Part shown: positions 1-64,000 of the stretch, piece by piece
How positions within the stretch are numbered: position 1 is the first letter of the stretch
Layout of the letters: every line of letters begins with the position of its first letter
Assembly (NCBI RefSeq): GCF_014062315.1
Contig: NZ_JACGLT010000009.1
Location: 74,975-138,974 of the forward strand
Reading direction: 5' to 3'
Length of the DNA stretch: 64,000 nucleotides
Source of the DNA: Gelidibacter maritimus
GTDB taxonomy: Bacteria > Bacteroidota > Bacteroidia > Flavobacteriales > Flavobacteriaceae
Position numbers and translations under genes: made by a program
The notes under the pieces: model-generated
The model's database searches: none
What the model was told of the DNA's origin: nothing
What the model saw: the letters and a program-made list of their open reading frames with translations, nothing else

Positions 1-437
1 CTCCGACGCTTCGGAGCTGGAGGCACCACCATCAATCCCGAAGTATCGGGACGGACATTCGTTCGGGTTTTTTGGTTTTAGCAGGTTTTTAATTGATTCC
101 TGTTTCGCGCAATGTACGATAAGATGGCCCCTGGCTCCTCCGACGCTTCGGAGCTGGAGGCACCACCATCAATCCCGAAGGGTCGGGACGGACATTCGTT
201 CGGGTTTTTTGGTTTTTAATTGGTTCCTATTTCGCGCAATGTACGATAAGATGGCCACTGGTTCCTCCGACGCTTCGGAGCTGGAGGCACCAAAATAATC
301 TCTGATCATCTTAATTGTTTCGAAACCAATTGTTTGTTCAGGTTTATTAGTTGTTTTACTTTCTTAGCTTAGCCTAAGTACACAGATTTACGAAGTGCCT
401 AATTGCTAATCTATTGATTGTATTAAATCCCAAACCT

Positions 438-722
438 ATGTCGCACAATCTATATATTATATACAGTAAAAGTCAAGACAAGTATTATGTAGGAGAAACT
501 ATTGACATTAACCTAAGGATAACGAAGCACAATAATCATAGCTATAAAGGAAGTTTCACGAAAATCGCAACGGATTGGAAGATTGTTTTAGACTATGAAT
601 GTTCAACAAAAGATGAAGCATTATTCTTAGAAAGATTTATTAAACGTATGAAAAGTAGAAAGTTTATTGAAAAGATTATTGAAAACAATCAAATTTTGAA
701 TGATATTCTCAACAAGCGATAA
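438..722 (+). CDS. Small GIY-YIG nuclease family protein, copy 1
   Basis: Predicted 94-residue single-domain GIY-YIG endonuclease-like protein. From the ATG at 438: IIY at 7-9 takes the GIY position, YVG at 17-19 the YIG position, R27 is the likely catalytic Arg, and E65 (in FLERFIKR) the likely metal-binding Glu. The C-terminus is basic. A TTG at 414 would add eight residues; I prefer 438 because MSHNLYIIYS is the usual start of this family. The family is related to the UvrC N-terminal nuclease but has no partner domain here. The gene lies inside a palindromic repeat unit and is duplicated 598 bp downstream. That layout suggests the protein moves or maintains the repeat, as RAYTs do for REPs, but this is inference. 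It could also be a degenerate homing-type enzyme. Confidence 0.82.
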   Translation: MSHNLYIIYSKSQDKYYVGETIDINLRITKHNNHSYKGSFTKIATDWKIVLDYECSTKDEALFLERFIKRMKSRKFIEKIIENNQILNDILNKR

Positions 723-1035
723 GATTCCCCTAGTTCCTCCGACGCTTCGGAGCTGGAGGCACCACCATCAATCCCGAAGGGTCGGGAAGGACATTTGTTC
801 GGGTTTTTTGGTTTTAATTGGTTCCTGTTTCGCGCAATGTACGATAGGATGTCCACTGGTTCCTCCGACGCTTCGTAGCTGGAGGCACCAAAATAATCTC
901 TGATCATCTTAATTGTTTCGAAACCAATTGTTTGTTCAGGTTTATTAGTTGTTTTACTTTCTTACCTTAGCCTAAGTACACAGATTTACGAAGTGCCTAA
1001 TTACTAATCTATTGATTGTATTAAATCCCAACCCT

Positions 1036-1320
1036 ATGTCGCACAATCTATATATTATATACAGTAAAAGTCAAGATAAGTATTATGTAGGAGAAACTAT
1101 TAACATTAACCTAAGGATAGCGAAGAACAATAATCATAGCTATAAAGGAAGTTTCACGAAAATCGCAACGGATTGGAAAATTGTTTTAGACTATGAATGT
1201 TCAACAAAAGATGAAGCGTTATTCTTAGAAAGATTTATTAAACGTATGAAAAGTAGAAAGTTTATTGATAAGATTATTGAAAACAATCAAATTTTGAATG
1301 ATATTCTCAACAAGCGATAA
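1036..1320 (+). CDS. Small GIY-YIG nuclease family protein, copy 2
   Basis: Duplicate of the gene at 438, shifted by exactly 598 bp, with only a handful of substitutions (D23N, T29A, H31N and E79D in the 94-residue numbering). The GIY/YIG motifs, R27 and E65 are kept. H31, within the R-x3-H-N stretch often seen in the family, becomes Asn, so this copy may be less active. The start was chosen at the ATG at 1036 for the same reason as copy 1; a TTG at 1012 is the alternative. Flanking sequence is duplicated with the gene, so the whole cassette was copied recently. Function is inferred from the fold motifs only. Confidence 0.8.
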   Translation: MSHNLYIIYSKSQDKYYVGETININLRIAKNNNHSYKGSFTKIATDWKIVLDYECSTKDEALFLERFIKRMKSRKFIDKIIENNQILNDILNKR

Positions 1321-1477
1321 GATCCCCCTGGTTCCTCCGACGCTTCGGAGCTGGAGGCACCACCATCAATCCCGAAGGATCGGGACGGACATTTGTTCGG
1401 TTTTTTGGTTTTAATTGACAGATACACACTACATTATTTTAGTGGAGACGCAATGCATTGCGACTCTAATTACATAT

Positions 1478-2803
1478 TTATTTCACCTCCAACATCCTCA
1501 AAATCCCAGGATAATAAAGCCCCAATGCAAGCCCTCTTACCACCACATAAAAAATGAACGACAGCCACAATCCTGTATTTCCGTAATAATGCACCAATAG
1601 CATTCCTAAACCAATAAATGCCACCATGGACAACAAGGTCGCGTTTCGCATTTCCTTACTTCGGGTTACCCCGATAAAAACGCCATCCAACTGGAAAGCT
1701 ATAAAAGAAAACAAAATATAAAATACCGCATAGTTCTTATAATTGGAAGCTATGGTTTGCACTTGAAGATCTTTGGTCAGTAAGGGAATGATGGTATTTC
1801 CACTTATATAAACAAGCAGGGCAAGCACCACCGCAGTAGCACCAGCCAACACTGTCGATTGTTTGACCTGACGCATAAAAAGTGATTTGTTCTTAGCTCC
1901 AAAGGCTTTCCCAGCCAGCATTTCTACTACATGGGCGTAGCCATCCAAGAAAAACGCCGATAAGGTCACAAATTGCAACAACACGTGATTGGCGGCAAGC
2001 GTATGATCTCCAAACTTTGCGCCTTCATTGGCAAACCAAGCAAAGCCACTCAACAAGGCCAAGGTGCGAATCATGATATCCGAATTGACCCTAAACAAGG
2101 CTATAAGCTTGGGCATATCAAAAATTTGTGTCTTCAATTCTTGAATTCGCTCCCACGGTCGGTTAAGTTCGAGTCTTTTAAACAATATATATCCCGCAAA
2201 AAATAAGGTCAACCATTCTGCCAAAACGGTTCCGAGGGCAATACCCGTCACCCCCATTCCAAATCCGACGACAAAAGTGACATTAAACGCAATATTTAAA
2301 CCGTTCAAAAACAGTTGCACCCAAAGCAATCGCTTGGTCCACCCCATACCGATGAGCGTGCCCAATAGTGAGAAGGTAATTAATGTTGCCGGTGCACCCC
2401 AAATTCGAATGTAAAAATAATCTTTAACTAAATCTTTAATTTCATCACTCGCACTCAATAAATAAACCGACAGTTCGCCAATTAACTTTTGTAATATAAC
2501 CAATACCAAACCAATGGCTGCCCCAAGAAATACAGATCGGAACACCAAAGCGTGGAGCTCATCCTTGTCTTCTGCGCCCGAGGCTTGAGCGATAAACCCA
2601 GTAGTGCCCATTCTTAGAAAACCAAATCCCCAATACACAAAACTAAAAATCAGAGCGGCAAGCGCAATGGCACCCAAATCGGAAGCCGAGGCGGTTTGGC
2701 CTATCGCAGCGGTATCTACCAATCCCAATAGTGGCACGGAGGCATTGGCAATGATGATTGGGATTGCCAATTTGATGATATAGAGATAATTGTTTTGTTT
2801 CAT
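1478..2803 (-). CDS. MATE family efflux transporter (DinF-like)
   Basis: Predicted 441-residue polytopic inner-membrane antiporter that would export drugs or other organic cations against Na+ or H+. The sequence is hydrophobic throughout, consistent with 12 membrane segments, and its N-terminus (LAIPIIIANASVPLLGLVDT) is the classic MATE opening with the conserved Pro and Asp of the first half. The ATG at 2803 (MKQNNYLY) is preferred; an in-frame TTG at 2854 would add 17 polar residues with no family support. It stands alone on the minus strand, divergent from the regulator at 2987, and its 3' end abuts the palindromic array. Substrate cannot be deduced. Confidence 0.9.
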   Translation of the reverse strand: MKQNNYLYIIKLAIPIIIANASVPLLGLVDTAAIGQTASASDLGAIALAALIFSFVYWGFGFLRMGTTGFIAQASGAEDKDELHALVFRSVFLGAAIGLVLVILQKLIGELSVYLLSASDEIKDLVKDYFYIRIWGAPATLITFSLLGTLIGMGWTKRLLWVQLFLNGLNIAFNVTFVVGFGMGVTGIALGTVLAEWLTLFFAGYILFKRLELNRPWERIQELKTQIFDMPKLIALFRVNSDIMIRTLALLSGFAWFANEGAKFGDHTLAANHVLLQFVTLSAFFLDGYAHVVEMLAGKAFGAKNKSLFMRQVKQSTVLAGATAVVLALLVYISGNTIIPLLTKDLQVQTIASNYKNYAVFYILFSFIAFQLDGVFIGVTRSKEMRNATLLSMVAFIGLGMLLVHYYGNTGLWLSFIFYVVVRGLALGLYYPGILRMLEVK

Positions 2804-2973
2804 TAAAAGATAAAGGTTGAGAATAAAAACCGCATCCGATTTAAACCTCAGCAAACCTACTTAACTTTTTAGGAAACACTTTAAAGAATTTTGATTTTTT
2901 GAGACGATAAAATGCTATGACTACAATCAAATAAGTATTATTTTGTTCCCATGTAAAAGCGCCAATGAATTTG

Positions 2974-2981
2974 TAAATTTG
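2974..2981 (+). promoter_or_regulatory. TAnnTTTG -7 element before response regulator
   Basis: TAAATTTG matches the Bacteroidota -7 consensus and ends five bases before the ATG at 2987, which would imply a very short or absent leader. A TTTTG at 2941-2945 is too far upstream (28 nt) for a good -33 box, so only the -7 element is supported. Confidence 0.35.
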
Positions 2982-2986
2982 CATCT

Positions 2987-3673
2987 ATGAGGATTTTAAT
3001 TATTGAGGACGATTTGCGGGTGGCCGAACTTTTACAAAGAGGGTTGGAAGAGCACGGCTTTACCCCGACATTGGCGTATGATGGCGTCTCTGGTAAAAAA
3101 CTTGCGCTACAAAATGATTACGATCTCATCATCACCGATATCATCCTGCCAAAAATGGACGGTATTGATTTGTGTAAATCTCTTAGACAATCCAAACCCA
3201 ATATGCCCATCATCATGCTGACCGCTTTAGGCACCACCGATGATAAAGTGGATGGCTTTGATGCTGGTGCGGATGATTATCTGGTCAAGCCTTTTGAAAT
3301 GCGCGAACTCATAGCACGGATCCGTGCGTTGCTGAACAGACGGACAAACAGCAATAACAGTTCCGTTACCATTCTCAATTATGCCGATCTCGAAATGAAT
3401 TTGCATACAAAAATGGTCAAGCGCAACGGACAGGATATCAGCTTAACACCGAAAGAATTTAAGCTTTTGGAGTATATGCTTAAAAATCCTGAGCGCGTGC
3501 TCTCGCGAACTGAAATTGCCGAAAAAGTCTGGGATACGCATTTTGATACCGGCACCAACTTTATCGATGTCTATATCAATTATTTACGCAGGAAAATAGA
3601 CCGAGAATTTGAACACAAACTCATCCACACCAAATCCGGAATGGGTTTCGTATTGAAACGGGAAGACAGTTGA
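2987..3673 (+). CDS. OmpR/PhoB-family response regulator
   Basis: 228-residue two-component DNA-binding regulator. The receiver domain (about 1-120) has the acidic pocket EDD at 7-9, phosphoacceptor D51 (LIITDIILPKMDG), T79 and K101 (LVKPFE). The C-terminal winged helix (about 130-225) carries LTPKEFKLLEYM and the YINYLRRKID recognition helix region. It precedes a histidine kinase gene and a metal-type RND efflux operon, an arrangement typical of CusR/CzcR systems; the efflux role is inferred from position. The 213-bp gap to the kinase contains a small AAACAG/CTGTTT hairpin at the end of the gene. Confidence 0.93.
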   Translation: MRILIIEDDLRVAELLQRGLEEHGFTPTLAYDGVSGKKLALQNDYDLIITDIILPKMDGIDLCKSLRQSKPNMPIIMLTALGTTDDKVDGFDAGADDYLVKPFEMRELIARIRALLNRRTNSNNSSVTILNYADLEMNLHTKMVKRNGQDISLTPKEFKLLEYMLKNPERVLSRTEIAEKVWDTHFDTGTNFIDVYINYLRRKIDREFEHKLIHTKSGMGFVLKREDS

Positions 3674-3886
3674 TTTTTTTTAAAACAGGCTGAAAGTCTG
3701 TTTAATTCGTGAAATGGATCGCGACCTATTTTTTCAAAACTTTTAGGAAGAAATCCGTGACTATCCGTGATCCCGACTGATATCGTAACGTGTCTAAAAC
3801 TTTTCCAGAATTGGGCGGTATACACTAAATAAATAAGTTTAATTCTAAATGAGACTAATAAACACTTTTAATTTTTAATCCCTATT

Positions 3887-5272
3887 TTGAAAACCAGAAC
3901 ACGACTCGCCTTATTATTTACAGTAATTACTGCCACCATTTTATTGGCCTTTGCAGCTGTGATTTATTTTTCCACCCAAGAAAGTCGCGAACGTGAGTTC
4001 TATGCTTTGCTTAAAAAAGAAGCCGTCACTAAAGCCAACTTGGTTTTTAATGCTAAAGTTAATCCACAGACCCTACAGGATATCTACCGCAGTAACCGTC
4101 AAGTTTTAAACGAAGTTGAAGTGGCCATCTACGATCAGGATTTCAATTTGTTGTACCACGATGCCGTGGATATCGATTTTGTCAAGGAAACTAAACCGAT
4201 GATTGACGACATATACAAAAAAGGTGAAATAAAGTTTTACCAAGAAGGTTGGCAAGTGGTGGGAATGCGATTTGAGTTTGAAGACCAAACCTATATTATT
4301 ACCGCTACTTCGTATGACCAATACGGATATAACAAGTTGAACAACTTACTTAAAACCAGCATTTATGTTTTCGTTATTTCCATTGTTTTTATTTATATCG
4401 CTGGGGTTTTCTTTTCAAAAAAAGCGTTTGAGCCAATCAGTAAAATGACCGAAAAAGCACAAGAAATCACCGCGACAAATTTGGATTTACGCTTACCTTC
4501 CAAAGACAATAAAGATGAATTATCCGAACTCGCACAAACCTTTAATGCGATGTTGGATCGGTTGGAACAGTCCTTTGAGGCCCAGAAACATTTTGTATCG
4601 AACATTTCACATGAACTCCGAACGCCCTTAGCGGCAATAATTACTGAGTTGGAACTATCTCTCGGAAAAGAGAGAAAGAGTGATGATTATAAACTCGCCA
4701 TCCAGAACAGTTTAAAAGATGCAAAAAAAATTGTGCGGCTTTCCAATAGTCTTTTGGATATGGCGAAAGCAAGTTACGACCCTTCTGAAATCTCTTTTAA
4801 ATCGGTACGCATTGACGAGGTTTTATTGGATGCCAGGCAGCAAGTGCAACAAGCCAATCCTCATTATAAAATTGACATTCACTTTGAAAATGATTTTGAA
4901 AACGATGATCAAATTTCCATCTACGGGAATGAATATCTCTTAAAAGTCGCTTTTGCCAATCTCTTTGAAAATGGTTGTAAATTCTCGGATAATCAGCATT
5001 CAAAAGCATCCATTCTCTTTAAAGACGATAGCATCCAATTGAAATTTTCAGATCGTGGGATTGGGATTTCAGAAATTGATCTAAAAAACATCTTCAAACC
5101 ATTCTATCGTGGTGACAATCAGAAATTTGCCGATGGCAACGGCATAGGCTTGTCACTTACCAAAAAGATCATCGACCTGCATCATGGTCAAATCAGCACC
5201 TCTTCGCAAGTATCTAAAGGCACGGTTTTTAAAGTCTCATTAAAAAATTTGGTGGATTTGCCTCCGCTTTAA
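3887..5272 (+). CDS. HAMP-domain sensor histidine kinase
   Basis: 461-residue inner-membrane kinase, probable partner of the regulator at 2987. A first membrane segment at about 8-28 and a second at about 158-176 bracket a periplasmic sensor of about 125 residues. A HAMP linker follows (about 177-230), then the HisKA box with phosphoacceptor H242 (SNISHELRTPLAA). The HATPase has the N box NLFENGCKF, the G1 box DRGIGIS and the G2 box GNGIGLSL. The start is a TTG at 3887, which places the basic MKTRTR stretch directly before the first membrane helix. The layout matches CusS-type metal sensors, but the sensor domain has no diagnostic metal motif that I can see. A bidirectional terminator follows. 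Confidence 0.92.
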   Translation: MKTRTRLALLFTVITATILLAFAAVIYFSTQESREREFYALLKKEAVTKANLVFNAKVNPQTLQDIYRSNRQVLNEVEVAIYDQDFNLLYHDAVDIDFVKETKPMIDDIYKKGEIKFYQEGWQVVGMRFEFEDQTYIITATSYDQYGYNKLNNLLKTSIYVFVISIVFIYIAGVFFSKKAFEPISKMTEKAQEITATNLDLRLPSKDNKDELSELAQTFNAMLDRLEQSFEAQKHFVSNISHELRTPLAAIITELELSLGKERKSDDYKLAIQNSLKDAKKIVRLSNSLLDMAKASYDPSEISFKSVRIDEVLLDARQQVQQANPHYKIDIHFENDFENDDQISIYGNEYLLKVAFANLFENGCKFSDNQHSKASILFKDDSIQLKFSDRGIGISEIDLKNIFKPFYRGDNQKFADGNGIGLSLTKKIIDLHHGQISTSSQVSKGTVFKVSLKNLVDLPPL

Positions 5273-5289
5273 AAAAAAGTGTTGATTTA

Positions 5290-5334
5290 AAAAAACCTTA
5301 CTTCTGTTTGAAACAAATAAAAGTAAGGTTTTTT
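5290..5334. terminator. Bidirectional intrinsic terminator
   Basis: A perfect 14-bp stem, AAAAAACCTTACTT (5290-5303) with AAGTAAGGTTTTTT (5321-5334), and a 17-nt loop. The A and T tracts at the stem ends give a U tract on both strands. It lies between the convergent kinase and lipoprotein genes. Confidence 0.85.
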
Positions 5335-5356
5335 AAATACTCTAGTCAATTTATAA

Positions 5357-6313
5357 CTACCACTGTTTTTGGGTTGTACTTAAACCCTGATACAACAATC
5401 TTCCACCGTAGGATTGGTCTAAGTTTTTTCGATCACCGTTTTTATAGACATACTTGTCATTTCCCGTCAAATTCACATAACCGATCTCACTTCCTGATGG
5501 TTTATAAAATGCTAAATACCCCGTATCATTTGCCTGGGTATCATTTCCCTTTAGAACAAAATAGAGATCTTCATTAATTCCAGAATGTTTTGGCAACGCA
5601 TATCCCAAATCAGAATATCCTTCAGTTACGGAGGCAGTTGACAGTTTGATTTTTGTATTATTACTATTATCAACTGAAACAGCATGATATTTTATCGCAA
5701 AAACATAACTATCCTTTACCATTGAACTATTGATTGCGTTTGCTAAGGTAGCTTCTGAAGAGCTGGTTCCGTTTATTGGCGTTCTATTATAATTAGCATC
5801 AGATGTCACCACTTTGGACACCTTATTTAAATTATTGGCCAAGCTATTGTATTCCTTTTTACTAATTTCAATCCAGTCGCCATCAGAAGCATTCTGATAA
5901 TCTTCCTTAGAATCTGACAACCAATGTTCAATATCATCTAAATCGTTCAGATTAATAGTCACATTAATATTTTTTGAAGTTCCTGACGTAATTACACTGA
6001 CTACCGCAGTAATGACCGGATGGGTTTCAAAATCGAATAACACTGGATTCGCAACTTTCAATTCTCCTGTATCAGAAACTATACTGATAGCTCCAGCGGG
6101 TTCTTGCGATACAATCCCAAAACTCAGAGTCTGTTCACTGGCCGCTTGTACAGTACCAATACTTTCTCCATCTGTTGGGTTTTCATCAAAATTGACCGTG
6201 AAATCTGTTGTATTAATTCCACCGCTATTAGAATCGTCATCGCTACTACATGAAAATATAGTCAATAAAATGGTTAAAATTAAAAATTTCGAATACTTAA
6301 AAATTGTTTTCAT
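5357..6313 (-). CDS. Cadherin-like repeat lipoprotein of unknown role
   Basis: 318-residue predicted lipoprotein. A hydrophobic signal ends in the lipobox LTIFSC, followed by SSDDDSNSGG, a low-complexity acidic tether. Residues of about 38-125 resemble a cadherin-like beta domain (FDENPTDGESIGTVQA, then DTGELKVANPVLFDFE). The C-terminal half (about 130-318) has no motif I recognise; it is rich in Asn, Ser and Tyr and may bind a ligand at the cell surface. The gene is divergent from the RND efflux operon and convergent with the kinase, with direct-repeat operators upstream. It could be a target of the neighbouring two-component system; that is inference. Confidence 0.75.
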   Translation of the reverse strand: MKTIFKYSKFLILTILLTIFSCSSDDDSNSGGINTTDFTVNFDENPTDGESIGTVQAASEQTLSFGIVSQEPAGAISIVSDTGELKVANPVLFDFETHPVITAVVSVITSGTSKNINVTINLNDLDDIEHWLSDSKEDYQNASDGDWIEISKKEYNSLANNLNKVSKVVTSDANYNRTPINGTSSSEATLANAINSSMVKDSYVFAIKYHAVSVDNSNNTKIKLSTASVTEGYSDLGYALPKHSGINEDLYFVLKGNDTQANDTGYLAFYKPSGSEIGYVNLTGNDKYVYKNGDRKNLDQSYGGRLLYQGLSTTQKQW

Positions 6314-6352
6314 AATGGGGTTTTTTTAAAGATTTGTAACTCCACAACAATA

Positions 6353-6360
6353 CAAATTTA
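6353..6360 (-). promoter_or_regulatory. TAnnTTTG -7 element for the lipoprotein gene
   Basis: On the minus strand this reads TAAATTTG, the Bacteroidota -7 consensus, about 40 bp upstream of the lipoprotein start at 6313. No convincing -33 TTG lies at the usual distance, which fits an activator-dependent promoter given the direct repeats just upstream. Confidence 0.4.
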
Positions 6361-6382
6361 GGCTCCCAAGCCCAATACGGAT

Positions 6383-6436
6383 TGTATGCTTGGCTGTAAA
6401 TATTGTATAGTTGGTAGCATCTATGTATAGTTGGTA
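6383..6436. promoter_or_regulatory. Three direct repeats at 20-21-bp spacing (candidate operator)
   Basis: TGTATAGTTGGTA occurs at 6404-6416 and again identically at 6424-6436. A related TGTATGCTTGGCT lies at 6383-6395. The start-to-start spacing of 21 and 20 bp is two helical turns, so all copies face one side of the DNA. They lie just upstream of the minus-strand -7 element at 6353-6360, where an activator would bind, and about 225 bp before the efflux operon. The rest of 6314-6661 shows no gene. Confidence 0.5.
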
Positions 6437-6661
6437 ATTATCCCAACATAAAGTGCATAAACACAGCCAGCTCATAATCAGAAAACTAGGACTCTCGATG
6501 ATTTCATGAAATTTTTGACATGCATAACTTATTTTAAGCTTAAAGACCTTTCTAATGAAATTCTAATAATTTTCTATGGGTTCTCTAACTGACAAATAGA
6601 GAAATGAGGTCAATATTTGTAATTCTATGCAAACCGAAAAAGAATTCACTAAAAAGCTGAC

Positions 6662-7921
6662 ATGACCTTCATTTTTAAAATATTTCTCTATTTAGCTATC
6701 GTTGTCGGAGGATTACAGTCTCTACATGCGCAAACACCATATACTTTGGAAAAGGTCTTAAAAACGACAAGGCTCAACAATCCTATTTTGAAATCTGAGC
6801 ACTATAATGTAGCTATTGCTGAAAGTGATATCCTAAGTGCTGAGTTGCGGCCGAATCTTGTATTGAGCAATGAAACCATTCAGATTGCCAATTCGTCAGA
6901 TTTTGAGAATAGCACGAATTGGGGCCATCCTAAAAACCGTGAGGTCCTTTGGCAATTATCCAAGACCTTCCAAATTATGGGTCAGCGTCAAAACAAAATT
7001 GAGGTCGCTCAGAAAAGCGCCCAATTATCACAAAAGGAATACACCGAAATAGAAAGTGCCGTGCTTTTTGAAGTGGCCCAAAAATGGAACGACGTTTGGA
7101 CCGCACAGAAACAACTGGAACTTATAAAATCTGCAAAAGATAATATTGACAGTTTGGTGATCACCAATCAACATCGGTTCAGAAATCAAGTCATCACCCA
7201 AACAGACGTTTTTCGAACGGAATTATTAGCCAAACAATATGCCTTACAATACGCTACAGAGCGTCAAGAATTGGCCAATCGTAAAAAGGAGCTTCAATTT
7301 ATTATGGGTATTCAAGATACTATCCAAATTGATACCTCGGAAGATTTAGGTAGATACGGACTGACTTCCTTAAACGAATTGTTACAGCAATCGATGGAGT
7401 TTCGAAGTGATATCCAAGTTGCCAAATCCATGATTGAAGTTTCTGAAAGCAATATCCATCTGCAAAAAAGCATGGCCTATCCACAACCTGAAATTGGCGT
7501 GATTTATAATGCACAAAACAAAGTACCCCATTTCGGATTTGCCGCGTCCATCGATTTACCGTTTTTTGATCGGAATCAAGGTGAGGTCAAAAAATCACTT
7601 ATCCAAAGAGATCAGGCTGAACAGCAATTTCACACCCTGCAGACCCAACTTCAAACTGAAATCACCACGGCTTATGAAAGTCATCGAGTTCAGCTACAAA
7701 ATATAAAAAATTATCAATCGGTTTTGGAGCAATCACAAACCATTTTAGATAATATAAAGTACGCCTACCTCCGAGGAGGCACCAGCATCGTCGATTTCCT
7801 GGAAGCCCAAAGCAGTTGGCTGGAAACGCAAGAACAATACAACGACGTTTTAGAGCAATACCGTCAAAGTCACATACAACTGCTGTACGTAGCAGGTTTA
7901 ATCAATCAATTAGCACAATAA
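6662..7921 (+). CDS. TolC-family outer membrane efflux protein
   Basis: 419-residue outer-membrane channel component of a tripartite efflux pump. A signal peptide of about 24 residues ends at SLHAQ. The mature protein shows the two TolC/OEP halves, with long amphipathic helices (about 130-215 and 320-405) and short strand segments around VLSNETIQIA and IGVIYNAQ. It is the first gene of the efflux operon; its TAA stop overlaps the ATG of the adaptor gene by one base at 7921, so translation is probably coupled. Export of metal ions is inferred from the RND type encoded downstream. Confidence 0.9.
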   Translation: MTFIFKIFLYLAIVVGGLQSLHAQTPYTLEKVLKTTRLNNPILKSEHYNVAIAESDILSAELRPNLVLSNETIQIANSSDFENSTNWGHPKNREVLWQLSKTFQIMGQRQNKIEVAQKSAQLSQKEYTEIESAVLFEVAQKWNDVWTAQKQLELIKSAKDNIDSLVITNQHRFRNQVITQTDVFRTELLAKQYALQYATERQELANRKKELQFIMGIQDTIQIDTSEDLGRYGLTSLNELLQQSMEFRSDIQVAKSMIEVSESNIHLQKSMAYPQPEIGVIYNAQNKVPHFGFAASIDLPFFDRNQGEVKKSLIQRDQAEQQFHTLQTQLQTEITTAYESHRVQLQNIKNYQSVLEQSQTILDNIKYAYLRGGTSIVDFLEAQSSWLETQEQYNDVLEQYRQSHIQLLYVAGLINQLAQ

Positions 7922-8925
7922 TGAAGAACGTAATTTTCACCGCTTTTGTTTTACTGTTGTTGTCCTCCTGTGGCAGCGAAACCAAAACAGAACCGACCCA
8001 TAGAGCCTCACCCGTTATCACCAATGGTGGGACGACCATTCAATTTCCAGAAGCTGCACACTTGGAGTTTTTCAAGACGGAGCATCTCAATAACGATACG
8101 CTTTCGGCAAAATTTACGGCACCGGCAAACGTCGCCGCCACCGTATTGCCATCACGCGAAGGTGCAGGACGACATCTGATTTTGTTCGAAAACCCTGAAC
8201 TATCGAGCCATTATACACAGCTGAATCAATTACAGATCAGCATCAATCAGATTGCCAACGTCAACCTCAAGCAGCGTCAGTTGGAATTGGAACGAACAAA
8301 AGATTTGAGTGCTCACGGCGTCGCAACAGGTCAAGATCTGATGGATGCTGAAAGTGCTTTGACCATGGAGCAAAGCGCACTTTCCAATGAGAAAGCAGCC
8401 CTGACTGAACACGAATCCAAATTGATTTCCGAAGGATTTTCACCTGATGTCTTGCGAAAAGCAAAGGCGGGAACGGCATTCCTGATTTGTGATATTCCAG
8501 AAAATCAAATCGGAAATATTAAAGAAGGTGACACGTGCGATATTCGATTCAATGCCTTCCCGAATACCGAATTCACTGGAAAAGTGGATGCCATTGCCGA
8601 CGTTGTCGATCATAGCACACGCATGGTCAAAGCGCGAATTATCGTCAATAATTCCTCTAAAAAACTGAAATCAGGCATGTTTGCCAATGTGAGTTTTGAT
8701 CTGAGCGATGACCATAATGTTAGTGTCAACAAGAATGCACTGGTCACGGTCCAGGGCAAGCATTATGTATTTATAAAAACTTCCGAAAACGAATTTGAGT
8801 GTAAAGAAGTCAAAATCGGTCAACATATTGGCGATCGGATTATCATTTTTGATGGCATTTCTGCCGATGATGAAATTGCCATTGAAGGCGTTTTACAGCT
8901 TAAAGGTCTATCGTTCGGATATTAA
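7921..8925 (+). CDS. RND efflux periplasmic adaptor (membrane fusion) lipoprotein
   Basis: 334-residue HlyD/CusB-type adaptor joining the inner-membrane pump to TolC. The start is the ATG overlapping the upstream stop; upstream in-frame sequence lies inside the TolC gene. The signal ends in the lipobox LLSSC (C17), so the protein is membrane-anchored. Order of parts: short beta segment, an alpha-helical hairpin at about 90-165 (QLQISINQIANV to the SEGFSPDVL region), a beta-barrel at about 185-260 (GDTCDIRFNAFP, STRMVKARIIV, LKSGMFANV), and a membrane-proximal domain to the end. The absence of an N-terminal His/Met-rich stretch argues against a CusB-like copper chaperone extension. Confidence 0.9.
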   Translation: MKNVIFTAFVLLLLSSCGSETKTEPTHRASPVITNGGTTIQFPEAAHLEFFKTEHLNNDTLSAKFTAPANVAATVLPSREGAGRHLILFENPELSSHYTQLNQLQISINQIANVNLKQRQLELERTKDLSAHGVATGQDLMDAESALTMEQSALSNEKAALTEHESKLISEGFSPDVLRKAKAGTAFLICDIPENQIGNIKEGDTCDIRFNAFPNTEFTGKVDAIADVVDHSTRMVKARIIVNNSSKKLKSGMFANVSFDLSDDHNVSVNKNALVTVQGKHYVFIKTSENEFECKEVKIGQHIGDRIIIFDGISADDEIAIEGVLQLKGLSFGY

Positions 8926-8936
8926 AAAATAAAAAC

Positions 8937-9236
8937 ATGTTACAAGCACAAATTTTCATCGATAAAGACGAACTCAAAGGCGTCAAACCTTTACATGAGT
9001 TTATTATGAATTTACTCATAGACAATGGGATTGCAGGTGCAACCTCCGTGATGGGATATTCGGGTTTCGGCAGACATCATCGATTGAAACAACCTTCCCG
9101 ACTATTTTCCTTTGATGAAGCATCCATGCTGATCACCTTTGTTGATTCTGAAGAAAAAGTAAAAACAACATTAAGCGTTCTAAGAGAACAGTATCGCGGC
9201 GGATTCATCATCACCCACCGGGTCGATCTCTGGTAG
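8937..9236 (+). CDS. DUF190 (PII-like) protein in RND operon
   Basis: 99-residue soluble protein of the DUF190/UPF0166 family, which has a ferredoxin-like, PII/CutA-type fold. Visible family features are the N-terminal strand LQAQIFIDKDE, the central GATSVMGYSGFG turn and the C-terminal GGFIITHRVDLW strand. It lies 11 nt after the adaptor gene and 52 nt before the RND pump, so it is cotranscribed with the efflux genes. Members next to heavy-metal RND pumps are thought to bind a small ligand or metal and modulate transport; the exact role is not established and is inferred here. Confidence 0.85.
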   Translation: MLQAQIFIDKDELKGVKPLHEFIMNLLIDNGIAGATSVMGYSGFGRHHRLKQPSRLFSFDEASMLITFVDSEEKVKTTLSVLREQYRGGFIITHRVDLW

Positions 9237-9288
9237 ATCATCTTTACCTCCTCCAAATAAAACATTTAATTTTTAAATCATTTTTCCT

Positions 9289-12200
9289 GTGATTAAAAAT
9301 CTCCTCATATTTTCACATAAAAACCGCCCTTTGGTAGTCGTTTTAAGTCTACTGATCATGGCCATCGGGTATTATAGCTTTACTGAACTTAAAATTGAAG
9401 CCTATCCGGATATTGCCGATACCAACGTGATTGTGGTGGCGCAATACCAAGGTCGCGCTGCCGAAGAAGTGGAGCAGCAAGTCACCATTCCTTTAGAGCG
9501 GGTACTGCAAGACGTACCTAATGTCATTGACCGAAGAAGCCGAACCATTTTTGGACTTTCTGTGGTTCAACTGACATTTAAGGATGATACGGACGATTAT
9601 TTTGCACGTCAACAAGTGATGGAGCGACTCGCAAGCGCCGAATTACCAGATGGCGTTATCTCCGAATTGGCGCCACTTTCCACCGCTGTGGGTGAGATTT
9701 TTAGATACGTGGTAGAAGCACCGCCAAGCTATTCGCCTACGGAGTTAAGGGATTTACAAGATTGGGTCATTGAACCGTATTTACTACAAACCAATGGCGT
9801 TGCCGATATTACCACCTTTGGAGGTCCGTTAAAACAGTTCCATATTCTTATTGATCCTGACAAACTCCGCAAATACGATCTGTCGTTTTCTGATATTGAA
9901 GAGGCTGTGGTTGCCAACAACCATAACACAGGAGGCAATATCATGGAACGCGGCGGTCAGGGTTTTGCCGTACGCGGTTTGGGTGCCATAAAAGGCGAAA
10001 AAGACATTGAGAATATCGTCTTAAAAGTGGTTAATGGCGTACCAATATTTATACGTGATGTGGCGAGTGTAGAAATTGCACCTCCGCCGCCGAGTGGCGT
10101 TTTAGGTTATTCGGTACCTGACGAAAATATCGAGGTCTACAATGGCGTAGAAGGTATTATTTTACTTCGGAAATTTGAAAACCCGAGTGAAGTTCTGGTA
10201 GAACTCAAACAGCGTATTGCCGATTTACAAGCAAATGAACTCCCGCAAGACGTGACCATCCGAACGCTATATGATCGTGGATTTTTAATTGATCACTCGT
10301 TAAATACTGTGGGATGGACCTTGTTTGAAGGTGTGAGTATTGTGGTCATCATCCTAATTTTCTTTTTGGGAAGTGTCCGAAGTGCTTTAGTTGTGGCCTT
10401 GACCATTCCATTTTCAATGTTATTCGCGTTTATCATTATGCGATTCACAGGAATTCCAGCCAACCTCCTCTCGTTGGGCGCTATTGATTTTGGAATTATT
10501 GTGGATGGCGCCGTGGTCATGACCGAACATCTCATTCGGAAATACCGTACCTCAACCCCTGAAGAACGCAAAAGTGGGATTGTTAGAATTACCCTATTGT
10601 CTGCCCAAGAAGTTGGTCGTGAAATCTTTTTCTCAGTAACGATTATTATTTTGGCTTATCTACCAATTTTATTAATGACACGTGTAGAAGGCAAACTGTT
10701 TTCGCCAATGGCATTAACGCTATCGTTTGCCGTTTTAGGATCGATGTTGGCAGCACTGACTTTCATTCCTGTGGTCATTTCGTATGTGTACAGTAAAACC
10801 ATGTCGCAACCCGACAAAAAATTCAAAGAACCTAAAAACTTTGTCCTTACATTTTTAGAAAAACAGTATGTCAAGGTTTTGAATGTTTTTACATCACATT
10901 ACAAAAAAACCGTGGTCATTGGGTTTGCCATTGTACTGGTCTTGATTTCTTTTGGAACGAAGTTAGGCTCGGAATTTTTACCGGAATTAGATGAAGGGTC
11001 GATTTTTCTGCAAGCCAACTTTCCAGCAGGAATCACCATTGCAGAAAATGCGAAATACGCACCTAAAATCAGAGAGGTGATTTCCAAATTCCCTCAAGTG
11101 TCCTATGTCATTACACAAACCGGACGTAACGACGATGGTACGGATCCGTTTCCAGCCAATAGAAACGAGGTATTAGTTGGCTTAAAGGATTATTCTACTT
11201 GGAGTGATACGCTTTCAAAAAACGAATTGGTGCAAAAAATGCGCAGCGATCTGGAACATGAATTCCCAGGGGTTGCCTTTGCTTCCGGACAACCTATTAT
11301 TGACCAGGTGATGGAAATTGTAACGGGTAGTGCTGCCGATTTAGCCGTCTCCATTGTTGGTGATGATCTAATCATGATGCGCGAAAAGGCTGAACTCATT
11401 TCGGAAATTATGCGTGGAATGGAAGGAAGTGAAGGAGTAAACATTGAGCAAGAAAACACCCAAGACCAATTGGTGATTAATATCAATCGGGAGCAGGCGG
11501 CACGTTATGGAATTAACGTAGCAGATGTTCAAGATATGATTGAAGCCGCTATTGGTGGCAAGGAAATCTCTGTCTTGTATGATGGTGCCAAACGCTATGA
11601 TATTGTGGTGCGCTATCTTCCAGAATACAGAGAGAACATTAATGACTTAAAAACCTTGTTGATTCCTTCAGCTACTGGCGCATTGATCCCGATGGATCAA
11701 TTGGCAGATATTGGTTACGTGGACGGACAAACCAACATTTACCGTCTTAATAATAAACGTATGGTGACGGTGCGTGCCAACATCCAAGGCAGGGATCAAG
11801 GCGGCTATGTGAAAGAGTTACAGGATAAAATAGAGGCACAAATAGATATCCCTAAAGGTTATGAGATTGTTTATGGCGGACAGTATGAAAACTTGGAACG
11901 TGCCGGAAAGCAGCTGGCATTTACCATTCCGCTGACCTTAGTTCTGGTGATTGCCTTTTTATTTATGTTGTATAAAAACTTCGGACACACTTTAATCACG
12001 GCCAGCTGTATTCTATTTGCTTTGGCGGGAGGCGTCATTGCCTTGCTGCTTAGAGGCTATTATTTTAACGTCTCTGCTGGCGTTGGATTTGTTTCTATTT
12101 TGGGTATTTCGGTGATGGCGGCCGTATTATTGGTCTCCGCATTGAACAGAGCCTCCGCAAATAAACCGCTGAGCAAAACCATGATTACAGCAACCTCAAA

Positions 12201-12432
12201 GGAGCAATTAAGAGCGGTATTGACCATTCTTGTTTTGGCCATTTTCGGATTGGTACCAGCAGCCACTTCAAGCGGCATCGGTTCGGATGTTCAAAGACCG
12301 TTGGCAACAGTGATTATTGGTGGATTGACGAGTACCTTAGTGTTTGCGCCACTTATAATTCCGCCATTGTATTGGTGGGTGAATAAGCCGAAGGGAAATG
12401 ACGTTGAAGTTGAAATTGAAAATGAAGAGTAG
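9289..12432 (+). CDS. Heavy-metal RND efflux pump, CzcA/CusA type
   Basis: 1047-residue inner-membrane proton-driven pump. N-terminal membrane segment at about 12-31, large periplasmic loop, a block of membrane helices at about 335-500, a second periplasmic loop, and helices from about 865 to 1030. Helix 4 reads DFGIIVDGAVVMTEH with D400, D406 and E413, the charged residues typical of the heavy-metal (HME) branch rather than of drug pumps. Start is GTG at 9289. Length matches the family. It is the last gene of the tolC-adaptor-DUF190-pump operon and is followed by a palindrome at 12444. Whether Cu+, Ag+ or Zn2+/Co2+/Cd2+ is exported cannot be decided from motifs alone. Confidence 0.92.
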   Translation: MIKNLLIFSHKNRPLVVVLSLLIMAIGYYSFTELKIEAYPDIADTNVIVVAQYQGRAAEEVEQQVTIPLERVLQDVPNVIDRRSRTIFGLSVVQLTFKDDTDDYFARQQVMERLASAELPDGVISELAPLSTAVGEIFRYVVEAPPSYSPTELRDLQDWVIEPYLLQTNGVADITTFGGPLKQFHILIDPDKLRKYDLSFSDIEEAVVANNHNTGGNIMERGGQGFAVRGLGAIKGEKDIENIVLKVVNGVPIFIRDVASVEIAPPPPSGVLGYSVPDENIEVYNGVEGIILLRKFENPSEVLVELKQRIADLQANELPQDVTIRTLYDRGFLIDHSLNTVGWTLFEGVSIVVIILIFFLGSVRSALVVALTIPFSMLFAFIIMRFTGIPANLLSLGAIDFGIIVDGAVVMTEHLIRKYRTSTPEERKSGIVRITLLSAQEVGREIFFSVTIIILAYLPILLMTRVEGKLFSPMALTLSFAVLGSMLAALTFIPVVISYVYSKTMSQPDKKFKEPKNFVLTFLEKQYVKVLNVFTSHYKKTVVIGFAIVLVLISFGTKLGSEFLPELDEGSIFLQANFPAGITIAENAKYAPKIREVISKFPQVSYVITQTGRNDDGTDPFPANRNEVLVGLKDYSTWSDTLSKNELVQKMRSDLEHEFPGVAFASGQPIIDQVMEIVTGSAADLAVSIVGDDLIMMREKAELISEIMRGMEGSEGVNIEQENTQDQLVININREQAARYGINVADVQDMIEAAIGGKEISVLYDGAKRYDIVVRYLPEYRENINDLKTLLIPSATGALIPMDQLADIGYVDGQTNIYRLNNKRMVTVRANIQGRDQGGYVKELQDKIEAQIDIPKGYEIVYGGQYENLERAGKQLAFTIPLTLVLVIAFLFMLYKNFGHTLITASCILFALAGGVIALLLRGYYFNVSAGVGFVSILGISVMAAVLLVSALNRASANKPLSKTMITATSKEQLRAVLTILVLAIFGLVPAATSSGIGSDVQRPLATVIIGGLTSTLVFAPLIIPPLYWWVNKPKGNDVEVEIENEE

Positions 12433-12443
12433 TCCCTAAACAA

Positions 12444-12476
12444 AGACCTTTCAGGTTTTTAAAAGCTGAAAGGTCT
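12444..12476 (+). repeat. REP-type palindrome, probable terminator of efflux operon
   Basis: AGACCTTTCAG pairs with CTGAAAGGTCT over 11 bp around an 11-nt loop. The arms are the same palindrome found in the RAYT array at 30619-32134, so this is probably a dispersed member of that family that also ends the operon. Confidence 0.7.
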
Positions 12477-12481
12477 CGATC

Positions 12482-12856
12482 ATAGGTTCGACCCCGCTGG
12501 GGTCAGGATCAATCTACATGCTAGATTCTATAAACGTTTGAATCCTACGGATTCAGGATATCGGCTATTTCAGTTGCGGGGATTTATAATGGTTTTGATT
12601 TGTTTTGTAACCTATTGTTGGCAAAAAAAACATCTTCGTCCGATCACAAACAAATCTCGTAGAGACGGAATCTTTGTAACAAAATAAAAATTACCTGTGA
12701 CCTCAGCAGGTCGATCAAAATATCAACACACGTATGGGTCCACTGAATTCATATCAATAGCTTGAAATTTTAGACATATTTAAAATTTTGAGCCCGTTTT
12801 CTCCGAGTAGTTCTTAATTTTACCAAAACACATCTTTACTCTATTTCAAAGTACTT
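12482..12856. repeat. Intergenic cluster of short hairpins
   Basis: The rest of the 424-bp gap before the peptidase holds no gene. It contains three perfect short palindromes: GACCCCGCTGGGGTC (12490-12504), GAATCCTACGGATTC (12540-12554) and GACCTCAGCAGGTC (12699-12712). Their loops are only 3-4 nt. They look like remnants of dispersed intergenic repeats; no promoter with a clear TAnnTTTG was seen before 12857. Confidence 0.5.
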
Positions 12857-14149
12857 ATGAAAAAATCAATATGCACTGTGCTTTTAATCTTCGGATTATC
12901 ATCTTTTTTAAATGCGCAATCAGAGACACTGGAACAACTCCTTTACGAATTGCCCGATGTTATTTTCACAAAAATTGAAACTCCCGATAATTATGAAGCG
13001 GCTTATGAATTAAAGATTAAACAGCCTCTTGATCATAAAGACCCTTCCAAAGGCTATTTTTATCAAAGAGCTTATTTGTCCCACAAAGATTTTAAGCTGC
13101 CCACAGTGATGATCACGGAAGGTTACACTGCTATCAGAAATAGGGTTGATGAATTAACGCATTTTATCGATGCTAACCAGCTCAGGATTGAGCATCGCTA
13201 TTTTGGAAAAAGCAATCCCGCCGAAACCGATTATCAATACTTGACTTTAGAGCAAGTTGCCGCCGATTTACATCACATCAACACTCTTTTCCGAAATTTA
13301 TACCCGATAAAATGGGTATCTACAGGGCGTAGCAAAGGAGGTGCAACGACCTTATTTTACCGCTATTTTTATCCTGAAGATGTTGATGTTAGTGTCAATT
13401 ATGTGGGACCAATCAATACGTCGTTTGAAGAGCAACGTGTTTATAAGTTTTTAGATACTGTAGGAACTGCAGATTGTCGTAAGAAAATCGAAAAATTCCA
13501 GAGACATGTTTTAGAAAACAAAGACGAGATTCTACCACTAATGAAAGCTTACAGCGTGGGTGCCAAAGCGAATTTCACTTATCAAAATATCGAAAAAGCC
13601 TTTGAGTTTTCAGTGATGGAATACCCGTTTTCATTTTGGCAATACGGCTCAGACTGTGATTCAATTCCTGATGAAACCGCTTCTGCTTATGATTCCTTTT
13701 TATACTTAACCCAAGTGTCGGATATCACCTTTTTTAGTGATCAGACCATGACGGATTATGCCTCTCATTATTATCAATCGGCCAACGAATTTGGTTATTA
13801 CGGTTATGACACCAGTAAATTCAAAGGACTTTTGGACGAACTACCTACCGATAAAAATCCACATGCCGCTTTTACACCTAATCATATGAAGGTTCCGTAT
13901 AACGACAAAGCTTTAAAAGGACTTAATGCTTGGCTTCCTAAGCATGGTAATAAAATCATACATATTTATGGAACTTTAGACACTTGGTCTGCTTCAGCTG
14001 TGCCAAAATCTGATAAAGTGGATGCCTTATGGTTTATGATGAAAGGAAAACATCACGGCACGGCAAATATCACAGAAATGACACCAAGTGAGAGAGAAAA
14101 ACTCACAAAAGCATTGGAACGTTGGCTAAATATTAAAATTGGAAACTAA
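12857..14149 (+). CDS. Secreted S37/S28-type serine aminopeptidase
   Basis: 430-residue exported serine peptidase, probably releasing di- or tripeptides from peptide N-termini. The signal peptide ends near FLNAQ. The alpha/beta-hydrolase nucleophile elbow is GRSKGG (about residues 157-162). Other recognisable stretches are IKQPLDHKDPS, MITEGYTA, IEHRYFG and HIYGTLDTWSA, and the likely catalytic His lies in GKHHGTAN near the C-terminus. This matches the Bacteroidota proteins annotated as S28 family serine protease/Peptidase_S37. It stands alone, with a repeat-filled region upstream and a hairpin at 14206-14230 downstream. Confidence 0.82.
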   Translation: MKKSICTVLLIFGLSSFLNAQSETLEQLLYELPDVIFTKIETPDNYEAAYELKIKQPLDHKDPSKGYFYQRAYLSHKDFKLPTVMITEGYTAIRNRVDELTHFIDANQLRIEHRYFGKSNPAETDYQYLTLEQVAADLHHINTLFRNLYPIKWVSTGRSKGGATTLFYRYFYPEDVDVSVNYVGPINTSFEEQRVYKFLDTVGTADCRKKIEKFQRHVLENKDEILPLMKAYSVGAKANFTYQNIEKAFEFSVMEYPFSFWQYGSDCDSIPDETASAYDSFLYLTQVSDITFFSDQTMTDYASHYYQSANEFGYYGYDTSKFKGLLDELPTDKNPHAAFTPNHMKVPYNDKALKGLNAWLPKHGNKIIHIYGTLDTWSASAVPKSDKVDALWFMMKGKHHGTANITEMTPSEREKLTKALERWLNIKIGN

Positions 14150-14205
14150 AATTCCTTTATATTTTTGAAGGCGTTTTTGATTAGTGTTTTATCTTATCTT
14201 TAAGG

Positions 14206-14230
14206 ATTGTTGGTGGAAAACACTAACATT
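14206..14230. repeat. Imperfect hairpin related to 15195-15219
   Basis: ATTGTTGGT-GGAAAAC-ACTAACATT is an imperfect version of the perfect 9-bp hairpin at 15195. It lies between convergent genes and may act as a weak terminator. Confidence 0.45.
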
Positions 14231-14256
14231 GACGTCTATCATCAACAATGACCGAA

Positions 14257-14562
14257 TCAATATCCATAATATCGACACATTAACTCCAAATTAAAAAAAG
14301 TGGAAAGCACGCCTGAAAAAAGAGTCGCACTGATAAATAATGTGGCGAGAATAACAATTTTTTTTGGTGAACGGAAATTGACATAATTCAGCACCACTTG
14401 AAAAATCAAGGCAATAGATTGCGCGATCAACATTCGTTTGGCACAGTCTATAAAAGGCTCTTTGTAGTACACAAAATATGTCGCTAATATTAAACCGATA
14501 TACAGTGCGGTGATTACAGATACCACTGTCTTTGGGAATCTAAATCGCTGAAGGTTTGTCAT
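14257..14562 (-). CDS. Small membrane protein of unknown function
   Basis: 101 residues with three or four predicted membrane segments (about 12-30, 43-60 and 68-88) and a charged N-terminus (TNLQRFRFPK). It has no motif I can assign. The reading frame starts at an ATG and is convergent with the peptidase upstream. The hydrophobic pattern makes a real membrane protein likely, but conservation could not be checked. Confidence 0.5.
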   Translation of the reverse strand: MTNLQRFRFPKTVVSVITALYIGLILATYFVYYKEPFIDCAKRMLIAQSIALIFQVVLNYVNFRSPKKIVILATLFISATLFSGVLSTFFNLELMCRYYGY

Positions 14563-14700
14563 GAGAACCAGCTTTACTCCAAAGATAGTGAATCAGGAAA
14601 CACACATCCTATATTATACAGTCTAAAAACAAAAAACCTACTAAGAATTCTGTATGAGATTCATAAAAATTTCTTAGTTTGAGCACAAATACTTGACAAC

Positions 14701-15189
14701 ATGAAAATCCTATATATCCACGGCCTTAACGGTAGCCTAACCCCCGAAAAACGAGAAATTTTAGAGCGCTACGGTAATGTTGAGGCGCCATCCATTGATT
14801 ATGAAAACAGTCCAGATAGCATTTTATGGCTGCATGATCAATATAAAGATGCCAAATTTGATCTGGTCATGGGCAGTAGTATGGGCGGATTTGCGGGCTA
14901 TCATCTATCAAAATTACTGCAATTACCCGCGTTGGTATTCAACCCCGCGCTGGCCGAAAGAAGCGTGCCACAAAATCTACCTGCTACACCGGAGACCAAT
15001 AATGACCACATCTCTATTGTATTAGGCTCAAAAGACACTGTTGTCAATCCTAAAGATACGCTCCACTTTTTGGGCGATTTATTAATGCAGGAACAAGATT
15101 ATAAAATCAGCATCAGGCACGACTTGGAACATCGGATTCCGTTGGATGTTTTTGAGGAAGAAGTGGTGAGATTTATGGGAGGCTTGTAA
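14701..15189 (+). CDS. YqiA/YcfP-type alpha/beta-fold esterase
   Basis: 162-residue cytoplasmic alpha/beta hydrolase of the UPF0227 (YqiA) type. It opens with the MKILYIHGLNGS strand and oxyanion region, has the nucleophile elbow GSSMGG with Ser at about 62, an Asp in VLGSKDTVVNP at about 112, and a His at about 142 in HDLEHRIP, giving a complete triad. Family length is about 160-190 residues, so it is full length. The physiological ester is unknown. It is monocistronic, followed by a 9-bp hairpin. Confidence 0.82.
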   Translation: MKILYIHGLNGSLTPEKREILERYGNVEAPSIDYENSPDSILWLHDQYKDAKFDLVMGSSMGGFAGYHLSKLLQLPALVFNPALAERSVPQNLPATPETNNDHISIVLGSKDTVVNPKDTLHFLGDLLMQEQDYKISIRHDLEHRIPLDVFEEEVVRFMGGL

Positions 15190-15194
15190 TTAAG

Positions 15195-15219
15195 ATTGTT
15201 GGTAGAAAACACCAACAAT
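15195..15219. terminator. Hairpin after the esterase gene
   Basis: ATTGTTGGT and ACCAACAAT form a perfect 9-bp stem with a 7-nt loop, six bases after the esterase stop. There is no U tract, so it may be a transcript-stabilising hairpin instead of a terminator. A diverged copy lies at 14206-14230. Confidence 0.45.
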
Positions 15220-15363
15220 GGTGCTGTTGATTGAGAGCATTTCGGGCATCACAATTTATAAACAGTATTTCTTCAGTAAATTCAATTACCGCCAAGAGAT
15301 ACTAACACTATCAAACGTCCTGAATCTTTGATATTTTATCACATTCATAACGTCTATGCTCCT

Positions 15364-15371
15364 TATATTTG
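15364..15371 (+). promoter_or_regulatory. TAnnTTTG -7 element before SBF transporter
   Basis: TATATTTG matches the Bacteroidota -7 consensus and lies 20 nt before the ATG at 15392. A TTTG at 15327-15330 is too far upstream to be a standard -33 box. Confidence 0.4.
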
Positions 15372-15391
15372 CACTAAACCCAACGACTTAA

Positions 15392-16381
15392 ATGCTCAAA
15401 AAATCACCAATAGACACTTTTGTCATCGCCATTGTCATTAGTATTGTCATTGCATATTTCTTTCCGCAGCTCGGCGCTTCTGACAGCCCCGTACCGATGA
15501 ATTTCATTAGCAGTTTGGGTATTTCCTTAATCTTCTTTTTTTATGGTCTGAGCATGAGCTCTCAAGCCATTAGAAACGGACTTAAAAACTGGAAACTGCA
15601 CATCTCCGTTCAAACCTCAACCTTTGTGCTCTTTCCGCTGCTGATTTTACCTTTTTTCCCGTTGGTAAAAGACACCTCCTATGAATTGCTTTGGTTGGCT
15701 TTCTTATTTATGGCAGCCCTACCTTCTACCGTGTCCTCGTCGGTGGTCATGGTCTCCATGGCAAAGGGCAACTTGCCTGGCGCCATCTTTAATGCCAGCA
15801 TCTCAGGGATTATCGGAATTATTCTGACACCTCTATGGATGATGCCGTTTATAAAGCAAACGGATGTGACATTCGACTTTTCTACAATTTACTTCCAACT
15901 GATTACCGAGATCGTCATTCCATTGATATTGGGATTGTTGCTCAGACGATTCCTTGGTGCATGGGCACAGAAAAACAAACGCACCCTGAATAAGTTTGAT
16001 AAGTCCATCATATTATTGATCATTTATAAAAGCTTTGTACAGTCCTTTGAAGACGATATTTTCAGTAGCGTCAGCCTACTCGAAATGATAGCCATGGTCG
16101 TCTTAGTGCTATTTTTATTTTTCTTGGTGTATTTTTTAACCGGTTGGATTGGGAAATTATTAAAATTCAATCATGCTGACCAAATCACCAATCAGTTTTG
16201 TGGCACCAAAAAATCGCTAGTTCATGGCACGGTCTTCTCTGAAGCCTTATTTGGTCAAACGGGTATCGTGGGCATTATGTTATTGCCGTTGATGTTTTAT
16301 CACGCCCTGCAGATTTTGATCATCAGTGTGATTGCGACGAATAAAGGGAGAGAACAAATGGAAGCGGTGGACAAGCTATGA
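15392..16381 (+). CDS. SBF-like (bile acid:sodium symporter family) transporter
   Basis: 329-residue integral membrane protein with nine or ten predicted helices, of the SBF-like/YfeH group. Typical family stretches are FFYGLSMSSQAIRNGL, AALPSTVSSSVVMVSMA (a GxxSS-like core motif) and the C-terminal NQFCGTKKSLVHGTVFS, which belongs to the second inverted repeat. Bacterial members move organic anions with Na+; the substrate cannot be told from sequence. It is followed by fragments of G+C-rich dispersed repeats at 16380-16460. Confidence 0.87.
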   Translation: MLKKSPIDTFVIAIVISIVIAYFFPQLGASDSPVPMNFISSLGISLIFFFYGLSMSSQAIRNGLKNWKLHISVQTSTFVLFPLLILPFFPLVKDTSYELLWLAFLFMAALPSTVSSSVVMVSMAKGNLPGAIFNASISGIIGIILTPLWMMPFIKQTDVTFDFSTIYFQLITEIVIPLILGLLLRRFLGAWAQKNKRTLNKFDKSIILLIIYKSFVQSFEDDIFSSVSLLEMIAMVVLVLFLFFLVYFLTGWIGKLLKFNHADQITNQFCGTKKSLVHGTVFSEALFGQTGIVGIMLLPLMFYHALQILIISVIATNKGREQMEAVDKL

Positions 16382-16460
16382 GTGCCCGCCTCCGCTAGAG
16401 CTAAGGAAGGGTGGCCAGTGTTCCCGCCTCCGCCAAAGCCACGGACGGGCAGGCAGTGCT
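16380..16460. repeat. G+C-rich dispersed repeat fragments
   Basis: Two partial copies of a GCCCGCCTCCGC-type element, ending in GACGGGCAGGCAGTG, stand out from the AT-rich surroundings. Shorter related pieces occur near 28997-29020, 38825-38840 and 57240-57252, each in an intergenic gap. Confidence 0.5.
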
Positions 16461-16519
16461 TTAAGCGATCATTAAAAATCACAACCACCTAAATTTTAAT
16501 GAACTAATAAAAGAATGTT

Positions 16520-16882
16520 TTAATGTTGATAACAGCGCCCATTTACGCTTTTGGTCATGCGTTTACAGCGTGCTCCGGCTTTCGTTTTCCCAGTACATTG
16601 GGTGCTTTCGGTAGTTTTCACGGTTGGGGTGGTGGTAGATTTTGTCGATGTAGATCTGATGTCTAACGATCTCACATTGGCAGTTGGTTTGCATATTAAA
16701 CAGGCAGTATAATAAAGATCTATCGCCTTTTCAAAAGTGATTTCAGTTTTGGAGTTTTTCAGGTAATGGCAGTTGGATTTATGATATTTCTTACCCGTTT
16801 TAGTGACGTAAACGGTTTGCGCTGAGAGCTCACAAACAAATGTCATTACCCCGATAAACAGGAAAAGTCGAAATAGTTTCAT
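16520..16882 (-). CDS. Secreted Cys/His-rich small protein
   Basis: 120-residue exported protein with a signal peptide ending near LSAQ. Residues of about 25-66 contain YHKSNCHYL and TACLICKP, a Cys/His arrangement like the metal-binding module found in Ada-type and competence-nuclease-associated proteins. After a Thr/Ser-rich linker, the C-terminus has CTGKTKAGARCKRM, with GRCYQH at the very end, similar to the DUF5763-like Cys motif. Its ATG overlaps the stop of the upstream thermonuclease gene by four bases, so the two are translated together. Function unknown; DNA binding or a nuclease accessory role is possible. Confidence 0.65.
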   Translation of the reverse strand: MKLFRLFLFIGVMTFVCELSAQTVYVTKTGKKYHKSNCHYLKNSKTEITFEKAIDLYYTACLICKPTANVRSLDIRSTSTKSTTTPTVKTTESTQCTGKTKAGARCKRMTKSVNGRCYQH

Positions 16883-17373
16883 TCAGATTTCACTTTTTTC
16901 TTCTTTTTAGAACTACGCCATTCCCAAGGTGCTATGGGCTGAGGATCTTGCCAGAGTCCCACTTTAGCAGCTTTGGCCTTATCTTCCATTTCCTGTAAGA
17001 TTTTATCCTTTGAGTATTTTACATAATGCCAAGCCAAGCCATTTTTAACCAATTCATGGCACAAGCTTAAAGAGTCATTATAGATCACGTTGCTGATATA
17101 ACGTCTATAGCGATCTGTTTTCTGGATGTTGATGGTCACCATTTTACCGAAAATGGCATCGGCGGTGAATTGTGTAGCCTTTGCAGAAAAAGGCTGCTTT
17201 TTTTCTGGGCAGTCAATATTGGCCAATCGCACTCTAACCACTGTCGAATCAAGCGTAAGGAGTTTAAAACTATCGCCATCCATGATGCCTACAACCTTTC
17301 CGGTTAGTGATTGGGAGAAGACAATGGCACAAAAGCATTGAAAAACAACAAACAGTATAATATGCTTAATCAA
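16879..17373 (-). CDS. Secreted staphylococcal-nuclease-like (thermonuclease) protein
   Basis: 164-residue SNase-fold nuclease with a signal peptide ending near IVFSQ. It would cut DNA or RNA outside the cytoplasm in a Ca2+-dependent way. The OB-fold core shows GKVVGIMDGDSFKL and VRVRLANIDCPEK (catalytic Arg and acidic Ca2+ ligand region), DRYRRYIS (second Arg) and LVKNGLAWHYVKYS, all in the usual order. The C-terminus is a Lys-rich tail (SSKKKKKVKSE). It is the first gene of a two-gene unit with the Cys-rich protein. Confidence 0.87.
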   Translation of the reverse strand: MIKHIILFVVFQCFCAIVFSQSLTGKVVGIMDGDSFKLLTLDSTVVRVRLANIDCPEKKQPFSAKATQFTADAIFGKMVTINIQKTDRYRRYISNVIYNDSLSLCHELVKNGLAWHYVKYSKDKILQEMEDKAKAAKVGLWQDPQPIAPWEWRSSKKKKKVKSE

Positions 17374-17552
17374 AAAGAGGTCTTTAAATTTCTCACAAGA
17401 TACATTATTCTTTGAATTCTAATTTTTTGTTACAACACTAAGTGCCATCGTCAAAATAACTCATTTGCCATTATACAAAAACTTGAGTTCTGAATTTATT
17501 AACTCATCGTCCATAAGACTCTGATCACTACCCCATTCGACCTTATACTTAA

Positions 17553-17583
17553 TAAAAAAAGACCCAACTTTAGGTTAGGTCTT
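17553..17583 (-). terminator. Intrinsic terminator after fasciclin gene
   Basis: On the minus strand an imperfect stem AAGACC-(T)-AAC pairs with GTT-(G)-GGTCTT around a short loop and is followed by a run of T. It lies about 27 nt after the fasciclin stop. Confidence 0.7.
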
Positions 17584-17609
17584 CATTTATCAAAAAAATA
17601 AAATAGGTC

Positions 17610-18260
17610 TTATTTTTTAGCCATCAATACGGTATCAATAATATAAATAATCCCATTTGAAGCAGGTACATTACCCAAAATAACTTGTGCCTTCTTACCT
17701 GAGCCATCTTTAATAACAAATTGATCTCCGTTCATTGAAGCGGTCAATTCTTCACCCGTTACAGTTTTAAACGTATAAGATCCATCAGCGCCTTTTATAG
17801 CTGCTGCGAATTTTTCAGAATTAATTACTCCAGGAACCACGTGATAAGTCAAGACCTCACTTAGCATTTCCTTGTTTTCCGGTAGCATTAATTCATCACG
17901 TTTTTTCTGCGATAATTTTTCAAAGGCGTGATTTGACGGTGCAAATACCGTGTACTCTCCCGGTTCAGAAAGCATGGTTGACAAGTCAGCAGCTTGCAAA
18001 GCACCTGCCAAAGTAGTCAAATCCTCATTCATCATGGCTTGTCCGGCAACACTATTGGCTCTTGCCTCTTCTTTAATCTTAGCCTCTTTAGCCTTTTCGG
18101 CTTCCTGTTCCATTTTAGCCTTTTCAGCAGCCTCCATTTCCACACGTTCGGTTTCAATTCTCATCTGCTCTTCTTTCTTTTTTCCGTCCTCACATGAGGT
18201 AATAAAAACAAATGCTGTAACAACAGCTGCAAATAATATACTCGATTTCTTAATAATCAT
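17610..18260 (-). CDS. Fasciclin-domain lipoprotein with charged coiled coil
   Basis: 216-residue lipoprotein. The signal ends in the lipobox VFITSC, followed by a highly charged Glu/Lys/Ala-rich helix (about 26-66) likely to form a coiled-coil stalk. One FAS1 domain follows (about 75-215), shown by TLAGALQAADLSTMLSEPG, TVFAPSNHAFEKL, LTYHVVPG and NGIIYIIDTVL. FAS1 domains mediate adhesion or protein-protein contact at the cell surface. The gene is monocistronic and divergent from tamB. A stress role, known for some Bacteroidota fasciclins, cannot be shown here. Confidence 0.88.
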   Translation of the reverse strand: MIIKKSSILFAAVVTAFVFITSCEDGKKKEEQMRIETERVEMEAAEKAKMEQEAEKAKEAKIKEEARANSVAGQAMMNEDLTTLAGALQAADLSTMLSEPGEYTVFAPSNHAFEKLSQKKRDELMLPENKEMLSEVLTYHVVPGVINSEKFAAAIKGADGSYTFKTVTGEELTASMNGDQFVIKDGSGKKAQVILGNVPASNGIIYIIDTVLMAKK

Positions 18261-18438
18261 AATTCAGTCATTTATTGGTTTATAATTATATATACGTATG
18301 AAATGAGCCGATGTAGTAAAATTTGTACAACTTTAACATAATCGTCCTAAATCCTTAAATAGATGTTAATTCCGCCAATTTTTGAGGTTAGAGTTATTAA
18401 TAATCGTGTTTAGAGACACGTCGCAACTTCTAATATGA

Positions 18439-18446
18439 TAAATTTG
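18439..18446 (+). promoter_or_regulatory. TAnnTTTG -7 element before tamB
   Basis: TAAATTTG lies 23 nt upstream of the TTG start at 18470 and is the only good -7 match in the gap. No TTG was seen at -33 spacing. Confidence 0.35.
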
Positions 18447-18469
18447 TAATCATATATATATGATAGTTA

Positions 18470-21400
18470 TTGGAAGAGAACGACAGCAATAAAAAAAAAC
18501 CTAAAAAAAGAAAATATAGGGCCCTCAGAATAATCGGAAGAATTATTTTGGGCATTCTTGTATTCTTAATTTTGTTGATCTTATTTATCAGAAGTCCTTG
18601 GGGCCAAGGTATTATTGTTGACAAAGCCACATCTTACGTTTCCAATAAGACAAACAGCACAGTCGAAATTGAACGTCTATTCCTGACATTTGACGGGAAT
18701 CTCCAAATTGATGGTTTATTTCTGGATGATACTAAAGGTGATACTTTAGTGTACTCAAAATCTTTAGAAGCCAACGTCCCTTTATGGGCCATGATCCGTG
18801 GTGAAGGCATCGGTGTTGACGCACTGTCTTGGGAGGGGCTTCGTGCCAATATTAGTCGTAAAGATTCCATTAGTGGTTATAACTTTCAATTTTTAATCGA
18901 TGCTTTCGCTCCAGCGGACACCACTACCGTTGCAACAGACACTACGGCTGCACCATTGAATATTGTTATAGGGAAACTTAATTTTAAAGATTTCGATATT
19001 GTTTTTGATGATGCCGTTGCCGGGATTGATAGCCGATTTAAAATCGGGACGCTCAATGCCAATATGAAAACCACTGATTTGGAGCAAATGCTATTTGAAG
19101 CCTCCGCTTTGGAACTTTCTGATGCCCAAATTAAATTCATCCAAACGCCAGTACCAGTTATCCCTGAGGAAGACCCAACGCCCTTACCGTCTCTTGCTGT
19201 TGAGACTTTAACTTTGAACAATGTTTATGCCGATTACCAATCCTACGGCGATCGGATTGCGGCAGAAATTGATATTCATGAATTATTCGCTAAAATCCCA
19301 AAAGTAGATTTAACCAATAGTGATTTTGTAGTGGAAACCTTTCATCTAAGAAACTCTTCCGTCCTTCTAAATACTGAAACTGACACTAATGCTGTCACAC
19401 AAAAAGTGGTGGAAGTTACCCAAGACATCAAACAGGATATTCAGACTTTTGAATGGCCGGAATTAAGGTTAGCAATCGGTTCGGTTGATTTTACCAATAA
19501 CAAATTCAGCTATTTTGTCGCTTCCGCAGAAGCTAAAACAGGACAATTCAATCCGGATGCTTTTGTATTAAACGATTTAAACCTGCAAGCCAATAACATC
19601 AATCTAAAGGATAAAAAAGCAGAACTTCATATCGAAAATTCCACCTTTAAGGAAATTTCTGGTTTTGATTTAAAGGAACTAAGCCTTAAGTTCAATGCTG
19701 ACGATAATACCTTGACTGTATCTGATCTGAAAACTGCATTAAACAACAACAGCCTAAACGCCAATTTGCGACTTGATTACCCGAAATTATCGGCGTTGAT
19801 AGAAGCGCCAGAAAAATCGAAGATTGCTATTGATATTCCCACATTCCGAGTGTCTCTGAAAGATGTATTCCTGATTCAACCGGAACTGAAAAAAAATGAA
19901 TATCTCAATACTCTCAGCCAACATTTACTCACCGGGAATACCACGGCCAACGGGTATTTATCGGATATCAACATTAATCGTATGAATGTCAATTGGGCAA
20001 ACACGCACATTTCGGCAAACGGAAAAATTCAAAACATCACAGAACCTGAGAACATTCAATTCAACATTCCCAATTTTTCAGCCATTTCCACCCGAGCTGA
20101 TATTGTTCAATTTGTTGATGAAAAAGACTTGGGTGTGAAGCTGCCCGAAGATGTTAAACTAGCAGGAAACATTAAAGGGAATCCCAACGATATTTATGCC
20201 AATGCAACGTTGACCACCACACAAGGTATCGCTAATGTGGACGGACATTTTAAAAATGGAAAAATTTTAGAGTTTGATGCCAATCTTACCATTGATGATT
20301 ACAAACTGAACGAGTTGTTGCAAAATGAACAATTGGGCAATTTGAGTTTATCTGTAAAAGCCAACGGAAAGGGGAAAAATATAAATGATCTTGACGCCCA
20401 TGTAGAGGCAACCGTTTCCAGTTTTAAATACAATAATTATGATGTTAACGACTTAAAACTTATTGGAGATATCAAAGATGGGCGCGGAAAAGTAACCTCT
20501 AAATATAAGGATTATAATCTCAATGCAGACTTATATGCCACCGTAGTTTTGGATTCCGTGGCACCTGAAGCTAATGTAGAGTTGAATATTATTGGTGCCG
20601 ATTTAAAGGCTCTCGGACTCATGCAACGTGACGTTAAAACAGGCATGAAAATCTATGCCGATTTTAAGGGTAATGCCATTAATTACGATGTGGCCGCCAT
20701 TGTAGATGAAGGAGTCGTGGTTTACGATAACAAAACCTACCTGTTAGGAGATCTCAATGCTCTTGCCCACGTGAGAAGAGATACCACATCGGTGTCCATT
20801 AAAAATAAATTGGTGGATGTATTGGTGCAGTCCAATACGGATCCGGAAACGTTTAGCAAATCCATTAGACGTCATGTTTTAAGTTATTTTTATCGTGATG
20901 AGGAAGTGCCCGACAGTATTGCTGATCCCGTAAATTTAAAATTGCGCGGCAAAATCATCGAAGCCCCAATTCTAAATGAAGTATTTTTAGTGAACGTGAA
21001 AAAGTTGGATACGGTTAAATTTGATGTTGACTATATAGAAAAGGAACGACAGTTGACAGCAAAGGTTACTGCACCGCACATCAATTATAGCGGCTACGAG
21101 CTGGACAGCTTGGCTTTTTCAATGGATACGGACAAGGATAAATTTATTTTCGACCTCGGGTTCAACAGAGTTAAAGCTGGTCCGTTAAACATTCAAAAAA
21201 CAAAAATGTCAGGAAATCAATCTAACAATGAACTTTCCCTGGCATTTATAGCCTATCATAAGGAGGACATATTAACACAGATAACTAGCAAAATAACAGG
21301 AAGTCGTGAACGTTTACGCTTTCATGTCAATCCTGAAGATTTGATCTTAAACAAGTCGCCTTGGCATACGCCAGAAAACAATGAAATCCTGATCAGTGAT

Positions 21401-23560
21401 AATAATATGGAATTTAATGAGTTTGTGTTCAATCGTGAAGATCAATCTTTTGAGATTACTGATGATCTACCTTCCGAATCCAAGAAGCATATTGCTGTTG
21501 ACTTTAGGAATTTCAAACTGAGTGAGTTTTTAAATTATTTAAATCCTGATGAGGAATTGGCCACGGGCAACCTCAACGGCAACTTTATTTTGGTAGAGCC
21601 TTTTTCTAACACTGGAATCGTTGCTGATTTGGACATTTCGACCTTGAGTTTTATGCAAGTTGATATGGGCAATTTGAGTCTTGATGCCAAATCGCTTGGA
21701 AGCGATAGTTATGATTTTAATGTTGACATGAACGGCGGCGAGATTGATTTGGATATTAAAGGGGATTATGTTGCATTTCCAGGTGGTGCCAACCTCGATT
21801 TAACGTTGGATATCAACCAATTTAACATGAACGCCCTGAGTGGATTCTCTCAAGGTGAAATCACTGAAACCGACGGCAGTTTTAAGGGGAACTTCCAACT
21901 GAGCGGCTCTCTAAGCGAACCTAAATATGAAGGTAGTTTGTCGTTTAACGACGCCGATTTTAAGATAAAGATGTTCAATTCGGCTTTTACATTGGCCAAT
22001 GAAACCTTGCACGTCAATAATGATGGTTTGTCCATGGACAGCTTTACCATTACCGATGAAAATAAAAACACTCTGATTGCGTCGGGAAGTATAGGTACTG
22101 AATCATTTATCAACCCGACTTTTGATTTACAGGTACTCGCTGATAATTTTCAAGTTCTCAACGCCACCAAGGAAGATAATGATTTCCTTTACGGGAAAGT
22201 TTCTTTTGATGCAGATGCCAAAATCACAGGCGATTTACAGATTCCGATCATTGACATGAAAGCCACTGTGAGTTCAGACACAGATGTTACTTATGTGATG
22301 CCTTCAGCCACCGTTAACATTGAAGAGCGCGATGGGGTAGTTATTTTTGTGAATCGCGAAAACCCTGATGCTATCTTAACCAGAACGGATGAAAAAACTG
22401 CTACCATCACTGGGTTTGACATGAACGCCTTATTAAAAATTGGTAAGGATGCGGCGGTTACCATCATTATTGATGAGTCTACTGGAGATAATTTTAAAGT
22501 GTCAGGAGAAGGCGATCTGACCTTCAGCATGAAGCCCAATGGAAACATATCTCTGGCGGGCTTGTATGAAGTTGAAAGCGGCCATTACGAAATGAACCTT
22601 TATAATATTGTGAACCGTAAATTCAATCTTGTTTCAGGCAGTCGTGTCACTTGGTCAGGCGATCCTTTTGATGCCAAATTGGATATTTCGGCACTATATG
22701 AAGTCAAAACTTCGGCATCGGCCTTAATGGCACCAACCACGTCCAACCTGGACGCTTCTGCTAAAGGAAAATTCCGTCAAGTGCTTCCGTTTTATGTCTA
22801 CCTCAATATTGATGGACAATTGACAGAACCTAAAATTAATTTCAATCTTGATATGCCCAAAGATGAACAAGGTGCCATAGGCGGACAAGTTTACGGCAGG
22901 GTGCAGCAACTTAATCAACAGGAAGACGAGCTGAACCGACAGGTGTTCTCACTATTGGTACTGAACCGATTTTATCCTGATCCAGGAAGTGATGGAAGTA
23001 CTGGTGGGGTAGCCTCAATTGCAAGAGATAACTTAAATGATGCCGTGTCTGATCAACTTAATATGTTCTCGGATAAACTATTGGGCAACTCTGGTTTTGA
23101 ACTTAATTTTGGTCTTGACAGTTATACTGATTATCAAGGCAGCACCCCTACGGACCGGACACAGTTGGATATTGCTGCTCAGAAGAAAATGTTTAACGAC
23201 CGATTGATTGTCAGTGTGGGTAGCGAAGTGGATGTTGAAGGCAGCAGTCCGACCGGCGAAGAAACACCCCTTGTTGGGAATGTCACCATTGAATATCTAT
23301 TAACAGAAAATGGACGGTACAGGCTAAAAGGCTTCCATAGAAACGAATTTGAAAACGTTATTGACGGACAGATTATTGTAAACGGTATTGCCGTAATATT
23401 TACTCAAGAGTTTAATAAGTTTAATGAACTCTGGGACGCATTGGTTAAATCGACCACAAAAGCAGAAAAGGAAGAAAAAGCCAAATTAAAGGCGGCTGAG
23501 GAAGCTCAAAAGGAGAAGGAAGAAAAGGTTGACGCCAGTATCGAGAAAAAGAAGAATTAA
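18470..23560 (+). CDS. TamB-family translocation and assembly protein
   Basis: 1696-residue AsmA/TamB-like protein that spans the periplasm from an N-terminal inner-membrane anchor (about 20-40, after a basic KKKPKKRKYR stretch). The body is made of long beta-rich repeats typical of lipid-transfer 'taco' proteins. The C-terminal DUF490 region (about 1330-1640) includes NGNISLAGLYEVESGHYEMNLY at its core. The end is a Lys/Glu-rich tail not seen in proteobacterial TamB. Start is TTG at 18470; the overlapping ATG at 18460 is out of frame. The tamL gene follows after 85 bp, the usual pairing for a TAM complex, so a role in outer-membrane assembly or phospholipid movement is likely. Confidence 0.9.
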   Translation: MEENDSNKKKPKKRKYRALRIIGRIILGILVFLILLILFIRSPWGQGIIVDKATSYVSNKTNSTVEIERLFLTFDGNLQIDGLFLDDTKGDTLVYSKSLEANVPLWAMIRGEGIGVDALSWEGLRANISRKDSISGYNFQFLIDAFAPADTTTVATDTTAAPLNIVIGKLNFKDFDIVFDDAVAGIDSRFKIGTLNANMKTTDLEQMLFEASALELSDAQIKFIQTPVPVIPEEDPTPLPSLAVETLTLNNVYADYQSYGDRIAAEIDIHELFAKIPKVDLTNSDFVVETFHLRNSSVLLNTETDTNAVTQKVVEVTQDIKQDIQTFEWPELRLAIGSVDFTNNKFSYFVASAEAKTGQFNPDAFVLNDLNLQANNINLKDKKAELHIENSTFKEISGFDLKELSLKFNADDNTLTVSDLKTALNNNSLNANLRLDYPKLSALIEAPEKSKIAIDIPTFRVSLKDVFLIQPELKKNEYLNTLSQHLLTGNTTANGYLSDININRMNVNWANTHISANGKIQNITEPENIQFNIPNFSAISTRADIVQFVDEKDLGVKLPEDVKLAGNIKGNPNDIYANATLTTTQGIANVDGHFKNGKILEFDANLTIDDYKLNELLQNEQLGNLSLSVKANGKGKNINDLDAHVEATVSSFKYNNYDVNDLKLIGDIKDGRGKVTSKYKDYNLNADLYATVVLDSVAPEANVELNIIGADLKALGLMQRDVKTGMKIYADFKGNAINYDVAAIVDEGVVVYDNKTYLLGDLNALAHVRRDTTSVSIKNKLVDVLVQSNTDPETFSKSIRRHVLSYFYRDEEVPDSIADPVNLKLRGKIIEAPILNEVFLVNVKKLDTVKFDVDYIEKERQLTAKVTAPHINYSGYELDSLAFSMDTDKDKFIFDLGFNRVKAGPLNIQKTKMSGNQSNNELSLAFIAYHKEDILTQITSKITGSRERLRFHVNPEDLILNKSPWHTPENNEILISDNNMEFNEFVFNREDQSFEITDDLPSESKKHIAVDFRNFKLSEFLNYLNPDEELATGNLNGNFILVEPFSNTGIVADLDISTLSFMQVDMGNLSLDAKSLGSDSYDFNVDMNGGEIDLDIKGDYVAFPGGANLDLTLDINQFNMNALSGFSQGEITETDGSFKGNFQLSGSLSEPKYEGSLSFNDADFKIKMFNSAFTLANETLHVNNDGLSMDSFTITDENKNTLIASGSIGTESFINPTFDLQVLADNFQVLNATKEDNDFLYGKVSFDADAKITGDLQIPIIDMKATVSSDTDVTYVMPSATVNIEERDGVVIFVNRENPDAILTRTDEKTATITGFDMNALLKIGKDAAVTIIIDESTGDNFKVSGEGDLTFSMKPNGNISLAGLYEVESGHYEMNLYNIVNRKFNLVSGSRVTWSGDPFDAKLDISALYEVKTSASALMAPTTSNLDASAKGKFRQVLPFYVYLNIDGQLTEPKINFNLDMPKDEQGAIGGQVYGRVQQLNQQEDELNRQVFSLLVLNRFYPDPGSDGSTGGVASIARDNLNDAVSDQLNMFSDKLLGNSGFELNFGLDSYTDYQGSTPTDRTQLDIAAQKKMFNDRLIVSVGSEVDVEGSSPTGEETPLVGNVTIEYLLTENGRYRLKGFHRNEFENVIDGQIIVNGIAVIFTQEFNKFNELWDALVKSTTKAEKEEKAKLKAAEEAQKEKEEKVDASIEKKKN

Positions 23561-23645
23561 CAAAATTGTCAGTTCAGAAAATAAAATAGATGTTCAACAT
23601 AAATTTGGATATCAAGAACTGAAAAACCTATAAATAAAGTACATC

Positions 23646-25928
23646 TTGAAATTATATTTTAAATACCTCATTTTTCTTCTCTTCATATTCGGAGGTCTTT
23701 ATTCCTGCAGTATTGCCAAGCACATTCCTGAAGACGAACGCTTGTACACGGGCGCCGAACTTAACATCGTTTCGGATTCTATCATAAAAAATGAGGCTGG
23801 ATTAAGAAAGGAACTTGAGTCTGTGTTGCTTCCAGAACCGAACTCAAAATTTCTGGGCATGTATCTCGGACTTTATTACCATTACAAAAACCAAAATGGC
23901 AAACCAGGGTTCATCAACCGCTGGTTGTATAAAAAATTAGGGGAAAAACCGGTCTATCAATCGGATGTGGAAACTTTTGAAGTCCAAGACTTACTCCTTA
24001 ATCGCCTTGAGAATAGAGGTTTTTTCTATAGTAGGGCATCTTCGGAATTTGAAGAATCCGAGAAAAAAGCATCTGCTTTATACACCGTTGATGTCCCGAG
24101 ACCTTACCGAATGGAAACTTATCAGTTGGACTCCTTACCTGCTCCTATCTATAAGGAAATAGATTCTTTGGTCAAAGAGTCTCCGTTAAGTAAAGGCATG
24201 CGCTTTGATTTGAATAAGATGAAACTGGAACGTCTCCGTATTGATTCCAATCTTAAAGAAAGAGGCTATTACAATTTCAATGAAAGCTTTCTGATTTTTG
24301 AAGCCGATACGAATCGCTATGACAACAAAAGCTTTGATTTATTCCTCAAATTAAAAAAAGCAGTACCCTCGAAATCGATAGTTCCCTATAAAATTTCAAA
24401 AATCAATGTTTACGCAGACTATAACACTACCGATTCTATTCCTTCAGAAATTATTCGTTACAAAGACAAGAATTATCTAGAAGAGGACATGTTTTTTAAA
24501 CCAAAATATTTAGATCCATTTATTACTTTGGAAGAAGGGCAATTTTACAATCCGGAAACCTCTCGTAACACCGCAAGACGTCTCTCCACTATTGGGGCCT
24601 ACAAATATGTTAACATACAGTATAAAGAGGTGGACACCTTGGCGACGGACGATTTAGGTCTTTTGGAAGCCAATATCTACTTATCACCACTAAACAAACG
24701 TGCCTTTTCAGCAGAGTTACAAGTTGTCAATAAATCGAACAGTTTTACTGGTCCTGCACTTGCACTGACTTATAGCAACAGAAACGTTTTTGGCGGTGGA
24801 GAAACTTATAATACCACCTTAAAGGTAGGTTATGAAGCTCAAATTGGTGGCGGAAAACAATCAGGAGACAGCAGTTTTGAACTTGGTTTGAAGAACGAAT
24901 TAATTTTTCCGCGAGTTATTTTTCCAATAAAAATAAATGATGACTTCTTTGAATATTCCATTCCAAAGACCAAAACCTCGTTGAGTCTCGATTTTCAAGA
25001 TCGCAGAAAGTTATACACCCTAATTTCTGGCACCGCATTATTTGGCTACGTATGGGATGCTAATAGGTACGTGACCCACCAAATCAATCCGATTTCTGTG
25101 AGTTATACTGACCTGATGAAAACCACTCCAGAGTTTGAGCTAATTTTGGATGACAACCCCTTCCTGAAACGTAGTTTTGAACAGCAATTTATTTCAGGGC
25201 TCACTTATTCGTTTACCTATAATGAGATGGTTGACCAACAAAAAACGCATCAAAAATTTTTAAACTTTATGTTGGACGTGGCCGGGAACTCCATCAGTCT
25301 TTTCGGAAAAGACCAAGGTCCTGACGCTCCTAAAACGTTCCTTGGGATGGAATATGCGCAATATGCCAAAGCAGATCTCGATTTGCGCTATCACTTTAAT
25401 TTTGGCAAGGAACAAACTATTGCAGCCCGTGTTTTTGGTGGCTACGGAATGGCTTATGGCAACTCTGATATCATCCCCTTTGTAAAACAGTATTATGCCG
25501 GTGGGCCTTATAGCATCCGGGCTTTTAGAATTCGCTCTTTAGGGCCTGGGACTTATAACCCAGAAGAAGACCCTAACAATACCAGCGAAAACTTTTTTGA
25601 CAAGACAGGAAATATTATTTTGGAGGCCAATGTTGAATATCGTTTTCCAATTGTTTCGTTTTTAAAAGGAGCCGTTTTTGCCGATGCCGGAAATATTTGG
25701 AATTCCAAAGAAAATCCAACCTTTGGAGGGAAGGATAAGTTCACTAAAAACTTTATCAATGAACTGGGCATGGGCGCTGGTGTTGGACTTCGTGTCGACA
25801 TCCAAAGTTTTGTCATCCGATTTGATTTGGCGGCCCCTTTTCATGATCCCTCACTTAAAAAAGGGGAGCGTTTTAATTTTGATGTTAGCAACCCCATCCT
25901 GAACTTTGCAATTGGGTATCCGTTTTAA
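23646..25928 (+). CDS. TamL: BamA/TamA-family outer membrane lipoprotein
   Basis: 760-residue Omp85-superfamily protein. The signal ends in the lipobox LYSC (C21), which marks the lipidated Bacteroidota variant of TamA. About three POTRA-like domains occupy 30-360 (YQLDSLPAPIYKEIDSL, ISKINVYADYN, TLEEGQFYNPETSRN). A 16-strand barrel takes up the rest, with the Omp85 signature YYAGGPYSIRAFRIRSLGPG (about 617-636) and a terminal Phe (IGYPF). Start is TTG at 23646. It lies directly after tamB, and the pair probably forms the envelope-spanning TAM system. Confidence 0.9.
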   Translation: MKLYFKYLIFLLFIFGGLYSCSIAKHIPEDERLYTGAELNIVSDSIIKNEAGLRKELESVLLPEPNSKFLGMYLGLYYHYKNQNGKPGFINRWLYKKLGEKPVYQSDVETFEVQDLLLNRLENRGFFYSRASSEFEESEKKASALYTVDVPRPYRMETYQLDSLPAPIYKEIDSLVKESPLSKGMRFDLNKMKLERLRIDSNLKERGYYNFNESFLIFEADTNRYDNKSFDLFLKLKKAVPSKSIVPYKISKINVYADYNTTDSIPSEIIRYKDKNYLEEDMFFKPKYLDPFITLEEGQFYNPETSRNTARRLSTIGAYKYVNIQYKEVDTLATDDLGLLEANIYLSPLNKRAFSAELQVVNKSNSFTGPALALTYSNRNVFGGGETYNTTLKVGYEAQIGGGKQSGDSSFELGLKNELIFPRVIFPIKINDDFFEYSIPKTKTSLSLDFQDRRKLYTLISGTALFGYVWDANRYVTHQINPISVSYTDLMKTTPEFELILDDNPFLKRSFEQQFISGLTYSFTYNEMVDQQKTHQKFLNFMLDVAGNSISLFGKDQGPDAPKTFLGMEYAQYAKADLDLRYHFNFGKEQTIAARVFGGYGMAYGNSDIIPFVKQYYAGGPYSIRAFRIRSLGPGTYNPEEDPNNTSENFFDKTGNIILEANVEYRFPIVSFLKGAVFADAGNIWNSKENPTFGGKDKFTKNFINELGMGAGVGLRVDIQSFVIRFDLAAPFHDPSLKKGERFNFDVSNPILNFAIGYPF

Positions 25929-25943
25929 TATCTTCCATAAGTA

Positions 25944-25974
25944 TTGTTTTACGACTTAATATGTAATAACTTTG
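25944..25974 (+). promoter_or_regulatory. Promoter of mazEF (TTG-N20-TAACTTTG)
   Basis: TTG at 25944-25946 and TAACTTTG at 25967-25974 are separated by 20 nt, a full match to the Bacteroidota -33/-7 arrangement. The leader to the ATG at 25993 would be about 12 nt. This is the best promoter match in the window. Confidence 0.6.
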
Positions 25975-25992
25975 TAACTACATTTTAAAAAT

Positions 25993-26238
25993 ATGGAAGC
26001 AGCAATCATAAAAATCGGAAATTCAAAAGGACTTCGCTTGAGCAAGACCATTTTGGAAAAATACAATATTCAGGACAAAGTTCAATTGATCCTTGAGGAT
26101 GACCAAATAATCTTAAGACCTATTAAGGAGCCACGAAAGGGATGGGAGAAAGCATTTAAAAAAATGAATGTTCAAGGTGGCGACAAGCTGTTGATCGACG
26201 ATGTTTTTGAGGACGAAAATCTTGAAGAATGGAACTAA
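25993..26238 (+). CDS. mazE: AbrB/MazE-family antitoxin
   Basis: 81-residue antitoxin. The N-terminal swapped-hairpin AbrB domain (about 3-45) reads AAIIKIGNSKGLRLSKTIL then VQLILEDDQIILRPI, a textbook MazE fold. The acidic C-terminus (IDDVFEDENLEEWN) is the part that normally binds and blocks MazF. It overlaps the toxin gene by 10 bases, so the two are coupled, and it probably represses its own promoter at 25944-25974. Confidence 0.9.
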   Translation: MEAAIIKIGNSKGLRLSKTILEKYNIQDKVQLILEDDQIILRPIKEPRKGWEKAFKKMNVQGGDKLLIDDVFEDENLEEWN

Positions 26239-26552
26239 ATCAATATCGGATTGTTTTGGTCAATTTAAATCCAACACTTGGGAGCGAAATTCAGAAAACC
26301 AGACCTTGTGTTATTATTTCACCTAATGAAATGAATACCTATTTGAATACCATCGTTATTGCTCCAATGACCACAAGTTTAAAAAAATACCCCACAAGAG
26401 TTTCGGTAAAACACAATGGAAAAAAAGGAATGATTGCCATTGACCAAATCAGAACTATTGATAAAATTAGAATCATCAAAACCTTTGAAACGTTGACCTC
26501 AATTGAAATCACCAAGTGCAAAGCCATTATCAAGGAGACTTTTGTAGATTAA
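26229..26552 (+). CDS. mazF: MazF/PemK-family mRNA interferase toxin
   Basis: 107-residue ribosome-independent endoribonuclease of the CcdB/PemK fold. NQYRIVLVNLNPTLGSEIQKTRPCVIIS has the conserved basic and 'KTRP' active-site features, and TIVIAPMTTS with the catalytic Thr region follows. Length is normal. Toxin expressed with MazE as a type II toxin-antitoxin module; RNA cleavage site unknown. A guanine deaminase gene starts 12 bp later and is probably cotranscribed. Confidence 0.9.
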   Translation: MELNQYRIVLVNLNPTLGSEIQKTRPCVIISPNEMNTYLNTIVIAPMTTSLKKYPTRVSVKHNGKKGMIAIDQIRTIDKIRIIKTFETLTSIEITKCKAIIKETFVD

Positions 26553-26563
26553 TAATTTAATAA

Positions 26564-27043
26564 ATGAAGACAGAAAACAAAAATAAATTCATGCTCGAAG
26601 CGGTTAACGCAGCACTCAAAGGCATGAACAATAACGAAGGCGGTCCGTTTGGCTGTGTCATCGTAAAAGACGGAAAAATCATAGGTCGTGGCAATAATAA
26701 AGTCACCTCCCATAATGATCCTACCGCACATGCCGAGATTATAGCCATCCGCGATGCTTGCAAAAATCTCAATTCATTTCAATTGGAAGGTTGTGAAATC
26801 TACACCTCCTGTGAACCGTGCCCAATGTGCTTAGGTGCTATTTACTGGGCCAGACCTGATAAAGTGTTCTATGGATGTAGTCAAGAAGATGCGGCAGACA
26901 TCAATTTTGATGATGCCTTTATCTATAAGGAAATTGAATTGCCCCATGATAAACGCAGTATTCCTTTTGAACAATTGGCACGTGATATCGCCTTGGAACC
27001 GTTTCAAAAATGGCGCACCAAAGACGACAAGACTGTCTATTGA
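26564..27043 (+). CDS. Guanine deaminase-like nucleoside deaminase
   Basis: 159-residue zinc-dependent deaminase of the CDA superfamily, probably converting guanine to xanthine. Zn ligands and shuttle: H56 and E58 in TAHAEI, C86 and C89 in CEPCPMC. The C-terminal tail (PFEQLARDIALEPFQKW) fits the domain-swapped Bacillus-type GuaD group, distinguishing it from tRNA adenosine deaminase (TadA). It lies 12 bp after mazF on the same strand and likely shares its transcript; whether that link has meaning is unknown. Confidence 0.8.
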   Translation: MKTENKNKFMLEAVNAALKGMNNNEGGPFGCVIVKDGKIIGRGNNKVTSHNDPTAHAEIIAIRDACKNLNSFQLEGCEIYTSCEPCPMCLGAIYWARPDKVFYGCSQEDAADINFDDAFIYKEIELPHDKRSIPFEQLARDIALEPFQKWRTKDDKTVY

Positions 27044-27235
27044 TTGTCTCAGATCAGATTTTTAAAATTTAATCGGTAGAGGATGTAATTCTAAGCCAAG
27101 TGGTTCGACTCACATCTATAATTCCAACTTTGACTTAGAGTATCGTCTAACTGTCCCTTAAAATCAGATCGACAACAAACGGCATTAAATTTATATAATT
27201 TACCCTTTTTATAAGTTCAACTAACAATCCAACCC

Positions 27236-27571
27236 ATGCAAAAAACCTATTACGACCCAGCAGATTTAAAAAAATTCGGAAAAATCACAGAATGGAGTGA
27301 AGAACTTGGCAACAAGTTTTTTGATTATTACGCCAAGGTTTTCGAGGAAGGGAAACTTTCCGCTCGTGAAAAATCATTGATTGCTTTAGCGGTTGCCCAT
27401 ACCGAACAATGTCCTTATTGTATTGATGCCTACACCCAAGATGGTTTGCAGCGCGGCATCACAAAAGAAGAAATGATGGAAGCTTTGCATGTTGGAGCCG
27501 CCATTAAAAGTGGCGCAACCTTGGTGCACGGGGTGCAGATGATGAATAAAGTCAATAAATTAGAAATGTGA
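27236..27571 (+). CDS. Arsenosugar-associated AhpD/CMD-like protein
   Basis: 111-residue carboxymuconolactone decarboxylase-like (AhpD fold) protein. The redox pair C59 and C62 lies in HTEQCPYCIDAY; the usual His after the CxxC is replaced by Tyr. This matches the peroxidase-like family (TIGR04169) that sits beside arsS in arsenosugar clusters. The arsS gene starts 165 bp downstream. A role in handling reduced arsenic or in redox support of the pathway is inferred from context. Confidence 0.82.
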   Translation: MQKTYYDPADLKKFGKITEWSEELGNKFFDYYAKVFEEGKLSAREKSLIALAVAHTEQCPYCIDAYTQDGLQRGITKEEMMEALHVGAAIKSGATLVHGVQMMNKVNKLEM

Positions 27572-27599
27572 GCAGAGAACCACTCCCGATTTTTATCAG

Positions 27600-27736
27600 G
27601 ATCTTAAAAAAGTACGAAGTAGGAAGATAGAGATTTAAAAGTTTTGGGTCTAACCGAGGGGTTGAACCTAAAACCTTGAACTGTTGATTTTGAATTCTGA
27701 ACCTGGAACTTTAAACCTTAAATTGTAAACTTAAAA
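27600..27736. repeat. Low-complexity AACCTTGAAC-type spacer
   Basis: A run of degenerate AACCTTGAAC/AACTTTAAAC units fills the gap before arsS, and similar sequence occurs at 29085-29116. Such spacers have no visible coding potential. Confidence 0.4.
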
Positions 27737-28789
27737 ATGATCAAATCCCTACAGAAAAGAAATAGTGAATTAGCAAACAGTAAAAGACAGCTCGAAATCT
27801 TATCCAATGGAATTTTTCAAAATGGAGATTTACCAAAATTCAAGGATAAGATTGCCGAGACGGGACAATTTCCATTAAGAGCCAAAAAGCTTGAGATCCT
27901 ACAAATCAATGTTGGGTATATGTGTAATCAAGTTTGCGAACATTGCCACGTTGATGCTGGTCCAGATCGAAAGGAAATCATGACCAGAGAGACCATGCGA
28001 CAATGTCTCGAAGTCATAAAAAATACGGGAGCACATACTTTAGATTTGACCGGAGGCGCTCCTGAAATGAATCCCGATTTCAGATGGTTTGTAGAAGAAG
28101 CTTCTAAAGTTGGCGTTAAGGATTTTATTGTGCGTTCAAATCTGACGATTATTAGGGCCAATAAAAAATACTACGACTTACCTGAATTTTTCAAAAAACA
28201 CAACGTTCATGTTATTTCTTCCATGCCTCATTGGACCAAAGGAAAAACGGACAAACAACGAGGGAGTGGTGTTTTTGACAAATCCATAAAAGCATTACAA
28301 GAGCTCAATGCGGTGGGTTATGGCATGCCGGACAGCAATCTGCGATTAGATTTAGTGTATAATCCGTCGGGCGCATTTTTACCAGGAAACCAAGTCAGTA
28401 TGGAAAAAGATTTCAAAAAAGCTTTGATCGACGATTTTGGCATCCGTTTTCACAATTTATTCACCATTACAAATTTACCTATCAGCCGATTTTTGGATTA
28501 TTTGATTGCCTCTGAAAACTACGAAGATTATATGTACGCTTTGGTAGAAGCTTACAATCCGCAGACCGTTGACAATGTGATGTGTACCAATACGCTCTCT
28601 GTTTCATGGGATGGTTATTTGTATGATTGCGATTTCAATCAGATGCTGAATCTGCCAGTAAACAGCAAAGTCAAACATATTTCAGACTATAACGAAGAAC
28701 TTTTGGAAGGAAGAACGATTATGATTTCCCAACATTGTTACGGCTGCACAGCTGGCGCAGGAAGTAGTTGTCAGGGGAGTGTGACTTAG
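27737..28789 (+). CDS. arsS: Arsenosugar biosynthesis radical SAM protein ArsS
   Basis: 350-residue radical SAM enzyme proposed to transfer the 5'-deoxyadenosyl group of SAM to dimethylarsenite, the first step from methylated arsenic to arsenosugars. The [4Fe-4S] motif is C63-x3-C67-x2-C70 (CNQVCEHCHVDAGP). The C-terminal DUF3641 half holds further cysteines (VMCTNTL, YDCDFN, CYGCTAGAGSSC), here as Cys and not selenocysteine. Length is typical. It is flanked by the AhpD-like gene and by the glycosyltransferase and PNP genes of the same pathway. No arsM methyltransferase gene is present in this window. Confidence 0.92.
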   Translation: MIKSLQKRNSELANSKRQLEILSNGIFQNGDLPKFKDKIAETGQFPLRAKKLEILQINVGYMCNQVCEHCHVDAGPDRKEIMTRETMRQCLEVIKNTGAHTLDLTGGAPEMNPDFRWFVEEASKVGVKDFIVRSNLTIIRANKKYYDLPEFFKKHNVHVISSMPHWTKGKTDKQRGSGVFDKSIKALQELNAVGYGMPDSNLRLDLVYNPSGAFLPGNQVSMEKDFKKALIDDFGIRFHNLFTITNLPISRFLDYLIASENYEDYMYALVEAYNPQTVDNVMCTNTLSVSWDGYLYDCDFNQMLNLPVNSKVKHISDYNEELLEGRTIMISQHCYGCTAGAGSSCQGSVT

Positions 28790-29117
28790 ATGAAATTGAA
28801 GTTGAAATTGAAGTCGAAATTGAGGTTTGAGAGATGTGGTGACTTAGATGAAGTCGAAATTGAAGTTGAAGTTTAATTTCCTTGCGCTATTGCGCACAAG
28901 TTCGCACCTTCAAAAAGCTAATAATAATCAGGTTTTTCATTAAGCTTCGAGTTTCCCGCCATCGCAAATGCTACCAACCTTCGCAGAAGCTTCCGACTGG
29001 CAGGCGGACGAGCAGGCAATTCTCTTTTGAGTTAGCGGAACTCAGCTCCTATTTAAATAACTTCACAATCCAATAGTTTTTCCCGAACTTTGAATACTAA
29101 ACTTTGAACTTTCACGA
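28790..29117. repeat. Low-complexity and repeat-derived spacer after arsS
   Basis: No gene. GAAATTGAAGT/GAAGTCGAAATTG units fill 28790-28876, and GTGACTTAGATGAA, which contains the arsS stop, is repeated at 28781 and 28839. Next come a CTTGCGC/GCGCACAAG hairpin at 28881-28900, a G+C-rich GGCAGGCGGAC repeat scrap near 28999, and an AACTTTGAA-type run before the next start. A short open frame here is composed of these repeats. Confidence 0.5.
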
Positions 29118-29792
29118 ATGGGTATACTTTCATCCAAACATACTGACGGCGCTAATGAAATGGCCACCGAGTTCCATTTTCCTACCTCCAAAAAGGCACT
29201 GATCATTTTCACCCGTAATCCTGAATTGGGTAAATGCAAAACGCGATTGGCACAAACGATTGGAGATGAAAATGCTTTGGAAGTCTATAAATTTCTTTTA
29301 AATCATACCGCTTCAATTGCAAAAGAGGTTAAAGCAGATCATTACGTTTTCTATTCTGAAAACATCATAAAGGACGACCTTTGGGATGTTGGCACATTCC
29401 GAAAAAAGCTCCAAAAAGGTAACGATTTAGGCCAACGGATGCAAAATGCTTTTGTAGAATTATTTGAAATGGGCTACGAAAAGGTCGCTATTATCGGAAG
29501 TGATCTTTTAGACTTGGACGTAGAACTCGTGAACAATGCCTTTTCACAACTCGAATTTGACGATGTGGTCATTGGACCAGCTTTAGACGGTGGATATTAT
29601 CTCTTGGGAATGAAAAATCTGTATCCCAAAGTGTTTCAAAATAAAGCTTGGGGCACTTCTTCAATCTTAAATTCCACTTTGCAGGACCTCCAAAATTGCT
29701 CGGTCTATTTGTTGAAAGAATTGAATGATATCGATACCTTTGAGGACATGAGAGATTATGAACAACTAAAAAAATTTCACATAAAAAAATGA
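29118..29792 (+). CDS. TIGR04282/DUF2064 arsenosugar glycosyltransferase
   Basis: 224-residue GT-A-fold enzyme of the DUF2064/TIGR04282 family, proposed to act on the arsenosugar intermediate. Characteristic stretches are KALIIFTRNPELGKCKTRLA (nucleotide-sugar binding N-terminus), VAIIGSDLLDLD and VVIGPALDGGYYLLGM, then AWGTSS. The ATG at 29118 is used; an in-frame ATG at 29160 would remove 14 poorly conserved residues. Its end overlaps the PNP start by four bases (ATGA), so the two are translationally coupled. Confidence 0.88.
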   Translation: MGILSSKHTDGANEMATEFHFPTSKKALIIFTRNPELGKCKTRLAQTIGDENALEVYKFLLNHTASIAKEVKADHYVFYSENIIKDDLWDVGTFRKKLQKGNDLGQRMQNAFVELFEMGYEKVAIIGSDLLDLDVELVNNAFSQLEFDDVVIGPALDGGYYLLGMKNLYPKVFQNKAWGTSSILNSTLQDLQNCSVYLLKELNDIDTFEDMRDYEQLKKFHIKK

Positions 29793-30601
29793 TAAAATTC
29801 ATCAACGAAACCACAGAATACTTACAAAAAAAAGGTTTCGATAATCCAGAAATCGGTATCATCCTTGGCACAGGCTTGGGTCAATTAATCGATGCCGTTG
29901 AAATCATTCACGAAGTCAGTTATAACCATATACCGAACTTCCCGACGGCAACGGTCGAATTTCATAAAGGTAAACTGATTTACGGGATTATAGAAGGAAA
30001 AAAAGCCATCATCATGCAAGGACGTTTTCATATCTATGAGGGTTATTCATTGCAAGATGTGACCTACCCTGTTCGCATTATGGAAAAATTGGGCATTCAT
30101 ACGCTTTTGGTATCCAATGCATCCGGAGCGATCAATCTCGATTTCAAAAAAGGAGAATTGATGCTCATTGACGACCATATCAATCTACAGGGCAGCTCAC
30201 CTTTGGCCTTTAAAGGTGTAGAACAAATGGGCGAGCGCTTTACGGATATGAGTGCGCCTTATGATGCGGAAATCAATTCTAAATTTGAACAAATTGCTAA
30301 AAACCACAACATCACGCTTCACAAAGGTGTGTATGCAAGCGTGGTCGGACCTCAATTGGAAACGAGAGCAGAATATCGCATGCTGAAAATTATTGGTGCT
30401 GATGCGGTTGGAATGAGTACAGTTCCTGAGATTATAGTGGCCAATCATTTGAAGTTAAAAGTGGCAGCGGTATCGGTTTTAACGGACGAATGCGACCCAA
30501 ATAATCTAAAACCAGTAGATATATCGGAAATTATTGCCATGGCGGAAAAAGCAGAACCGGATATGATTGTATTATTTCGAGAGTTGATTAAGAATTTGTA
30601 A
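29789..30601 (+). CDS. Purine nucleoside phosphorylase (trimeric type)
   Basis: 270-residue type I (trimeric) purine nucleoside phosphorylase. Motifs: phosphate loop IILGTGLGQL, GRFHIYEGY, the LLVSNASGAIN stretch, GPQLETRAEYRML and VGMSTVPE, and the purine-binding TDEC. In arsenosugar clusters this enzyme is proposed to remove adenine from the deoxyadenosyl-arsine product, and here it overlaps the pathway glycosyltransferase gene by four bases. It could also serve ordinary purine salvage. Its last 16 codons are duplicated three times downstream as part of the 290-bp array. Confidence 0.9.
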   Translation: MIKFINETTEYLQKKGFDNPEIGIILGTGLGQLIDAVEIIHEVSYNHIPNFPTATVEFHKGKLIYGIIEGKKAIIMQGRFHIYEGYSLQDVTYPVRIMEKLGIHTLLVSNASGAINLDFKKGELMLIDDHINLQGSSPLAFKGVEQMGERFTDMSAPYDAEINSKFEQIAKNHNITLHKGVYASVVGPQLETRAEYRMLKIIGADAVGMSTVPEIIVANHLKLKVAAVSVLTDECDPNNLKPVDISEIIAMAEKAEPDMIVLFRELIKNL

Positions 30602-30618
30602 AAACATCTGAGACAGAG

Positions 30619-30647
30619 ACCTTTCAGGTTTCAAAAACCTGAAAGGT
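30619..30647 (+). repeat. REP palindrome 1 (also PNP terminator candidate)
   Basis: ACCTTTCAGGTTT and AAACCTGAAAGGT form a perfect 13-bp stem with a 3-nt loop, 17 bases after the PNP stop. Confidence 0.85.
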
Positions 30648-30908
30648 TTATCGGCTGAATGCAAACAGCATTTCGCAAACTCCGTAAAAGCGAAAAACAG
30701 AATTCATATTTTTGGGAAAGGGAATATGTGTAAGTAATTATTAAAAATACGGCTATAATACTAACCATGTGAGATTTACCTTTTCAGAAGAAAGGTGTTT
30801 TTAACGTTTGAACTATGAGATTCCTGCCTGCGCAGGAATTTGCGGAACCAGATATGATTGTATTGTTTCGAGTGTTAATTAAAAATTTGTAAAGCATCTG
30901 AGGCAGAG

Positions 30909-30937
30909 ACCTTTCAGGTTTCAAAAACCTGAAAGGT
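30909..30937 (+). repeat. REP palindrome 2
   Basis: Identical 13-bp palindrome, 290 bp after the first. Confidence 0.85.
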
Positions 30938-31198
30938 TTATCGGCTGAATTCAAACAGCATTTCGTAAACTCCGTAAAATTGAAAAACAGAATTCATATT
31001 TTTTGGAAAAGGGAATATGTGTAAGCAGTTATTAAAAATACTACTATAATACTAACCATGTGAAATTTGACTTTTAGAAGAAAGTCGTTTTAATCGTTTG
31101 AAATAAGAGATTCCTGCCTGCGCAGGAATTTGCGGAACCAGATATGATTGTATTGTTTCGAGAGTTAATTAAAAATTTGTAAAGCATCTGAGGCAGAG

Positions 31199-31227
31199 AC
31201 CTTTCAGGTTTCAAAAACCTGAAAGGT
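31199..31227 (+). repeat. REP palindrome 3
   Basis: Identical 13-bp palindrome, 290 bp after the second. Confidence 0.85.
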
Positions 31228-31488
31228 TTATCGACTGAATTCAAACAGCATTTCGTAAACTCCGTAAAATTGAAAAACAGAATTCATATTTTTTGGAAAA
31301 GGGAATATGTGTAAGCAGTTATTAAAAATACTACTATAATACTAACCATGTGAGATTTACCTTTTCAGAAGAAAGATGTTTTTAACGTTTGAATTATGAG
31401 ATTCCTGCCTGCGCAGGAATTTACAGAACCGGATATGATTTTATTGATTAGGGAATCGATTAAGAGTTTGTAAAGTATTTTCAGGTTT

Positions 31489-31517
31489 ACCTTTCAGGTT
31501 TTCAAAACCTGAAAGGT
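31489..31517 (+). repeat. REP palindrome 4, just upstream of the RAYT
   Basis: ACCTTTCAGGTTTT pairs with AAAACCTGAAAGGT (14 bp, continuous). It is again 290 bp after the previous copy and 23 bp before the RAYT start. Confidence 0.85.
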
Positions 31518-31540
31518 CTTGTTTAATTAGAGCTTTTGTA

Positions 31541-32050
31541 ATGGAGAGAATTGAAGAGAGTCATTACTATCACATTTATAATAGAGGAAATAATCGAGAA
31601 AACATTTTTTTTGAACATGCTAACTATTTGTACTTTCTGAAACTTCTTAAAAAACATATTGAACCAAATTGTAGTATATTTTGTTATTGTCTTCTCCCTA
31701 ATCATTTCCATTTGTTATTGAGAATTAATGACAATTTATCAAACCCTTCACAGCAGTTTTCATATTTATTTAACGCTTATACCAAAGCCATGAATTTGAA
31801 ATATCATCGAACTGGAAGTATATTTCAAAAACCATTTAAAAGAATCAAAATAAATAAAGAGGATTATTTAAGATCACTTGTTTTATATATTCATCTGAAT
31901 CCTGAGCATCATAGTATGAGTGATAATTTCTCACAATATCCATATTCTTCTTACAATTCATTTTTATCAAATTCAGCTACCAAGCTTAAAAGAGAAGAGG
32001 TGATTTCTTGGTTCGACAATCTCGAAAACTTTGAATATATTCATAAGTAA
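31541..32050 (+). CDS. REP-associated tyrosine transposase (RAYT, Y1_Tnp)
   Basis: 169-residue single-strand DNA transposase-like protein of the IS200/IS605 Y1 superfamily. The HUH pair is H55 and H57 in CLLPNHFHLLLRI, and the catalytic Tyr is probably Y116 in LVLYIHLNPEHH. Typical RAYT stretches also seen are HYYHIYNRGNNRENIFF and TGSIFQKPFKRIKI. Unlike a classic IS200 it has no ends of its own; it is bracketed by REP palindromes at 31489-31517 and 32106-32134. RAYTs are domesticated enzymes thought to spread REPs, so the neighbouring array is its probable substrate. Full length, no frameshift. Confidence 0.9.
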   Translation: MERIEESHYYHIYNRGNNRENIFFEHANYLYFLKLLKKHIEPNCSIFCYCLLPNHFHLLLRINDNLSNPSQQFSYLFNAYTKAMNLKYHRTGSIFQKPFKRIKINKEDYLRSLVLYIHLNPEHHSMSDNFSQYPYSSYNSFLSNSATKLKREEVISWFDNLENFEYIHK

Positions 32051-32396
32051 AGAAAGCTCTTAATGAATAAAGAAGTTGAAAAATTATATATAGAATAGAA
32101 TTAAGACCTTTCAGGTTTCAAAAACCTGAAAGGTATCCCAACTAAATATTGTTAAAATTTGGGTGTAGCCTGAAGGCTTTGCCATCAATGATTTTTTCAA
32201 ATGAAGATTCAGAGATTTACTTAGAGCAGAAAGCGCTATATAAACAGTAAATGACATTCATATTTTGAACAAAGGAAATATGCGTAAGCAATTATTAAAA
32301 ATACGACTACAATACAAGTTATATGGAATTTATCTTTCAAACGAAAGGCGATTTTAACGTTTAAAAAAGGAAATTCCTGCTTTCGCAGGAACTAGT
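32051..32396 (+). repeat. Diverged repeat unit downstream of the RAYT
   Basis: A fifth REP palindrome (ACCTTTCAGGTTT/AAACCTGAAAGGT, 32106-32134) is followed by an AGCCTGAAGGCT hairpin (32167-32178). Sequence from about 32255 to 32393 is clearly homologous to the 290-bp units: it shares CATTCATATTTTG, TAAGCAATTATTAAAAATAC and TTTTAACGTTT, and ends in TTCCTGC/GCAGGAA. The next gene starts three bases after this unit ends. No gene lies within. Confidence 0.8.
32106..32134 (+). repeat. REP palindrome 5, downstream of the RAYT
   Basis: Same 13-bp palindrome, 55 bp after the RAYT stop; with palindrome 4 it brackets the transposase gene. Confidence 0.85.
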
Positions 32397-33293
32397 ATGG
32401 AAAAATACATTGATATTATTTTAAAATCCTATTCTGGGTATTGGAACTACCTCAAATATGAGTTAACCCATGTTTACCATTGGGACAATTACTTTTACGG
32501 ATTAATTGGAATTTCCCTAATCGTTTGGCTGTTGGAAATCCTGTTCCCTTGGCGAAAGGACCAATCCATTTTCCGAAAGGATTTTTGGCTGGACACTTTT
32601 TATATGTTCTTCAATTTCTTCTTGCTGAATTTGATTGTCCTTATCGCACTGTCAAATACGGCCGCAGAGTTTTTTAATGATATACTTGGGCTCTTTGGTT
32701 GGCATATTGATAGTTTACAGGTTTTTAGTGTTAGTGAATTACCAAAATGGTTAGGCCTGCTGATCTTCTTTTTGATCATCGATTTTGTGCAATGGAACAC
32801 ACATATCTTACTACATCGGGTACCATGGTTATGGAATTTCCACAAAGTGCACCACAGCGTTAAAGAAATGGGGTTTGCCGCTCATTTGCGCTACCATTGG
32901 ATGGAGCCTGTAGTCTATAATTCGATATTGTATATACCCATTGCCATTATTGGCGGCTTTAATGTGCAGGATGTTTCCATCGTTTACTTTTTCTCCATTG
33001 CCATTGGCCATTTAAATCATGCGAACTTAGGTTGGAATTACGGTCCATTGAAATACATTTTCAATAATCCAAAGATGCATATATGGCATCACGTCAAAGA
33101 ATTGCCTGAACATAAAAAACACGGTGTAAACTATGGATTGACTTTAAGTGTTTGGGATTATATCTTTAACACACATCATGTGCCGCATGACGGAAGGGAT
33201 ATTGAACTTGGATTTGACGATGAAGATGATTTTCCAAAAACATTTGTCAGACAGACTATGTATCCGATAAAATCAGGAAGTAAAAAGGAATAG
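32397..33293 (+). CDS. Fatty acid hydroxylase/sterol desaturase family protein
   Basis: 298-residue integral membrane di-iron oxygenase. Four membrane segments (about 35-53, 68-92, 118-138 and 180-205) surround the His clusters: HILLHRVPWLWNFHKVHH, HLNHANLGW and HIWHHVKELPEHKKHG. These are the eight-His ligand set of the family. Substrate unknown; in Bacteroidota these enzymes may hydroxylate fatty acids, carotenoids or sterol-like lipids. It begins directly after the RAYT repeat array, and a broken copy of its 3' end lies 150 bp downstream. Confidence 0.9.
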   Translation: MEKYIDIILKSYSGYWNYLKYELTHVYHWDNYFYGLIGISLIVWLLEILFPWRKDQSIFRKDFWLDTFYMFFNFFLLNLIVLIALSNTAAEFFNDILGLFGWHIDSLQVFSVSELPKWLGLLIFFLIIDFVQWNTHILLHRVPWLWNFHKVHHSVKEMGFAAHLRYHWMEPVVYNSILYIPIAIIGGFNVQDVSIVYFFSIAIGHLNHANLGWNYGPLKYIFNNPKMHIWHHVKELPEHKKHGVNYGLTLSVWDYIFNTHHVPHDGRDIELGFDDEDDFPKTFVRQTMYPIKSGSKKE

Positions 33294-33439
33294 ACTTACG
33301 AGACCTTTAATTTCTCGCTTATTTTGGAGTTTTTTACTCTCCCAAACCCTTGTCATCTTTCAATATTACGGTTTTGAATTTTAAGATTAATGGAGATTTA
33401 AGTCTAAAATAATTTCTAATTCACAGAAAAGTTTTCAGC

Positions 33440-33586
33440 TATGGACTGACCTTAAGCATTTGGGATTATCTCTTTAACACCCATCACATTCCACATGACG
33501 GCAGGGACATTGGACTTGGTTTTGATGACGAAGAGGACTTTCCAAAAACATTTGTCAGACAGACTATGTATCCAATTAAAACTTAG
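33440..33586 (+). pseudogene. 3' fragment of a second fatty acid hydroxylase gene
   Basis: Translation gives YGLTLSIWDYLFNTHHIPHD and then a sequence ending in KTFVRQTMYPIKT and a TAG. This matches the last 49 codons of the intact hydroxylase gene (33127-33290) almost residue for residue, including an identical 35-nt run (33540-33574). No start codon or upstream part is present: before 33440 the similarity stops. It is a remnant of a tandem duplication whose 5' part has been deleted or never copied. Confidence 0.85.
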
Positions 33587-33629
33587 ATATGATTTTTCTG
33601 GTACCAATAATGTATATTTAAAGAACATC

Positions 33630-33920
33630 ATGAAACGACTGGCTAAATTTACATTTCTTACAGTGGTAGTTTTCACTTTGGGCAGTTACAATTTGACTGT
33701 GGCCGCAGGTACTGGCAGCCAAGGTCAACCAATTAAGGTGGTAGGCGATAAATTAATCTCTTCAACAACCAATACAACAAATAAAGTAGGTTATTGCGAC
33801 TGGGATAAATTGCTGAAAAAACATGTCAACAAGGAAGGCCTTGCTGATTATAAAGGTTTTAAACCAATAACACTTTTGGACCATTTATCTCAAGAAGTGG
33901 CTGGGTGCAATCCCAAATAA
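33630..33920 (+). pseudogene. Truncated DUF547-like secreted protein
   Basis: 96 residues from the ATG at 33630. There is a hydrophobic signal (about 5-24), then CDWDKLLKKHVNKEGLADYKGF, which is the conserved opening of DUF547 proteins. The frame stops at ...EVAGCNPK, where intact family members (about 230-260 residues) continue into the catalytic-looking core. The start was chosen at 33630 because upstream codons lie in the hydroxylase fragment. I see no continuation of the family downstream, so this is probably a decayed gene; a short functional protein cannot be excluded. Confidence 0.6.
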
Positions 33921-33959
33921 ATTACTTACCTATTACAAAAAGCATCTTAGTTAAATCTC

Positions 33960-34715
33960 CTATGCTCCTAAAATCTGATTTAATGAACGTTGATTACGGC
34001 CTTTTTCATTAGGGTATAATTCCATTAGCGCATCACTTTGAAAAACCGCTTTTGAATCGATATCCATTGCCGACAATTTGCCATAAAATGCGGCACCAGT
34101 GTCCACGTTCCAAACATTAATGGCGTGTAATGGTTGTTCAGAATCGAAGTAAATAGTTGGTGTATGTCCAATGTAAATTTCTTTATAACGTCGTAGGCGT
34201 TTCGGAAACAACTCGGAGTTTTCATCAATGTCCTGATCCAAATGCAATGCCCTTTCCCAAAGCGTACGGTCAAAATAAAAATTACTTTCTAAATTTTCAT
34301 TCTCAACTCCTTTTCTCGAGGTAAATCCGCCGTGGACGAACAATCGGTTCTGATCATCCACATAATACAGTTTCATCTGCTCAAAAAACTTCAGATGTGC
34401 CTTTTTTTCATCCTTGGAGAAACCTTTATAACTTTCTATGGCACCTCGCCCACCGTGCTCTAACCAAACTTTATCTGGCTTATCAGTTCTCAGCCATTTT
34501 TCACACCAGGCATCATGGTTTCCTTTGATAAAAACACATGCTTTCAATTGAGATAATACCATTAAATACTCAATGACCTGCGCCGATTCGCTCCAACCAT
34601 CCACATAATCGCCCAAAAACACCAATCGGTCGTTTTCTTTAACCATTGCCCGTTCCAAAAGCTGCTTTAAACCTTTCAATCCGCCGTGAATATCTCCAAT
34701 TACCAATGTTCTCAT
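33960..34715 (-). CDS. PPP-family metallophosphoesterase
   Basis: 251-residue cytoplasmic phosphatase with a dinuclear metal site. Motifs in order: GDIHG (7-11), GDYVDG (35-40), KGNHDAW, and later HGG (FVHGGFTS) and IGHTPT. This is the serine/threonine phosphatase-like (ApaH/PrpE) group; the substrate might be a phosphoprotein or a dinucleotide polyphosphate. Its start overlaps the stop of the GH113 gene by four bases, so they form a two-gene operon. Confidence 0.88.
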   Translation of the reverse strand: MRTLVIGDIHGGLKGLKQLLERAMVKENDRLVFLGDYVDGWSESAQVIEYLMVLSQLKACVFIKGNHDAWCEKWLRTDKPDKVWLEHGGRGAIESYKGFSKDEKKAHLKFFEQMKLYYVDDQNRLFVHGGFTSRKGVENENLESNFYFDRTLWERALHLDQDIDENSELFPKRLRRYKEIYIGHTPTIYFDSEQPLHAINVWNVDTGAAFYGKLSAMDIDSKAVFQSDALMELYPNEKGRNQRSLNQILGA

Positions 34716-35734
34716 AAACTATATTTTTTATAAAATGTCCGAATGACCTCTTCAGCAGGCTTGTTCTGGGGTGTAAATCGGTTGTCGTCCTTCCCACCAA
34801 CGGCGTTATGCTTATGAAACCACTTCCATACAAAACCGCCAGCAAACCAGTTCTCATGCCAAAACTCTTCAAGCAATGCTTGAGTCAAAATGGCCTGGGC
34901 TTCCAAATTAACCTGTTTCTCCACCCGATCAACCGTCCATGGTGCCCGTCCTGCAAAATCAATACTTCGATACCCAAATTCGGTAAATAAAATTTGTTTC
35001 TTGTGTTTCATCGCATAATTTTTTATTGCTGCTTTATGGACTTGCCAGCCTTTTTTTGCGCCTGATATGGTTGGCGATTGTTTGGCGTCTACTGGGAAAT
35101 AGGCGTCGATTCCAATAAAATCAAGATCATCCCAAAATGGGGTTCGCTCATATTCATTCCAATTGGCAGCATAAGTCAATTTCCCCTTATATATTTTCTT
35201 CACCTCAATAATCAGTTCCTTCCAATAGGAAGGCCTTTCATCAATAAAATTTTCCAATTCTGTGCCAATGCAGAAGATATCGACATTGGCTTCCTGGGCC
35301 ACTTTTGCATAGGCAAGGATGAAATCGGAATACGAGTTTTCCAAAAGCTTCCAATCGGCTTCATGCGTCATTTTTATAAATCCCGTAAACTCGCCACGCC
35401 AGACCCAAATCTGGGGTTTTAACATCACCTGAATATCACTGTTATGCAGGAGGTTGATGTATTGTTTAACGCCTTCTTCGGTTTCACCAAACCATTGTCT
35501 ACCGGTATTAAAACTGATTTCCGGATGAGCCAAGTCCTTGACAAAATCAAAGGGCATAATGGCTGCATAATTCGCACCGAGATTAACCACAGGTTCAATA
35601 TGATGTTGACCAATGCTATCTCTTGACGCTACATAACTCACACCATTAATTTTTTCTTGTCTTTCAACGGTCGCGCTACAAGAGAGCATAAAACAAAGGG
35701 ATACAAAACATAAAATACGAAAAATCATTCCCAT
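34712..35734 (-). CDS. GH113-type glycoside hydrolase lipoprotein
   Basis: 340-residue TIM-barrel hydrolase. The signal ends in the lipobox CFMLSC (C19), so the enzyme is anchored in an outer or inner membrane leaflet. The likely acid/base is E159 (CIGTELEN) and the nucleophile E252 (LFTEFGYRS). MLKPQIWVWRGEFTG and FIGIDAYFP are further GH113 stretches. Characterised GH113 members are beta-mannanases, but most Bacteroidota relatives are untested, so the polysaccharide is unknown. An alternative start at M3 (35728) would not change the signal. First gene of the operon with the phosphatase. Confidence 0.83.
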   Translation of the reverse strand: MGMIFRILCFVSLCFMLSCSATVERQEKINGVSYVASRDSIGQHHIEPVVNLGANYAAIMPFDFVKDLAHPEISFNTGRQWFGETEEGVKQYINLLHNSDIQVMLKPQIWVWRGEFTGFIKMTHEADWKLLENSYSDFILAYAKVAQEANVDIFCIGTELENFIDERPSYWKELIIEVKKIYKGKLTYAANWNEYERTPFWDDLDFIGIDAYFPVDAKQSPTISGAKKGWQVHKAAIKNYAMKHKKQILFTEFGYRSIDFAGRAPWTVDRVEKQVNLEAQAILTQALLEEFWHENWFAGGFVWKWFHKHNAVGGKDDNRFTPQNKPAEEVIRTFYKKYSL

Positions 35735-35826
35735 ACCATTTATTTATTCCTAAATTTAAACAAACTGAAATTAAAATATTAAGTTTTTCCAAAAACCAAC
35801 GACAAACAACTTTTAAAGGCTCAACA

Positions 35827-37125
35827 ATGGAACATATTGTTATCATCGGAAATGGTATTTCTGGGGTTACTGCGGCACGACATATTCGAAAGCTTTCCAA
35901 CCATAAAATCACCATAATTTCGGCTGAGACCGAATATTTTTTTTCGCGTACCGCGCTTATGTATATTTATATGGGGCACATGAAATACGAACACACTAAG
36001 CCTTATGAGGATTGGTTTTGGAAAAAAAACAGGATCGACCTAAAATTCGGTTTTGTTAAAAACATTGAGACAAAAAGCAGCACCTTGTATTTTAAAAATG
36101 GCGATACGCTTCAGTATGATAAACTCATCATTTCCACGGGGAGCAAATCCAACAAATTTGGCTGGAAAGGTCAGGATTTGGAAGGCGTTTTAGGTCTGTA
36201 CAGTAAACAGGATGTGGATTTGCTGGAAACACTCGCTCCCAACAATGAGATTTGTAAACGTGCTGTGATTGTCGGTGGTGGATTGATTGGTGTTGAACTG
36301 GCCGAAATGCTGCACACCCGGAAAATCCCCGTGACTTTTTTGGCTCGAGAAGATCATTTTTGGGATAATGTTTTGCCTAGTGGTGACGCTTCGATGATTA
36401 GCCGACATATAGCAAGCCACGGCATTGATCTGAGATTAAAATCCAATTTAAAAGAAATTCAATCGGATGACAATGGACGTGTAAAAGCTGTCGTCATTGA
36501 AGAAACCGATGAAGTCGTTCACTGTAACTTAGTGGGTTTGACGCCAGGTGTCTCTCCAAATATTGATATGGTCAAACAAACCAATATAGAAACTGACCAA
36601 GGTGTTTTGGTGAATCAATTTTTGGAAACCAATATAGAAAACGTCTATGCCATTGGCGATTGCGCCCAACAACGGGAGCCAATTGGCCATAGAAAAGCCA
36701 TTGAACCACTTTGGTACACCGGTAGAATGATGGGCGAAACCGTTGCCCAAACCATTTGTGGCAATAAGATGAAATACAAGCCCGGTCATTGGTTCAATTC
36801 CGCTAAGTTTTTTGATATCGAATATCAAACTTATGGTTGGGTGTTTCCAAAACCAAAAGAAGGAAATGCACATTTTCATTGGAAATATGAAGATGATACC
36901 AAATGCATTACCATAGAATATGAGAACGCTACCAATCAGTTTTTAGGCATCAACACCTTCGGCATACGAATGAAGCATGAGGTTTTTGACCGATGGCTGA
37001 CTGAAAAGCGTTCTGCCGATTATGTGATGGCACATTTGCAGGAAGCCAATTTTGATCCTGAATTCTATAAAACTTTTGAACCAGAGATTTTAGAGCGTTA
37101 TTCTGAATCATTTAGGATGGCTTAA
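35827..37125 (+). CDS. FAD/NAD(P)-dependent pyridine nucleotide-disulfide-type oxidoreductase
   Basis: 432-residue flavoprotein with the fold of rubredoxin reductase and the NirB N-terminus. FAD-binding IIGNGISGVTAARHI (about 5-19), a second nucleotide-binding site AVIVGGGLIGVELAEML (about 147-163) and NVYAIGDCAQQ (about 275-285). No redox-active CxxC is visible, so electrons probably pass to a separate iron-sulfur protein. The next gene, 55 bp downstream, encodes a membrane polyferredoxin-like protein, its likely partner. The intervening gap contains half of a CCTGTCAGG palindrome. Confidence 0.87.
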   Translation: MEHIVIIGNGISGVTAARHIRKLSNHKITIISAETEYFFSRTALMYIYMGHMKYEHTKPYEDWFWKKNRIDLKFGFVKNIETKSSTLYFKNGDTLQYDKLIISTGSKSNKFGWKGQDLEGVLGLYSKQDVDLLETLAPNNEICKRAVIVGGGLIGVELAEMLHTRKIPVTFLAREDHFWDNVLPSGDASMISRHIASHGIDLRLKSNLKEIQSDDNGRVKAVVIEETDEVVHCNLVGLTPGVSPNIDMVKQTNIETDQGVLVNQFLETNIENVYAIGDCAQQREPIGHRKAIEPLWYTGRMMGETVAQTICGNKMKYKPGHWFNSAKFFDIEYQTYGWVFPKPKEGNAHFHWKYEDDTKCITIEYENATNQFLGINTFGIRMKHEVFDRWLTEKRSADYVMAHLQEANFDPEFYKTFEPEILERYSESFRMA

Positions 37126-37180
37126 TCCTACTAATATTAAGACCTGTCAGGTTTTAGGTCTAACCAATAAGAAATCAATC

Positions 37181-38779
37181 ATGAGCAACAAATTAAATCC
37201 GAGCATGTCTCTTGCCAAACCCGACTCGCAGGCACTTTCCAAAACGCAAAAATTGGGAGTCGCCATTGGCGTTATAGGCCTTTTCATTATGATATTGGCA
37301 TTTTTCAATGTCGATTTCCCCAATAAAACCCTGTTTCTATCCTTATCGTTGGGAATGATTACCGTGGGAACCATCATATTTTCCAACAACGCCTATCTCA
37401 CAAAACAAGCAGGAATTAAAAATGATGGTGTTTGGTTCAAATCCATTGCATCACGAGGTTTTTGGGGTTGGATTTTGGGCATTGTACTTACACTGTTTTA
37501 TATCGTCCTCTATTTTAAAGCCGAATGGCTCGGGTTGGCAGCCAAGGGTGAAGCGAATAGCGGACTCGTTGCATTGTTCGACCCTCTCAGCCAATTATTA
37601 AATGGCGGACCAGCCAGCCAATGGTTTGTTTATGGTACACTCTATACAGTAGCAATATTAGTTTTCGGCTATAAATTCATGCTGAAATACCGTCACAACA
37701 AACATCAGCTGTTAAGGACGGTTTCTGTCATGTTCTTTCAACTGGCATTTGCTTTTTTGATACCCGAGTTTATGGCGCGGCTCAATTCTGATTCTTTCAG
37801 TCTTCCTTATTATGATTTAAAAAATATCTGGCCACTTAACTATTATAATTTTGACAAATACCGTGTGGATTCCATGATTGAGGCTGGAGATATCGGATTA
37901 GCATTATTGATTTTTGGGATTTTATCCATATTTGTCATTACGCCAATTTTGACCTATAAATACGGAAAACGTTGGTACTGCTCATGGGTTTGTGGGTGTG
38001 GCGGACTCGCGGAAACTGCTGGAGATCCTTTCAGACACCTGAGCGACAAAACTCAAGTGGCTTGGAAAATTGAACGTTGGGTGGTGCATAGTGTCGTAGT
38101 TTTTGTTACGCTGATGACTACCGCAGTGATCTATTCCTATTTAGGTCATGATTCCAGTAAGTATTGGCTAACAAAAGATGTTTTTCTCCTAAGCGTAGCC
38201 GGCATATTAACTATCGTGTTTGCCTTGGTCATGATTTTTAAGCGTAAAGAACTGGCAAAGGATGCGCAATACGGTGCCATTGGTTATTTTGTAATCATCA
38301 TGGTACTCATTGGTATGCATTATTTTAGCAGTACCAAAGATGTCTTTTTAGTAAAATCTTATACGCTACAATCCTCCTACGGATTTTTAATCGGTGCGAT
38401 ATTTTCAGGGGTGATTGGCGTAGGCTTTTATCCTATTTTTGGAAATCGGGTGTGGTGTCGATTCGGTTGTCCAATGGCCGCTATCTTAGGCTTTCAACAG
38501 CGCTTGTTTTCAAGATTTAGAATTACGACCAACGGAGGACAATGTATTTCTTGTGGCAATTGCTCCACCTATTGCGAAATGGGTATCGACGTACGAGCAT
38601 ACGCCCAAAAAGGTGAAAATATTGTACGAAGCAGCTGTGTAGGTTGCGGAATATGTGCTGCAGTTTGTCCAAGAGGGGTTTTAAAATTAGAGAATGATTC
38701 TTTAAAGGGACGAATCAACAGTAATGATATTTTATTGGGTAATGATGTGGATTTGATGGATCTGGTGAATCAGAGATAG
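37181..38779 (+). CDS. Membrane 4Fe-4S protein (NosR/NapH/CcoG-like)
   Basis: 532-residue inner-membrane electron-transfer protein. About seven membrane segments. The polyferredoxin-membrane signatures are CSWVCGCGG (about 267-275) and VWCRFGCPMAA (about 424-434). Two ferredoxin-type clusters follow: CISCGNCSTYC and CVGCGICAAVCPRG. NosR, NapH and CcoG share this arrangement; this one lacks the periplasmic flavin domain of NosR. It is encoded 55 bp after the flavoprotein and just before glycosyltransferases, so it may feed electrons from the flavoprotein to a membrane process. Acceptor unknown. Confidence 0.85.
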   Translation: MSNKLNPSMSLAKPDSQALSKTQKLGVAIGVIGLFIMILAFFNVDFPNKTLFLSLSLGMITVGTIIFSNNAYLTKQAGIKNDGVWFKSIASRGFWGWILGIVLTLFYIVLYFKAEWLGLAAKGEANSGLVALFDPLSQLLNGGPASQWFVYGTLYTVAILVFGYKFMLKYRHNKHQLLRTVSVMFFQLAFAFLIPEFMARLNSDSFSLPYYDLKNIWPLNYYNFDKYRVDSMIEAGDIGLALLIFGILSIFVITPILTYKYGKRWYCSWVCGCGGLAETAGDPFRHLSDKTQVAWKIERWVVHSVVVFVTLMTTAVIYSYLGHDSSKYWLTKDVFLLSVAGILTIVFALVMIFKRKELAKDAQYGAIGYFVIIMVLIGMHYFSSTKDVFLVKSYTLQSSYGFLIGAIFSGVIGVGFYPIFGNRVWCRFGCPMAAILGFQQRLFSRFRITTNGGQCISCGNCSTYCEMGIDVRAYAQKGENIVRSSCVGCGICAAVCPRGVLKLENDSLKGRINSNDILLGNDVDLMDLVNQR

Positions 38780-38962
38780 TGGTCAGTTTTCAGTCGTCAG
38801 TCCCAGTACTCCCTCTTCACAAAAGCTACGGACAGCCAGGCAGTGTTCTGGGTTCAATTGCTAAGCATATTAACAATCCTTAGTATATCCGTATAAAATC
38901 TCTGTGTCCCATTGTGCAAAACTCCGCATTGCTCTGTATAACTTATTTCAATAAACTATTCT

Positions 38963-38970
38963 TACTTTTG
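38963..38970 (+). promoter_or_regulatory. TAnnTTTG -7 element before glycosyltransferase operon
   Basis: TACTTTTG lies 20 nt before the ATG at 38991 and matches the Bacteroidota -7 consensus; no correctly spaced -33 TTG was seen. It suggests that the glycosyltransferases have a promoter separate from the upstream Fe-S gene. Confidence 0.4.
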
Positions 38971-38990
38971 CCCCAACTTTAAAATATCAA

Positions 38991-39683
38991 ATGCCCAATA
39001 TCAAAGTCATCATTCCCGCTTATAACGAAGCGGACTCCATCGCCCTCGTCATTAATGACATTCCTTCCATAGTTGACGAAGTTATCGTGGTCAACAACAA
39101 TTCCACTGACAAAACCGCTGAAGTTGCCCAGAATGCAGGAGCCACCGTACTGTACCAGCCTCAAATGGGCTACGGTTATGCCTGTTTAAAAGGAATGGAT
39201 TATGTATCTACTCTATCAAAAAAACCAGAAATCATCGTTTTTATGGACGGCGATTATAGTGATTATCCAGAGGAACTCACCCAGATTATCGCGCCAATAC
39301 TTGACAATGATATCGATTTCGTCATAGGCTCAAGAGTCAAGCGCTTACAGGAAAAAGGGTCCATGACGCCACAACAGCACTTTGGAAATTGGCTGGCCAC
39401 TTTTTTAATGCGTATTTTATTTGGCGCCAAATTCACCGATCTCGGACCATTTCGAGCGATAAAATATCAAAAACTATTGGATTTGAAAATGCAGGACAAA
39501 ACCTATGGTTGGACCATTGAAATGCAATTAAAGGCTTTAAAACAAAATTTAACCTATATTGAAGTTCCTGTAAAATATAAAAAAAGAATTGGTGTTTCGA
39601 AAGTATCAGGAACCATAAAAGGTACTATCTTTGCGGGCGTAAAAATCCTAGGTTGGATTTTTAAATACAGTTTTAAGAAATGA
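38991..39683 (+). CDS. GT2 glycosyltransferase, dolichyl-phosphate sugar type
   Basis: 230-residue GT-A enzyme. VIIPAYNEADSIALVINDIP at the N-terminus, the metal-binding MDGDYSDYPEEL (DxD), IDFVIGSRVK and FTDLGPFRAIK are the usual GT2/DPM-like landmarks. There are no strong membrane helices; the C-terminus (KILGWIFKYSF) is amphipathic. It probably transfers a sugar to a polyprenyl phosphate. Its end overlaps the next glycosyltransferase by four bases. Confidence 0.87.
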   Translation: MPNIKVIIPAYNEADSIALVINDIPSIVDEVIVVNNNSTDKTAEVAQNAGATVLYQPQMGYGYACLKGMDYVSTLSKKPEIIVFMDGDYSDYPEELTQIIAPILDNDIDFVIGSRVKRLQEKGSMTPQQHFGNWLATFLMRILFGAKFTDLGPFRAIKYQKLLDLKMQDKTYGWTIEMQLKALKQNLTYIEVPVKYKKRIGVSKVSGTIKGTIFAGVKILGWIFKYSFKK

Positions 39684-41170
39684 TTCTAGAAACCTTAATC
39701 ATAGTTGTTTACACCATTGCCCTCCTCCTTATTTTATTATATGCATTAGCACAACTCAATCTGCTATTCAACTATTTGTCTGCTAGAAAAGCTAAGGATT
39801 CCTCAGAAATTTTTGATTTATCCAATCCTGATGAAGTGCCATTTGTCACTATTCAGCTACCAGTTTATAACGAAATGTACGTTATGGAGCGGCTATTGGA
39901 CAATATTGCCTTAATGGATTATCCCAAGGACAAATTGGAAATTCAGGTTCTTGACGATTCTACCGATGAAACCGTTATAACCACCGCCCAGCATATAGAA
40001 CAACTTAAAAAGACGGGATTGGATATTCAGCATATCCGACGGGTCGATCGCAGTGGCTTTAAGGCAGGTGCGTTAAAAGAAGGTTTAAAAATAGCTAAGG
40101 GCGAATATATTGCCATTTTTGACGCTGATTTTCTACCAAAACCAAATTGGCTAAAACAAACCATTCCATATTTTAAGGATGAAGAGATTGGCGTGGTACA
40201 AACCCGTTGGGGCCATATCAACAGAAACTATTCCATTCTCACCAAAATTCAAGCTTTTGCTTTAGATGCACATTTCACCTTAGAGCAAGTTGGCCGTAAC
40301 AGTAAGGGTCATTTTATCAATTTCAACGGTACCGCTGGCGTATGGCGCAAAGCTTGCATCCTGGATGCCGGGAACTGGGAAGGCGATACTCTAACCGAAG
40401 ATCTGGATTTAAGCTATAGAGCACAACTTAAAAACTGGAAATTCAAATATTTGGAAGATGTTGAAACGCCTGCCGAATTGCCTGTGGTCATTAGCGCCGC
40501 ACGTTCACAGCAATTCCGTTGGAACAAAGGTGGGGCTGAGAATTTCAGAAAAATGATGTGGCGTGTCTTGACCTCTAAGAACATTTCACCAAAAACCAAA
40601 CTCCACGGCCTGCTGCACCTATTAAATAGCACCATGTTTTTAAATGTTTTTTTGGTGGCTATTTTAAGCATCCCTATGCTTTATATTAAAAACGAATATG
40701 CACATTTAAGATTCTATTTTTATTTTATGAGCTTTTTCGTAATGAGCACCATCATCTTTTTTGTCTGCTATTGGATGATGTACCGAGAAATTTATGGTGC
40801 AGGGTTTAAAAACTTTTTTAGTTACGTTTTCTTATTTTTTACGTTCTTCTCTATTGCCATGGGCTTTTCACTCCATAACTCAATTGCCGTTATTGAAGGG
40901 CATATTGGAAAGCGAAGTGAATTTATCCGAACACCAAAATTCAATATTAGTTCTCTAAAAGACAGTTGGAAAGGCAATAAATATCTACGTAAAAAAGTAT
41001 CCATGAACGTCATTTTTGAAGGGGCCCTCATGCTCTACTTCGGATTTGGTCTTTACCTTGCCTTTGCTGTTGGCGATCAAGGAGGCGATTTTGGTCTCTT
41101 CCCATTCCACCTGATGCTTTTTGTCGGATTTGGCTATGTGTTCTTCCAATCATTGACCTCAAAAGTATAA
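39680..41170 (+). CDS. Processive GT2 (cellulose synthase-like) glycosyltransferase
   Basis: 496-residue membrane glycosyltransferase. One N-terminal helix (about 3-25), cytosolic GT-A domain with LDDSTDE, the DxD FDADFLP, TEDLDLSYRA, and the processivity motif QQFRW (Q-x-x-R-W), then four or five C-terminal helices. This matches the CesA/CslA-like group that uses nucleotide sugars to make glycans or glycolipids. Translationally coupled to the upstream GT2 and followed 324 bp later by a GT-C enzyme, so the three may build one surface polysaccharide or glycolipid. Confidence 0.88.
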   Translation: MILETLIIVVYTIALLLILLYALAQLNLLFNYLSARKAKDSSEIFDLSNPDEVPFVTIQLPVYNEMYVMERLLDNIALMDYPKDKLEIQVLDDSTDETVITTAQHIEQLKKTGLDIQHIRRVDRSGFKAGALKEGLKIAKGEYIAIFDADFLPKPNWLKQTIPYFKDEEIGVVQTRWGHINRNYSILTKIQAFALDAHFTLEQVGRNSKGHFINFNGTAGVWRKACILDAGNWEGDTLTEDLDLSYRAQLKNWKFKYLEDVETPAELPVVISAARSQQFRWNKGGAENFRKMMWRVLTSKNISPKTKLHGLLHLLNSTMFLNVFLVAILSIPMLYIKNEYAHLRFYFYFMSFFVMSTIIFFVCYWMMYREIYGAGFKNFFSYVFLFFTFFSIAMGFSLHNSIAVIEGHIGKRSEFIRTPKFNISSLKDSWKGNKYLRKKVSMNVIFEGALMLYFGFGLYLAFAVGDQGGDFGLFPFHLMLFVGFGYVFFQSLTSKV

Positions 41171-41493
41171 CGTATTTTTTATTTGGGCGTTTCCTTTCGG
41201 CCAAACCACAATCCACATAACCAACAAAACAAGGCCGCGCCTCAGGTCGCGCTATCCACTATATCTTTTTGCGCCAGTGGCTTCCCTTCGGTCAGACACT
41301 GGCGTAAAAAGGATGCCGTTTCTATCGCTAACGCAAATTCGCCGGTCAAAAAATTATAAGCTTAGTTCTCAGACCTGACAGGTTTTAAAAACCTGTCAGG
41401 TCTTTTTATAAGACATCAAAATAAACAACTTATCTTGCAACGACAACCAAATCCAGATTTTACGTGTTGAAGTCGGACTTTTTATAGCGTTTA
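41171..41493. repeat. Intergenic G+C-rich repeat element and palindrome
   Basis: No gene. A CCGCGCCTCAGGTCGCGC element at about 41234-41252 is followed by a hairpin GCGCCAGTG/CACTGGCG (41271-41304) with T and A tracts, then GGATGCCG and CGCTAACGC. I believe this type of element is dispersed in flavobacterial genomes. After it comes the 41371 palindrome. No TAnnTTTG promoter was recognised before 41494. Confidence 0.55.
41371..41408 (+). terminator. Palindromic terminator after glycosyltransferase
   Basis: AGACCTGACAGGTTT pairs with AAACCTGTCAGGTCT over 15 perfect bp with a 3-nt loop and is followed by TTTTTATA. It belongs to the same general palindrome type as the REPs at 30619, with CTGACAGG in place of CTTTCAGG. 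It lies 200 bp after the gene stop. Confidence 0.7.
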
Positions 41494-42912
41494 ATGTTCA
41501 ATCCATCAGTTCTAAGATTAAATAGATCGCCCATTCTTTTAGTACTTATAAGTGCTATTCTTTACACCATTTTTGCCTATAATTTGGTGAGAACAGAACA
41601 CACCAAACTAATCGTATTATACACTCTTCTGTTTGTTTTATTCTTTCGGTTAATAAAAAAACACTCAGAAAACTTTAGGCTTTTGGTAATTTTTGCCATT
41701 CTTTTGAGGGTCGTTTTTCTAATGGCAACCCCAAATCTCTCGCAAGATTTCTATCGGTTTATATGGGATGGACGCATGATTATTGAAGGGTTCAATCCTT
41801 ATCTTTATACACCTGAATCGTTTATCAGTATTGGTGAGTTTCCAGTGGCTCAAGCCCAAGCACTCTATCAAGGTATGGGCACACTCAATGCCAGCCACTT
41901 TACCAACTATCCACCAGTAAAACAATTCATTTTTATGATGGCTGCGCTCTTCTCAGGAAACAGTATCTTGGGCTCTGTGTTGGTTTTTAGAATATTTATC
42001 ATTGCTGCCGACATTGGAACACTCTATATTGGAAAAAAGTTGTTGGAACGTCTTAATGCACCTGTGCGCAACATTTTCTGGTATATTCTCAACCCATTTA
42101 TCATCATCGAGTTGACGGGCAATTTGCATTTTGAAGGAATCATGATTTTCTTTCTCATCTTAAGCTTATACCTTTTGCATTTGGGCAAGTGGAAAACTGC
42201 AGCAATCGTCTTTGCGCTATCCGTATCGGTAAAATTAATACCCTTACTTTTCCTGCCACTCTTTTTTCAGTTTTTTATAAAAAATAATACCACTGTCAAC
42301 ATTTCAGATCAACCTGGTATAAAACCAGCTGAGACCGAACTCAGTTTCGCAAAACTCATAGGCTTTTATGGTATTGTTGGCATCACCACCTTGATTTTGT
42401 TCGCCCCTTTTTATTCATCTAATTTCATAAATAATTATTCAGAAACCGTTGGACTTTGGTTCAGCAATTTCGAATTTAATGCAAGTCTTTATTATGTTGC
42501 GCGCGAGATAGGCTATAAATTGACTGGTTACAACGAGATTGCCATTATTGGTAAATTCATCCCGATACTGACTATTTTAACTGTTTTGGCTTTGACGTTT
42601 ATCAGGAAAAACACGAATATCAAACAACTTATAATCAGTATGCTTTTTGCATTAAGCGCTTATTATTTTATGTCCACAACGGTCCATCCTTGGTATTTGG
42701 CAACACTTGTCATCTTATCCGTATTCACCAACTATAAATTCCCCTTGGTGTGGTCATTCATGATTATTTTAAGCTATTTGGCCTATGCCAATACCCAGAA
42801 CACAGAAAATTTATGGATCATCGGACTTCAGTACGTGGTTGTATATGCTACTTTTATATGGGAAGTTTTCATAAAAAGAGACCACTCAAAGCCAGTCTTT
42901 ATTACAGAATGA
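41494..42912 (+). CDS. GT-C fold (GT87/mannosyltransferase-like) membrane glycosyltransferase
   Basis: 472-residue polytopic membrane enzyme with about ten helices. The first extracytoplasmic loop contains SQDFYRFIWDGRMIIEGFNPY, the D-x-x-R-x-x-W-D-G type loop of polyprenyl-phosphate-dependent GT-C enzymes, with the acidic residues expected for catalysis. VHPWYL in a later loop is another GT-C/DUF2029 feature. It would use a lipid-linked sugar, which the upstream DPM-like GT2 could make. The acceptor is unknown. Confidence 0.8.
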   Translation: MFNPSVLRLNRSPILLVLISAILYTIFAYNLVRTEHTKLIVLYTLLFVLFFRLIKKHSENFRLLVIFAILLRVVFLMATPNLSQDFYRFIWDGRMIIEGFNPYLYTPESFISIGEFPVAQAQALYQGMGTLNASHFTNYPPVKQFIFMMAALFSGNSILGSVLVFRIFIIAADIGTLYIGKKLLERLNAPVRNIFWYILNPFIIIELTGNLHFEGIMIFFLILSLYLLHLGKWKTAAIVFALSVSVKLIPLLFLPLFFQFFIKNNTTVNISDQPGIKPAETELSFAKLIGFYGIVGITTLILFAPFYSSNFINNYSETVGLWFSNFEFNASLYYVAREIGYKLTGYNEIAIIGKFIPILTILTVLALTFIRKNTNIKQLIISMLFALSAYYFMSTTVHPWYLATLVILSVFTNYKFPLVWSFMIILSYLAYANTQNTENLWIIGLQYVVVYATFIWEVFIKRDHSKPVFITE

Positions 42913-43255
42913 CGTTAGGGCTCTAAAATCTTGAGATGGGTTAGAGTCAAATCCTCCAGCCTCTCATCAAAGCCAACCTCGTCCTTTGTTACAATTGGTT
43001 TTAACTTTGTAGGTCCCTTTAAGATTCTGAAGTAGAAAACGGAAGTATCTAAAGGAAAAGGCGGCACGGACTATACCAAAAGGCATCATACCGAAATGGC
43101 CTTTAAAAATTACAATTTGCTAATATTTTCAATGTTGTATAGCAATTGTTCGTTTTATGGAAATTTGGCACATCAAGCACATACTTTTCCACCTGGTCTT
43201 GCAAAGGTTTACACCTGAAGTCCAATTAAGAATCAAGTCTATAGACATTTATTTA
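42913..43255. other. Intergenic region without recognisable gene
   Basis: No feature with clear support. One stretch (43047-43218) stays open for about 57 codons and includes a 40-codon frame from an ATG, but it has no family resemblance that I can see and its base composition is like the surrounding noncoding DNA. It may be a gene remnant. Confidence 0.3.
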
Positions 43256-43669
43256 TTAAACATTGAAGATATCTGATAATTCATCAAAACATTTAAATTC
43301 AACTGTAAAGTCGTTTGGATCTTTGACAAAGAACGACTGATGCTCTCCTGTTTTGTTTTCCAAAAACTTTACTTGTGAGACAATGGATACGTTTTTAGAT
43401 TTCAAACGCTCCAGAACAGTGTTCCAGTCTTCCTTTTTCAATATCACACCAAAATGGAAAGACGGTAAAATATCGCCATTAAAATTATAACTGTTAGAGT
43501 CAAATTTAAACGGTCCACATTCGGTAAAGGTCATTTGATGTCCAAACAAATTGATGTCTGCCCATTTTACAGCAGAGCGACCAATGTCAGCTCCAAGAAC
43601 ATCATTATAAAACTGTCGGGTTTTGCTGATGCTTACACAAGGTAAGGCGAGATGAAATAATGTTGCCAT
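43256..43669 (-). CDS. VOC-family (glyoxalase fold) protein
   Basis: 137-residue vicinal-oxygen-chelate protein. FHLALPCVSISKTRQFYNDVLG opens the first beta-alpha-beta-beta-beta unit; likely metal ligands are H6, H72 (PSFHFGV) and E123 (FTVEFK), and the segment QSFFVKDPNDFTVEFK is typical of the family. Single gene on the minus strand, convergent with the glycosyltransferase. Substrate unknown: dioxygenase, glyoxalase or resistance protein are all possible. Confidence 0.83.
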   Translation of the reverse strand: MATLFHLALPCVSISKTRQFYNDVLGADIGRSAVKWADINLFGHQMTFTECGPFKFDSNSYNFNGDILPSFHFGVILKKEDWNTVLERLKSKNVSIVSQVKFLENKTGEHQSFFVKDPNDFTVEFKCFDELSDIFNV

Positions 43670-43780
43670 AAGCTCTTTGTTTTCAACCTATTATTAATGC
43701 ACTTAGGTTAAAGTTACGTTATTTTTAGACACATCATTAGGTTCTATTTGTCTTTTTTTCCCATCTCTTATAGCCTCTAC

Positions 43781-43811
43781 AAAAAAAAGTTGCTCGTAAT
43801 GAGCAACTTTT
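43781..43811 (-). terminator. Intrinsic terminator of the polyamine operon
   Basis: On the minus strand AAAAGTTGCTC and GAGCAACTTTT form a perfect 11-bp stem with a 5-nt loop followed by T8. It lies about 60 nt beyond the stop of the last gene of the operon. Confidence 0.85.
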
Positions 43812-43870
43812 AAGTCAATATAGTATCAAGATCTATATAAATAGACCATAGTATTGTATTTTAATCAGCA

Positions 43871-44218
43871 CTAATCTAGGTCATCGTCAATATCCTCCAA
43901 TTCCATATCAGGATCATCCTCACCCAAAGCCGGATCTTGCACTGCATCTGGATCATCCTCTTCAAACTCTTCATAATCATCTTCATCATAGTTCTCCATG
44001 GTCAACTGAAGCTTGGTACTGACTTTAACCAAGTACTTTGTGTCACTTGTTGTAACTTCCACAGCTTCTACTATTTCATTGTTGGCATTTTTGAAAGTTA
44101 TGATATTATCATCATCATAACCATCAGGATACTTTTCAACCAACAAAGAGAGGATTTCTGGTGTCAATTTTTTAAAATCGACGATAACGCGTTTTAGATT
44201 GTCTCTTTTGTTCCTCAT
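43871..44218 (-). CDS. Acidic-tailed small protein in polyamine operon
   Basis: 115 residues of unknown function. The N-terminal part (about 8-78) has alternating strands and helices (RVIVDFKKLTPEILSLLVEKYP, TKYLVKVSTKL). The C-terminal third is almost all Asp and Glu (YDEDDYEEFEEDDPD). Only two bases separate it from the deoxyhypusine-synthase-like gene upstream, so it belongs to that operon. An acidic tail could bind polyamines or basic partners, but this is speculation. I recall similar proteins in other Flavobacteriia but cannot verify this here. Confidence 0.7.
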   Translation of the reverse strand: MRNKRDNLKRVIVDFKKLTPEILSLLVEKYPDGYDDDNIITFKNANNEIVEAVEVTTSDTKYLVKVSTKLQLTMENYDEDDYEEFEEDDPDAVQDPALGEDDPDMELEDIDDDLD

Positions 44219-44220
44219 AA

Positions 44221-45201
44221 TTACATGTCTAATATATAGGCAAATATAAGTGGTGCAACAATAGTGGCATCACTTTCTATTATAAATTTCGGGGTATCAA
44301 CATTTAATTTCCCCCAGGTTATTTTTTCATTAGGAACGGCTCCTGAATATGATCCATAGCTTGTAGTAGAATCACTGATCTGACAGAAATAACTCCAGAA
44401 TGGTGTATCTGGTCGTTCCATGTCCTGATACAACATTGGTACCACACATATTGGGAAATCTCCCGCAATGCCACCACCAATTTGGAAGAATCCAATACCG
44501 TTTTCAGAATTATCAGTGTACCAATCTGCTAAGAATGTCATATATTCTATTCCCGATTTCATGGTACTTGCTTTTAATTCTCCTTTAAGAACATAGCTGG
44601 CGAAAATATTACCCATGGTACTGTCTTCCCAACCTGGTACAATTATAGGTAAATTTTTCTCTGCTGCAGCAAACATCCAAGAATTTTTTATATCAATTTC
44701 GTAGTATTCTTCAAGCACACCGCTCAACAACATTTTGTACATAAATTCATGTGGGAAAAAACGTTCGCCCTTATCTTCGGCGTCCTTCCAGATTTTGAAA
44801 ATATGTTTCTGCAAACGTCGGAAAGCCTCTTCTTCCGGAATACACGTATCGGTAACTCTATTCAAGCCTTTTTCCATCAAGTCCCATTCATCTTGAGGGG
44901 TCAAATCACGATAATTTGGCACGCGTTTGTAATGTGAATGCGCTACCAAATTCATGATGTCCTCTTCAAGATTGGCACCTGTACTTGAAATAATATGCAC
45001 TTTATCTTCACGGATCATTTCCGCAAATATCTTACCTATCTCAGCCGTACTCATTGCTCCGGCCAAAGACACTAACATCTTTGAGCCTTGGGCCAATTGA
45101 GCCTCGTAGCCTTTGGCAGCATCTACTAATGCAGCAGCATTAAAATGAAGATAGTACTTTTCAATGAATTTAGAAATTTCTCCTTTATTAGTTGTCGTCA
45201 T
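44221..45201 (-). CDS. Deoxyhypusine synthase-like protein (bacterial DHS homologue)
   Basis: 326-residue NAD+-dependent aminobutyl-transfer enzyme homologue. The Lys that forms the imine intermediate in deoxyhypusine synthase (in human WGKI) is conserved as K298 in EKITWGKLNVDT. NAD-site stretches are VSLAGAMSTAEIG, ISSTGANLEED and IGGGIAGDFPI. Bacteria have no eIF5A, so homologues act on free polyamines, for example as homospermidine or spermidine-type synthases. The ATG at 45201 (MTTTNKGEIS) is used; it overlaps the speB 3' end by 14 bases. Upstream in-frame starts lie inside speB. Position downstream of speA-speB supports a polyamine role. Confidence 0.85.
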   Translation of the reverse strand: MTTTNKGEISKFIEKYYLHFNAAALVDAAKGYEAQLAQGSKMLVSLAGAMSTAEIGKIFAEMIREDKVHIISSTGANLEEDIMNLVAHSHYKRVPNYRDLTPQDEWDLMEKGLNRVTDTCIPEEEAFRRLQKHIFKIWKDAEDKGERFFPHEFMYKMLLSGVLEEYYEIDIKNSWMFAAAEKNLPIIVPGWEDSTMGNIFASYVLKGELKASTMKSGIEYMTFLADWYTDNSENGIGFFQIGGGIAGDFPICVVPMLYQDMERPDTPFWSYFCQISDSTTSYGSYSGAVPNEKITWGKLNVDTPKFIIESDATIVAPLIFAYILDM

Positions 45202-46132
45202 CATTATCGAATTTAGAAAATTTATTAGTGTTTGAACCCGTTTCATTAAAGTTACTTTCGTAACCGTCATCTACATTATCGTCCAAGAATTTATAAGTTA
45301 ACATTTTATAATACAATTTGGCAGCCAAGAAATCGGATGATTTTTCTTTAGGATCCGGACAAAGCTCAACAATGTCAAACCCGACCACATTTTTATCCTC
45401 AAATACTTTTCTCAAAAAATCTAAGGTTTCATACCAAAGTAAACCGCCTGGTTCAGGTGTTCCGGTTGACGGCATGATGGAAGGATCAAAAGCATCTAAA
45501 TCAATAGTAATAAACACATTATCCGTCATTTGGTCAATGGCACTGTCCATCCAAAACTCATCATTGACCATCTCGTGGGCAAAATAGGTTTTTTCTTTGT
45601 CCATGACCGTGGTCTCTATAGCATCCATACTTCTGATACCTATCTGAATCAAGTTGGTAGTTTGGCTTGCTTCATAAACGGCGCAGGCATGATTACATTT
45701 ACTGCCTTGGTATTCTTTACGTAAATCGGCATGTGCATCAATTTGAAGTACCGTCAAATTATCAAAACATTCATTAAAAGCACGAATGGTACCTATAGAA
45801 ATAGAGTGCTCTCCACCAAAAGCGGTGACAAACTTATTGCGTTTAATATACTTTTTTACAGTTTGATGCACAGCCTCTACCATTTTCTCAGGAGATGAAG
45901 CCTCCGTCACAGCATCAGCAAGATAAACACCTTGTTTGTAAACCTCAGTTTCTGTTTCAATATCATAAAGCTCCATATTTTCAGAAGCGTCCAAAAAAGC
46001 TTTAGGGCCCTGATCTGCACCTTTCTGCCAAGTACTTGTACCATCATAAGGTACAGGTATCAGTACGATTTTAGCGGTTTCTAATTTGGAATATTCCTCT
46101 GGTATTCCGGCATACGTTATATTACTGTTCAT
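45188..46132 (-). CDS. speB: Agmatinase
   Basis: 314-residue Mn2+-dependent ureohydrolase turning agmatine into putrescine and urea. Metal-binding motifs are GGEHSISIGT, IDAHADLR and DLDAFDPSIMPSTGTPEPGG, all intact. The C-terminus has an acidic Asn/Asp-rich tail (SKFDNDDDN). It follows speA by 70 bp, and its 3' end overlaps the next gene, fitting an arginine to agmatine to putrescine pathway. Arginase or another ureohydrolase is a weaker alternative. Confidence 0.9.
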   Translation of the reverse strand: MNSNITYAGIPEEYSKLETAKIVLIPVPYDGTSTWQKGADQGPKAFLDASENMELYDIETETEVYKQGVYLADAVTEASSPEKMVEAVHQTVKKYIKRNKFVTAFGGEHSISIGTIRAFNECFDNLTVLQIDAHADLRKEYQGSKCNHACAVYEASQTTNLIQIGIRSMDAIETTVMDKEKTYFAHEMVNDEFWMDSAIDQMTDNVFITIDLDAFDPSIMPSTGTPEPGGLLWYETLDFLRKVFEDKNVVGFDIVELCPDPKEKSSDFLAAKLYYKMLTYKFLDDNVDDGYESNFNETGSNTNKFSKFDNDDDN

Positions 46133-46202
46133 TTTGTAATAATTATTAATGTTTTAAGGTAAAAGGCAATTGGTCTTATTTTATTTTACGTTGTTTAAAC
46201 GG

Positions 46203-47612
46203 TTAGTGCTCATTTGTTTCATTATAACCCAGAATTTCAAGTAGGTTCTCACTTTTCTGTTGCTCAGCAAAGACTCTGGTAGCTAATTTACCATTTTCAT
46301 CTTTATCAATCAGAATATGTTTGGGTGAAGGTATTAAACAATGCTGCAATCCGCCAAATCCACCAATAGTTTCCTGATAAGCACCTGTGTTAAAAAACCC
46401 AAGATACAATGGTTTTTCTTTATTGTATTTAGGAAGGTAAATAGCATTCATGTGCTGCTCACTGTTGTAATAATCATCGCTATCACAGGTCAATCCTCCC
46501 AAAAGCACGCGCTCATAAGTATCGTACCAACGGTTTATTGGCAACATTATAAAACGTTTATTGATGGCCCAGGTATCTGGAAGCGTTGTAATAAACGATG
46601 AATTGATCATGTTCCATTTCTCCCTATCATTTTGTTGTTTTTGGTAAAGCACCTCATAAATGGCACCACCGCTCTCCCCTACCGTAAAACTTCCAAATTC
46701 AGTAAATATATTCGGGACTTCTACTTCTTCTTGCTCACAGAACTCTTGGATCTGATTGATGATTTCGTCCACCATATATTCATAGTCAAAATCAAAGGCC
46801 AATGAGTTTTTAATTGGAAAGCCGCCACCAATATTCAAACTGTCCAAAGACGGACAAATACGTTTTAAATTGGCATATACTTTCAAGCATTTAGAAAATT
46901 CATTCCAATAATAAGCGTTGTCACGAATGCCGGTATTGATAAAAAAGTGCAACATTTTTAGTTTCACCTTCTTATTGTCCTTGATTTGGTTTCTATAAAA
47001 TGGTAAAATATTTTTGTAGCCAATGCCCAATCGAGAGGTATAAAACTCAAATTTCGGTTCCTCTTCGGAAGCTATTCGGATACCGATATTAAACTTACCG
47101 TTGATTTCCTGAGACAGTAAATCAATTTCTTCATAATTATCAATAATCGGGATGCAATTCTTATGGCCGTTATTTATCAATCGTGCAATATTAGTCACGT
47201 ATTGCGCACGTTTGAACCCATTACTGATCACATAAGTTTTGTTGTTGATTTTACCTTCTTCCTTAAGTTTTTCTACAATATCAATATCAAAAGCAGACGA
47301 GGTTTCAATATGAATATCGTTTTTTAAAGCTTCATTCAACACATGTTTAAAGTGTGAGCTTTTAGTACAGTAGCAATAATGGTACTTTCCTTTGTATTTA
47401 TGTTTCTTGATGGCCTTTGCGAACCAATCCTTGGCACGACCAATATTATTTGAAATTTGCGGCAAGTAGGTAAACTTTAAAGGTGTACCGTAATCCTCCA
47501 CCAATTGCATCAAATCAATATCGTGAAATTGAAGGGTTTTGTCTTCCAACTTAAATTCATCTTGTGGAAAATAAAAGGTTTGATTGATGAGATCAATATA
47601 TTTTGTATTCAT
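46203..47612 (-). CDS. speA: Arginine decarboxylase (alanine-racemase-fold type)
   Basis: 469-residue PLP-dependent decarboxylase converting arginine to agmatine. YHYCYCTKSSHFKHVLNEAL contains the PLP-binding Lys, and LNIGGGFP plus CDSDDYY are the glycine loop and the active-site Cys-Asp of the fold-III decarboxylases. It is shorter than the E. coli SpeA (about 650 residues) but typical in length for Bacteroidota. First gene of the operon speA-speB-DHS-like-acidic protein. A leader of more than 800 bp without genes precedes it. Confidence 0.88.
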   Translation of the reverse strand: MNTKYIDLINQTFYFPQDEFKLEDKTLQFHDIDLMQLVEDYGTPLKFTYLPQISNNIGRAKDWFAKAIKKHKYKGKYHYCYCTKSSHFKHVLNEALKNDIHIETSSAFDIDIVEKLKEEGKINNKTYVISNGFKRAQYVTNIARLINNGHKNCIPIIDNYEEIDLLSQEINGKFNIGIRIASEEEPKFEFYTSRLGIGYKNILPFYRNQIKDNKKVKLKMLHFFINTGIRDNAYYWNEFSKCLKVYANLKRICPSLDSLNIGGGFPIKNSLAFDFDYEYMVDEIINQIQEFCEQEEVEVPNIFTEFGSFTVGESGGAIYEVLYQKQQNDREKWNMINSSFITTLPDTWAINKRFIMLPINRWYDTYERVLLGGLTCDSDDYYNSEQHMNAIYLPKYNKEKPLYLGFFNTGAYQETIGGFGGLQHCLIPSPKHILIDKDENGKLATRVFAEQQKSENLLEILGYNETNEH

Positions 47613-48495
47613 TATAAATTATTAAGGTTTAAAAATCTAAAAAAAAATTCAATTAGAGTGCTAATTTCCCAATAAATAATGACTGTATCAAACTTGGATT
47701 TGCTGATGCGAAGGAAAAGACACGTTCCGTCGGTGTTTCCATTTAGATAATTTAGAAGTAAGCTTTAAAATTTGGTGACTTATCTGATAAGTTGCTTTTG
47801 AAAATGACTTCTTGAATTTCAAAAGCCCAAACATAGAAACACGTTTCAAGGGTTCAGCTAAATAAAGTGCAAAAGAACTATAAAATTTTTATAAAACAAG
47901 CTACATGAGTTAAAATTATAGTCGTTGTAGATGATATTTCAGTGTGTTTCCAAAATTTTGAGGTGTTATAAGCCGAACACGTGCTGTGTACATAGAGCTA
48001 GAGTTCTACTGCTGATTGACTGAGCAGCATTACGCTTTACTTTATTGGCTCTATAAATCGCCTTGAACAATCGAAGAGTTGGATAAGATAATTGCAATCG
48101 GAGAGGTTAAAGGGGTCCGTTCCGAATAGTTGGAAGCGCTCACCTTGACATTTGGCCTCATCTAATTATCAGTGCTAACCTGTATAAGGCGCTCTCCAGT
48201 CATCGCGATGAAATACTAAGTGCAATGGGGATACCTGACTTTAAACTCAACTGTAACACGGCGCTGTCGCACGGTCATTCCAATGTTGAGGATCAATAGG
48301 ATGTCGACTGTGATCGATCTGGCACTAAGTCCAATACACTAAAAATAGTCATCTTAAAGCAATTAAACATTGGTCAAACCCAAGCTTAGACATCTAACGT
48401 CTTAAATATCAATTACATATACCCACCTAAAACAAATGAGATCTCTGATGGATATATCAAAAAAATGAAGTTAAAAAGCTTGAACTTAACCTTTA
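47613..48495. other. 883-bp gap upstream of speA
   Basis: No complete gene. The part next to speA (47613-47760) is AT-rich and probably holds its promoter. A 10-bp hairpin GCTTTTGAAA/TTTCAAAAGC with a 13-nt loop lies at 47794-47826. From about 48110 to 48291 a plus-strand frame stays open (contains SANLYKALSSHRDEIL and LNCNTALSHGHSNVEDQ), in a block that looks richer in G+C than its surroundings. It has no start and no family I recognise, so it may be a gene remnant. Confidence 0.4.
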
Positions 48496-49407
48496 CTAAG
48501 ACAACATCTTTAAGGTATTTACTTCTTGCTCTGTAAGATGTTTCCAATGGCCACGAGGAATATCTTTCTTGGTCAAACCGGCAATCGCAACACAGTCTAC
48601 TTTTATAATTTCATAATTCAAATGGGCAAAAATAGAGCGTATAACGCTACTACCAGTGTTTTTAATTTTCAAGCCAATTTGGTTTTTCGATTGACCGGTC
48701 ACAAAACTAATGTCTTCAACAGTCACCAATTTACCCTCAATCTGCAATCCATCTTGGATTTTCTTAAGATCTTCAAACTTTAGATTCTTATCCAATTCTA
48801 TTTGGAACAATCGCGGGACGCCGTTTTTGGAATTGGTGAATTTTTCTACCAATGCATCATCGTTTGTAAATAAGATCAGCCCTAAGGAGTTTCTTCCCAA
48901 ACGTCCAATAGGTTTTATGCGGGAGGTTGTTGCATTAGCAACCAAATCCATGACGGTTCTGCCCTTGCCTTCACTTGTAGTCGTTGCAAAACCCTTAGGT
49001 TTGTTCAGTAAAACATATGCTTTTTTCTCAGGGTTGATGCGCGATCCATCAAAACGTACATCGTCATCTAACTTGACCTTATAACCCATTTCGGTAATAA
49101 TTTTACCATTAACCGTCACACTTCCCGTAGCGATATGCAAATCGGCATCACGCCGCGAACAAATACCCGAATTCGCAATGTATTTATTTAATCTTATCTC
49201 GTCTGTTTTCGACTTTTTTGTTGGTGATTTTTTTTCCGGGGCCGATTTTGAAATGTCTTTGGAAACTTTTCTCATTGGCGCATTGCCCCGCGAAAAACTC
49301 TTACCTTTTGAATTATCACGCCCTCTTCCTGAAGATGGTCCATTGGATTTATTTTGGCCTCTTCCTGATGATTTTCCTTTTCCACTACTCCCTTGATGTC
49401 TACTCAT
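48496..49407 (-). CDS. RsuA/RluB-family pseudouridine synthase paralogue lacking catalytic Asp
   Basis: 303 residues. A Gly/Ser/Lys-rich disordered N-terminus (1-68), an S4 RNA-binding domain (about 70-115, IRLNKYIANSGICSRRDAD), and a pseudouridine synthase domain (about 128-303). The family signature G-R-L-D is here GRL followed by G171 (IKPIGRLGRNSLG), so the nucleophilic Asp is missing. The later RNA-contact region, usually GRNRIVRR, reads GSSVIRS. The RNA-binding parts are otherwise intact, so the protein may bind rRNA without modifying it. Last gene of the mevalonate block. Confidence 0.85.
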   Translation of the reverse strand: MSRHQGSSGKGKSSGRGQNKSNGPSSGRGRDNSKGKSFSRGNAPMRKVSKDISKSAPEKKSPTKKSKTDEIRLNKYIANSGICSRRDADLHIATGSVTVNGKIITEMGYKVKLDDDVRFDGSRINPEKKAYVLLNKPKGFATTTSEGKGRTVMDLVANATTSRIKPIGRLGRNSLGLILFTNDDALVEKFTNSKNGVPRLFQIELDKNLKFEDLKKIQDGLQIEGKLVTVEDISFVTGQSKNQIGLKIKNTGSSVIRSIFAHLNYEIIKVDCVAIAGLTKKDIPRGHWKHLTEQEVNTLKMLS

Positions 49408-49474
49408 GACTTGAAATTTTACGCAAAGATACTTTATTATATACCGATTTAAGAGCTTTCAATTTACGATTTTG

Positions 49475-50377
49475 TCAAATCCTATTCAGCACTACATCCA
49501 CATTGATCAATACAATACTAAAAACACCTGCAACTATGATGAATTTTAAAATGTTGTGAAGGATGAGATAATGCAATTTTGTTTTGGACTTCCATAACAA
49601 TACAATGAATGCAAGGAGCAAGAACGTACTAAAATAAAAGAAATAATTCATGTGGCCAATATCAAAATAAACGATGAGCAAGAGGTTAGGTATTAATGTG
49701 AAAAGTGCCAGAGAGGTCAACATAGCTTTTGATACTTGCTCTCCATACACTACTGGTATGGTATGATAACTTTGAGCCAAGTCGCCTTTTATATTCTCTA
49801 AGTCCTTGGTCAGTTCGCGCATAGAGATGATCAAGAACAAGAACATGGCATGGAAAAATATAACAGTTTCAAAGTTTCTGTAGTAAATGAAGATAACGAA
49901 AAAGGGCGTAATGGTTAAAATAGCAGAAACCAGATTACCAATAAAGGGCAACCTCTTTAGCTTATGTGAATACAGCCAAATTCCGAAAATATATAATGAA
50001 AAGAAAATAACAGCATTGAATGACACATAACTGGCCATAACTACCGATAGAAAATTTAAAACAAAGTAAAAGGACAATTTTGTGTTCTGACTTACCAATC
50101 TATCCAGCATGGATTTGGTGGGACGGTTGATCAGATCCTTTTCCGAATCGTAAAAATTATTGATAATATAGCCCCCGGCAATCGTAAAAGCCGATGAGAG
50201 CACCAACACAAATAAATTCAGATCAAATACGACTTCGCGCAACGGCAAATCATGCGCCAAGATATAAATGGAGGTTAAATACTGCGCAATGACAATAATA
50301 AGAATGTTATAGCCCCTTATAACAGAAAACATGCTAAAAAACTTGAGCAGCAGGTGTTTTTGTTTTCTGGTCAGCAT
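49475..50377 (-). CDS. UbiA-family prenyltransferase (GGGP synthase-like)
   Basis: 300-residue membrane prenyltransferase with about eight helices. The first Asp-rich motif is NNFYDSEKDLINRPTK and the second lies around TKDLENIKGDL. Bacteroidota members next to mevalonate genes are usually called geranylgeranylglycerol-phosphate geranylgeranyltransferase, but the aromatic or lipid acceptor is unverified. It is directly downstream of the GHMP kinase gene and probably uses the isoprenoids made by that pathway. Confidence 0.8.
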   Translation of the reverse strand: MLTRKQKHLLLKFFSMFSVIRGYNILIIVIAQYLTSIYILAHDLPLREVVFDLNLFVLVLSSAFTIAGGYIINNFYDSEKDLINRPTKSMLDRLVSQNTKLSFYFVLNFLSVVMASYVSFNAVIFFSLYIFGIWLYSHKLKRLPFIGNLVSAILTITPFFVIFIYYRNFETVIFFHAMFLFLIISMRELTKDLENIKGDLAQSYHTIPVVYGEQVSKAMLTSLALFTLIPNLLLIVYFDIGHMNYFFYFSTFLLLAFIVLLWKSKTKLHYLILHNILKFIIVAGVFSIVLINVDVVLNRI

Positions 50378-50437
50378 AACAACAGAGTTAAAACAGTTTG
50401 GTAAGTGTAACTCCAGAAGCCTCGGAAGAACATCAAC

Positions 50438-51367
50438 TTAAAAATTATAAACCACTTCTAATTTGTAATCATTAAGCGATTGTTTCGCTTTTTCAATGTC
50501 TTCAGTAAATCCCAAAATATAACCACCCCCACCTGAGCCACACAATTTCAAGTAATAATCGTTGGTATCGAGACCCTTTTTCCAAAGTTCATGAAACTGC
50601 TGTGGGATCATTGGTTTGAAATGGTTCAGAGCCACTTTTGAAAGTTTTTTGGTATTGAGAAACAACGATTTAAAATCACCTTTTAAAAAGTCGTCCACAC
50701 AGGCATCCGTATGCTTTATAAATTGATTTTTCAACATTTTTCGGAACCCTTCCTGCTTCATGTTTTCCATAAAAATACTGACCATTGGCGCTGTTTCTCC
50801 AATCATGCCGCTATCCAATAAAAATACAGCACCTTTCCCATCACTTTTTTGCGAAGGTATTCCGGTAGCCTCAATATGATCTTTTGAATTGATTAAAATA
50901 GGGATACTCAAATAGCTGTTCAACGGATCCAATCCTGAAGATTTCCCGTGGAAAAACGATTCCATTTCAGAAAAAATGGACTTAAGAACCATTAGTTTTT
51001 CCCGTGTCAAATTCTCTAAAACCGTAATCTTATCGTGTGCATATTTGTCATAAATAGCAGCTACCAATGCGCCACTACTCCCAACGCCGTAGCCCTGTGG
51101 AATTGAAGATTCAAAATACATACCTGATTCAACATCCTTTTCTAAAGTTTCCAAATCAAAAGTCACCAATTCAGGACTGATGCCTTTAAGATATTCGACA
51201 AATCTTTTTAAGTTTTTGTTGGATTTTATGGCATTTTCAGAGTCAAGCCCATCAGTCTTTAATGCACCATTATAAAAATTGTACGGAATGGATAAGCCTT
51301 TGGAATCTTTAATGATGCCATACTCGCCAAAAAGTAGGATTTTAGAGTAAAATAGAGGTCCTTTCAT
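50438..51367 (-). CDS. GHMP kinase, probable mevalonate kinase
   Basis: 309 residues from the ATG at 51367 (MKGPLFYSKILLFGEYG); the in-frame start at 51391 would add eight residues. GHMP signatures: SKILLFGEYGII (motif 1), GYGVGSSGALVAAIY (ATP phosphate loop) and LCGSGGGGYILGF (motif 3). Its place between diphosphomevalonate decarboxylase and a prenyltransferase makes mevalonate or phosphomevalonate the likely substrate. Which of the two kinase steps it performs cannot be decided from sequence alone. Confidence 0.83.
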   Translation of the reverse strand: MKGPLFYSKILLFGEYGIIKDSKGLSIPYNFYNGALKTDGLDSENAIKSNKNLKRFVEYLKGISPELVTFDLETLEKDVESGMYFESSIPQGYGVGSSGALVAAIYDKYAHDKITVLENLTREKLMVLKSIFSEMESFFHGKSSGLDPLNSYLSIPILINSKDHIEATGIPSQKSDGKGAVFLLDSGMIGETAPMVSIFMENMKQEGFRKMLKNQFIKHTDACVDDFLKGDFKSLFLNTKKLSKVALNHFKPMIPQQFHELWKKGLDTNDYYLKLCGSGGGGYILGFTEDIEKAKQSLNDYKLEVVYNF

Positions 51368-51425
51368 CTTATAGTTTTCAGTTCGCAGCATACGGTTTAT
51401 GCGAAATACTCAACAAATATACGTA

Positions 51426-52541
51426 TTAATATTGTATTTGGTTTGCCCCAAAACCAATTTGGTCGCAAATATAATGTCCGTTTTGGCAATAGGCAACCAA
51501 TTCACTCTTAATAAATTGCAAGATTTCCTGACTTTCCTTTTTTGGATAAAGCACATGCACATTAGCTCCCGCATCTAATGTAAAACTTATGTTTAAACCT
51601 GTATGTTGTCTGAACTCCCATATTTTATTGATAATCTCTAAAGTATTGGGCTTCATCAAAATGAAATAAGGCATACTGGTCATCATCATGGCATGCAAGG
51701 TCAAGGCCTCACTTTCAACCAAAGCATTAAATGCTGTTAAATCTCCCGATTCCAAAATTTGTTTAAGAGATTCCAGGTTCTGATGGGCCTGCTCAAATCT
51801 ATTCTTTGCATAAGGATGGTTGTGCATTAAGTTGTGCCCAATGGTGCTGCTTACTTGCTTTTCTCCTTTATCAACCAATAAGATTGTATCCTGGTACTCT
51901 TTAAAATTGTCATGGATCTTATAGGGATATTTTATTCCAAATAAATCCGTACTGCCTTTAACAGACTTGGTTTCACCCCAAACTATCATATCACCCTCAA
52001 TACTTCTGCATGCACTTCCTGATCCCAGTCGCGCCAAAAAAGATGCCTTTTGATTAAAATAGGTACTATTAAAATCCTCTTCAATTGCACCTGCAATCAC
52101 ATCAGAGTTAATCAATTGCTTTTCAACACTCATTAAACATAAGGCCAATGCGCTCATACCACTGGCTGAGGATGCAATCCCTGAACTGTGAGGAAACGTG
52201 TTTTCTGTTTTTATTGTAAACTGATATTGCTTTAAGAATGGCAGATACACTTCTATCCTTTCAAAAAACGTTTGAATTTTAGGTTTGAATTCGTCCTTCT
52301 TTTCTCCATCCAAATACACTTCAAAATCAAAATCATCAAGATCAGTCTTTTTAGAAAACTCCAGTGTCGTAATCGTTTTACAGTGGTCTAAGGTGAAACT
52401 GATAGAAGGATTTTCAGGAATCTGATCCTTTTTCTTCCCCCAATACTTCACCAAAGCTATATTACTGGGCGATTCCCAAGTAACGCTTCCTTTCTCAATA
52501 GTGGCGTTATAAATAGGTGGTATAAAATGGCGTTCGGTCAT
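51426..52541 (-). CDS. mvaD: Diphosphomevalonate decarboxylase
   Basis: 371-residue GHMP-fold enzyme making isopentenyl diphosphate from mevalonate diphosphate with ATP. Motifs: SPSNIALVKYWGK at the N-terminus, HSSGIASSASGMSAL (phosphate loop), GSGSACRSIEGDMIVWG and LDAGANVHVLYP. The family Asp in the last motif is present. First gene of the minus-strand block mvaD-GHMP kinase-UbiA-pseudouridine synthase, separated by small gaps of 58-70 bp. Confidence 0.9.
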   Translation of the reverse strand: MTERHFIPPIYNATIEKGSVTWESPSNIALVKYWGKKKDQIPENPSISFTLDHCKTITTLEFSKKTDLDDFDFEVYLDGEKKDEFKPKIQTFFERIEVYLPFLKQYQFTIKTENTFPHSSGIASSASGMSALALCLMSVEKQLINSDVIAGAIEEDFNSTYFNQKASFLARLGSGSACRSIEGDMIVWGETKSVKGSTDLFGIKYPYKIHDNFKEYQDTILLVDKGEKQVSSTIGHNLMHNHPYAKNRFEQAHQNLESLKQILESGDLTAFNALVESEALTLHAMMMTSMPYFILMKPNTLEIINKIWEFRQHTGLNISFTLDAGANVHVLYPKKESQEILQFIKSELVAYCQNGHYICDQIGFGANQIQY

Positions 52542-52630
52542 TTGTTATTTTTGTTGTGATATAGGATTATTGAACATATAGCAGTAAAATTCAATACGTA
52601 TACCTGTTCGAAATTGAAAAGGTAATGCTG

Positions 52631-52638
52631 CAAAAATA
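52631..52638 (-). promoter_or_regulatory. TAnnTTTG -7 element for mvaD
   Basis: TATTTTTG on the minus strand, about 90 bp upstream of the mvaD start. No TTG was seen at the standard -33 distance. Confidence 0.35.
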
Positions 52639-52901
52639 GGAAATCTAAAGGTTCTTTTCCATCAGTAGATGACATTGCTATCAATTTTACGTCGATTTGG
52701 CAGTTTCTTGTTATTCCTGTTATCTCGTGAATTGGTTTAAAAATATGTCAATTGCAATTTTTATAGGATATCACAGTTATAATTGTGTCTTTATATGACC
52801 TATAGAAGCCATACATCTACTGTTTAAACAGCATAATGTAATGTAATTAAAAACAGAATTAACATAAAAAAATCAACATTTTCCAACCACAATAACACCT
52901 G

Positions 52902-52931
52902 TTGTCGATAAAATACGTAGTTTTGTCGATA
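52902..52931 (+). promoter_or_regulatory. Direct repeat TTGTCGATA x2 overlapping a -7 element
   Basis: TTGTCGATA occurs at 52902-52910 and 52923-52931, a 21-bp period (two helical turns). A TAGTTTTG -7 match (52918-52925) overlaps the second copy, about 50 bp before the hybrid kinase gene. This layout fits a repressor or autoregulatory site. The rest of the 434-bp gap 52542-52975 is AT-rich with no gene seen. Confidence 0.45.
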
Positions 52932-52975
52932 CCATTGCATAAATTTTTTTAGCATAAATACATATCCCCCAGATC

Positions 52976-55189
52976 ATGAATTTATTAAAATCATTTTTGA
53001 TATTAATAGCGACTGTCCATATTTCAGATTTCGGCTATTCTCAATCGACTATTAATCAAAATTCTGTAACTGAACGGTTAAAGCATTCTATAAATGCCAC
53101 CGACAGTATTTACCAAAAAACACTGTTATTAAATGAAGAAATTGCGCATGCCAAAAGTAATCACTTACCATTATCGCTTGCCAATACACTTCGAACCTTA
53201 GGTGATGTTTATTCGAGCATTGAAAGTCATGAAACGGCAGCTTTACACTATACGAAAGCGTATCGTATTTATGACTCTCTCAAGAAACCACAAGAAATTG
53301 ATGACATCCTTACTGTGTTGGCGCACACCTACGTTGATGGAAAAAAATATGAGAAATTTGACAGCCTTATCCCTATAGCTTTAAGGCATTCAAAACAACT
53401 TAACAGTATTAACCACTTTTATAACTTAGAATCGAAAGTCCGAAGAAACTATTTCGTCAAACAATATGATCTTGCATTACGCTATTCGGAAATTGGTTTA
53501 CAACAATTAGATAAATTTGAATTTTCGACTGAGAAAAACAAGAAAGAGAAAATAAATTTAGTTGAAGTTTTTCGTTACTATCAATCTTTAGCTTTGATTA
53601 ATCTGAAGCAATATGACAAAGGTTATGAGCTTTTATTTAAACTCAACCCTGAGGAGTTTCAAGTTAAAGGCAATGATCATCTTGCCGCACTCAGCCAAAC
53701 GGCTACATTGAATTATTACAAATTTAGATACTATAACGAACGCGAAAAGCAGTTAGATTCAGCTACCAAATACTTACTGATATCAGACTCCCTAAAATAC
53801 ATTGCTATTAAAAAATTTCAGGAAAGACTTTCAGATAATGGCAACTTGATCTATAAAATCATCTCCACCGAAAAGCAATTACAACTGGCCAACGTTAAAA
53901 GAGAACACCATAGAGTCACATCAAATGCTTTTTTAATGTCTACCATCATTCTGAGTCTATTACTTACCGTATTGGCAACCTTCTTTTATTACTATTACAA
54001 CAATAGAAAACGCATTAAGACCATAAATTTACGACTCAAGGAGTCCAATAGAAAGTTAAAGATTATTGATAAGGAACGGCTTGAATTTTTCTCCATCTTA
54101 AGTCATGAGTTAAGAACACCAATTTACGGAATCAATGGCCTTGCCACTTTAATAGATCAAGAAAAAAACCCGAAAAAATCAAAAACATATCTCAACGCGC
54201 TACTCTCCTCCAGCCATTATATTTCTGTGCTCATTGATAACGTTTTACAGATATCAACCGTAAAGTTTGAAAAAAAGAGCCTGCATTTGAAACCTACAAA
54301 TATTTTAGAGTTGATAAAAAGGGTATCAAGTTCCATAAAGATTTCGGCAGATCAAAAGGGTTTAAAACTATATACCAATATTGAAAAAACAAATTGGGGT
54401 GAGAGTTTGTTAGTTGACAACGTTGTGCTGAGCCAAATCCTGATTAATCTTACCTATAATGCCATTAGGTACACCTCCAAAGGATTTGTGGCCATAAACA
54501 TTACCGAGCAAAGAAGAACCGACACCCACGTAAATTTACTTTTTGAGATTAAGGATTCAGGTATTGGCATTAAAAACAAACACCGCGACCTCATATTTAA
54601 TGCGTTTGAAAATAAAACATTCTTAGAAAAAAACAGCACTGGATCAGGCTTGGGGCTTTACATTGTTAAAACCTTGCTCAAAAGTTATGATGCTGAAATT
54701 AAATTTTTATCCAAAGTCAATGAGGGAAGTACTTTTTACTTTGATATAGACTTTGAGATTGCAGCAGCATCCATCCAGGAGCAAGAGGAAATTGAATCTT
54801 TTACCGATGTTCCATCCAAGATTCTCATTGTAGATGACAATACTATTAATTTAATGGTGACCAAAAAGAATGTAGAAAAAATTCCTGGTTGTTTTTCTGA
54901 AACCGCCACCCACGGAAGAGAAGCTATTTGCTTGGTTAAGGACAAGGATTTTGACTTGGTATTGATGGATATTAACATGCCAGATATGGACGGCTATGAA
55001 GCTACAAAACATATCAGATTGTTTAATCCGGACATACCAATATTGGCATTGACCGCTTTAAATTCTGACGAAACTAAAAGCAAAGCCATGGCTTGCGGCA
55101 TGAATCACGTGATAACCAAACCTTATGATTTTGAAGAGTTCCAGTCCATTGTTTTAAAATACTGTCAGACCTTACAAGCCCAAAACTAA
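52976..55189 (+). CDS. Hybrid sensor histidine kinase with TPR sensor
   Basis: 737-residue membrane-bound hybrid kinase. Signal peptide (ends near GYSQ), a periplasmic helical region with TPR-like repeats (about 45-290), one membrane segment (about 318-340), a short coiled coil, HisKA with H377 (ILSHELRTPIYG), HATPase (QILINLTYNAIRYTS, KDSGIGI, GSGLGLY), and a C-terminal receiver with phosphoacceptor D665 (LVLMDINMPDMDGYE). No DNA-binding output domain is attached, so a separate phosphotransfer partner or regulator is expected elsewhere. Convergent with the flavoprotein gene, 18 bp apart. Confidence 0.9.
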   Translation: MNLLKSFLILIATVHISDFGYSQSTINQNSVTERLKHSINATDSIYQKTLLLNEEIAHAKSNHLPLSLANTLRTLGDVYSSIESHETAALHYTKAYRIYDSLKKPQEIDDILTVLAHTYVDGKKYEKFDSLIPIALRHSKQLNSINHFYNLESKVRRNYFVKQYDLALRYSEIGLQQLDKFEFSTEKNKKEKINLVEVFRYYQSLALINLKQYDKGYELLFKLNPEEFQVKGNDHLAALSQTATLNYYKFRYYNEREKQLDSATKYLLISDSLKYIAIKKFQERLSDNGNLIYKIISTEKQLQLANVKREHHRVTSNAFLMSTIILSLLLTVLATFFYYYYNNRKRIKTINLRLKESNRKLKIIDKERLEFFSILSHELRTPIYGINGLATLIDQEKNPKKSKTYLNALLSSSHYISVLIDNVLQISTVKFEKKSLHLKPTNILELIKRVSSSIKISADQKGLKLYTNIEKTNWGESLLVDNVVLSQILINLTYNAIRYTSKGFVAINITEQRRTDTHVNLLFEIKDSGIGIKNKHRDLIFNAFENKTFLEKNSTGSGLGLYIVKTLLKSYDAEIKFLSKVNEGSTFYFDIDFEIAAASIQEQEEIESFTDVPSKILIVDDNTINLMVTKKNVEKIPGCFSETATHGREAICLVKDKDFDLVLMDINMPDMDGYEATKHIRLFNPDIPILALTALNSDETKSKAMACGMNHVITKPYDFEEFQSIVLKYCQTLQAQN

Positions 55190-55207
55190 ACGCCTCAAAC
55201 GTCTGAA

Positions 55208-56437
55208 TTAAATATTTTTAGCAATAAGATATGCACCGGTCCAAGCGTTTTGGAAATTAAAACCACCCGTTACCGCATCTACATTAATGACCTCCCCGGC
55301 AAAGTATAGATTTTTGTGAAGCTTACTCTCAAAATTCTTGAAGTTGATTTCTTTTAAATCCACACCTCCAGCGGTTACAAACTCCTCTTTAAACGTGCTT
55401 TTTCCATCTACTTTAAAAACAGCTTGCGTCAATTGCGACGCTAAATTCTCCAACTGCTGCTTGTTTAAATCGGCCCAACGTGTTTCCTGATCTATACCTG
55501 AGGCTTGAACCAATTTGTGCCAAAGGCGTTTTGGCAAATCAAATTGCGTCAGTTTGAATACTGTTTTCTTGGCAATATTCTGTTTTATAGCTTTTAGATG
55601 TTCCAGACACGCTTCAAATGACTGTTGGATAAAGTTAATTTCAATGTCAAATTTATAGTTTCGTTCAGCAAGTTCAATAGCTCCGTATGCTGAAAGTTTT
55701 AAGATGGCCGGAGCACTCATGCCCACATGGGTAATGAGCAATGGCCCTTCTGAATACAAATTGGATCCCACAACCTTGACCTGTACATGCTGTGCCACCA
55801 CACCAGGAATATCTTTTATACGCTCATCTTTGATATTAAACGTAAAAAGTGATGGAACAGCTGGCGATATCCTATGCCCCAAGTCTTCCAATAGTTTCCA
55901 TATTTTTGGATTGCTTCCGGTTGCGATAACGAGTTTTTTGCAATAGAATACTCCCGACAGGGTTTCTACATTAAAATTATGATCAAAATCTCTGGTCCCA
56001 TCTGGAGATGACAGTTCGATTTTTTTGACACTCTCATTATAGAACACCTCAACCTTATGGTTTTTCGCTTCATTTAAGAAACAATCGATGATGGTTTGGG
56101 AAGAATCCGTGATAGGGAACATGCGTCCATCATCTTCAATTTTCAGTTTTACGCCCCGTTTTTCAAACCAGTCTATCGTATCTCCGGTCATGAATTGATG
56201 GAAAGGCCCAAGCAATTCTTTTTCACCTCGCGGATAATTGGAGACCAATTCTGTTGGCACAAATTCGGCATGGGTCACATTGCAACGTCCGCCACCAGAC
56301 ACCTTGACCTTCTGAAGCCCTTCTTTGCCACGCTCAAGAATTGCTACTGTTAAATGCGGATGGCGTTCTGCAATATTAATTGCTGCAAAAAATCCTGCGG
56401 CGCCGCCTCCAATAATGATGATATCTTTTACATTCAT
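55208..56437 (-). CDS. HI0933/BaiN-family flavoprotein
   Basis: 409-residue FAD enzyme. IIIGGGAAGFFAAINI gives the FAD Rossmann motif, KVSGGGRCNVTHA the family signature, and FAGEVINVDAVTGGFNFQNA the C-terminal FAD contact. Members are annotated as NAD(P)/FAD-dependent oxidoreductases or aminoacetone oxidases; the real reaction is generally unknown. Its start overlaps the glycerophosphodiesterase stop by four bases. Confidence 0.87.
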   Translation of the reverse strand: MNVKDIIIIGGGAAGFFAAINIAERHPHLTVAILERGKEGLQKVKVSGGGRCNVTHAEFVPTELVSNYPRGEKELLGPFHQFMTGDTIDWFEKRGVKLKIEDDGRMFPITDSSQTIIDCFLNEAKNHKVEVFYNESVKKIELSSPDGTRDFDHNFNVETLSGVFYCKKLVIATGSNPKIWKLLEDLGHRISPAVPSLFTFNIKDERIKDIPGVVAQHVQVKVVGSNLYSEGPLLITHVGMSAPAILKLSAYGAIELAERNYKFDIEINFIQQSFEACLEHLKAIKQNIAKKTVFKLTQFDLPKRLWHKLVQASGIDQETRWADLNKQQLENLASQLTQAVFKVDGKSTFKEEFVTAGGVDLKEINFKNFESKLHKNLYFAGEVINVDAVTGGFNFQNAWTGAYLIAKNI

Positions 56438-57120
56438 AACCGATCAGGATAATCTGAAATTATACCATCTACACCATAAGATGTTAGGCGTGCAATAGCT
56501 TCAGGTGCATTAACCGTCCAAGTATTGACTTTATACCCCGAGTTTTGTAGATACTTCACCTCATTATGATCCAATAAAAAATAATGCGGATGAATGGCCT
56601 TAGCTTTAATGGATTGTGCAATGTTGGTAGCCAACTCAATATCTGACTCCGTTAAAACGGCTAAATGGATATCCTTATTGATATTGTATACGGTTTTCAA
56701 TTCATCGTAATTAAAGCTGGACACCACAAAATCATCAAACGTCCAACCTTTTGCTTCCGTGTATAGTTGAATACTCTTACAGGCTTCAAATGCCGTCCCA
56801 AGTCCCTTAAGCTCAATATTCAGCATACATTTTTTATCAATAAGATCTAAGACCTCCAATAAGGTGGGTATTTCAAATTGCCCATTGATTTTTAACGACT
56901 TGAGCTCATCAAGAGATTTCATCGCAATTTCGCCAGTTCCGTCCGTCAACCGTTCCAATGTAAAATCGTGATAAACGACCAACTCGCCGGTTTGACATAA
57001 ATGCACGTCAATTTCGATACCATCAACACCCAAATCCAATGCTTTTTCAATGGACTCTAAGGTGTTTTCGGCAACATGACCCATGGCGCCGCGATGGCCG
57101 ATTTTTAAAGGTTGATTCAC
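56434..57120 (-). CDS. Glycerophosphodiester phosphodiesterase
   Basis: 228-residue cytoplasmic TIM-barrel enzyme hydrolysing glycerophosphodiesters to glycerol 3-phosphate. Catalytic and metal residues: GHRGAMGHVAENT, GVDGIEIDVHLC, and VYHDFTLERLTDGTG; C-terminal VNAPEAIARLTSYGVDGIISDYPD closes the barrel. No signal peptide. Upstream gene of a translationally coupled pair with the flavoprotein. Confidence 0.9.
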   Translation of the reverse strand: MNQPLKIGHRGAMGHVAENTLESIEKALDLGVDGIEIDVHLCQTGELVVYHDFTLERLTDGTGEIAMKSLDELKSLKINGQFEIPTLLEVLDLIDKKCMLNIELKGLGTAFEACKSIQLYTEAKGWTFDDFVVSSFNYDELKTVYNINKDIHLAVLTESDIELATNIAQSIKAKAIHPHYFLLDHNEVKYLQNSGYKVNTWTVNAPEAIARLTSYGVDGIISDYPDRL

Positions 57121-57130
57121 GAATTATAGA

Positions 57131-57188
57131 TGTTTCTGGTTTCTGTTGTTTCTGGTTCCTGTTGTTTCTGGTTCCTGTTGTTTCTCTC
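57131..57188. repeat. 16-bp tandem repeat (3.6 copies)
   Basis: TGTTTCTGGTTCCTGT repeats at 57131, 57147 and 57163, with a partial copy at 57179. The first copy has one change. It is a simple-sequence array between two minus-strand genes; a scrap of the G+C-rich dispersed repeat follows at 57240-57252. Confidence 0.8.
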
Positions 57189-57310
57189 CTTTAATGAAGT
57201 TACGAACGCGCAAGCTTGTTTCCTGCCTCTACAAAAACTGCGGACGGGCAGGCTTATGTCTCCCGATTTTCTTTTTGGAATTTGGGATTTGAAATTTTGA
57301 ATTTTAAAGC

Positions 57311-58171
57311 TTATTTCGGTCGCAACAATCCTTCCTGAGCCACTGAAGCAATAAGTTTTCCATCTCTGGTAAAAATCTTCCCTTGCGCAAATCCTCTGGC
57401 TCCAGAAGCGTTGGGCGATTCAATGGCATACAACAACCAATCATCAAAGTCAAAATCCCTGAAGTACCACATTGAATGGTCCAAACTTGCGGTTTGCGTA
57501 TTTCCCCAATGCGCCTTACTGGCGTGACGGTTCATTACAGCAGCCAAAATATTATAATCTGATGCATAGGTGAGAATCTGCTGTTTTGTGGCTAAATCCA
57601 AGTTTGAAACATTACCTTTAAGTTTAAACCATACATTGGTAAATGATGGTAAATCTTCTTTATTAAACGGATTGACAAGATCTACAGGCTTAAACTCTAC
57701 CGGTCGTTCTGCTTCCAAAAAGCCTTTCGTCTTTTTAGGAATAACCTCACCAAATTTATCTAAAATCTCCGTCCAACTCATTAACTCTTCTGGTTGTTTG
57801 ATTGATTTATTAATTTCTATTTGATGATTATAGCCCTCTTCAATTATTTGGAAAGAAGCAGAAAGAATAAAAATGGTCAAGCCGTTTTGTTCCGCAGTTA
57901 CCCGTCTTACCGAAAAACTACCACCATCCCGAACGATACTAACGTTATAAACTATTGGCAACTCCAAATTCCCAGCCTCCAAAAAATAGGAGTGCATGGA
58001 ATGAAGCACACGTTTGTTAGTAATTGTTCTTGAGGCCGCATTAATGGCTTGAGCCAGTACTTGGCCTCCAAAAACGTTAGGGCTACCGACGGATTTGCTA
58101 AGGCCTTCAAATTGAGTCTGATTGATTTCCTTTAAATCAAGAAGTTCAATTAAATCTTGAACATTGTTCAT
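57311..58171 (-). CDS. Acyl-CoA thioesterase II (TesB-like)
   Basis: 286-residue double-hotdog thioesterase releasing free fatty acid from acyl-CoA. N-terminal hotdog with VFGGQVLAQAINAAS and SMHSYFLEAG; C-terminal hotdog with ASLDHSMWYFRDFD and WLLYAIESPNASGARGFAQGKIFTRDG. The Asp in SLDHSMW is the conserved catalytic residue. Length is normal for TesB. Monocistronic. Confidence 0.9.
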   Translation of the reverse strand: MNNVQDLIELLDLKEINQTQFEGLSKSVGSPNVFGGQVLAQAINAASRTITNKRVLHSMHSYFLEAGNLELPIVYNVSIVRDGGSFSVRRVTAEQNGLTIFILSASFQIIEEGYNHQIEINKSIKQPEELMSWTEILDKFGEVIPKKTKGFLEAERPVEFKPVDLVNPFNKEDLPSFTNVWFKLKGNVSNLDLATKQQILTYASDYNILAAVMNRHASKAHWGNTQTASLDHSMWYFRDFDFDDWLLYAIESPNASGARGFAQGKIFTRDGKLIASVAQEGLLRPK

Positions 58172-58234
58172 ATCATGTATTTTTAGCTTTTCAAAGGTAT
58201 CTAAATGAACTTAAAATGAAAACTAAGACGTCTA

Positions 58235-59551
58235 TTAAATCGTGAAATCCGATGTGTTTGAAGATTTCAGCTTTGCCATTCGATGTTCGATTAGGGATAA
58301 ATCGTGGTCGTTTTTTTGATTTGCAATAGCATCTTGGTGTAAGTTTCTAATTTCCTCAATGATTTTCTCTTTATAATTTGGATCACAAGTTTCGGCATGC
58401 AGCAACAGAAACTCCAGCATCATAAATAATTTTTGGACAACAATAACATCATGCTTACAGTACGTACGCAATGCTGCCATAACGCTGTACAGCAGATCTT
58501 CAAATTTCACGGTTTTTATGCTCAAAAACGCATCGTCGTCATCGTCAAACAAATAACTACTGTCTCTTTTCTTCATCCGTAACGTAAACAATTCAGTCAT
58601 ATAGTCAATGGCGTTAATGGCCGTACCCGGATCATTGATACCTGGCGACATGGCTTTTACGGCTATTTCGGTAATTTGTTTAAATGCCAAAACATAGTTC
58701 TCTTCTATAAGTTCGTTTTTTGAAAAGTGAAAACAATCCAAAACCTCATCTTTTGCATCGTCATCCAATGCCTCTCCAGAATACTTAAGAAGCGGCAACC
58801 CTTTCAGGATATAAGTACCTTTGATTTGCACGATTTCAATTTTAACGTTTTTTTCCTGTGCAAATTCTGCCAAAGCGTTTAAACTCACATCTTGGAAATA
58901 ACCTGATTTTCTACAATCTACAGGCTTCCAATCTGATGTATCCGGAAACTCAATTTCTGTTGATTTCTCATTGTCAATCAAAGCACTCAATCGTTCGGAA
59001 GCCTTATCAAAAATTTTATCCATAATTGTTCCTACCTGTATTTGTTGCGATATGGAATGGATAAAATATATAAATGCAGCCAAACAAACGGTCATAAATA
59101 CAATGGCCAACAATACCGAAAACCCAGGAAGCTGATATTTGTCGCCGTGTGGTGTTATCGATACCAAAATGAAAATACAATAGAGTAGTGTCGAATTATA
59201 AATCCCTAAAATGACTTGATGTCTCCGGTTTGAAATCAATCCCGGAAGTAAACGAGGCGAAAAATTACTGGAAGCCTGATTCAGCAAAATCATCACTAAA
59301 GAGAAGCTAAACACCATAATGGAAATCAATCCTCCAATAAACGTGGTCAAAAGATCTCTTGCGGTATCAATATTATTGATGACCAAAAGCGGGGCGTTCT
59401 CTACTAAATATTTAGACACACCCCAGCTTTCAAGATAATACATGAAAAAAGCAAATAACAATCCAGCCAAACTGATCAAGGAAGGATAAAACGCAATATT
59501 GCTCTCCAATTTGATAATATATTCGAGAAGATTATAAAAATGTTTTTTCAT
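58235..59551 (-). CDS. DUF2254 membrane protein
   Basis: 438 residues. Four predicted membrane segments (about 18-38, 63-92, 107-125 and 130-152) are followed by a soluble domain of nearly 290 residues. Features of DUF2254 are FIGGLISIMVFSFSLVMILL, QASSNFSPRLLPGL and ALRTYCKHD near the C-terminus. Function not known. The FSPRLLP loop faces the cytosol in the model that I infer. It follows the phosphatase-OMP fusion gene by about 45 bp on the same strand and may be cotranscribed. Confidence 0.82.
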   Translation of the reverse strand: MKKHFYNLLEYIIKLESNIAFYPSLISLAGLLFAFFMYYLESWGVSKYLVENAPLLVINNIDTARDLLTTFIGGLISIMVFSFSLVMILLNQASSNFSPRLLPGLISNRRHQVILGIYNSTLLYCIFILVSITPHGDKYQLPGFSVLLAIVFMTVCLAAFIYFIHSISQQIQVGTIMDKIFDKASERLSALIDNEKSTEIEFPDTSDWKPVDCRKSGYFQDVSLNALAEFAQEKNVKIEIVQIKGTYILKGLPLLKYSGEALDDDAKDEVLDCFHFSKNELIEENYVLAFKQITEIAVKAMSPGINDPGTAINAIDYMTELFTLRMKKRDSSYLFDDDDDAFLSIKTVKFEDLLYSVMAALRTYCKHDVIVVQKLFMMLEFLLLHAETCDPNYKEKIIEEIRNLHQDAIANQKNDHDLSLIEHRMAKLKSSNTSDFTI

Positions 59552-59595
59552 AGATTATGCTAATGTTTGTCTAAATTTATGACAGGATGTTTTTA

Positions 59596-62500
59596 TTAAA
59601 AATTCAAACCTAAACCAAATGAAAACCTGGTTCCGTCTTCACCGGTAAAGAGGTTAATTGTTCCAGAAAGCGATTGGGCAGCGGTAATTCTTAAACCCCC
59701 ACCATAATCATTATGCCATTTTTTGGAATAATCGCCTTTCCACCATACACGCCCGACATCTCCTCCACCAAAAACCGTAACTTGCAAGGGTAATAAACGG
59801 GTCTTAAAAGAAGGAAAACTATAACGTAAATCAGCACTTGCTACCATTGAATTCCGTCCTGTAAAACGTTCTGCTCTATACCCTCTCAGACCGGATTCTC
59901 CACCAATATTTGCCGCCTGATAAAACAAAAAGTCATTTCCAAAACGAAACTGAGTGCGTACATCCGTTTTAAGGACCAGAGTATTGTCTTTAGTCAGGGA
60001 ATTATAAAATCCAATATTGGAATTGATAAATCCATAAACCTCATCCACATCTTGAAGATTGGTTTTGGCACCTATATGCAATTTAAAAGTCATCCCTTTG
60101 CTTGGATTGATACGGTTATCCGCCGCAAAATAGTCGTACTCCCCCTCCAGACCACCAAAATAATGTCTGTCATAAAATGCTTCATTACTTGACGGTTGAT
60201 AAGTTTCAATATAGCGGTCAGGAGCATCCTTAACTTCAATACCTTCAAAAAGCGCTCTAAATCCGTAATCACTACCAAAGGCCGATCGTTTCAAAATTCC
60301 CACATGTCCGCTATAAATGCTTTTTTTGACGCGATTGAAATCAAACCCATCGGCATCATAAGCGGATTCGTTCCCGAAGCCAAAGAAATTAGTGGTATAA
60401 GCGTTGTTTGTGATGGTTCCGCCTACGTTTAAATTCCAGTCATAAAAGAAATTCGCAAACTCACCTTCATAATTCAACTTAAAACCACCGGTTGCGAAAG
60501 CATATTTGACATTAAATGCATGTTGTTGAGAAAATGGATTCCGCTGAAATCCATTGACACTATAAACTACTGAACCTCCCAATAAAAGGCCATCATCAGG
60601 GTTGTAACTCAAGTTGGGCGTTAGCGCAGTACCAGTGGTTCTATTCTTTTGAAAATTAAATAGATTTAAATTATAAACATCCGTAAACTTAATTTGCGCT
60701 CCATTTCTTGCAAGTACCGTATTATCCTTTGATCTATGGTCATAGACCTTAATGCGCCTTCCTTCTTTGATATTGTAGATGTCATTGCCCTGTCCACCTA
60801 TGATTCGGGTAAAGATTAAATTATTGCCTTTTCCATTGACCTCAAATTGATCATGATCATTTAGACCGTAAATCCAAAGCTCCTTGGTGACGTTCCTATC
60901 GAAAATTTTATCTACAAAGGGCTCGCTTATTCCACCATCTTTAAGTCTTGAAATTTTCACCCGAGTCAAACCTTTATCCATACGAGTAATTTCAAAATAA
61001 TCGTCTTTATCGGTACCGGTCAATACCACCAATTCATTTAAGTAATCATAATACCTATTGGCAATATCTTCCATATTGCCCCGACGTCCTTTCAACTTCA
61101 CCTTAATATCTTCAATAATACTATCTTGGACTTCTACGGGCACTTTGGTAAAGGCTTCCTCAATCACTTCATCGGTCACATTATCCATTAAAAACTTAGC
61201 TTGTTTTATCCAAACATCTCTATCAGATTCTTGAATTAGCACGCGGTCTAATTTTACGCCGGCACTGTTCATCCATTTGATATCCGCCAATTCTTCATCG
61301 TACACCTGAAGTTGTCGTGAGGATCCAGAGATAGCTCTTACAATATCCAATAAGGTTCCGTCAAAGTTTGAAAACACCTGATCTCTATCTCGTGGAATAG
61401 GCTTATACAATTTATCACCATTTTCTTGGTTAAATTGCGCCCAACGCCACTGGTCCTGATGTCGATCCCAATCGCCAATCAGCATATCAAATAAGCGTGC
61501 TCGGATATAGGCATTTTCATCTATCTTATATTTCTCATCTTCCCTTACTTTTTCAATAATATCGTAAGTACTTTCAATATCATCAGCATACCCAAAATTA
61601 CGTTCATCTGTATAATTTTCTTCAGGGCGCTCTTCAATCATATATAATTGCCCACCATACTCGCTATTGAATTCACCTAAATGTTGATGCTTAGGAATAT
61701 AAAATATGCTAGGATTGGTATGGTAAATTTCTGCCGCGTGGGCCAAATCCGGAATGGCCATAAACGCATAGGGATGCGCCGCCGTATAGAAGTCCAAAAT
61801 GAGCGTTTCAATTTCAGTACGCTCAAAATCATCAGCAACATAAGTGTTTTTAAAAAGTACTTTCTCTAAATATTGGGTCGCACTTTTTCGTAATGCTCTC
61901 ATATTTAACTCTCTTCCATCTTTTGTCTTTAGTCGCAAGGATTTTGTTTGATGACCACCCCCTGCACGCACTACTTCCAGACCTCCATAAAGTGTGTCTA
62001 AGGTTGCTACCGGTACCTTAATGGGTTTGCTATAAACACTCCTATAACGATCTCCCAAGAGCATTTTATACACCGATGACTTATCTGTTTCCTCATCTGT
62101 ATAAATAGAAACTTCAACCTCCTCCGGAAAAGTATCCGCTAATTTGGAAAGGTCATAATGTTCTGTGGGCGGATAGACCTCCTTCTGAAACAACAGATGT
62201 GGCTGATTATTTTCTGATCCAAAGTATTGCACCCATGAACTTCCGTCCTTAAACACGGTAAACACTGCAAACCCTTGTAGGCCATAAGCAAATACGCCGT
62301 GTGCCTTGAGGTTAACTTGACCTGTTTTTGAACCGGAGCCAGAGACAATTTGTTTGATATTGCCGTTGTCAATGTATTGCAAGGTATGTTCATGACCGGA
62401 TACAAAAATGATATTGCCATTTTCTGTCGCCAGATTCTCCAATCGATTCATCAAATTGTTATATAGCTCGTTGTATCTATCCTGAATGGAAACGCCACCT

Positions 62501-63297
62501 TGAGATCTAATCTGTGTGACCAAGGACGCTAAGCCTGGCATCGGAATTCTGTTTTGCATAGGAAACAAATGCTTTTCCAACGCAAATTGACCGCCATGTG
62601 TACTGTTGGTGTACATGGGGTGATGCATCGCAAAGACAATGGTTTTTCCTTGGGCTTTTTTAATCTCACCTTCCAATTCAAGCATCAACCGTTCTCGTGT
62701 TTTAATGACACAATCTTCGTTTATCGTGGGATGCTGGTCCCAATTTACAAGATACCATTGGGTGTCGATGATTATCAACTGTATGGTTTCACTAACATCA
62801 ATACTTTCAAGAGGACAGCCATTTTCAGGAAAAAAACTATTTTCGCCGAGCGCGTCCTTAATGTATTGTTCTTGTAAACGGAGTCCGGTTAGCCCATCAG
62901 AATACCATTCATGATTGCCCGGAATGAAAATTGTTTGTCCGTCAAAATTTTCAACTGATTTGACTTGAGCATTCAGCATGTTTTCAGCAGCGCCTCTGTA
63001 CTTATGTTCAATATGAGGTAGCCCAGAAGGGTAGATATTATCTCCCAAAAATAAGGTATAATCGTCTTTGGTTTTTTTATCTGAAATATAGCTATGAAAT
63101 GCAGTCAAGCCTTGAGACATCCCATTCATTGGCGATAAGCCCGCGTCACCAACTAAATAAAACACTTTGTCCACCTCCTTTTCAGGAAATACATTTTGTT
63201 GGTCGTTCGGGTCTAGATATTGCGCTTTAAAAGAGGCACATGCATTAATAAATAAGACGGTGGTAAGAATTAAAAAAAGTTTTTTTATCGTGTTCAT
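59596..63297 (-). CDS. Lipoprotein fusion: metallophosphoesterase, kinase-like domain, BamA-type barrel
   Basis: 1233 residues. Lipobox FINAC (C20). Residues of about 45-345 form a calcineurin-like phosphoesterase: GDAG (50-53), LGDN (84-87), GNHE (127-130), MHHPMY (224-229), GHEH (301-304). Residues of about 440-740 look like an atypical kinase fold: Gly-rich RAGGGHQT (444-451), LNMRALRK (464-471), MLIGDWDRH (605-613) and PRDRDQVF (635-642). A strand-rich linker with GGQGND follows. The last 340 or so residues are an Omp85/surface-antigen beta-barrel ending in Phe (LGLNF), with GGESGLRGYRAERFTG. The barrel suggests outer-membrane localisation. Fusions of phosphoesterase and barrel are known in Bacteroidota; the kinase-like reading is my inference. 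Confidence 0.8.
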   Translation of the reverse strand: MNTIKKLFLILTTVLFINACASFKAQYLDPNDQQNVFPEKEVDKVFYLVGDAGLSPMNGMSQGLTAFHSYISDKKTKDDYTLFLGDNIYPSGLPHIEHKYRGAAENMLNAQVKSVENFDGQTIFIPGNHEWYSDGLTGLRLQEQYIKDALGENSFFPENGCPLESIDVSETIQLIIIDTQWYLVNWDQHPTINEDCVIKTRERLMLELEGEIKKAQGKTIVFAMHHPMYTNSTHGGQFALEKHLFPMQNRIPMPGLASLVTQIRSQGGVSIQDRYNELYNNLMNRLENLATENGNIIFVSGHEHTLQYIDNGNIKQIVSGSGSKTGQVNLKAHGVFAYGLQGFAVFTVFKDGSSWVQYFGSENNQPHLLFQKEVYPPTEHYDLSKLADTFPEEVEVSIYTDEETDKSSVYKMLLGDRYRSVYSKPIKVPVATLDTLYGGLEVVRAGGGHQTKSLRLKTKDGRELNMRALRKSATQYLEKVLFKNTYVADDFERTEIETLILDFYTAAHPYAFMAIPDLAHAAEIYHTNPSIFYIPKHQHLGEFNSEYGGQLYMIEERPEENYTDERNFGYADDIESTYDIIEKVREDEKYKIDENAYIRARLFDMLIGDWDRHQDQWRWAQFNQENGDKLYKPIPRDRDQVFSNFDGTLLDIVRAISGSSRQLQVYDEELADIKWMNSAGVKLDRVLIQESDRDVWIKQAKFLMDNVTDEVIEEAFTKVPVEVQDSIIEDIKVKLKGRRGNMEDIANRYYDYLNELVVLTGTDKDDYFEITRMDKGLTRVKISRLKDGGISEPFVDKIFDRNVTKELWIYGLNDHDQFEVNGKGNNLIFTRIIGGQGNDIYNIKEGRRIKVYDHRSKDNTVLARNGAQIKFTDVYNLNLFNFQKNRTTGTALTPNLSYNPDDGLLLGGSVVYSVNGFQRNPFSQQHAFNVKYAFATGGFKLNYEGEFANFFYDWNLNVGGTITNNAYTTNFFGFGNESAYDADGFDFNRVKKSIYSGHVGILKRSAFGSDYGFRALFEGIEVKDAPDRYIETYQPSSNEAFYDRHYFGGLEGEYDYFAADNRINPSKGMTFKLHIGAKTNLQDVDEVYGFINSNIGFYNSLTKDNTLVLKTDVRTQFRFGNDFLFYQAANIGGESGLRGYRAERFTGRNSMVASADLRYSFPSFKTRLLPLQVTVFGGGDVGRVWWKGDYSKKWHNDYGGGLRITAAQSLSGTINLFTGEDGTRFSFGLGLNF

Positions 63298-63391
63298 TAA
63301 GAGTCTATATGATTTTCAGCAGTGCCTTCTGCCTTTAAAAGATTTAAATTAATTTATTTCATGGACATATCACTTGATTTAAAGCTATTTA

Positions 63392-64000
63392 TCAAGAAAT
63401 TATTTCTGTGTCTATAACAATTTCACTCAATAAGGTTCTATGAACCGGACATCTGGAGGCTATCTCTTTTAATCGTTCTTGTTGCGCAGCGTCCAGGTTA
63501 CCAACGAATTTAAGTTTCTTTAAAAGGTGATCAAAACGTGTCGGTTTTTCTAAATCGCGCATTAAATCCTCACTATGTTTTTTAGAATAAGTTATGTAAA
63601 CAAACACTTCCTGAAGACCCCATTCCTTGCGTTCTGCGTAGAGTTTTAATGTCATTGCTGTACATGAGGCTAATGCTGCGCTCAAAAAATCATAAGGTGA
63701 AGGACCAAAATCATCACCTCCAAAAGACTTTGGTTCATCTGCTATAAAACTGTGTTTTTCCGTTTGCATGTAGGTTGTAAACTTGTCTTCCAAAAGATTC
63801 AAATGCCCTACCAACTGCTCGTCTTCCGTATCTAAAATAGCATGGTTACTGGTATCAAAATAACCTTGAACCCATGCGCCTATCAAATTACCCACATAAT
63901 TACTATCTTTTTCTTTCAATAATAAATGATCGGCATCATCCAAACTGACAAAACTTTTAGGATGGAATGCATTTATAAAGAGTTCTTGTGCATTATCAAT
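63392..64000 (-). CDS. Alpha/beta hydrolase-OsmC fusion protein, 5' end outside window
   Basis: Partial: the reading frame continues without a stop to the window edge, and the extra codons read [18 protein letters not shown], the end of an alpha/beta hydrolase domain with its catalytic His region. The next 150 or so residues are an OsmC/Ohr-like domain: [27 protein letters not shown]-like [16 protein letters not shown], and the second Cys in [10 protein letters not shown]. Thus C and C form the peroxidase pair. Such bifunctional proteins are thought to act in organic hydroperoxide or ester detoxification. Confidence 0.85.

Follow-up and report, generated by a model that had tools for sequence, protein, structure and literature searches.

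The window, that is, the whole stretch of 64,000 nucleotides from Gelidibacter maritimus that was analysed, starts at C70:74975 in the source genome and opens inside a tandem array. As the initial annotation had described, a 32-nt core occurs six times in this array (1-27, 133-164, 260-291, 732-763, 858-889 and 1330-1361; the copy at 1-27 is cut by the window start and the copy at 858-889 carries one mismatch), two open reading frames at 438-722 and 1036-1320 encode 94-aa GIY-YIG proteins that are 96% identical, and a 598-bp tandem duplication is present (203-502 compared with 801-1100, 96%). The description of the core as a palindrome holds for the inner 16 nt (CTCCGACGCTTCGGAG), which are perfectly palindromic, and not for the remainder, which is 3' sequence of tRNA-Phe. 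The hairpin pattern YYCCGANNNNTCGGRR occurs nine times in the window, every time within the array, and 0.01 occurrences are expected from shuffled sequences.

All parts of the array lie on the forward strand. Half-tRNA copy 1 (1-28), which is cut by the window start, consists of a hairpin (1-16) and the tRNA-Phe acceptor end CTGGAGGCACCA, and it leads into a copy of the tRNA-Phe downstream region with its terminator (29-79). Copies 2 (128-165, hairpin 138-153), 4 (727-764, hairpin 737-752) and 6 (1325-1362, hairpin 1335-1350) are likewise followed by a copy of tRNA-Phe's own terminator, at 166-216, 765-815 and 1363-1413, the last of which ends the array. In each of these terminator copies the 5' arm is swapped for a second hairpin of the same type (TCCCGA....TCGGGA), located at 36-51, 173-188, 772-787 and 1370-1385, respectively. 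Half-tRNA copies 3 (255-292, hairpin 265-280, no terminator) and 5 (853-890, hairpin 863-878 with one stem mismatch) run into the leader of a nuclease gene, which spans 293-437 before gene 1 (438-722) and is repeated before gene 2 (1036-1320). The flank beyond the array holds a transporter-like gene on the reverse strand (1478-2854), which we take to be of the MATE type. Among the ORFs of at least 40 aa that overlap the array none is of integrase size, and besides the GIY-YIG genes there are only frames shorter than 100 aa, lying over the repeats and the end of the array.

Analysis of the 7 kb upstream of the window revealed an intact tRNA-Phe gene (anticodon GAA; L012:6738-6813; Rfam tRNA, 70.3 bits). 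The array lies directly 3' of this gene and begins upstream of the window: the tRNA is followed by its terminator, by one further half-copy and by a 50-N stretch (L012:6926-6975) that falls inside the array just before the window, and the number of units seen is a minimum. The 3' end of tRNA-Phe reads ...CCTGG TTC GATTC CTGG AGGCACCA and the core reads ...CCTGG TTC CTCCGACGCTTCGGAG CTGG AGGCACCA; that is, the core is the 3' end of tRNA-Phe in which the five bases GATTC on the T-loop side are replaced by the 16-nt hairpin. Each unit pairs a GIY-YIG gene, oriented like the tRNA, with a duplicate of the outward-facing tRNA half. In the duplicate half one tRNA loop is replaced by a hairpin, and the original tRNA is intact.

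Empty sites were found in two genomes of the same genus (G004, L189; G007, L186), where tRNA-Phe and its terminator are directly followed by the flank that stands behind the array in the window, namely the end of the transporter-like gene and the stretch before it. At the same spot, a decayed half-copy in G002 and a truncated nuclease gene in G352 were seen by eye. The tRNA-Phe gene gave one match in 24 of 25 genomes, and a gene that is usually single-copy would offer a target with which the host cannot dispense. We looked among carriers for a resistant form of the tRNA-Phe gene and found none, the T-arm being identical in occupied and empty genomes: the half-copies have the loop replaced, while the intact tRNA-Phe keeps the T-arm of the empty genomes. 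In this the element differs from a classical homing allele, since the target at the intact tRNA-Phe is not made resistant, and the retention of the presumed site in the intact tRNA speaks against a simple homing allele.

The nuclease is a bare GIY-YIG domain (Pfam GIY-YIG, 1.7e-12), and the Pfam search found no DNA-binding domain in it. Residues Y6, Y17, G19, R27 and E65, presumably the positions of the GIY-YIG catalytic residues, are invariant among 22 homologous proteins, and the catalytic-type residues of gene 1 are intact. The fold model (pLDDT 95.8) has UPF0213 (1zg2), Slx1 and I-TevI as its nearest solved folds. Gene 2 encodes Asn at the nearly invariant His31 (window 1126-1128), and its product may be impaired. 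Between tandem copies the pooled pN/pS is 0.27, calculated from 34 changes in total over seven arrays in register, two of which are without any change (two further, out-of-register arrays were left out); with this ratio, the protein seems to be kept by selection.

Homologues of the protein were found at E<=1e-9 in 106 of 397 genomes of the family. Ninety loci were taken from these genomes, some of them sharing a genome, of which 30 were returned by the search (the window's included) and 60 were hand-picked down the match list regardless of tRNAs, among the matches listed. Another 24 loci came from named genomes, giving a total of 114 family loci; the two sets overlap in three pairs of identical Phe proteins, probably from the same genomes. 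An ARAGORN tRNA call lies within 700 bp of the gene in 80 of the 90 and 21 of the 24 loci, i.e. 101 of 114, and without exception the tRNA and the gene share a strand. Of the 101 calls, five fall inside arrays (two tRNA-Stop, one tRNA-SeC, one Val and one Asp) and probably correspond to half-copies, which leaves 96 of 114 loci adjacent to a tRNA. Nine of the 13 loci without a call were inspected by eye: tRNA pieces are present in seven (L129, L159, L176, L245, L264, L271 and L282), and none were seen in L174 and L250. At L159, L245 and L264 tRNA pieces stand on both sides of the nuclease gene and the sequence stretch examined shows no intact tRNA, which suggests displaced copies or lost tRNA genes.

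A search of the phylum with a 22-row alignment matched 113 of 345 genomes at E<=1e-12. Among the matches listed, a tRNA lies within 700 bp of the gene in 24 of 30 phylum loci, in every case on the gene's strand; the same holds for 19 of the 24 loci from previously unused genomes, and this set adds Gly, Thr and Pro(CGG) sites. Overall the family covers more than ten anticodon types, some of them seen once. No tRNA was found within 6 kb in any of the 20 control loci that carry UvrC-type or other large GIY-YIG genes. Judging from a tree of 94 proteins, the protein clades follow the tRNA isotype: the tree, a quick one with few columns and many open forks, requires 19 label changes compared with 60.7 after shuffling, and none of 200 shuffles was as low. 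The Phe, Leu and Pro(GGG) groups each fall on one side of a branch, as do the two Asp-upstream rows, and Phe takes a single change; the Asn-upstream rows are scattered (four changes; 34 of 500 shuffles were as low), and the two Asp-downstream rows fail to cluster. The recurrence of one enzyme family next to tRNA genes of many kinds suggests that it belongs to a very small selfish element for which tRNA genes are homing sites.

We also compiled a wider set of small GIY-YIG genes of any kind, which comprised at least 84 matches from 30 relatives with tandem copies and fragments counted. Among the 84 matches listed, a tRNA or tmRNA is found no more than 1 kb away in 20, always on the same strand, and 47 have a flanking repeat (tandem copies counted), compared with 1 of 44 control ORFs. 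The Rfam search near 20 other small GIY-YIG loci gave six matches, none to tRNA or rRNA. Small GIY-YIG genes of other kinds lie amid direct, often palindromic intergenic repeats without a tRNA, both in relatives and on C17 of the source genome (L020, L054, L057, L072 and L098). At L069 (G015:C21:98320-104935) a tmRNA gene is followed by two small GIY-YIG genes on the same strand. At L013:3153-3470, a tRNA-Pro locus, a GIY-YIG frame stops inside the 5' end of the tRNA, and a tRNA-Pro copy with several hairpins is located upstream. A weak match in the source genome was seen at C67:135708.

In the plain form, an intact tRNA and its terminator come first, then the nuclease gene, and last a hairpin-bearing half-copy and another terminator; between one and seven matches follow each other at a period of about 355-380 bp (598 bp in the window). 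An interrupted tRNA copy was detected on the far side of the gene in 60 of the 96 tRNA-adjacent loci (36 are without one), and in 57 of the 96 the interruption holds a perfect stem of at least 5 bp. When a tRNA of another isotype was used as control bait, 50 rounds gave a mean of 3.4 interrupted copies (maximum 7) and a mean of 2.5 hairpin-bearing copies (maximum 6). Exact tRNA pieces of at least 12 nt occur on the far side in 76 of 96 loci, compared with 3.2 in the control, and 20 loci have none. Exact pieces of at least 8 nt (87 of 96 loci) were discarded as a criterion that is too lax, a tRNA of another isotype yielding about 34 by chance. The pattern YYCCGAN{4,6}TCGGRR fits 45 of the 57 hairpins.

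Which loop is interrupted is often characteristic of the clade. The hairpin sits at tRNA base 57, in the T-loop, in 20 of 21 Phe loci; the interruption is found in the T-loop in five of five Leu loci, in the variable region in five of seven Asn loci with the gene downstream, in the D-loop in five of five Asn loci with the gene upstream, and in the anticodon loop in three of four Met loci, and the positions are mixed in Val, Arg and some Asn loci. The use of different loops by different clades speaks for distinct targets. Which part of the tRNA is copied depends on the side where the gene lies: with the gene 3' of the tRNA, the copy extends to the tRNA 3' end in 41 of 48 cases and in no case begins at the 5' end, and with the gene 5' of the tRNA, all 12 interrupted copies begin at the tRNA 5' end. 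On the inner side the copy extends about 10 nt beyond the hairpin (medians 10 and 11, from an exact-match scan with a floor of 8).

The left and right terminators of a locus have a mean similarity of 0.94 (19 loci), compared with 0.70 between loci, and are less similar in two of the 19 (L138, 0.57; window, 0.70). This likeness within loci suggests that the host's own tRNA end may have been duplicated, or that the copies were homogenised. The terminators were rejected as proof of donor versus host origin, as they are alike in most loci, which in-place duplication or homogenisation would also give. The 16-nt Phe hairpins comprise 13 distinct sequences, in which every stem pair (78 of 78) is preserved through changes at two pairs, and none of 2000 shuffles was as good (relatedness not controlled). 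Half-tRNA copies with a hairpin and with no nuclease gene within the short stretches seen were noted by eye at L225, L226 and L221; they comprise four tandem tRNA 5' halves, tandem tRNA-Asp 3' ends and one fMet piece. At L029 and L056, ARAGORN calls a tRNA-SeC beside a tRNA-Val element; this is probably a half-copy with a replaced anticodon arm, and an annotation hazard.

The array had been interpreted in the initial annotation as a GIY-YIG counterpart of RAYT/REP systems. The proposal fails for the core, a half-tRNA that is not dispersed, and finds support in the inner hairpin, which is dispersed and correlated with the gene. Since the core is a half-copy of the adjoining tRNA-Phe, the unit belongs to the tRNA site and is not a REP. 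A dispersed REP made of the 32-nt core was rejected: allowing up to three mismatches, the core occurs at five places genome-wide, all in the array, in a search that misses the truncated copy at 1-27 and the copy cut by the N stretch. The hairpin pattern CCCGAN{4,6}TCGGG has 53 copies in the source genome, a few of them natural rRNA helices by eye, compared with 2 for the reversed control pattern, and 14 of 15 hairpin sites examined lie outside ORFs of 100 aa.

The correlation that had been expected between palindrome number and the gene was found for the hairpin. Over the 397 family genomes the median is 14 hairpins in the 106 genomes with the gene and 3 in the 291 without it, where presence means a homologue at E<=1e-9 and the counts include hairpins inside elements. 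Of 48 within-genus contrasts, 39 are up, 8 are down and 1 is a tie (sign test, 5.5e-6). The reversed control pattern differs slightly between genomes with and without the gene (means of 2.20 and 1.64, p 0.003) and shows no difference within genera (p 0.51). Genomes with many cores and no gene, and homologues found mostly without palindromes, had been named as observations that would speak against the link, and the outcome for the hairpin is mixed: 20 of the 291 gene-less genomes have at least 25 hairpins, and 5 of the 106 gene-bearing genomes have two or fewer, while 57 of the 96 tRNA-adjacent homologues have a perfect hairpin in a half-tRNA copy. The link between palindrome and nuclease is partly supported and has a core of truth, though the unit that was named is a tRNA end. 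In a genome of the same genus, at L214-L217 and L219, the hairpin was seen by eye within other intergenic stem-loops, where it stands between their complementary arms.

Phages are already known to carry free-standing GIY-YIG homing endonucleases next to tRNAs. One of these enzymes, SegB of T-even phages, occurs together with tRNAs of many isotypes (PMC13096335). In phage T6 it cuts in tRNA genes with a preference for the motif RAWTSGAAC, and through recombination it gives rise to tandemly repeated tRNA segments, which catalytic mutants do not (PMC13096335). In our reading, the reverse complement of this motif, GTTCSAWTY, corresponds to the tRNA T-loop, and the Phe hairpin at base 57 would fall inside it. 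Both systems have a GIY-YIG nuclease beside tRNA genes, and the motif preferred by SegB is the T-loop that is replaced in the Phe half-copies; from this position of the hairpin we infer a loop-cutting nuclease. Here, in contrast to SegB, the genes are found in bacterial chromosomes, encode 94 aa and form isotype-specific clades, and the hairpin-interrupted outer half-tRNA copies are undescribed for segB in the available parts of PMC13096335. With free-standing GIY-YIG homing endonucleases in general, the window's protein shares intact catalytic-type residues; its gene stands free beside a specific tRNA, which is the putative target. The tblastn search with the nuclease protein P0001 gave no match in 50,697 phage records (E<=1e-3), and no relative was found in viral contigs by a search that reaches close relatives only. 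Phage carriers of the element were considered, and none were found in phage or viral collections.

The element was also compared with other systems. UPF0213/Slx1-type stand-alone proteins share the minimal GIY-YIG domain, the nearest solved structures being 1zg2 and Slx1, but the Slx1 family is strongly conserved with mostly vertical descent, according to PMC1564403, whereas the family described here is multicopy, patchy and bound to tRNAs. RAYTs are described with an inverted pair of REPs (PMC2817692). As in those systems, palindromes whose stems are kept by paired changes bracket the nuclease gene; dispersal across the genome is seen for the inner hairpin and not for the 32-nt core. In contrast to those systems, the enzyme is a GIY-YIG protein by Pfam and fold and not a tyrosine (HUH) transposase, and the repeats are direct half-tRNA copies, bound to a tRNA, and not two inverted REPs. 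Integrative elements at tRNA 3' ends duplicate the 3' end and leave the tRNA intact, as is the case here. They differ in that no ORF of integrase size is present here, the unit is about 370 bp long and tandem, the duplicate is interrupted by a hairpin, and the elements are found at tRNA 5' ends as well.

We consider it reasonably probable that the array consists of tandem copies of a minimal selfish element belonging to tRNA-Phe, whose free-standing nuclease would cut one loop of one tRNA gene. After the cut at the cognate loop, an element-bearing copy would serve as the template for repair, which would bring in the nuclease gene together with a fresh tRNA end and restore the tRNA. The old tRNA half would be pushed outward with a hairpin at the cut site and would be no longer cuttable; the hairpin would then both mark this site and protect it. 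If the restored tRNA gene were cut in turn and repaired from the neighbouring copy, tandem arrays would arise, as for SegB in phage T6. The presence of the element at the same site across genera could be partly due to old vertical inheritance with losses.

The same data can be read with the hairpin as the mobile unit, in a GIY-YIG counterpart of RAYT/REP in which the nuclease would have hairpin-forming DNA as its substrate (tRNA arms, terminators or the palindrome) and would insert the palindrome into loops or spread it there, the tRNA copies being a by-product. The dispersal of the hairpin (53 copies against 2 for the control) and its correlation with the gene favour this reading, as do the recurrence of the same type of palindrome (45 of 57) in the loops of quite different tRNAs, the palindromes seen by eye within non-tRNA stem-loops (L214-L217 and L219), and the other small GIY-YIG genes amid direct repeats, some palindromic (47 of the 84 listed against 1 of 44). 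We nevertheless regard it as unlikely, because the 32-nt core is restricted to the window's array, the repeats that flank the gene are direct and not inverted, 20 of 291 genomes have at least 25 hairpins without the gene, and the movement of a palindrome leaves the duplication of tRNA halves and its polarity unexplained.

Selection on RNA structure is a further possibility, with a nuclease that would act on tRNA or on its own transcript and hairpin-capped half-tRNA transcripts that would serve as decoys, guards or 3' stabilisers. The genes do lie on the strand of the tRNA, a half-tRNA and a terminator lie at their end in those Phe loci that were examined, and the stems of the 13 Phe hairpins covary at two pairs (78 of 78, relatedness not controlled). 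However, GIY-YIG enzymes are known mainly as DNA nucleases, tandem arrays with a tRNA-specific duplication are what DNA breakage and repair is expected to give, and the palindrome is dispersed away from tRNAs too, so that we find an RNA-level system quite unlikely. The reading that we favour least is that ordinary recombination duplicated sequence at tRNA ends passively and in tandem, and that a small UPF0213-like nuclease, unrelated in function, happens to be inherited there. It would fit with tRNA genes being conserved sites of recombination, with UPF0213 as the nearest solved relative and with the near-identity of copies within an array, but it would be very improbable given more than ten anticodon types with clades that follow them and always the same strand, the occurrence on either side of the tRNA with matching polarity, the hairpin at an often clade-typical loop, and the control loci of the same domain, which are without tRNA (0 of 20) and whose ORFs are rarely flanked by repeats (1 of 44).

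Returning to the selfish element bound to tRNA genes, a broader proposal, held tentatively and with somewhat less than even confidence, is that it may represent a separate class of mobile elements. Its members would be autonomous units of about 370 bp, each with a bare GIY-YIG nuclease dedicated to a single loop of a single tRNA gene, and would insert through duplication of a tRNA half, with the old cut site sealed by a hairpin. The same hairpin would be the genome-wide palindrome family, and the gene-less units of half-tRNA and hairpin would be non-autonomous partners, so that a homing endonuclease and a REP-like repeat would form one system across Bacteroidota. In the open-licence literature, among the matches listed, we found no papers that place GIY-YIG genes of bacterial chromosomes beside tRNA genes or link them with REPs, and none on chromosomal GIY-YIG units with hairpin-interrupted tRNA halves. 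There is a fair chance that the element deserves its own class.

The elements probably explain some annotation artefacts, since ARAGORN labels a few half-copies as tRNA-SeC or tRNA-Stop. They also link two questions, that of homing endonucleases outside phages and that of the origin of dispersed bacterial palindromes. The isotype-specific clades provide a natural set of small nucleases with different targets, which may show how a bare GIY-YIG domain gains specificity. If the proposed mechanism is true, few bacterial selfish genes that are self-sufficient would be smaller than these elements, which would have their fixed homes at essential tRNA genes and, in the hairpin, a built-in record of the cut site.
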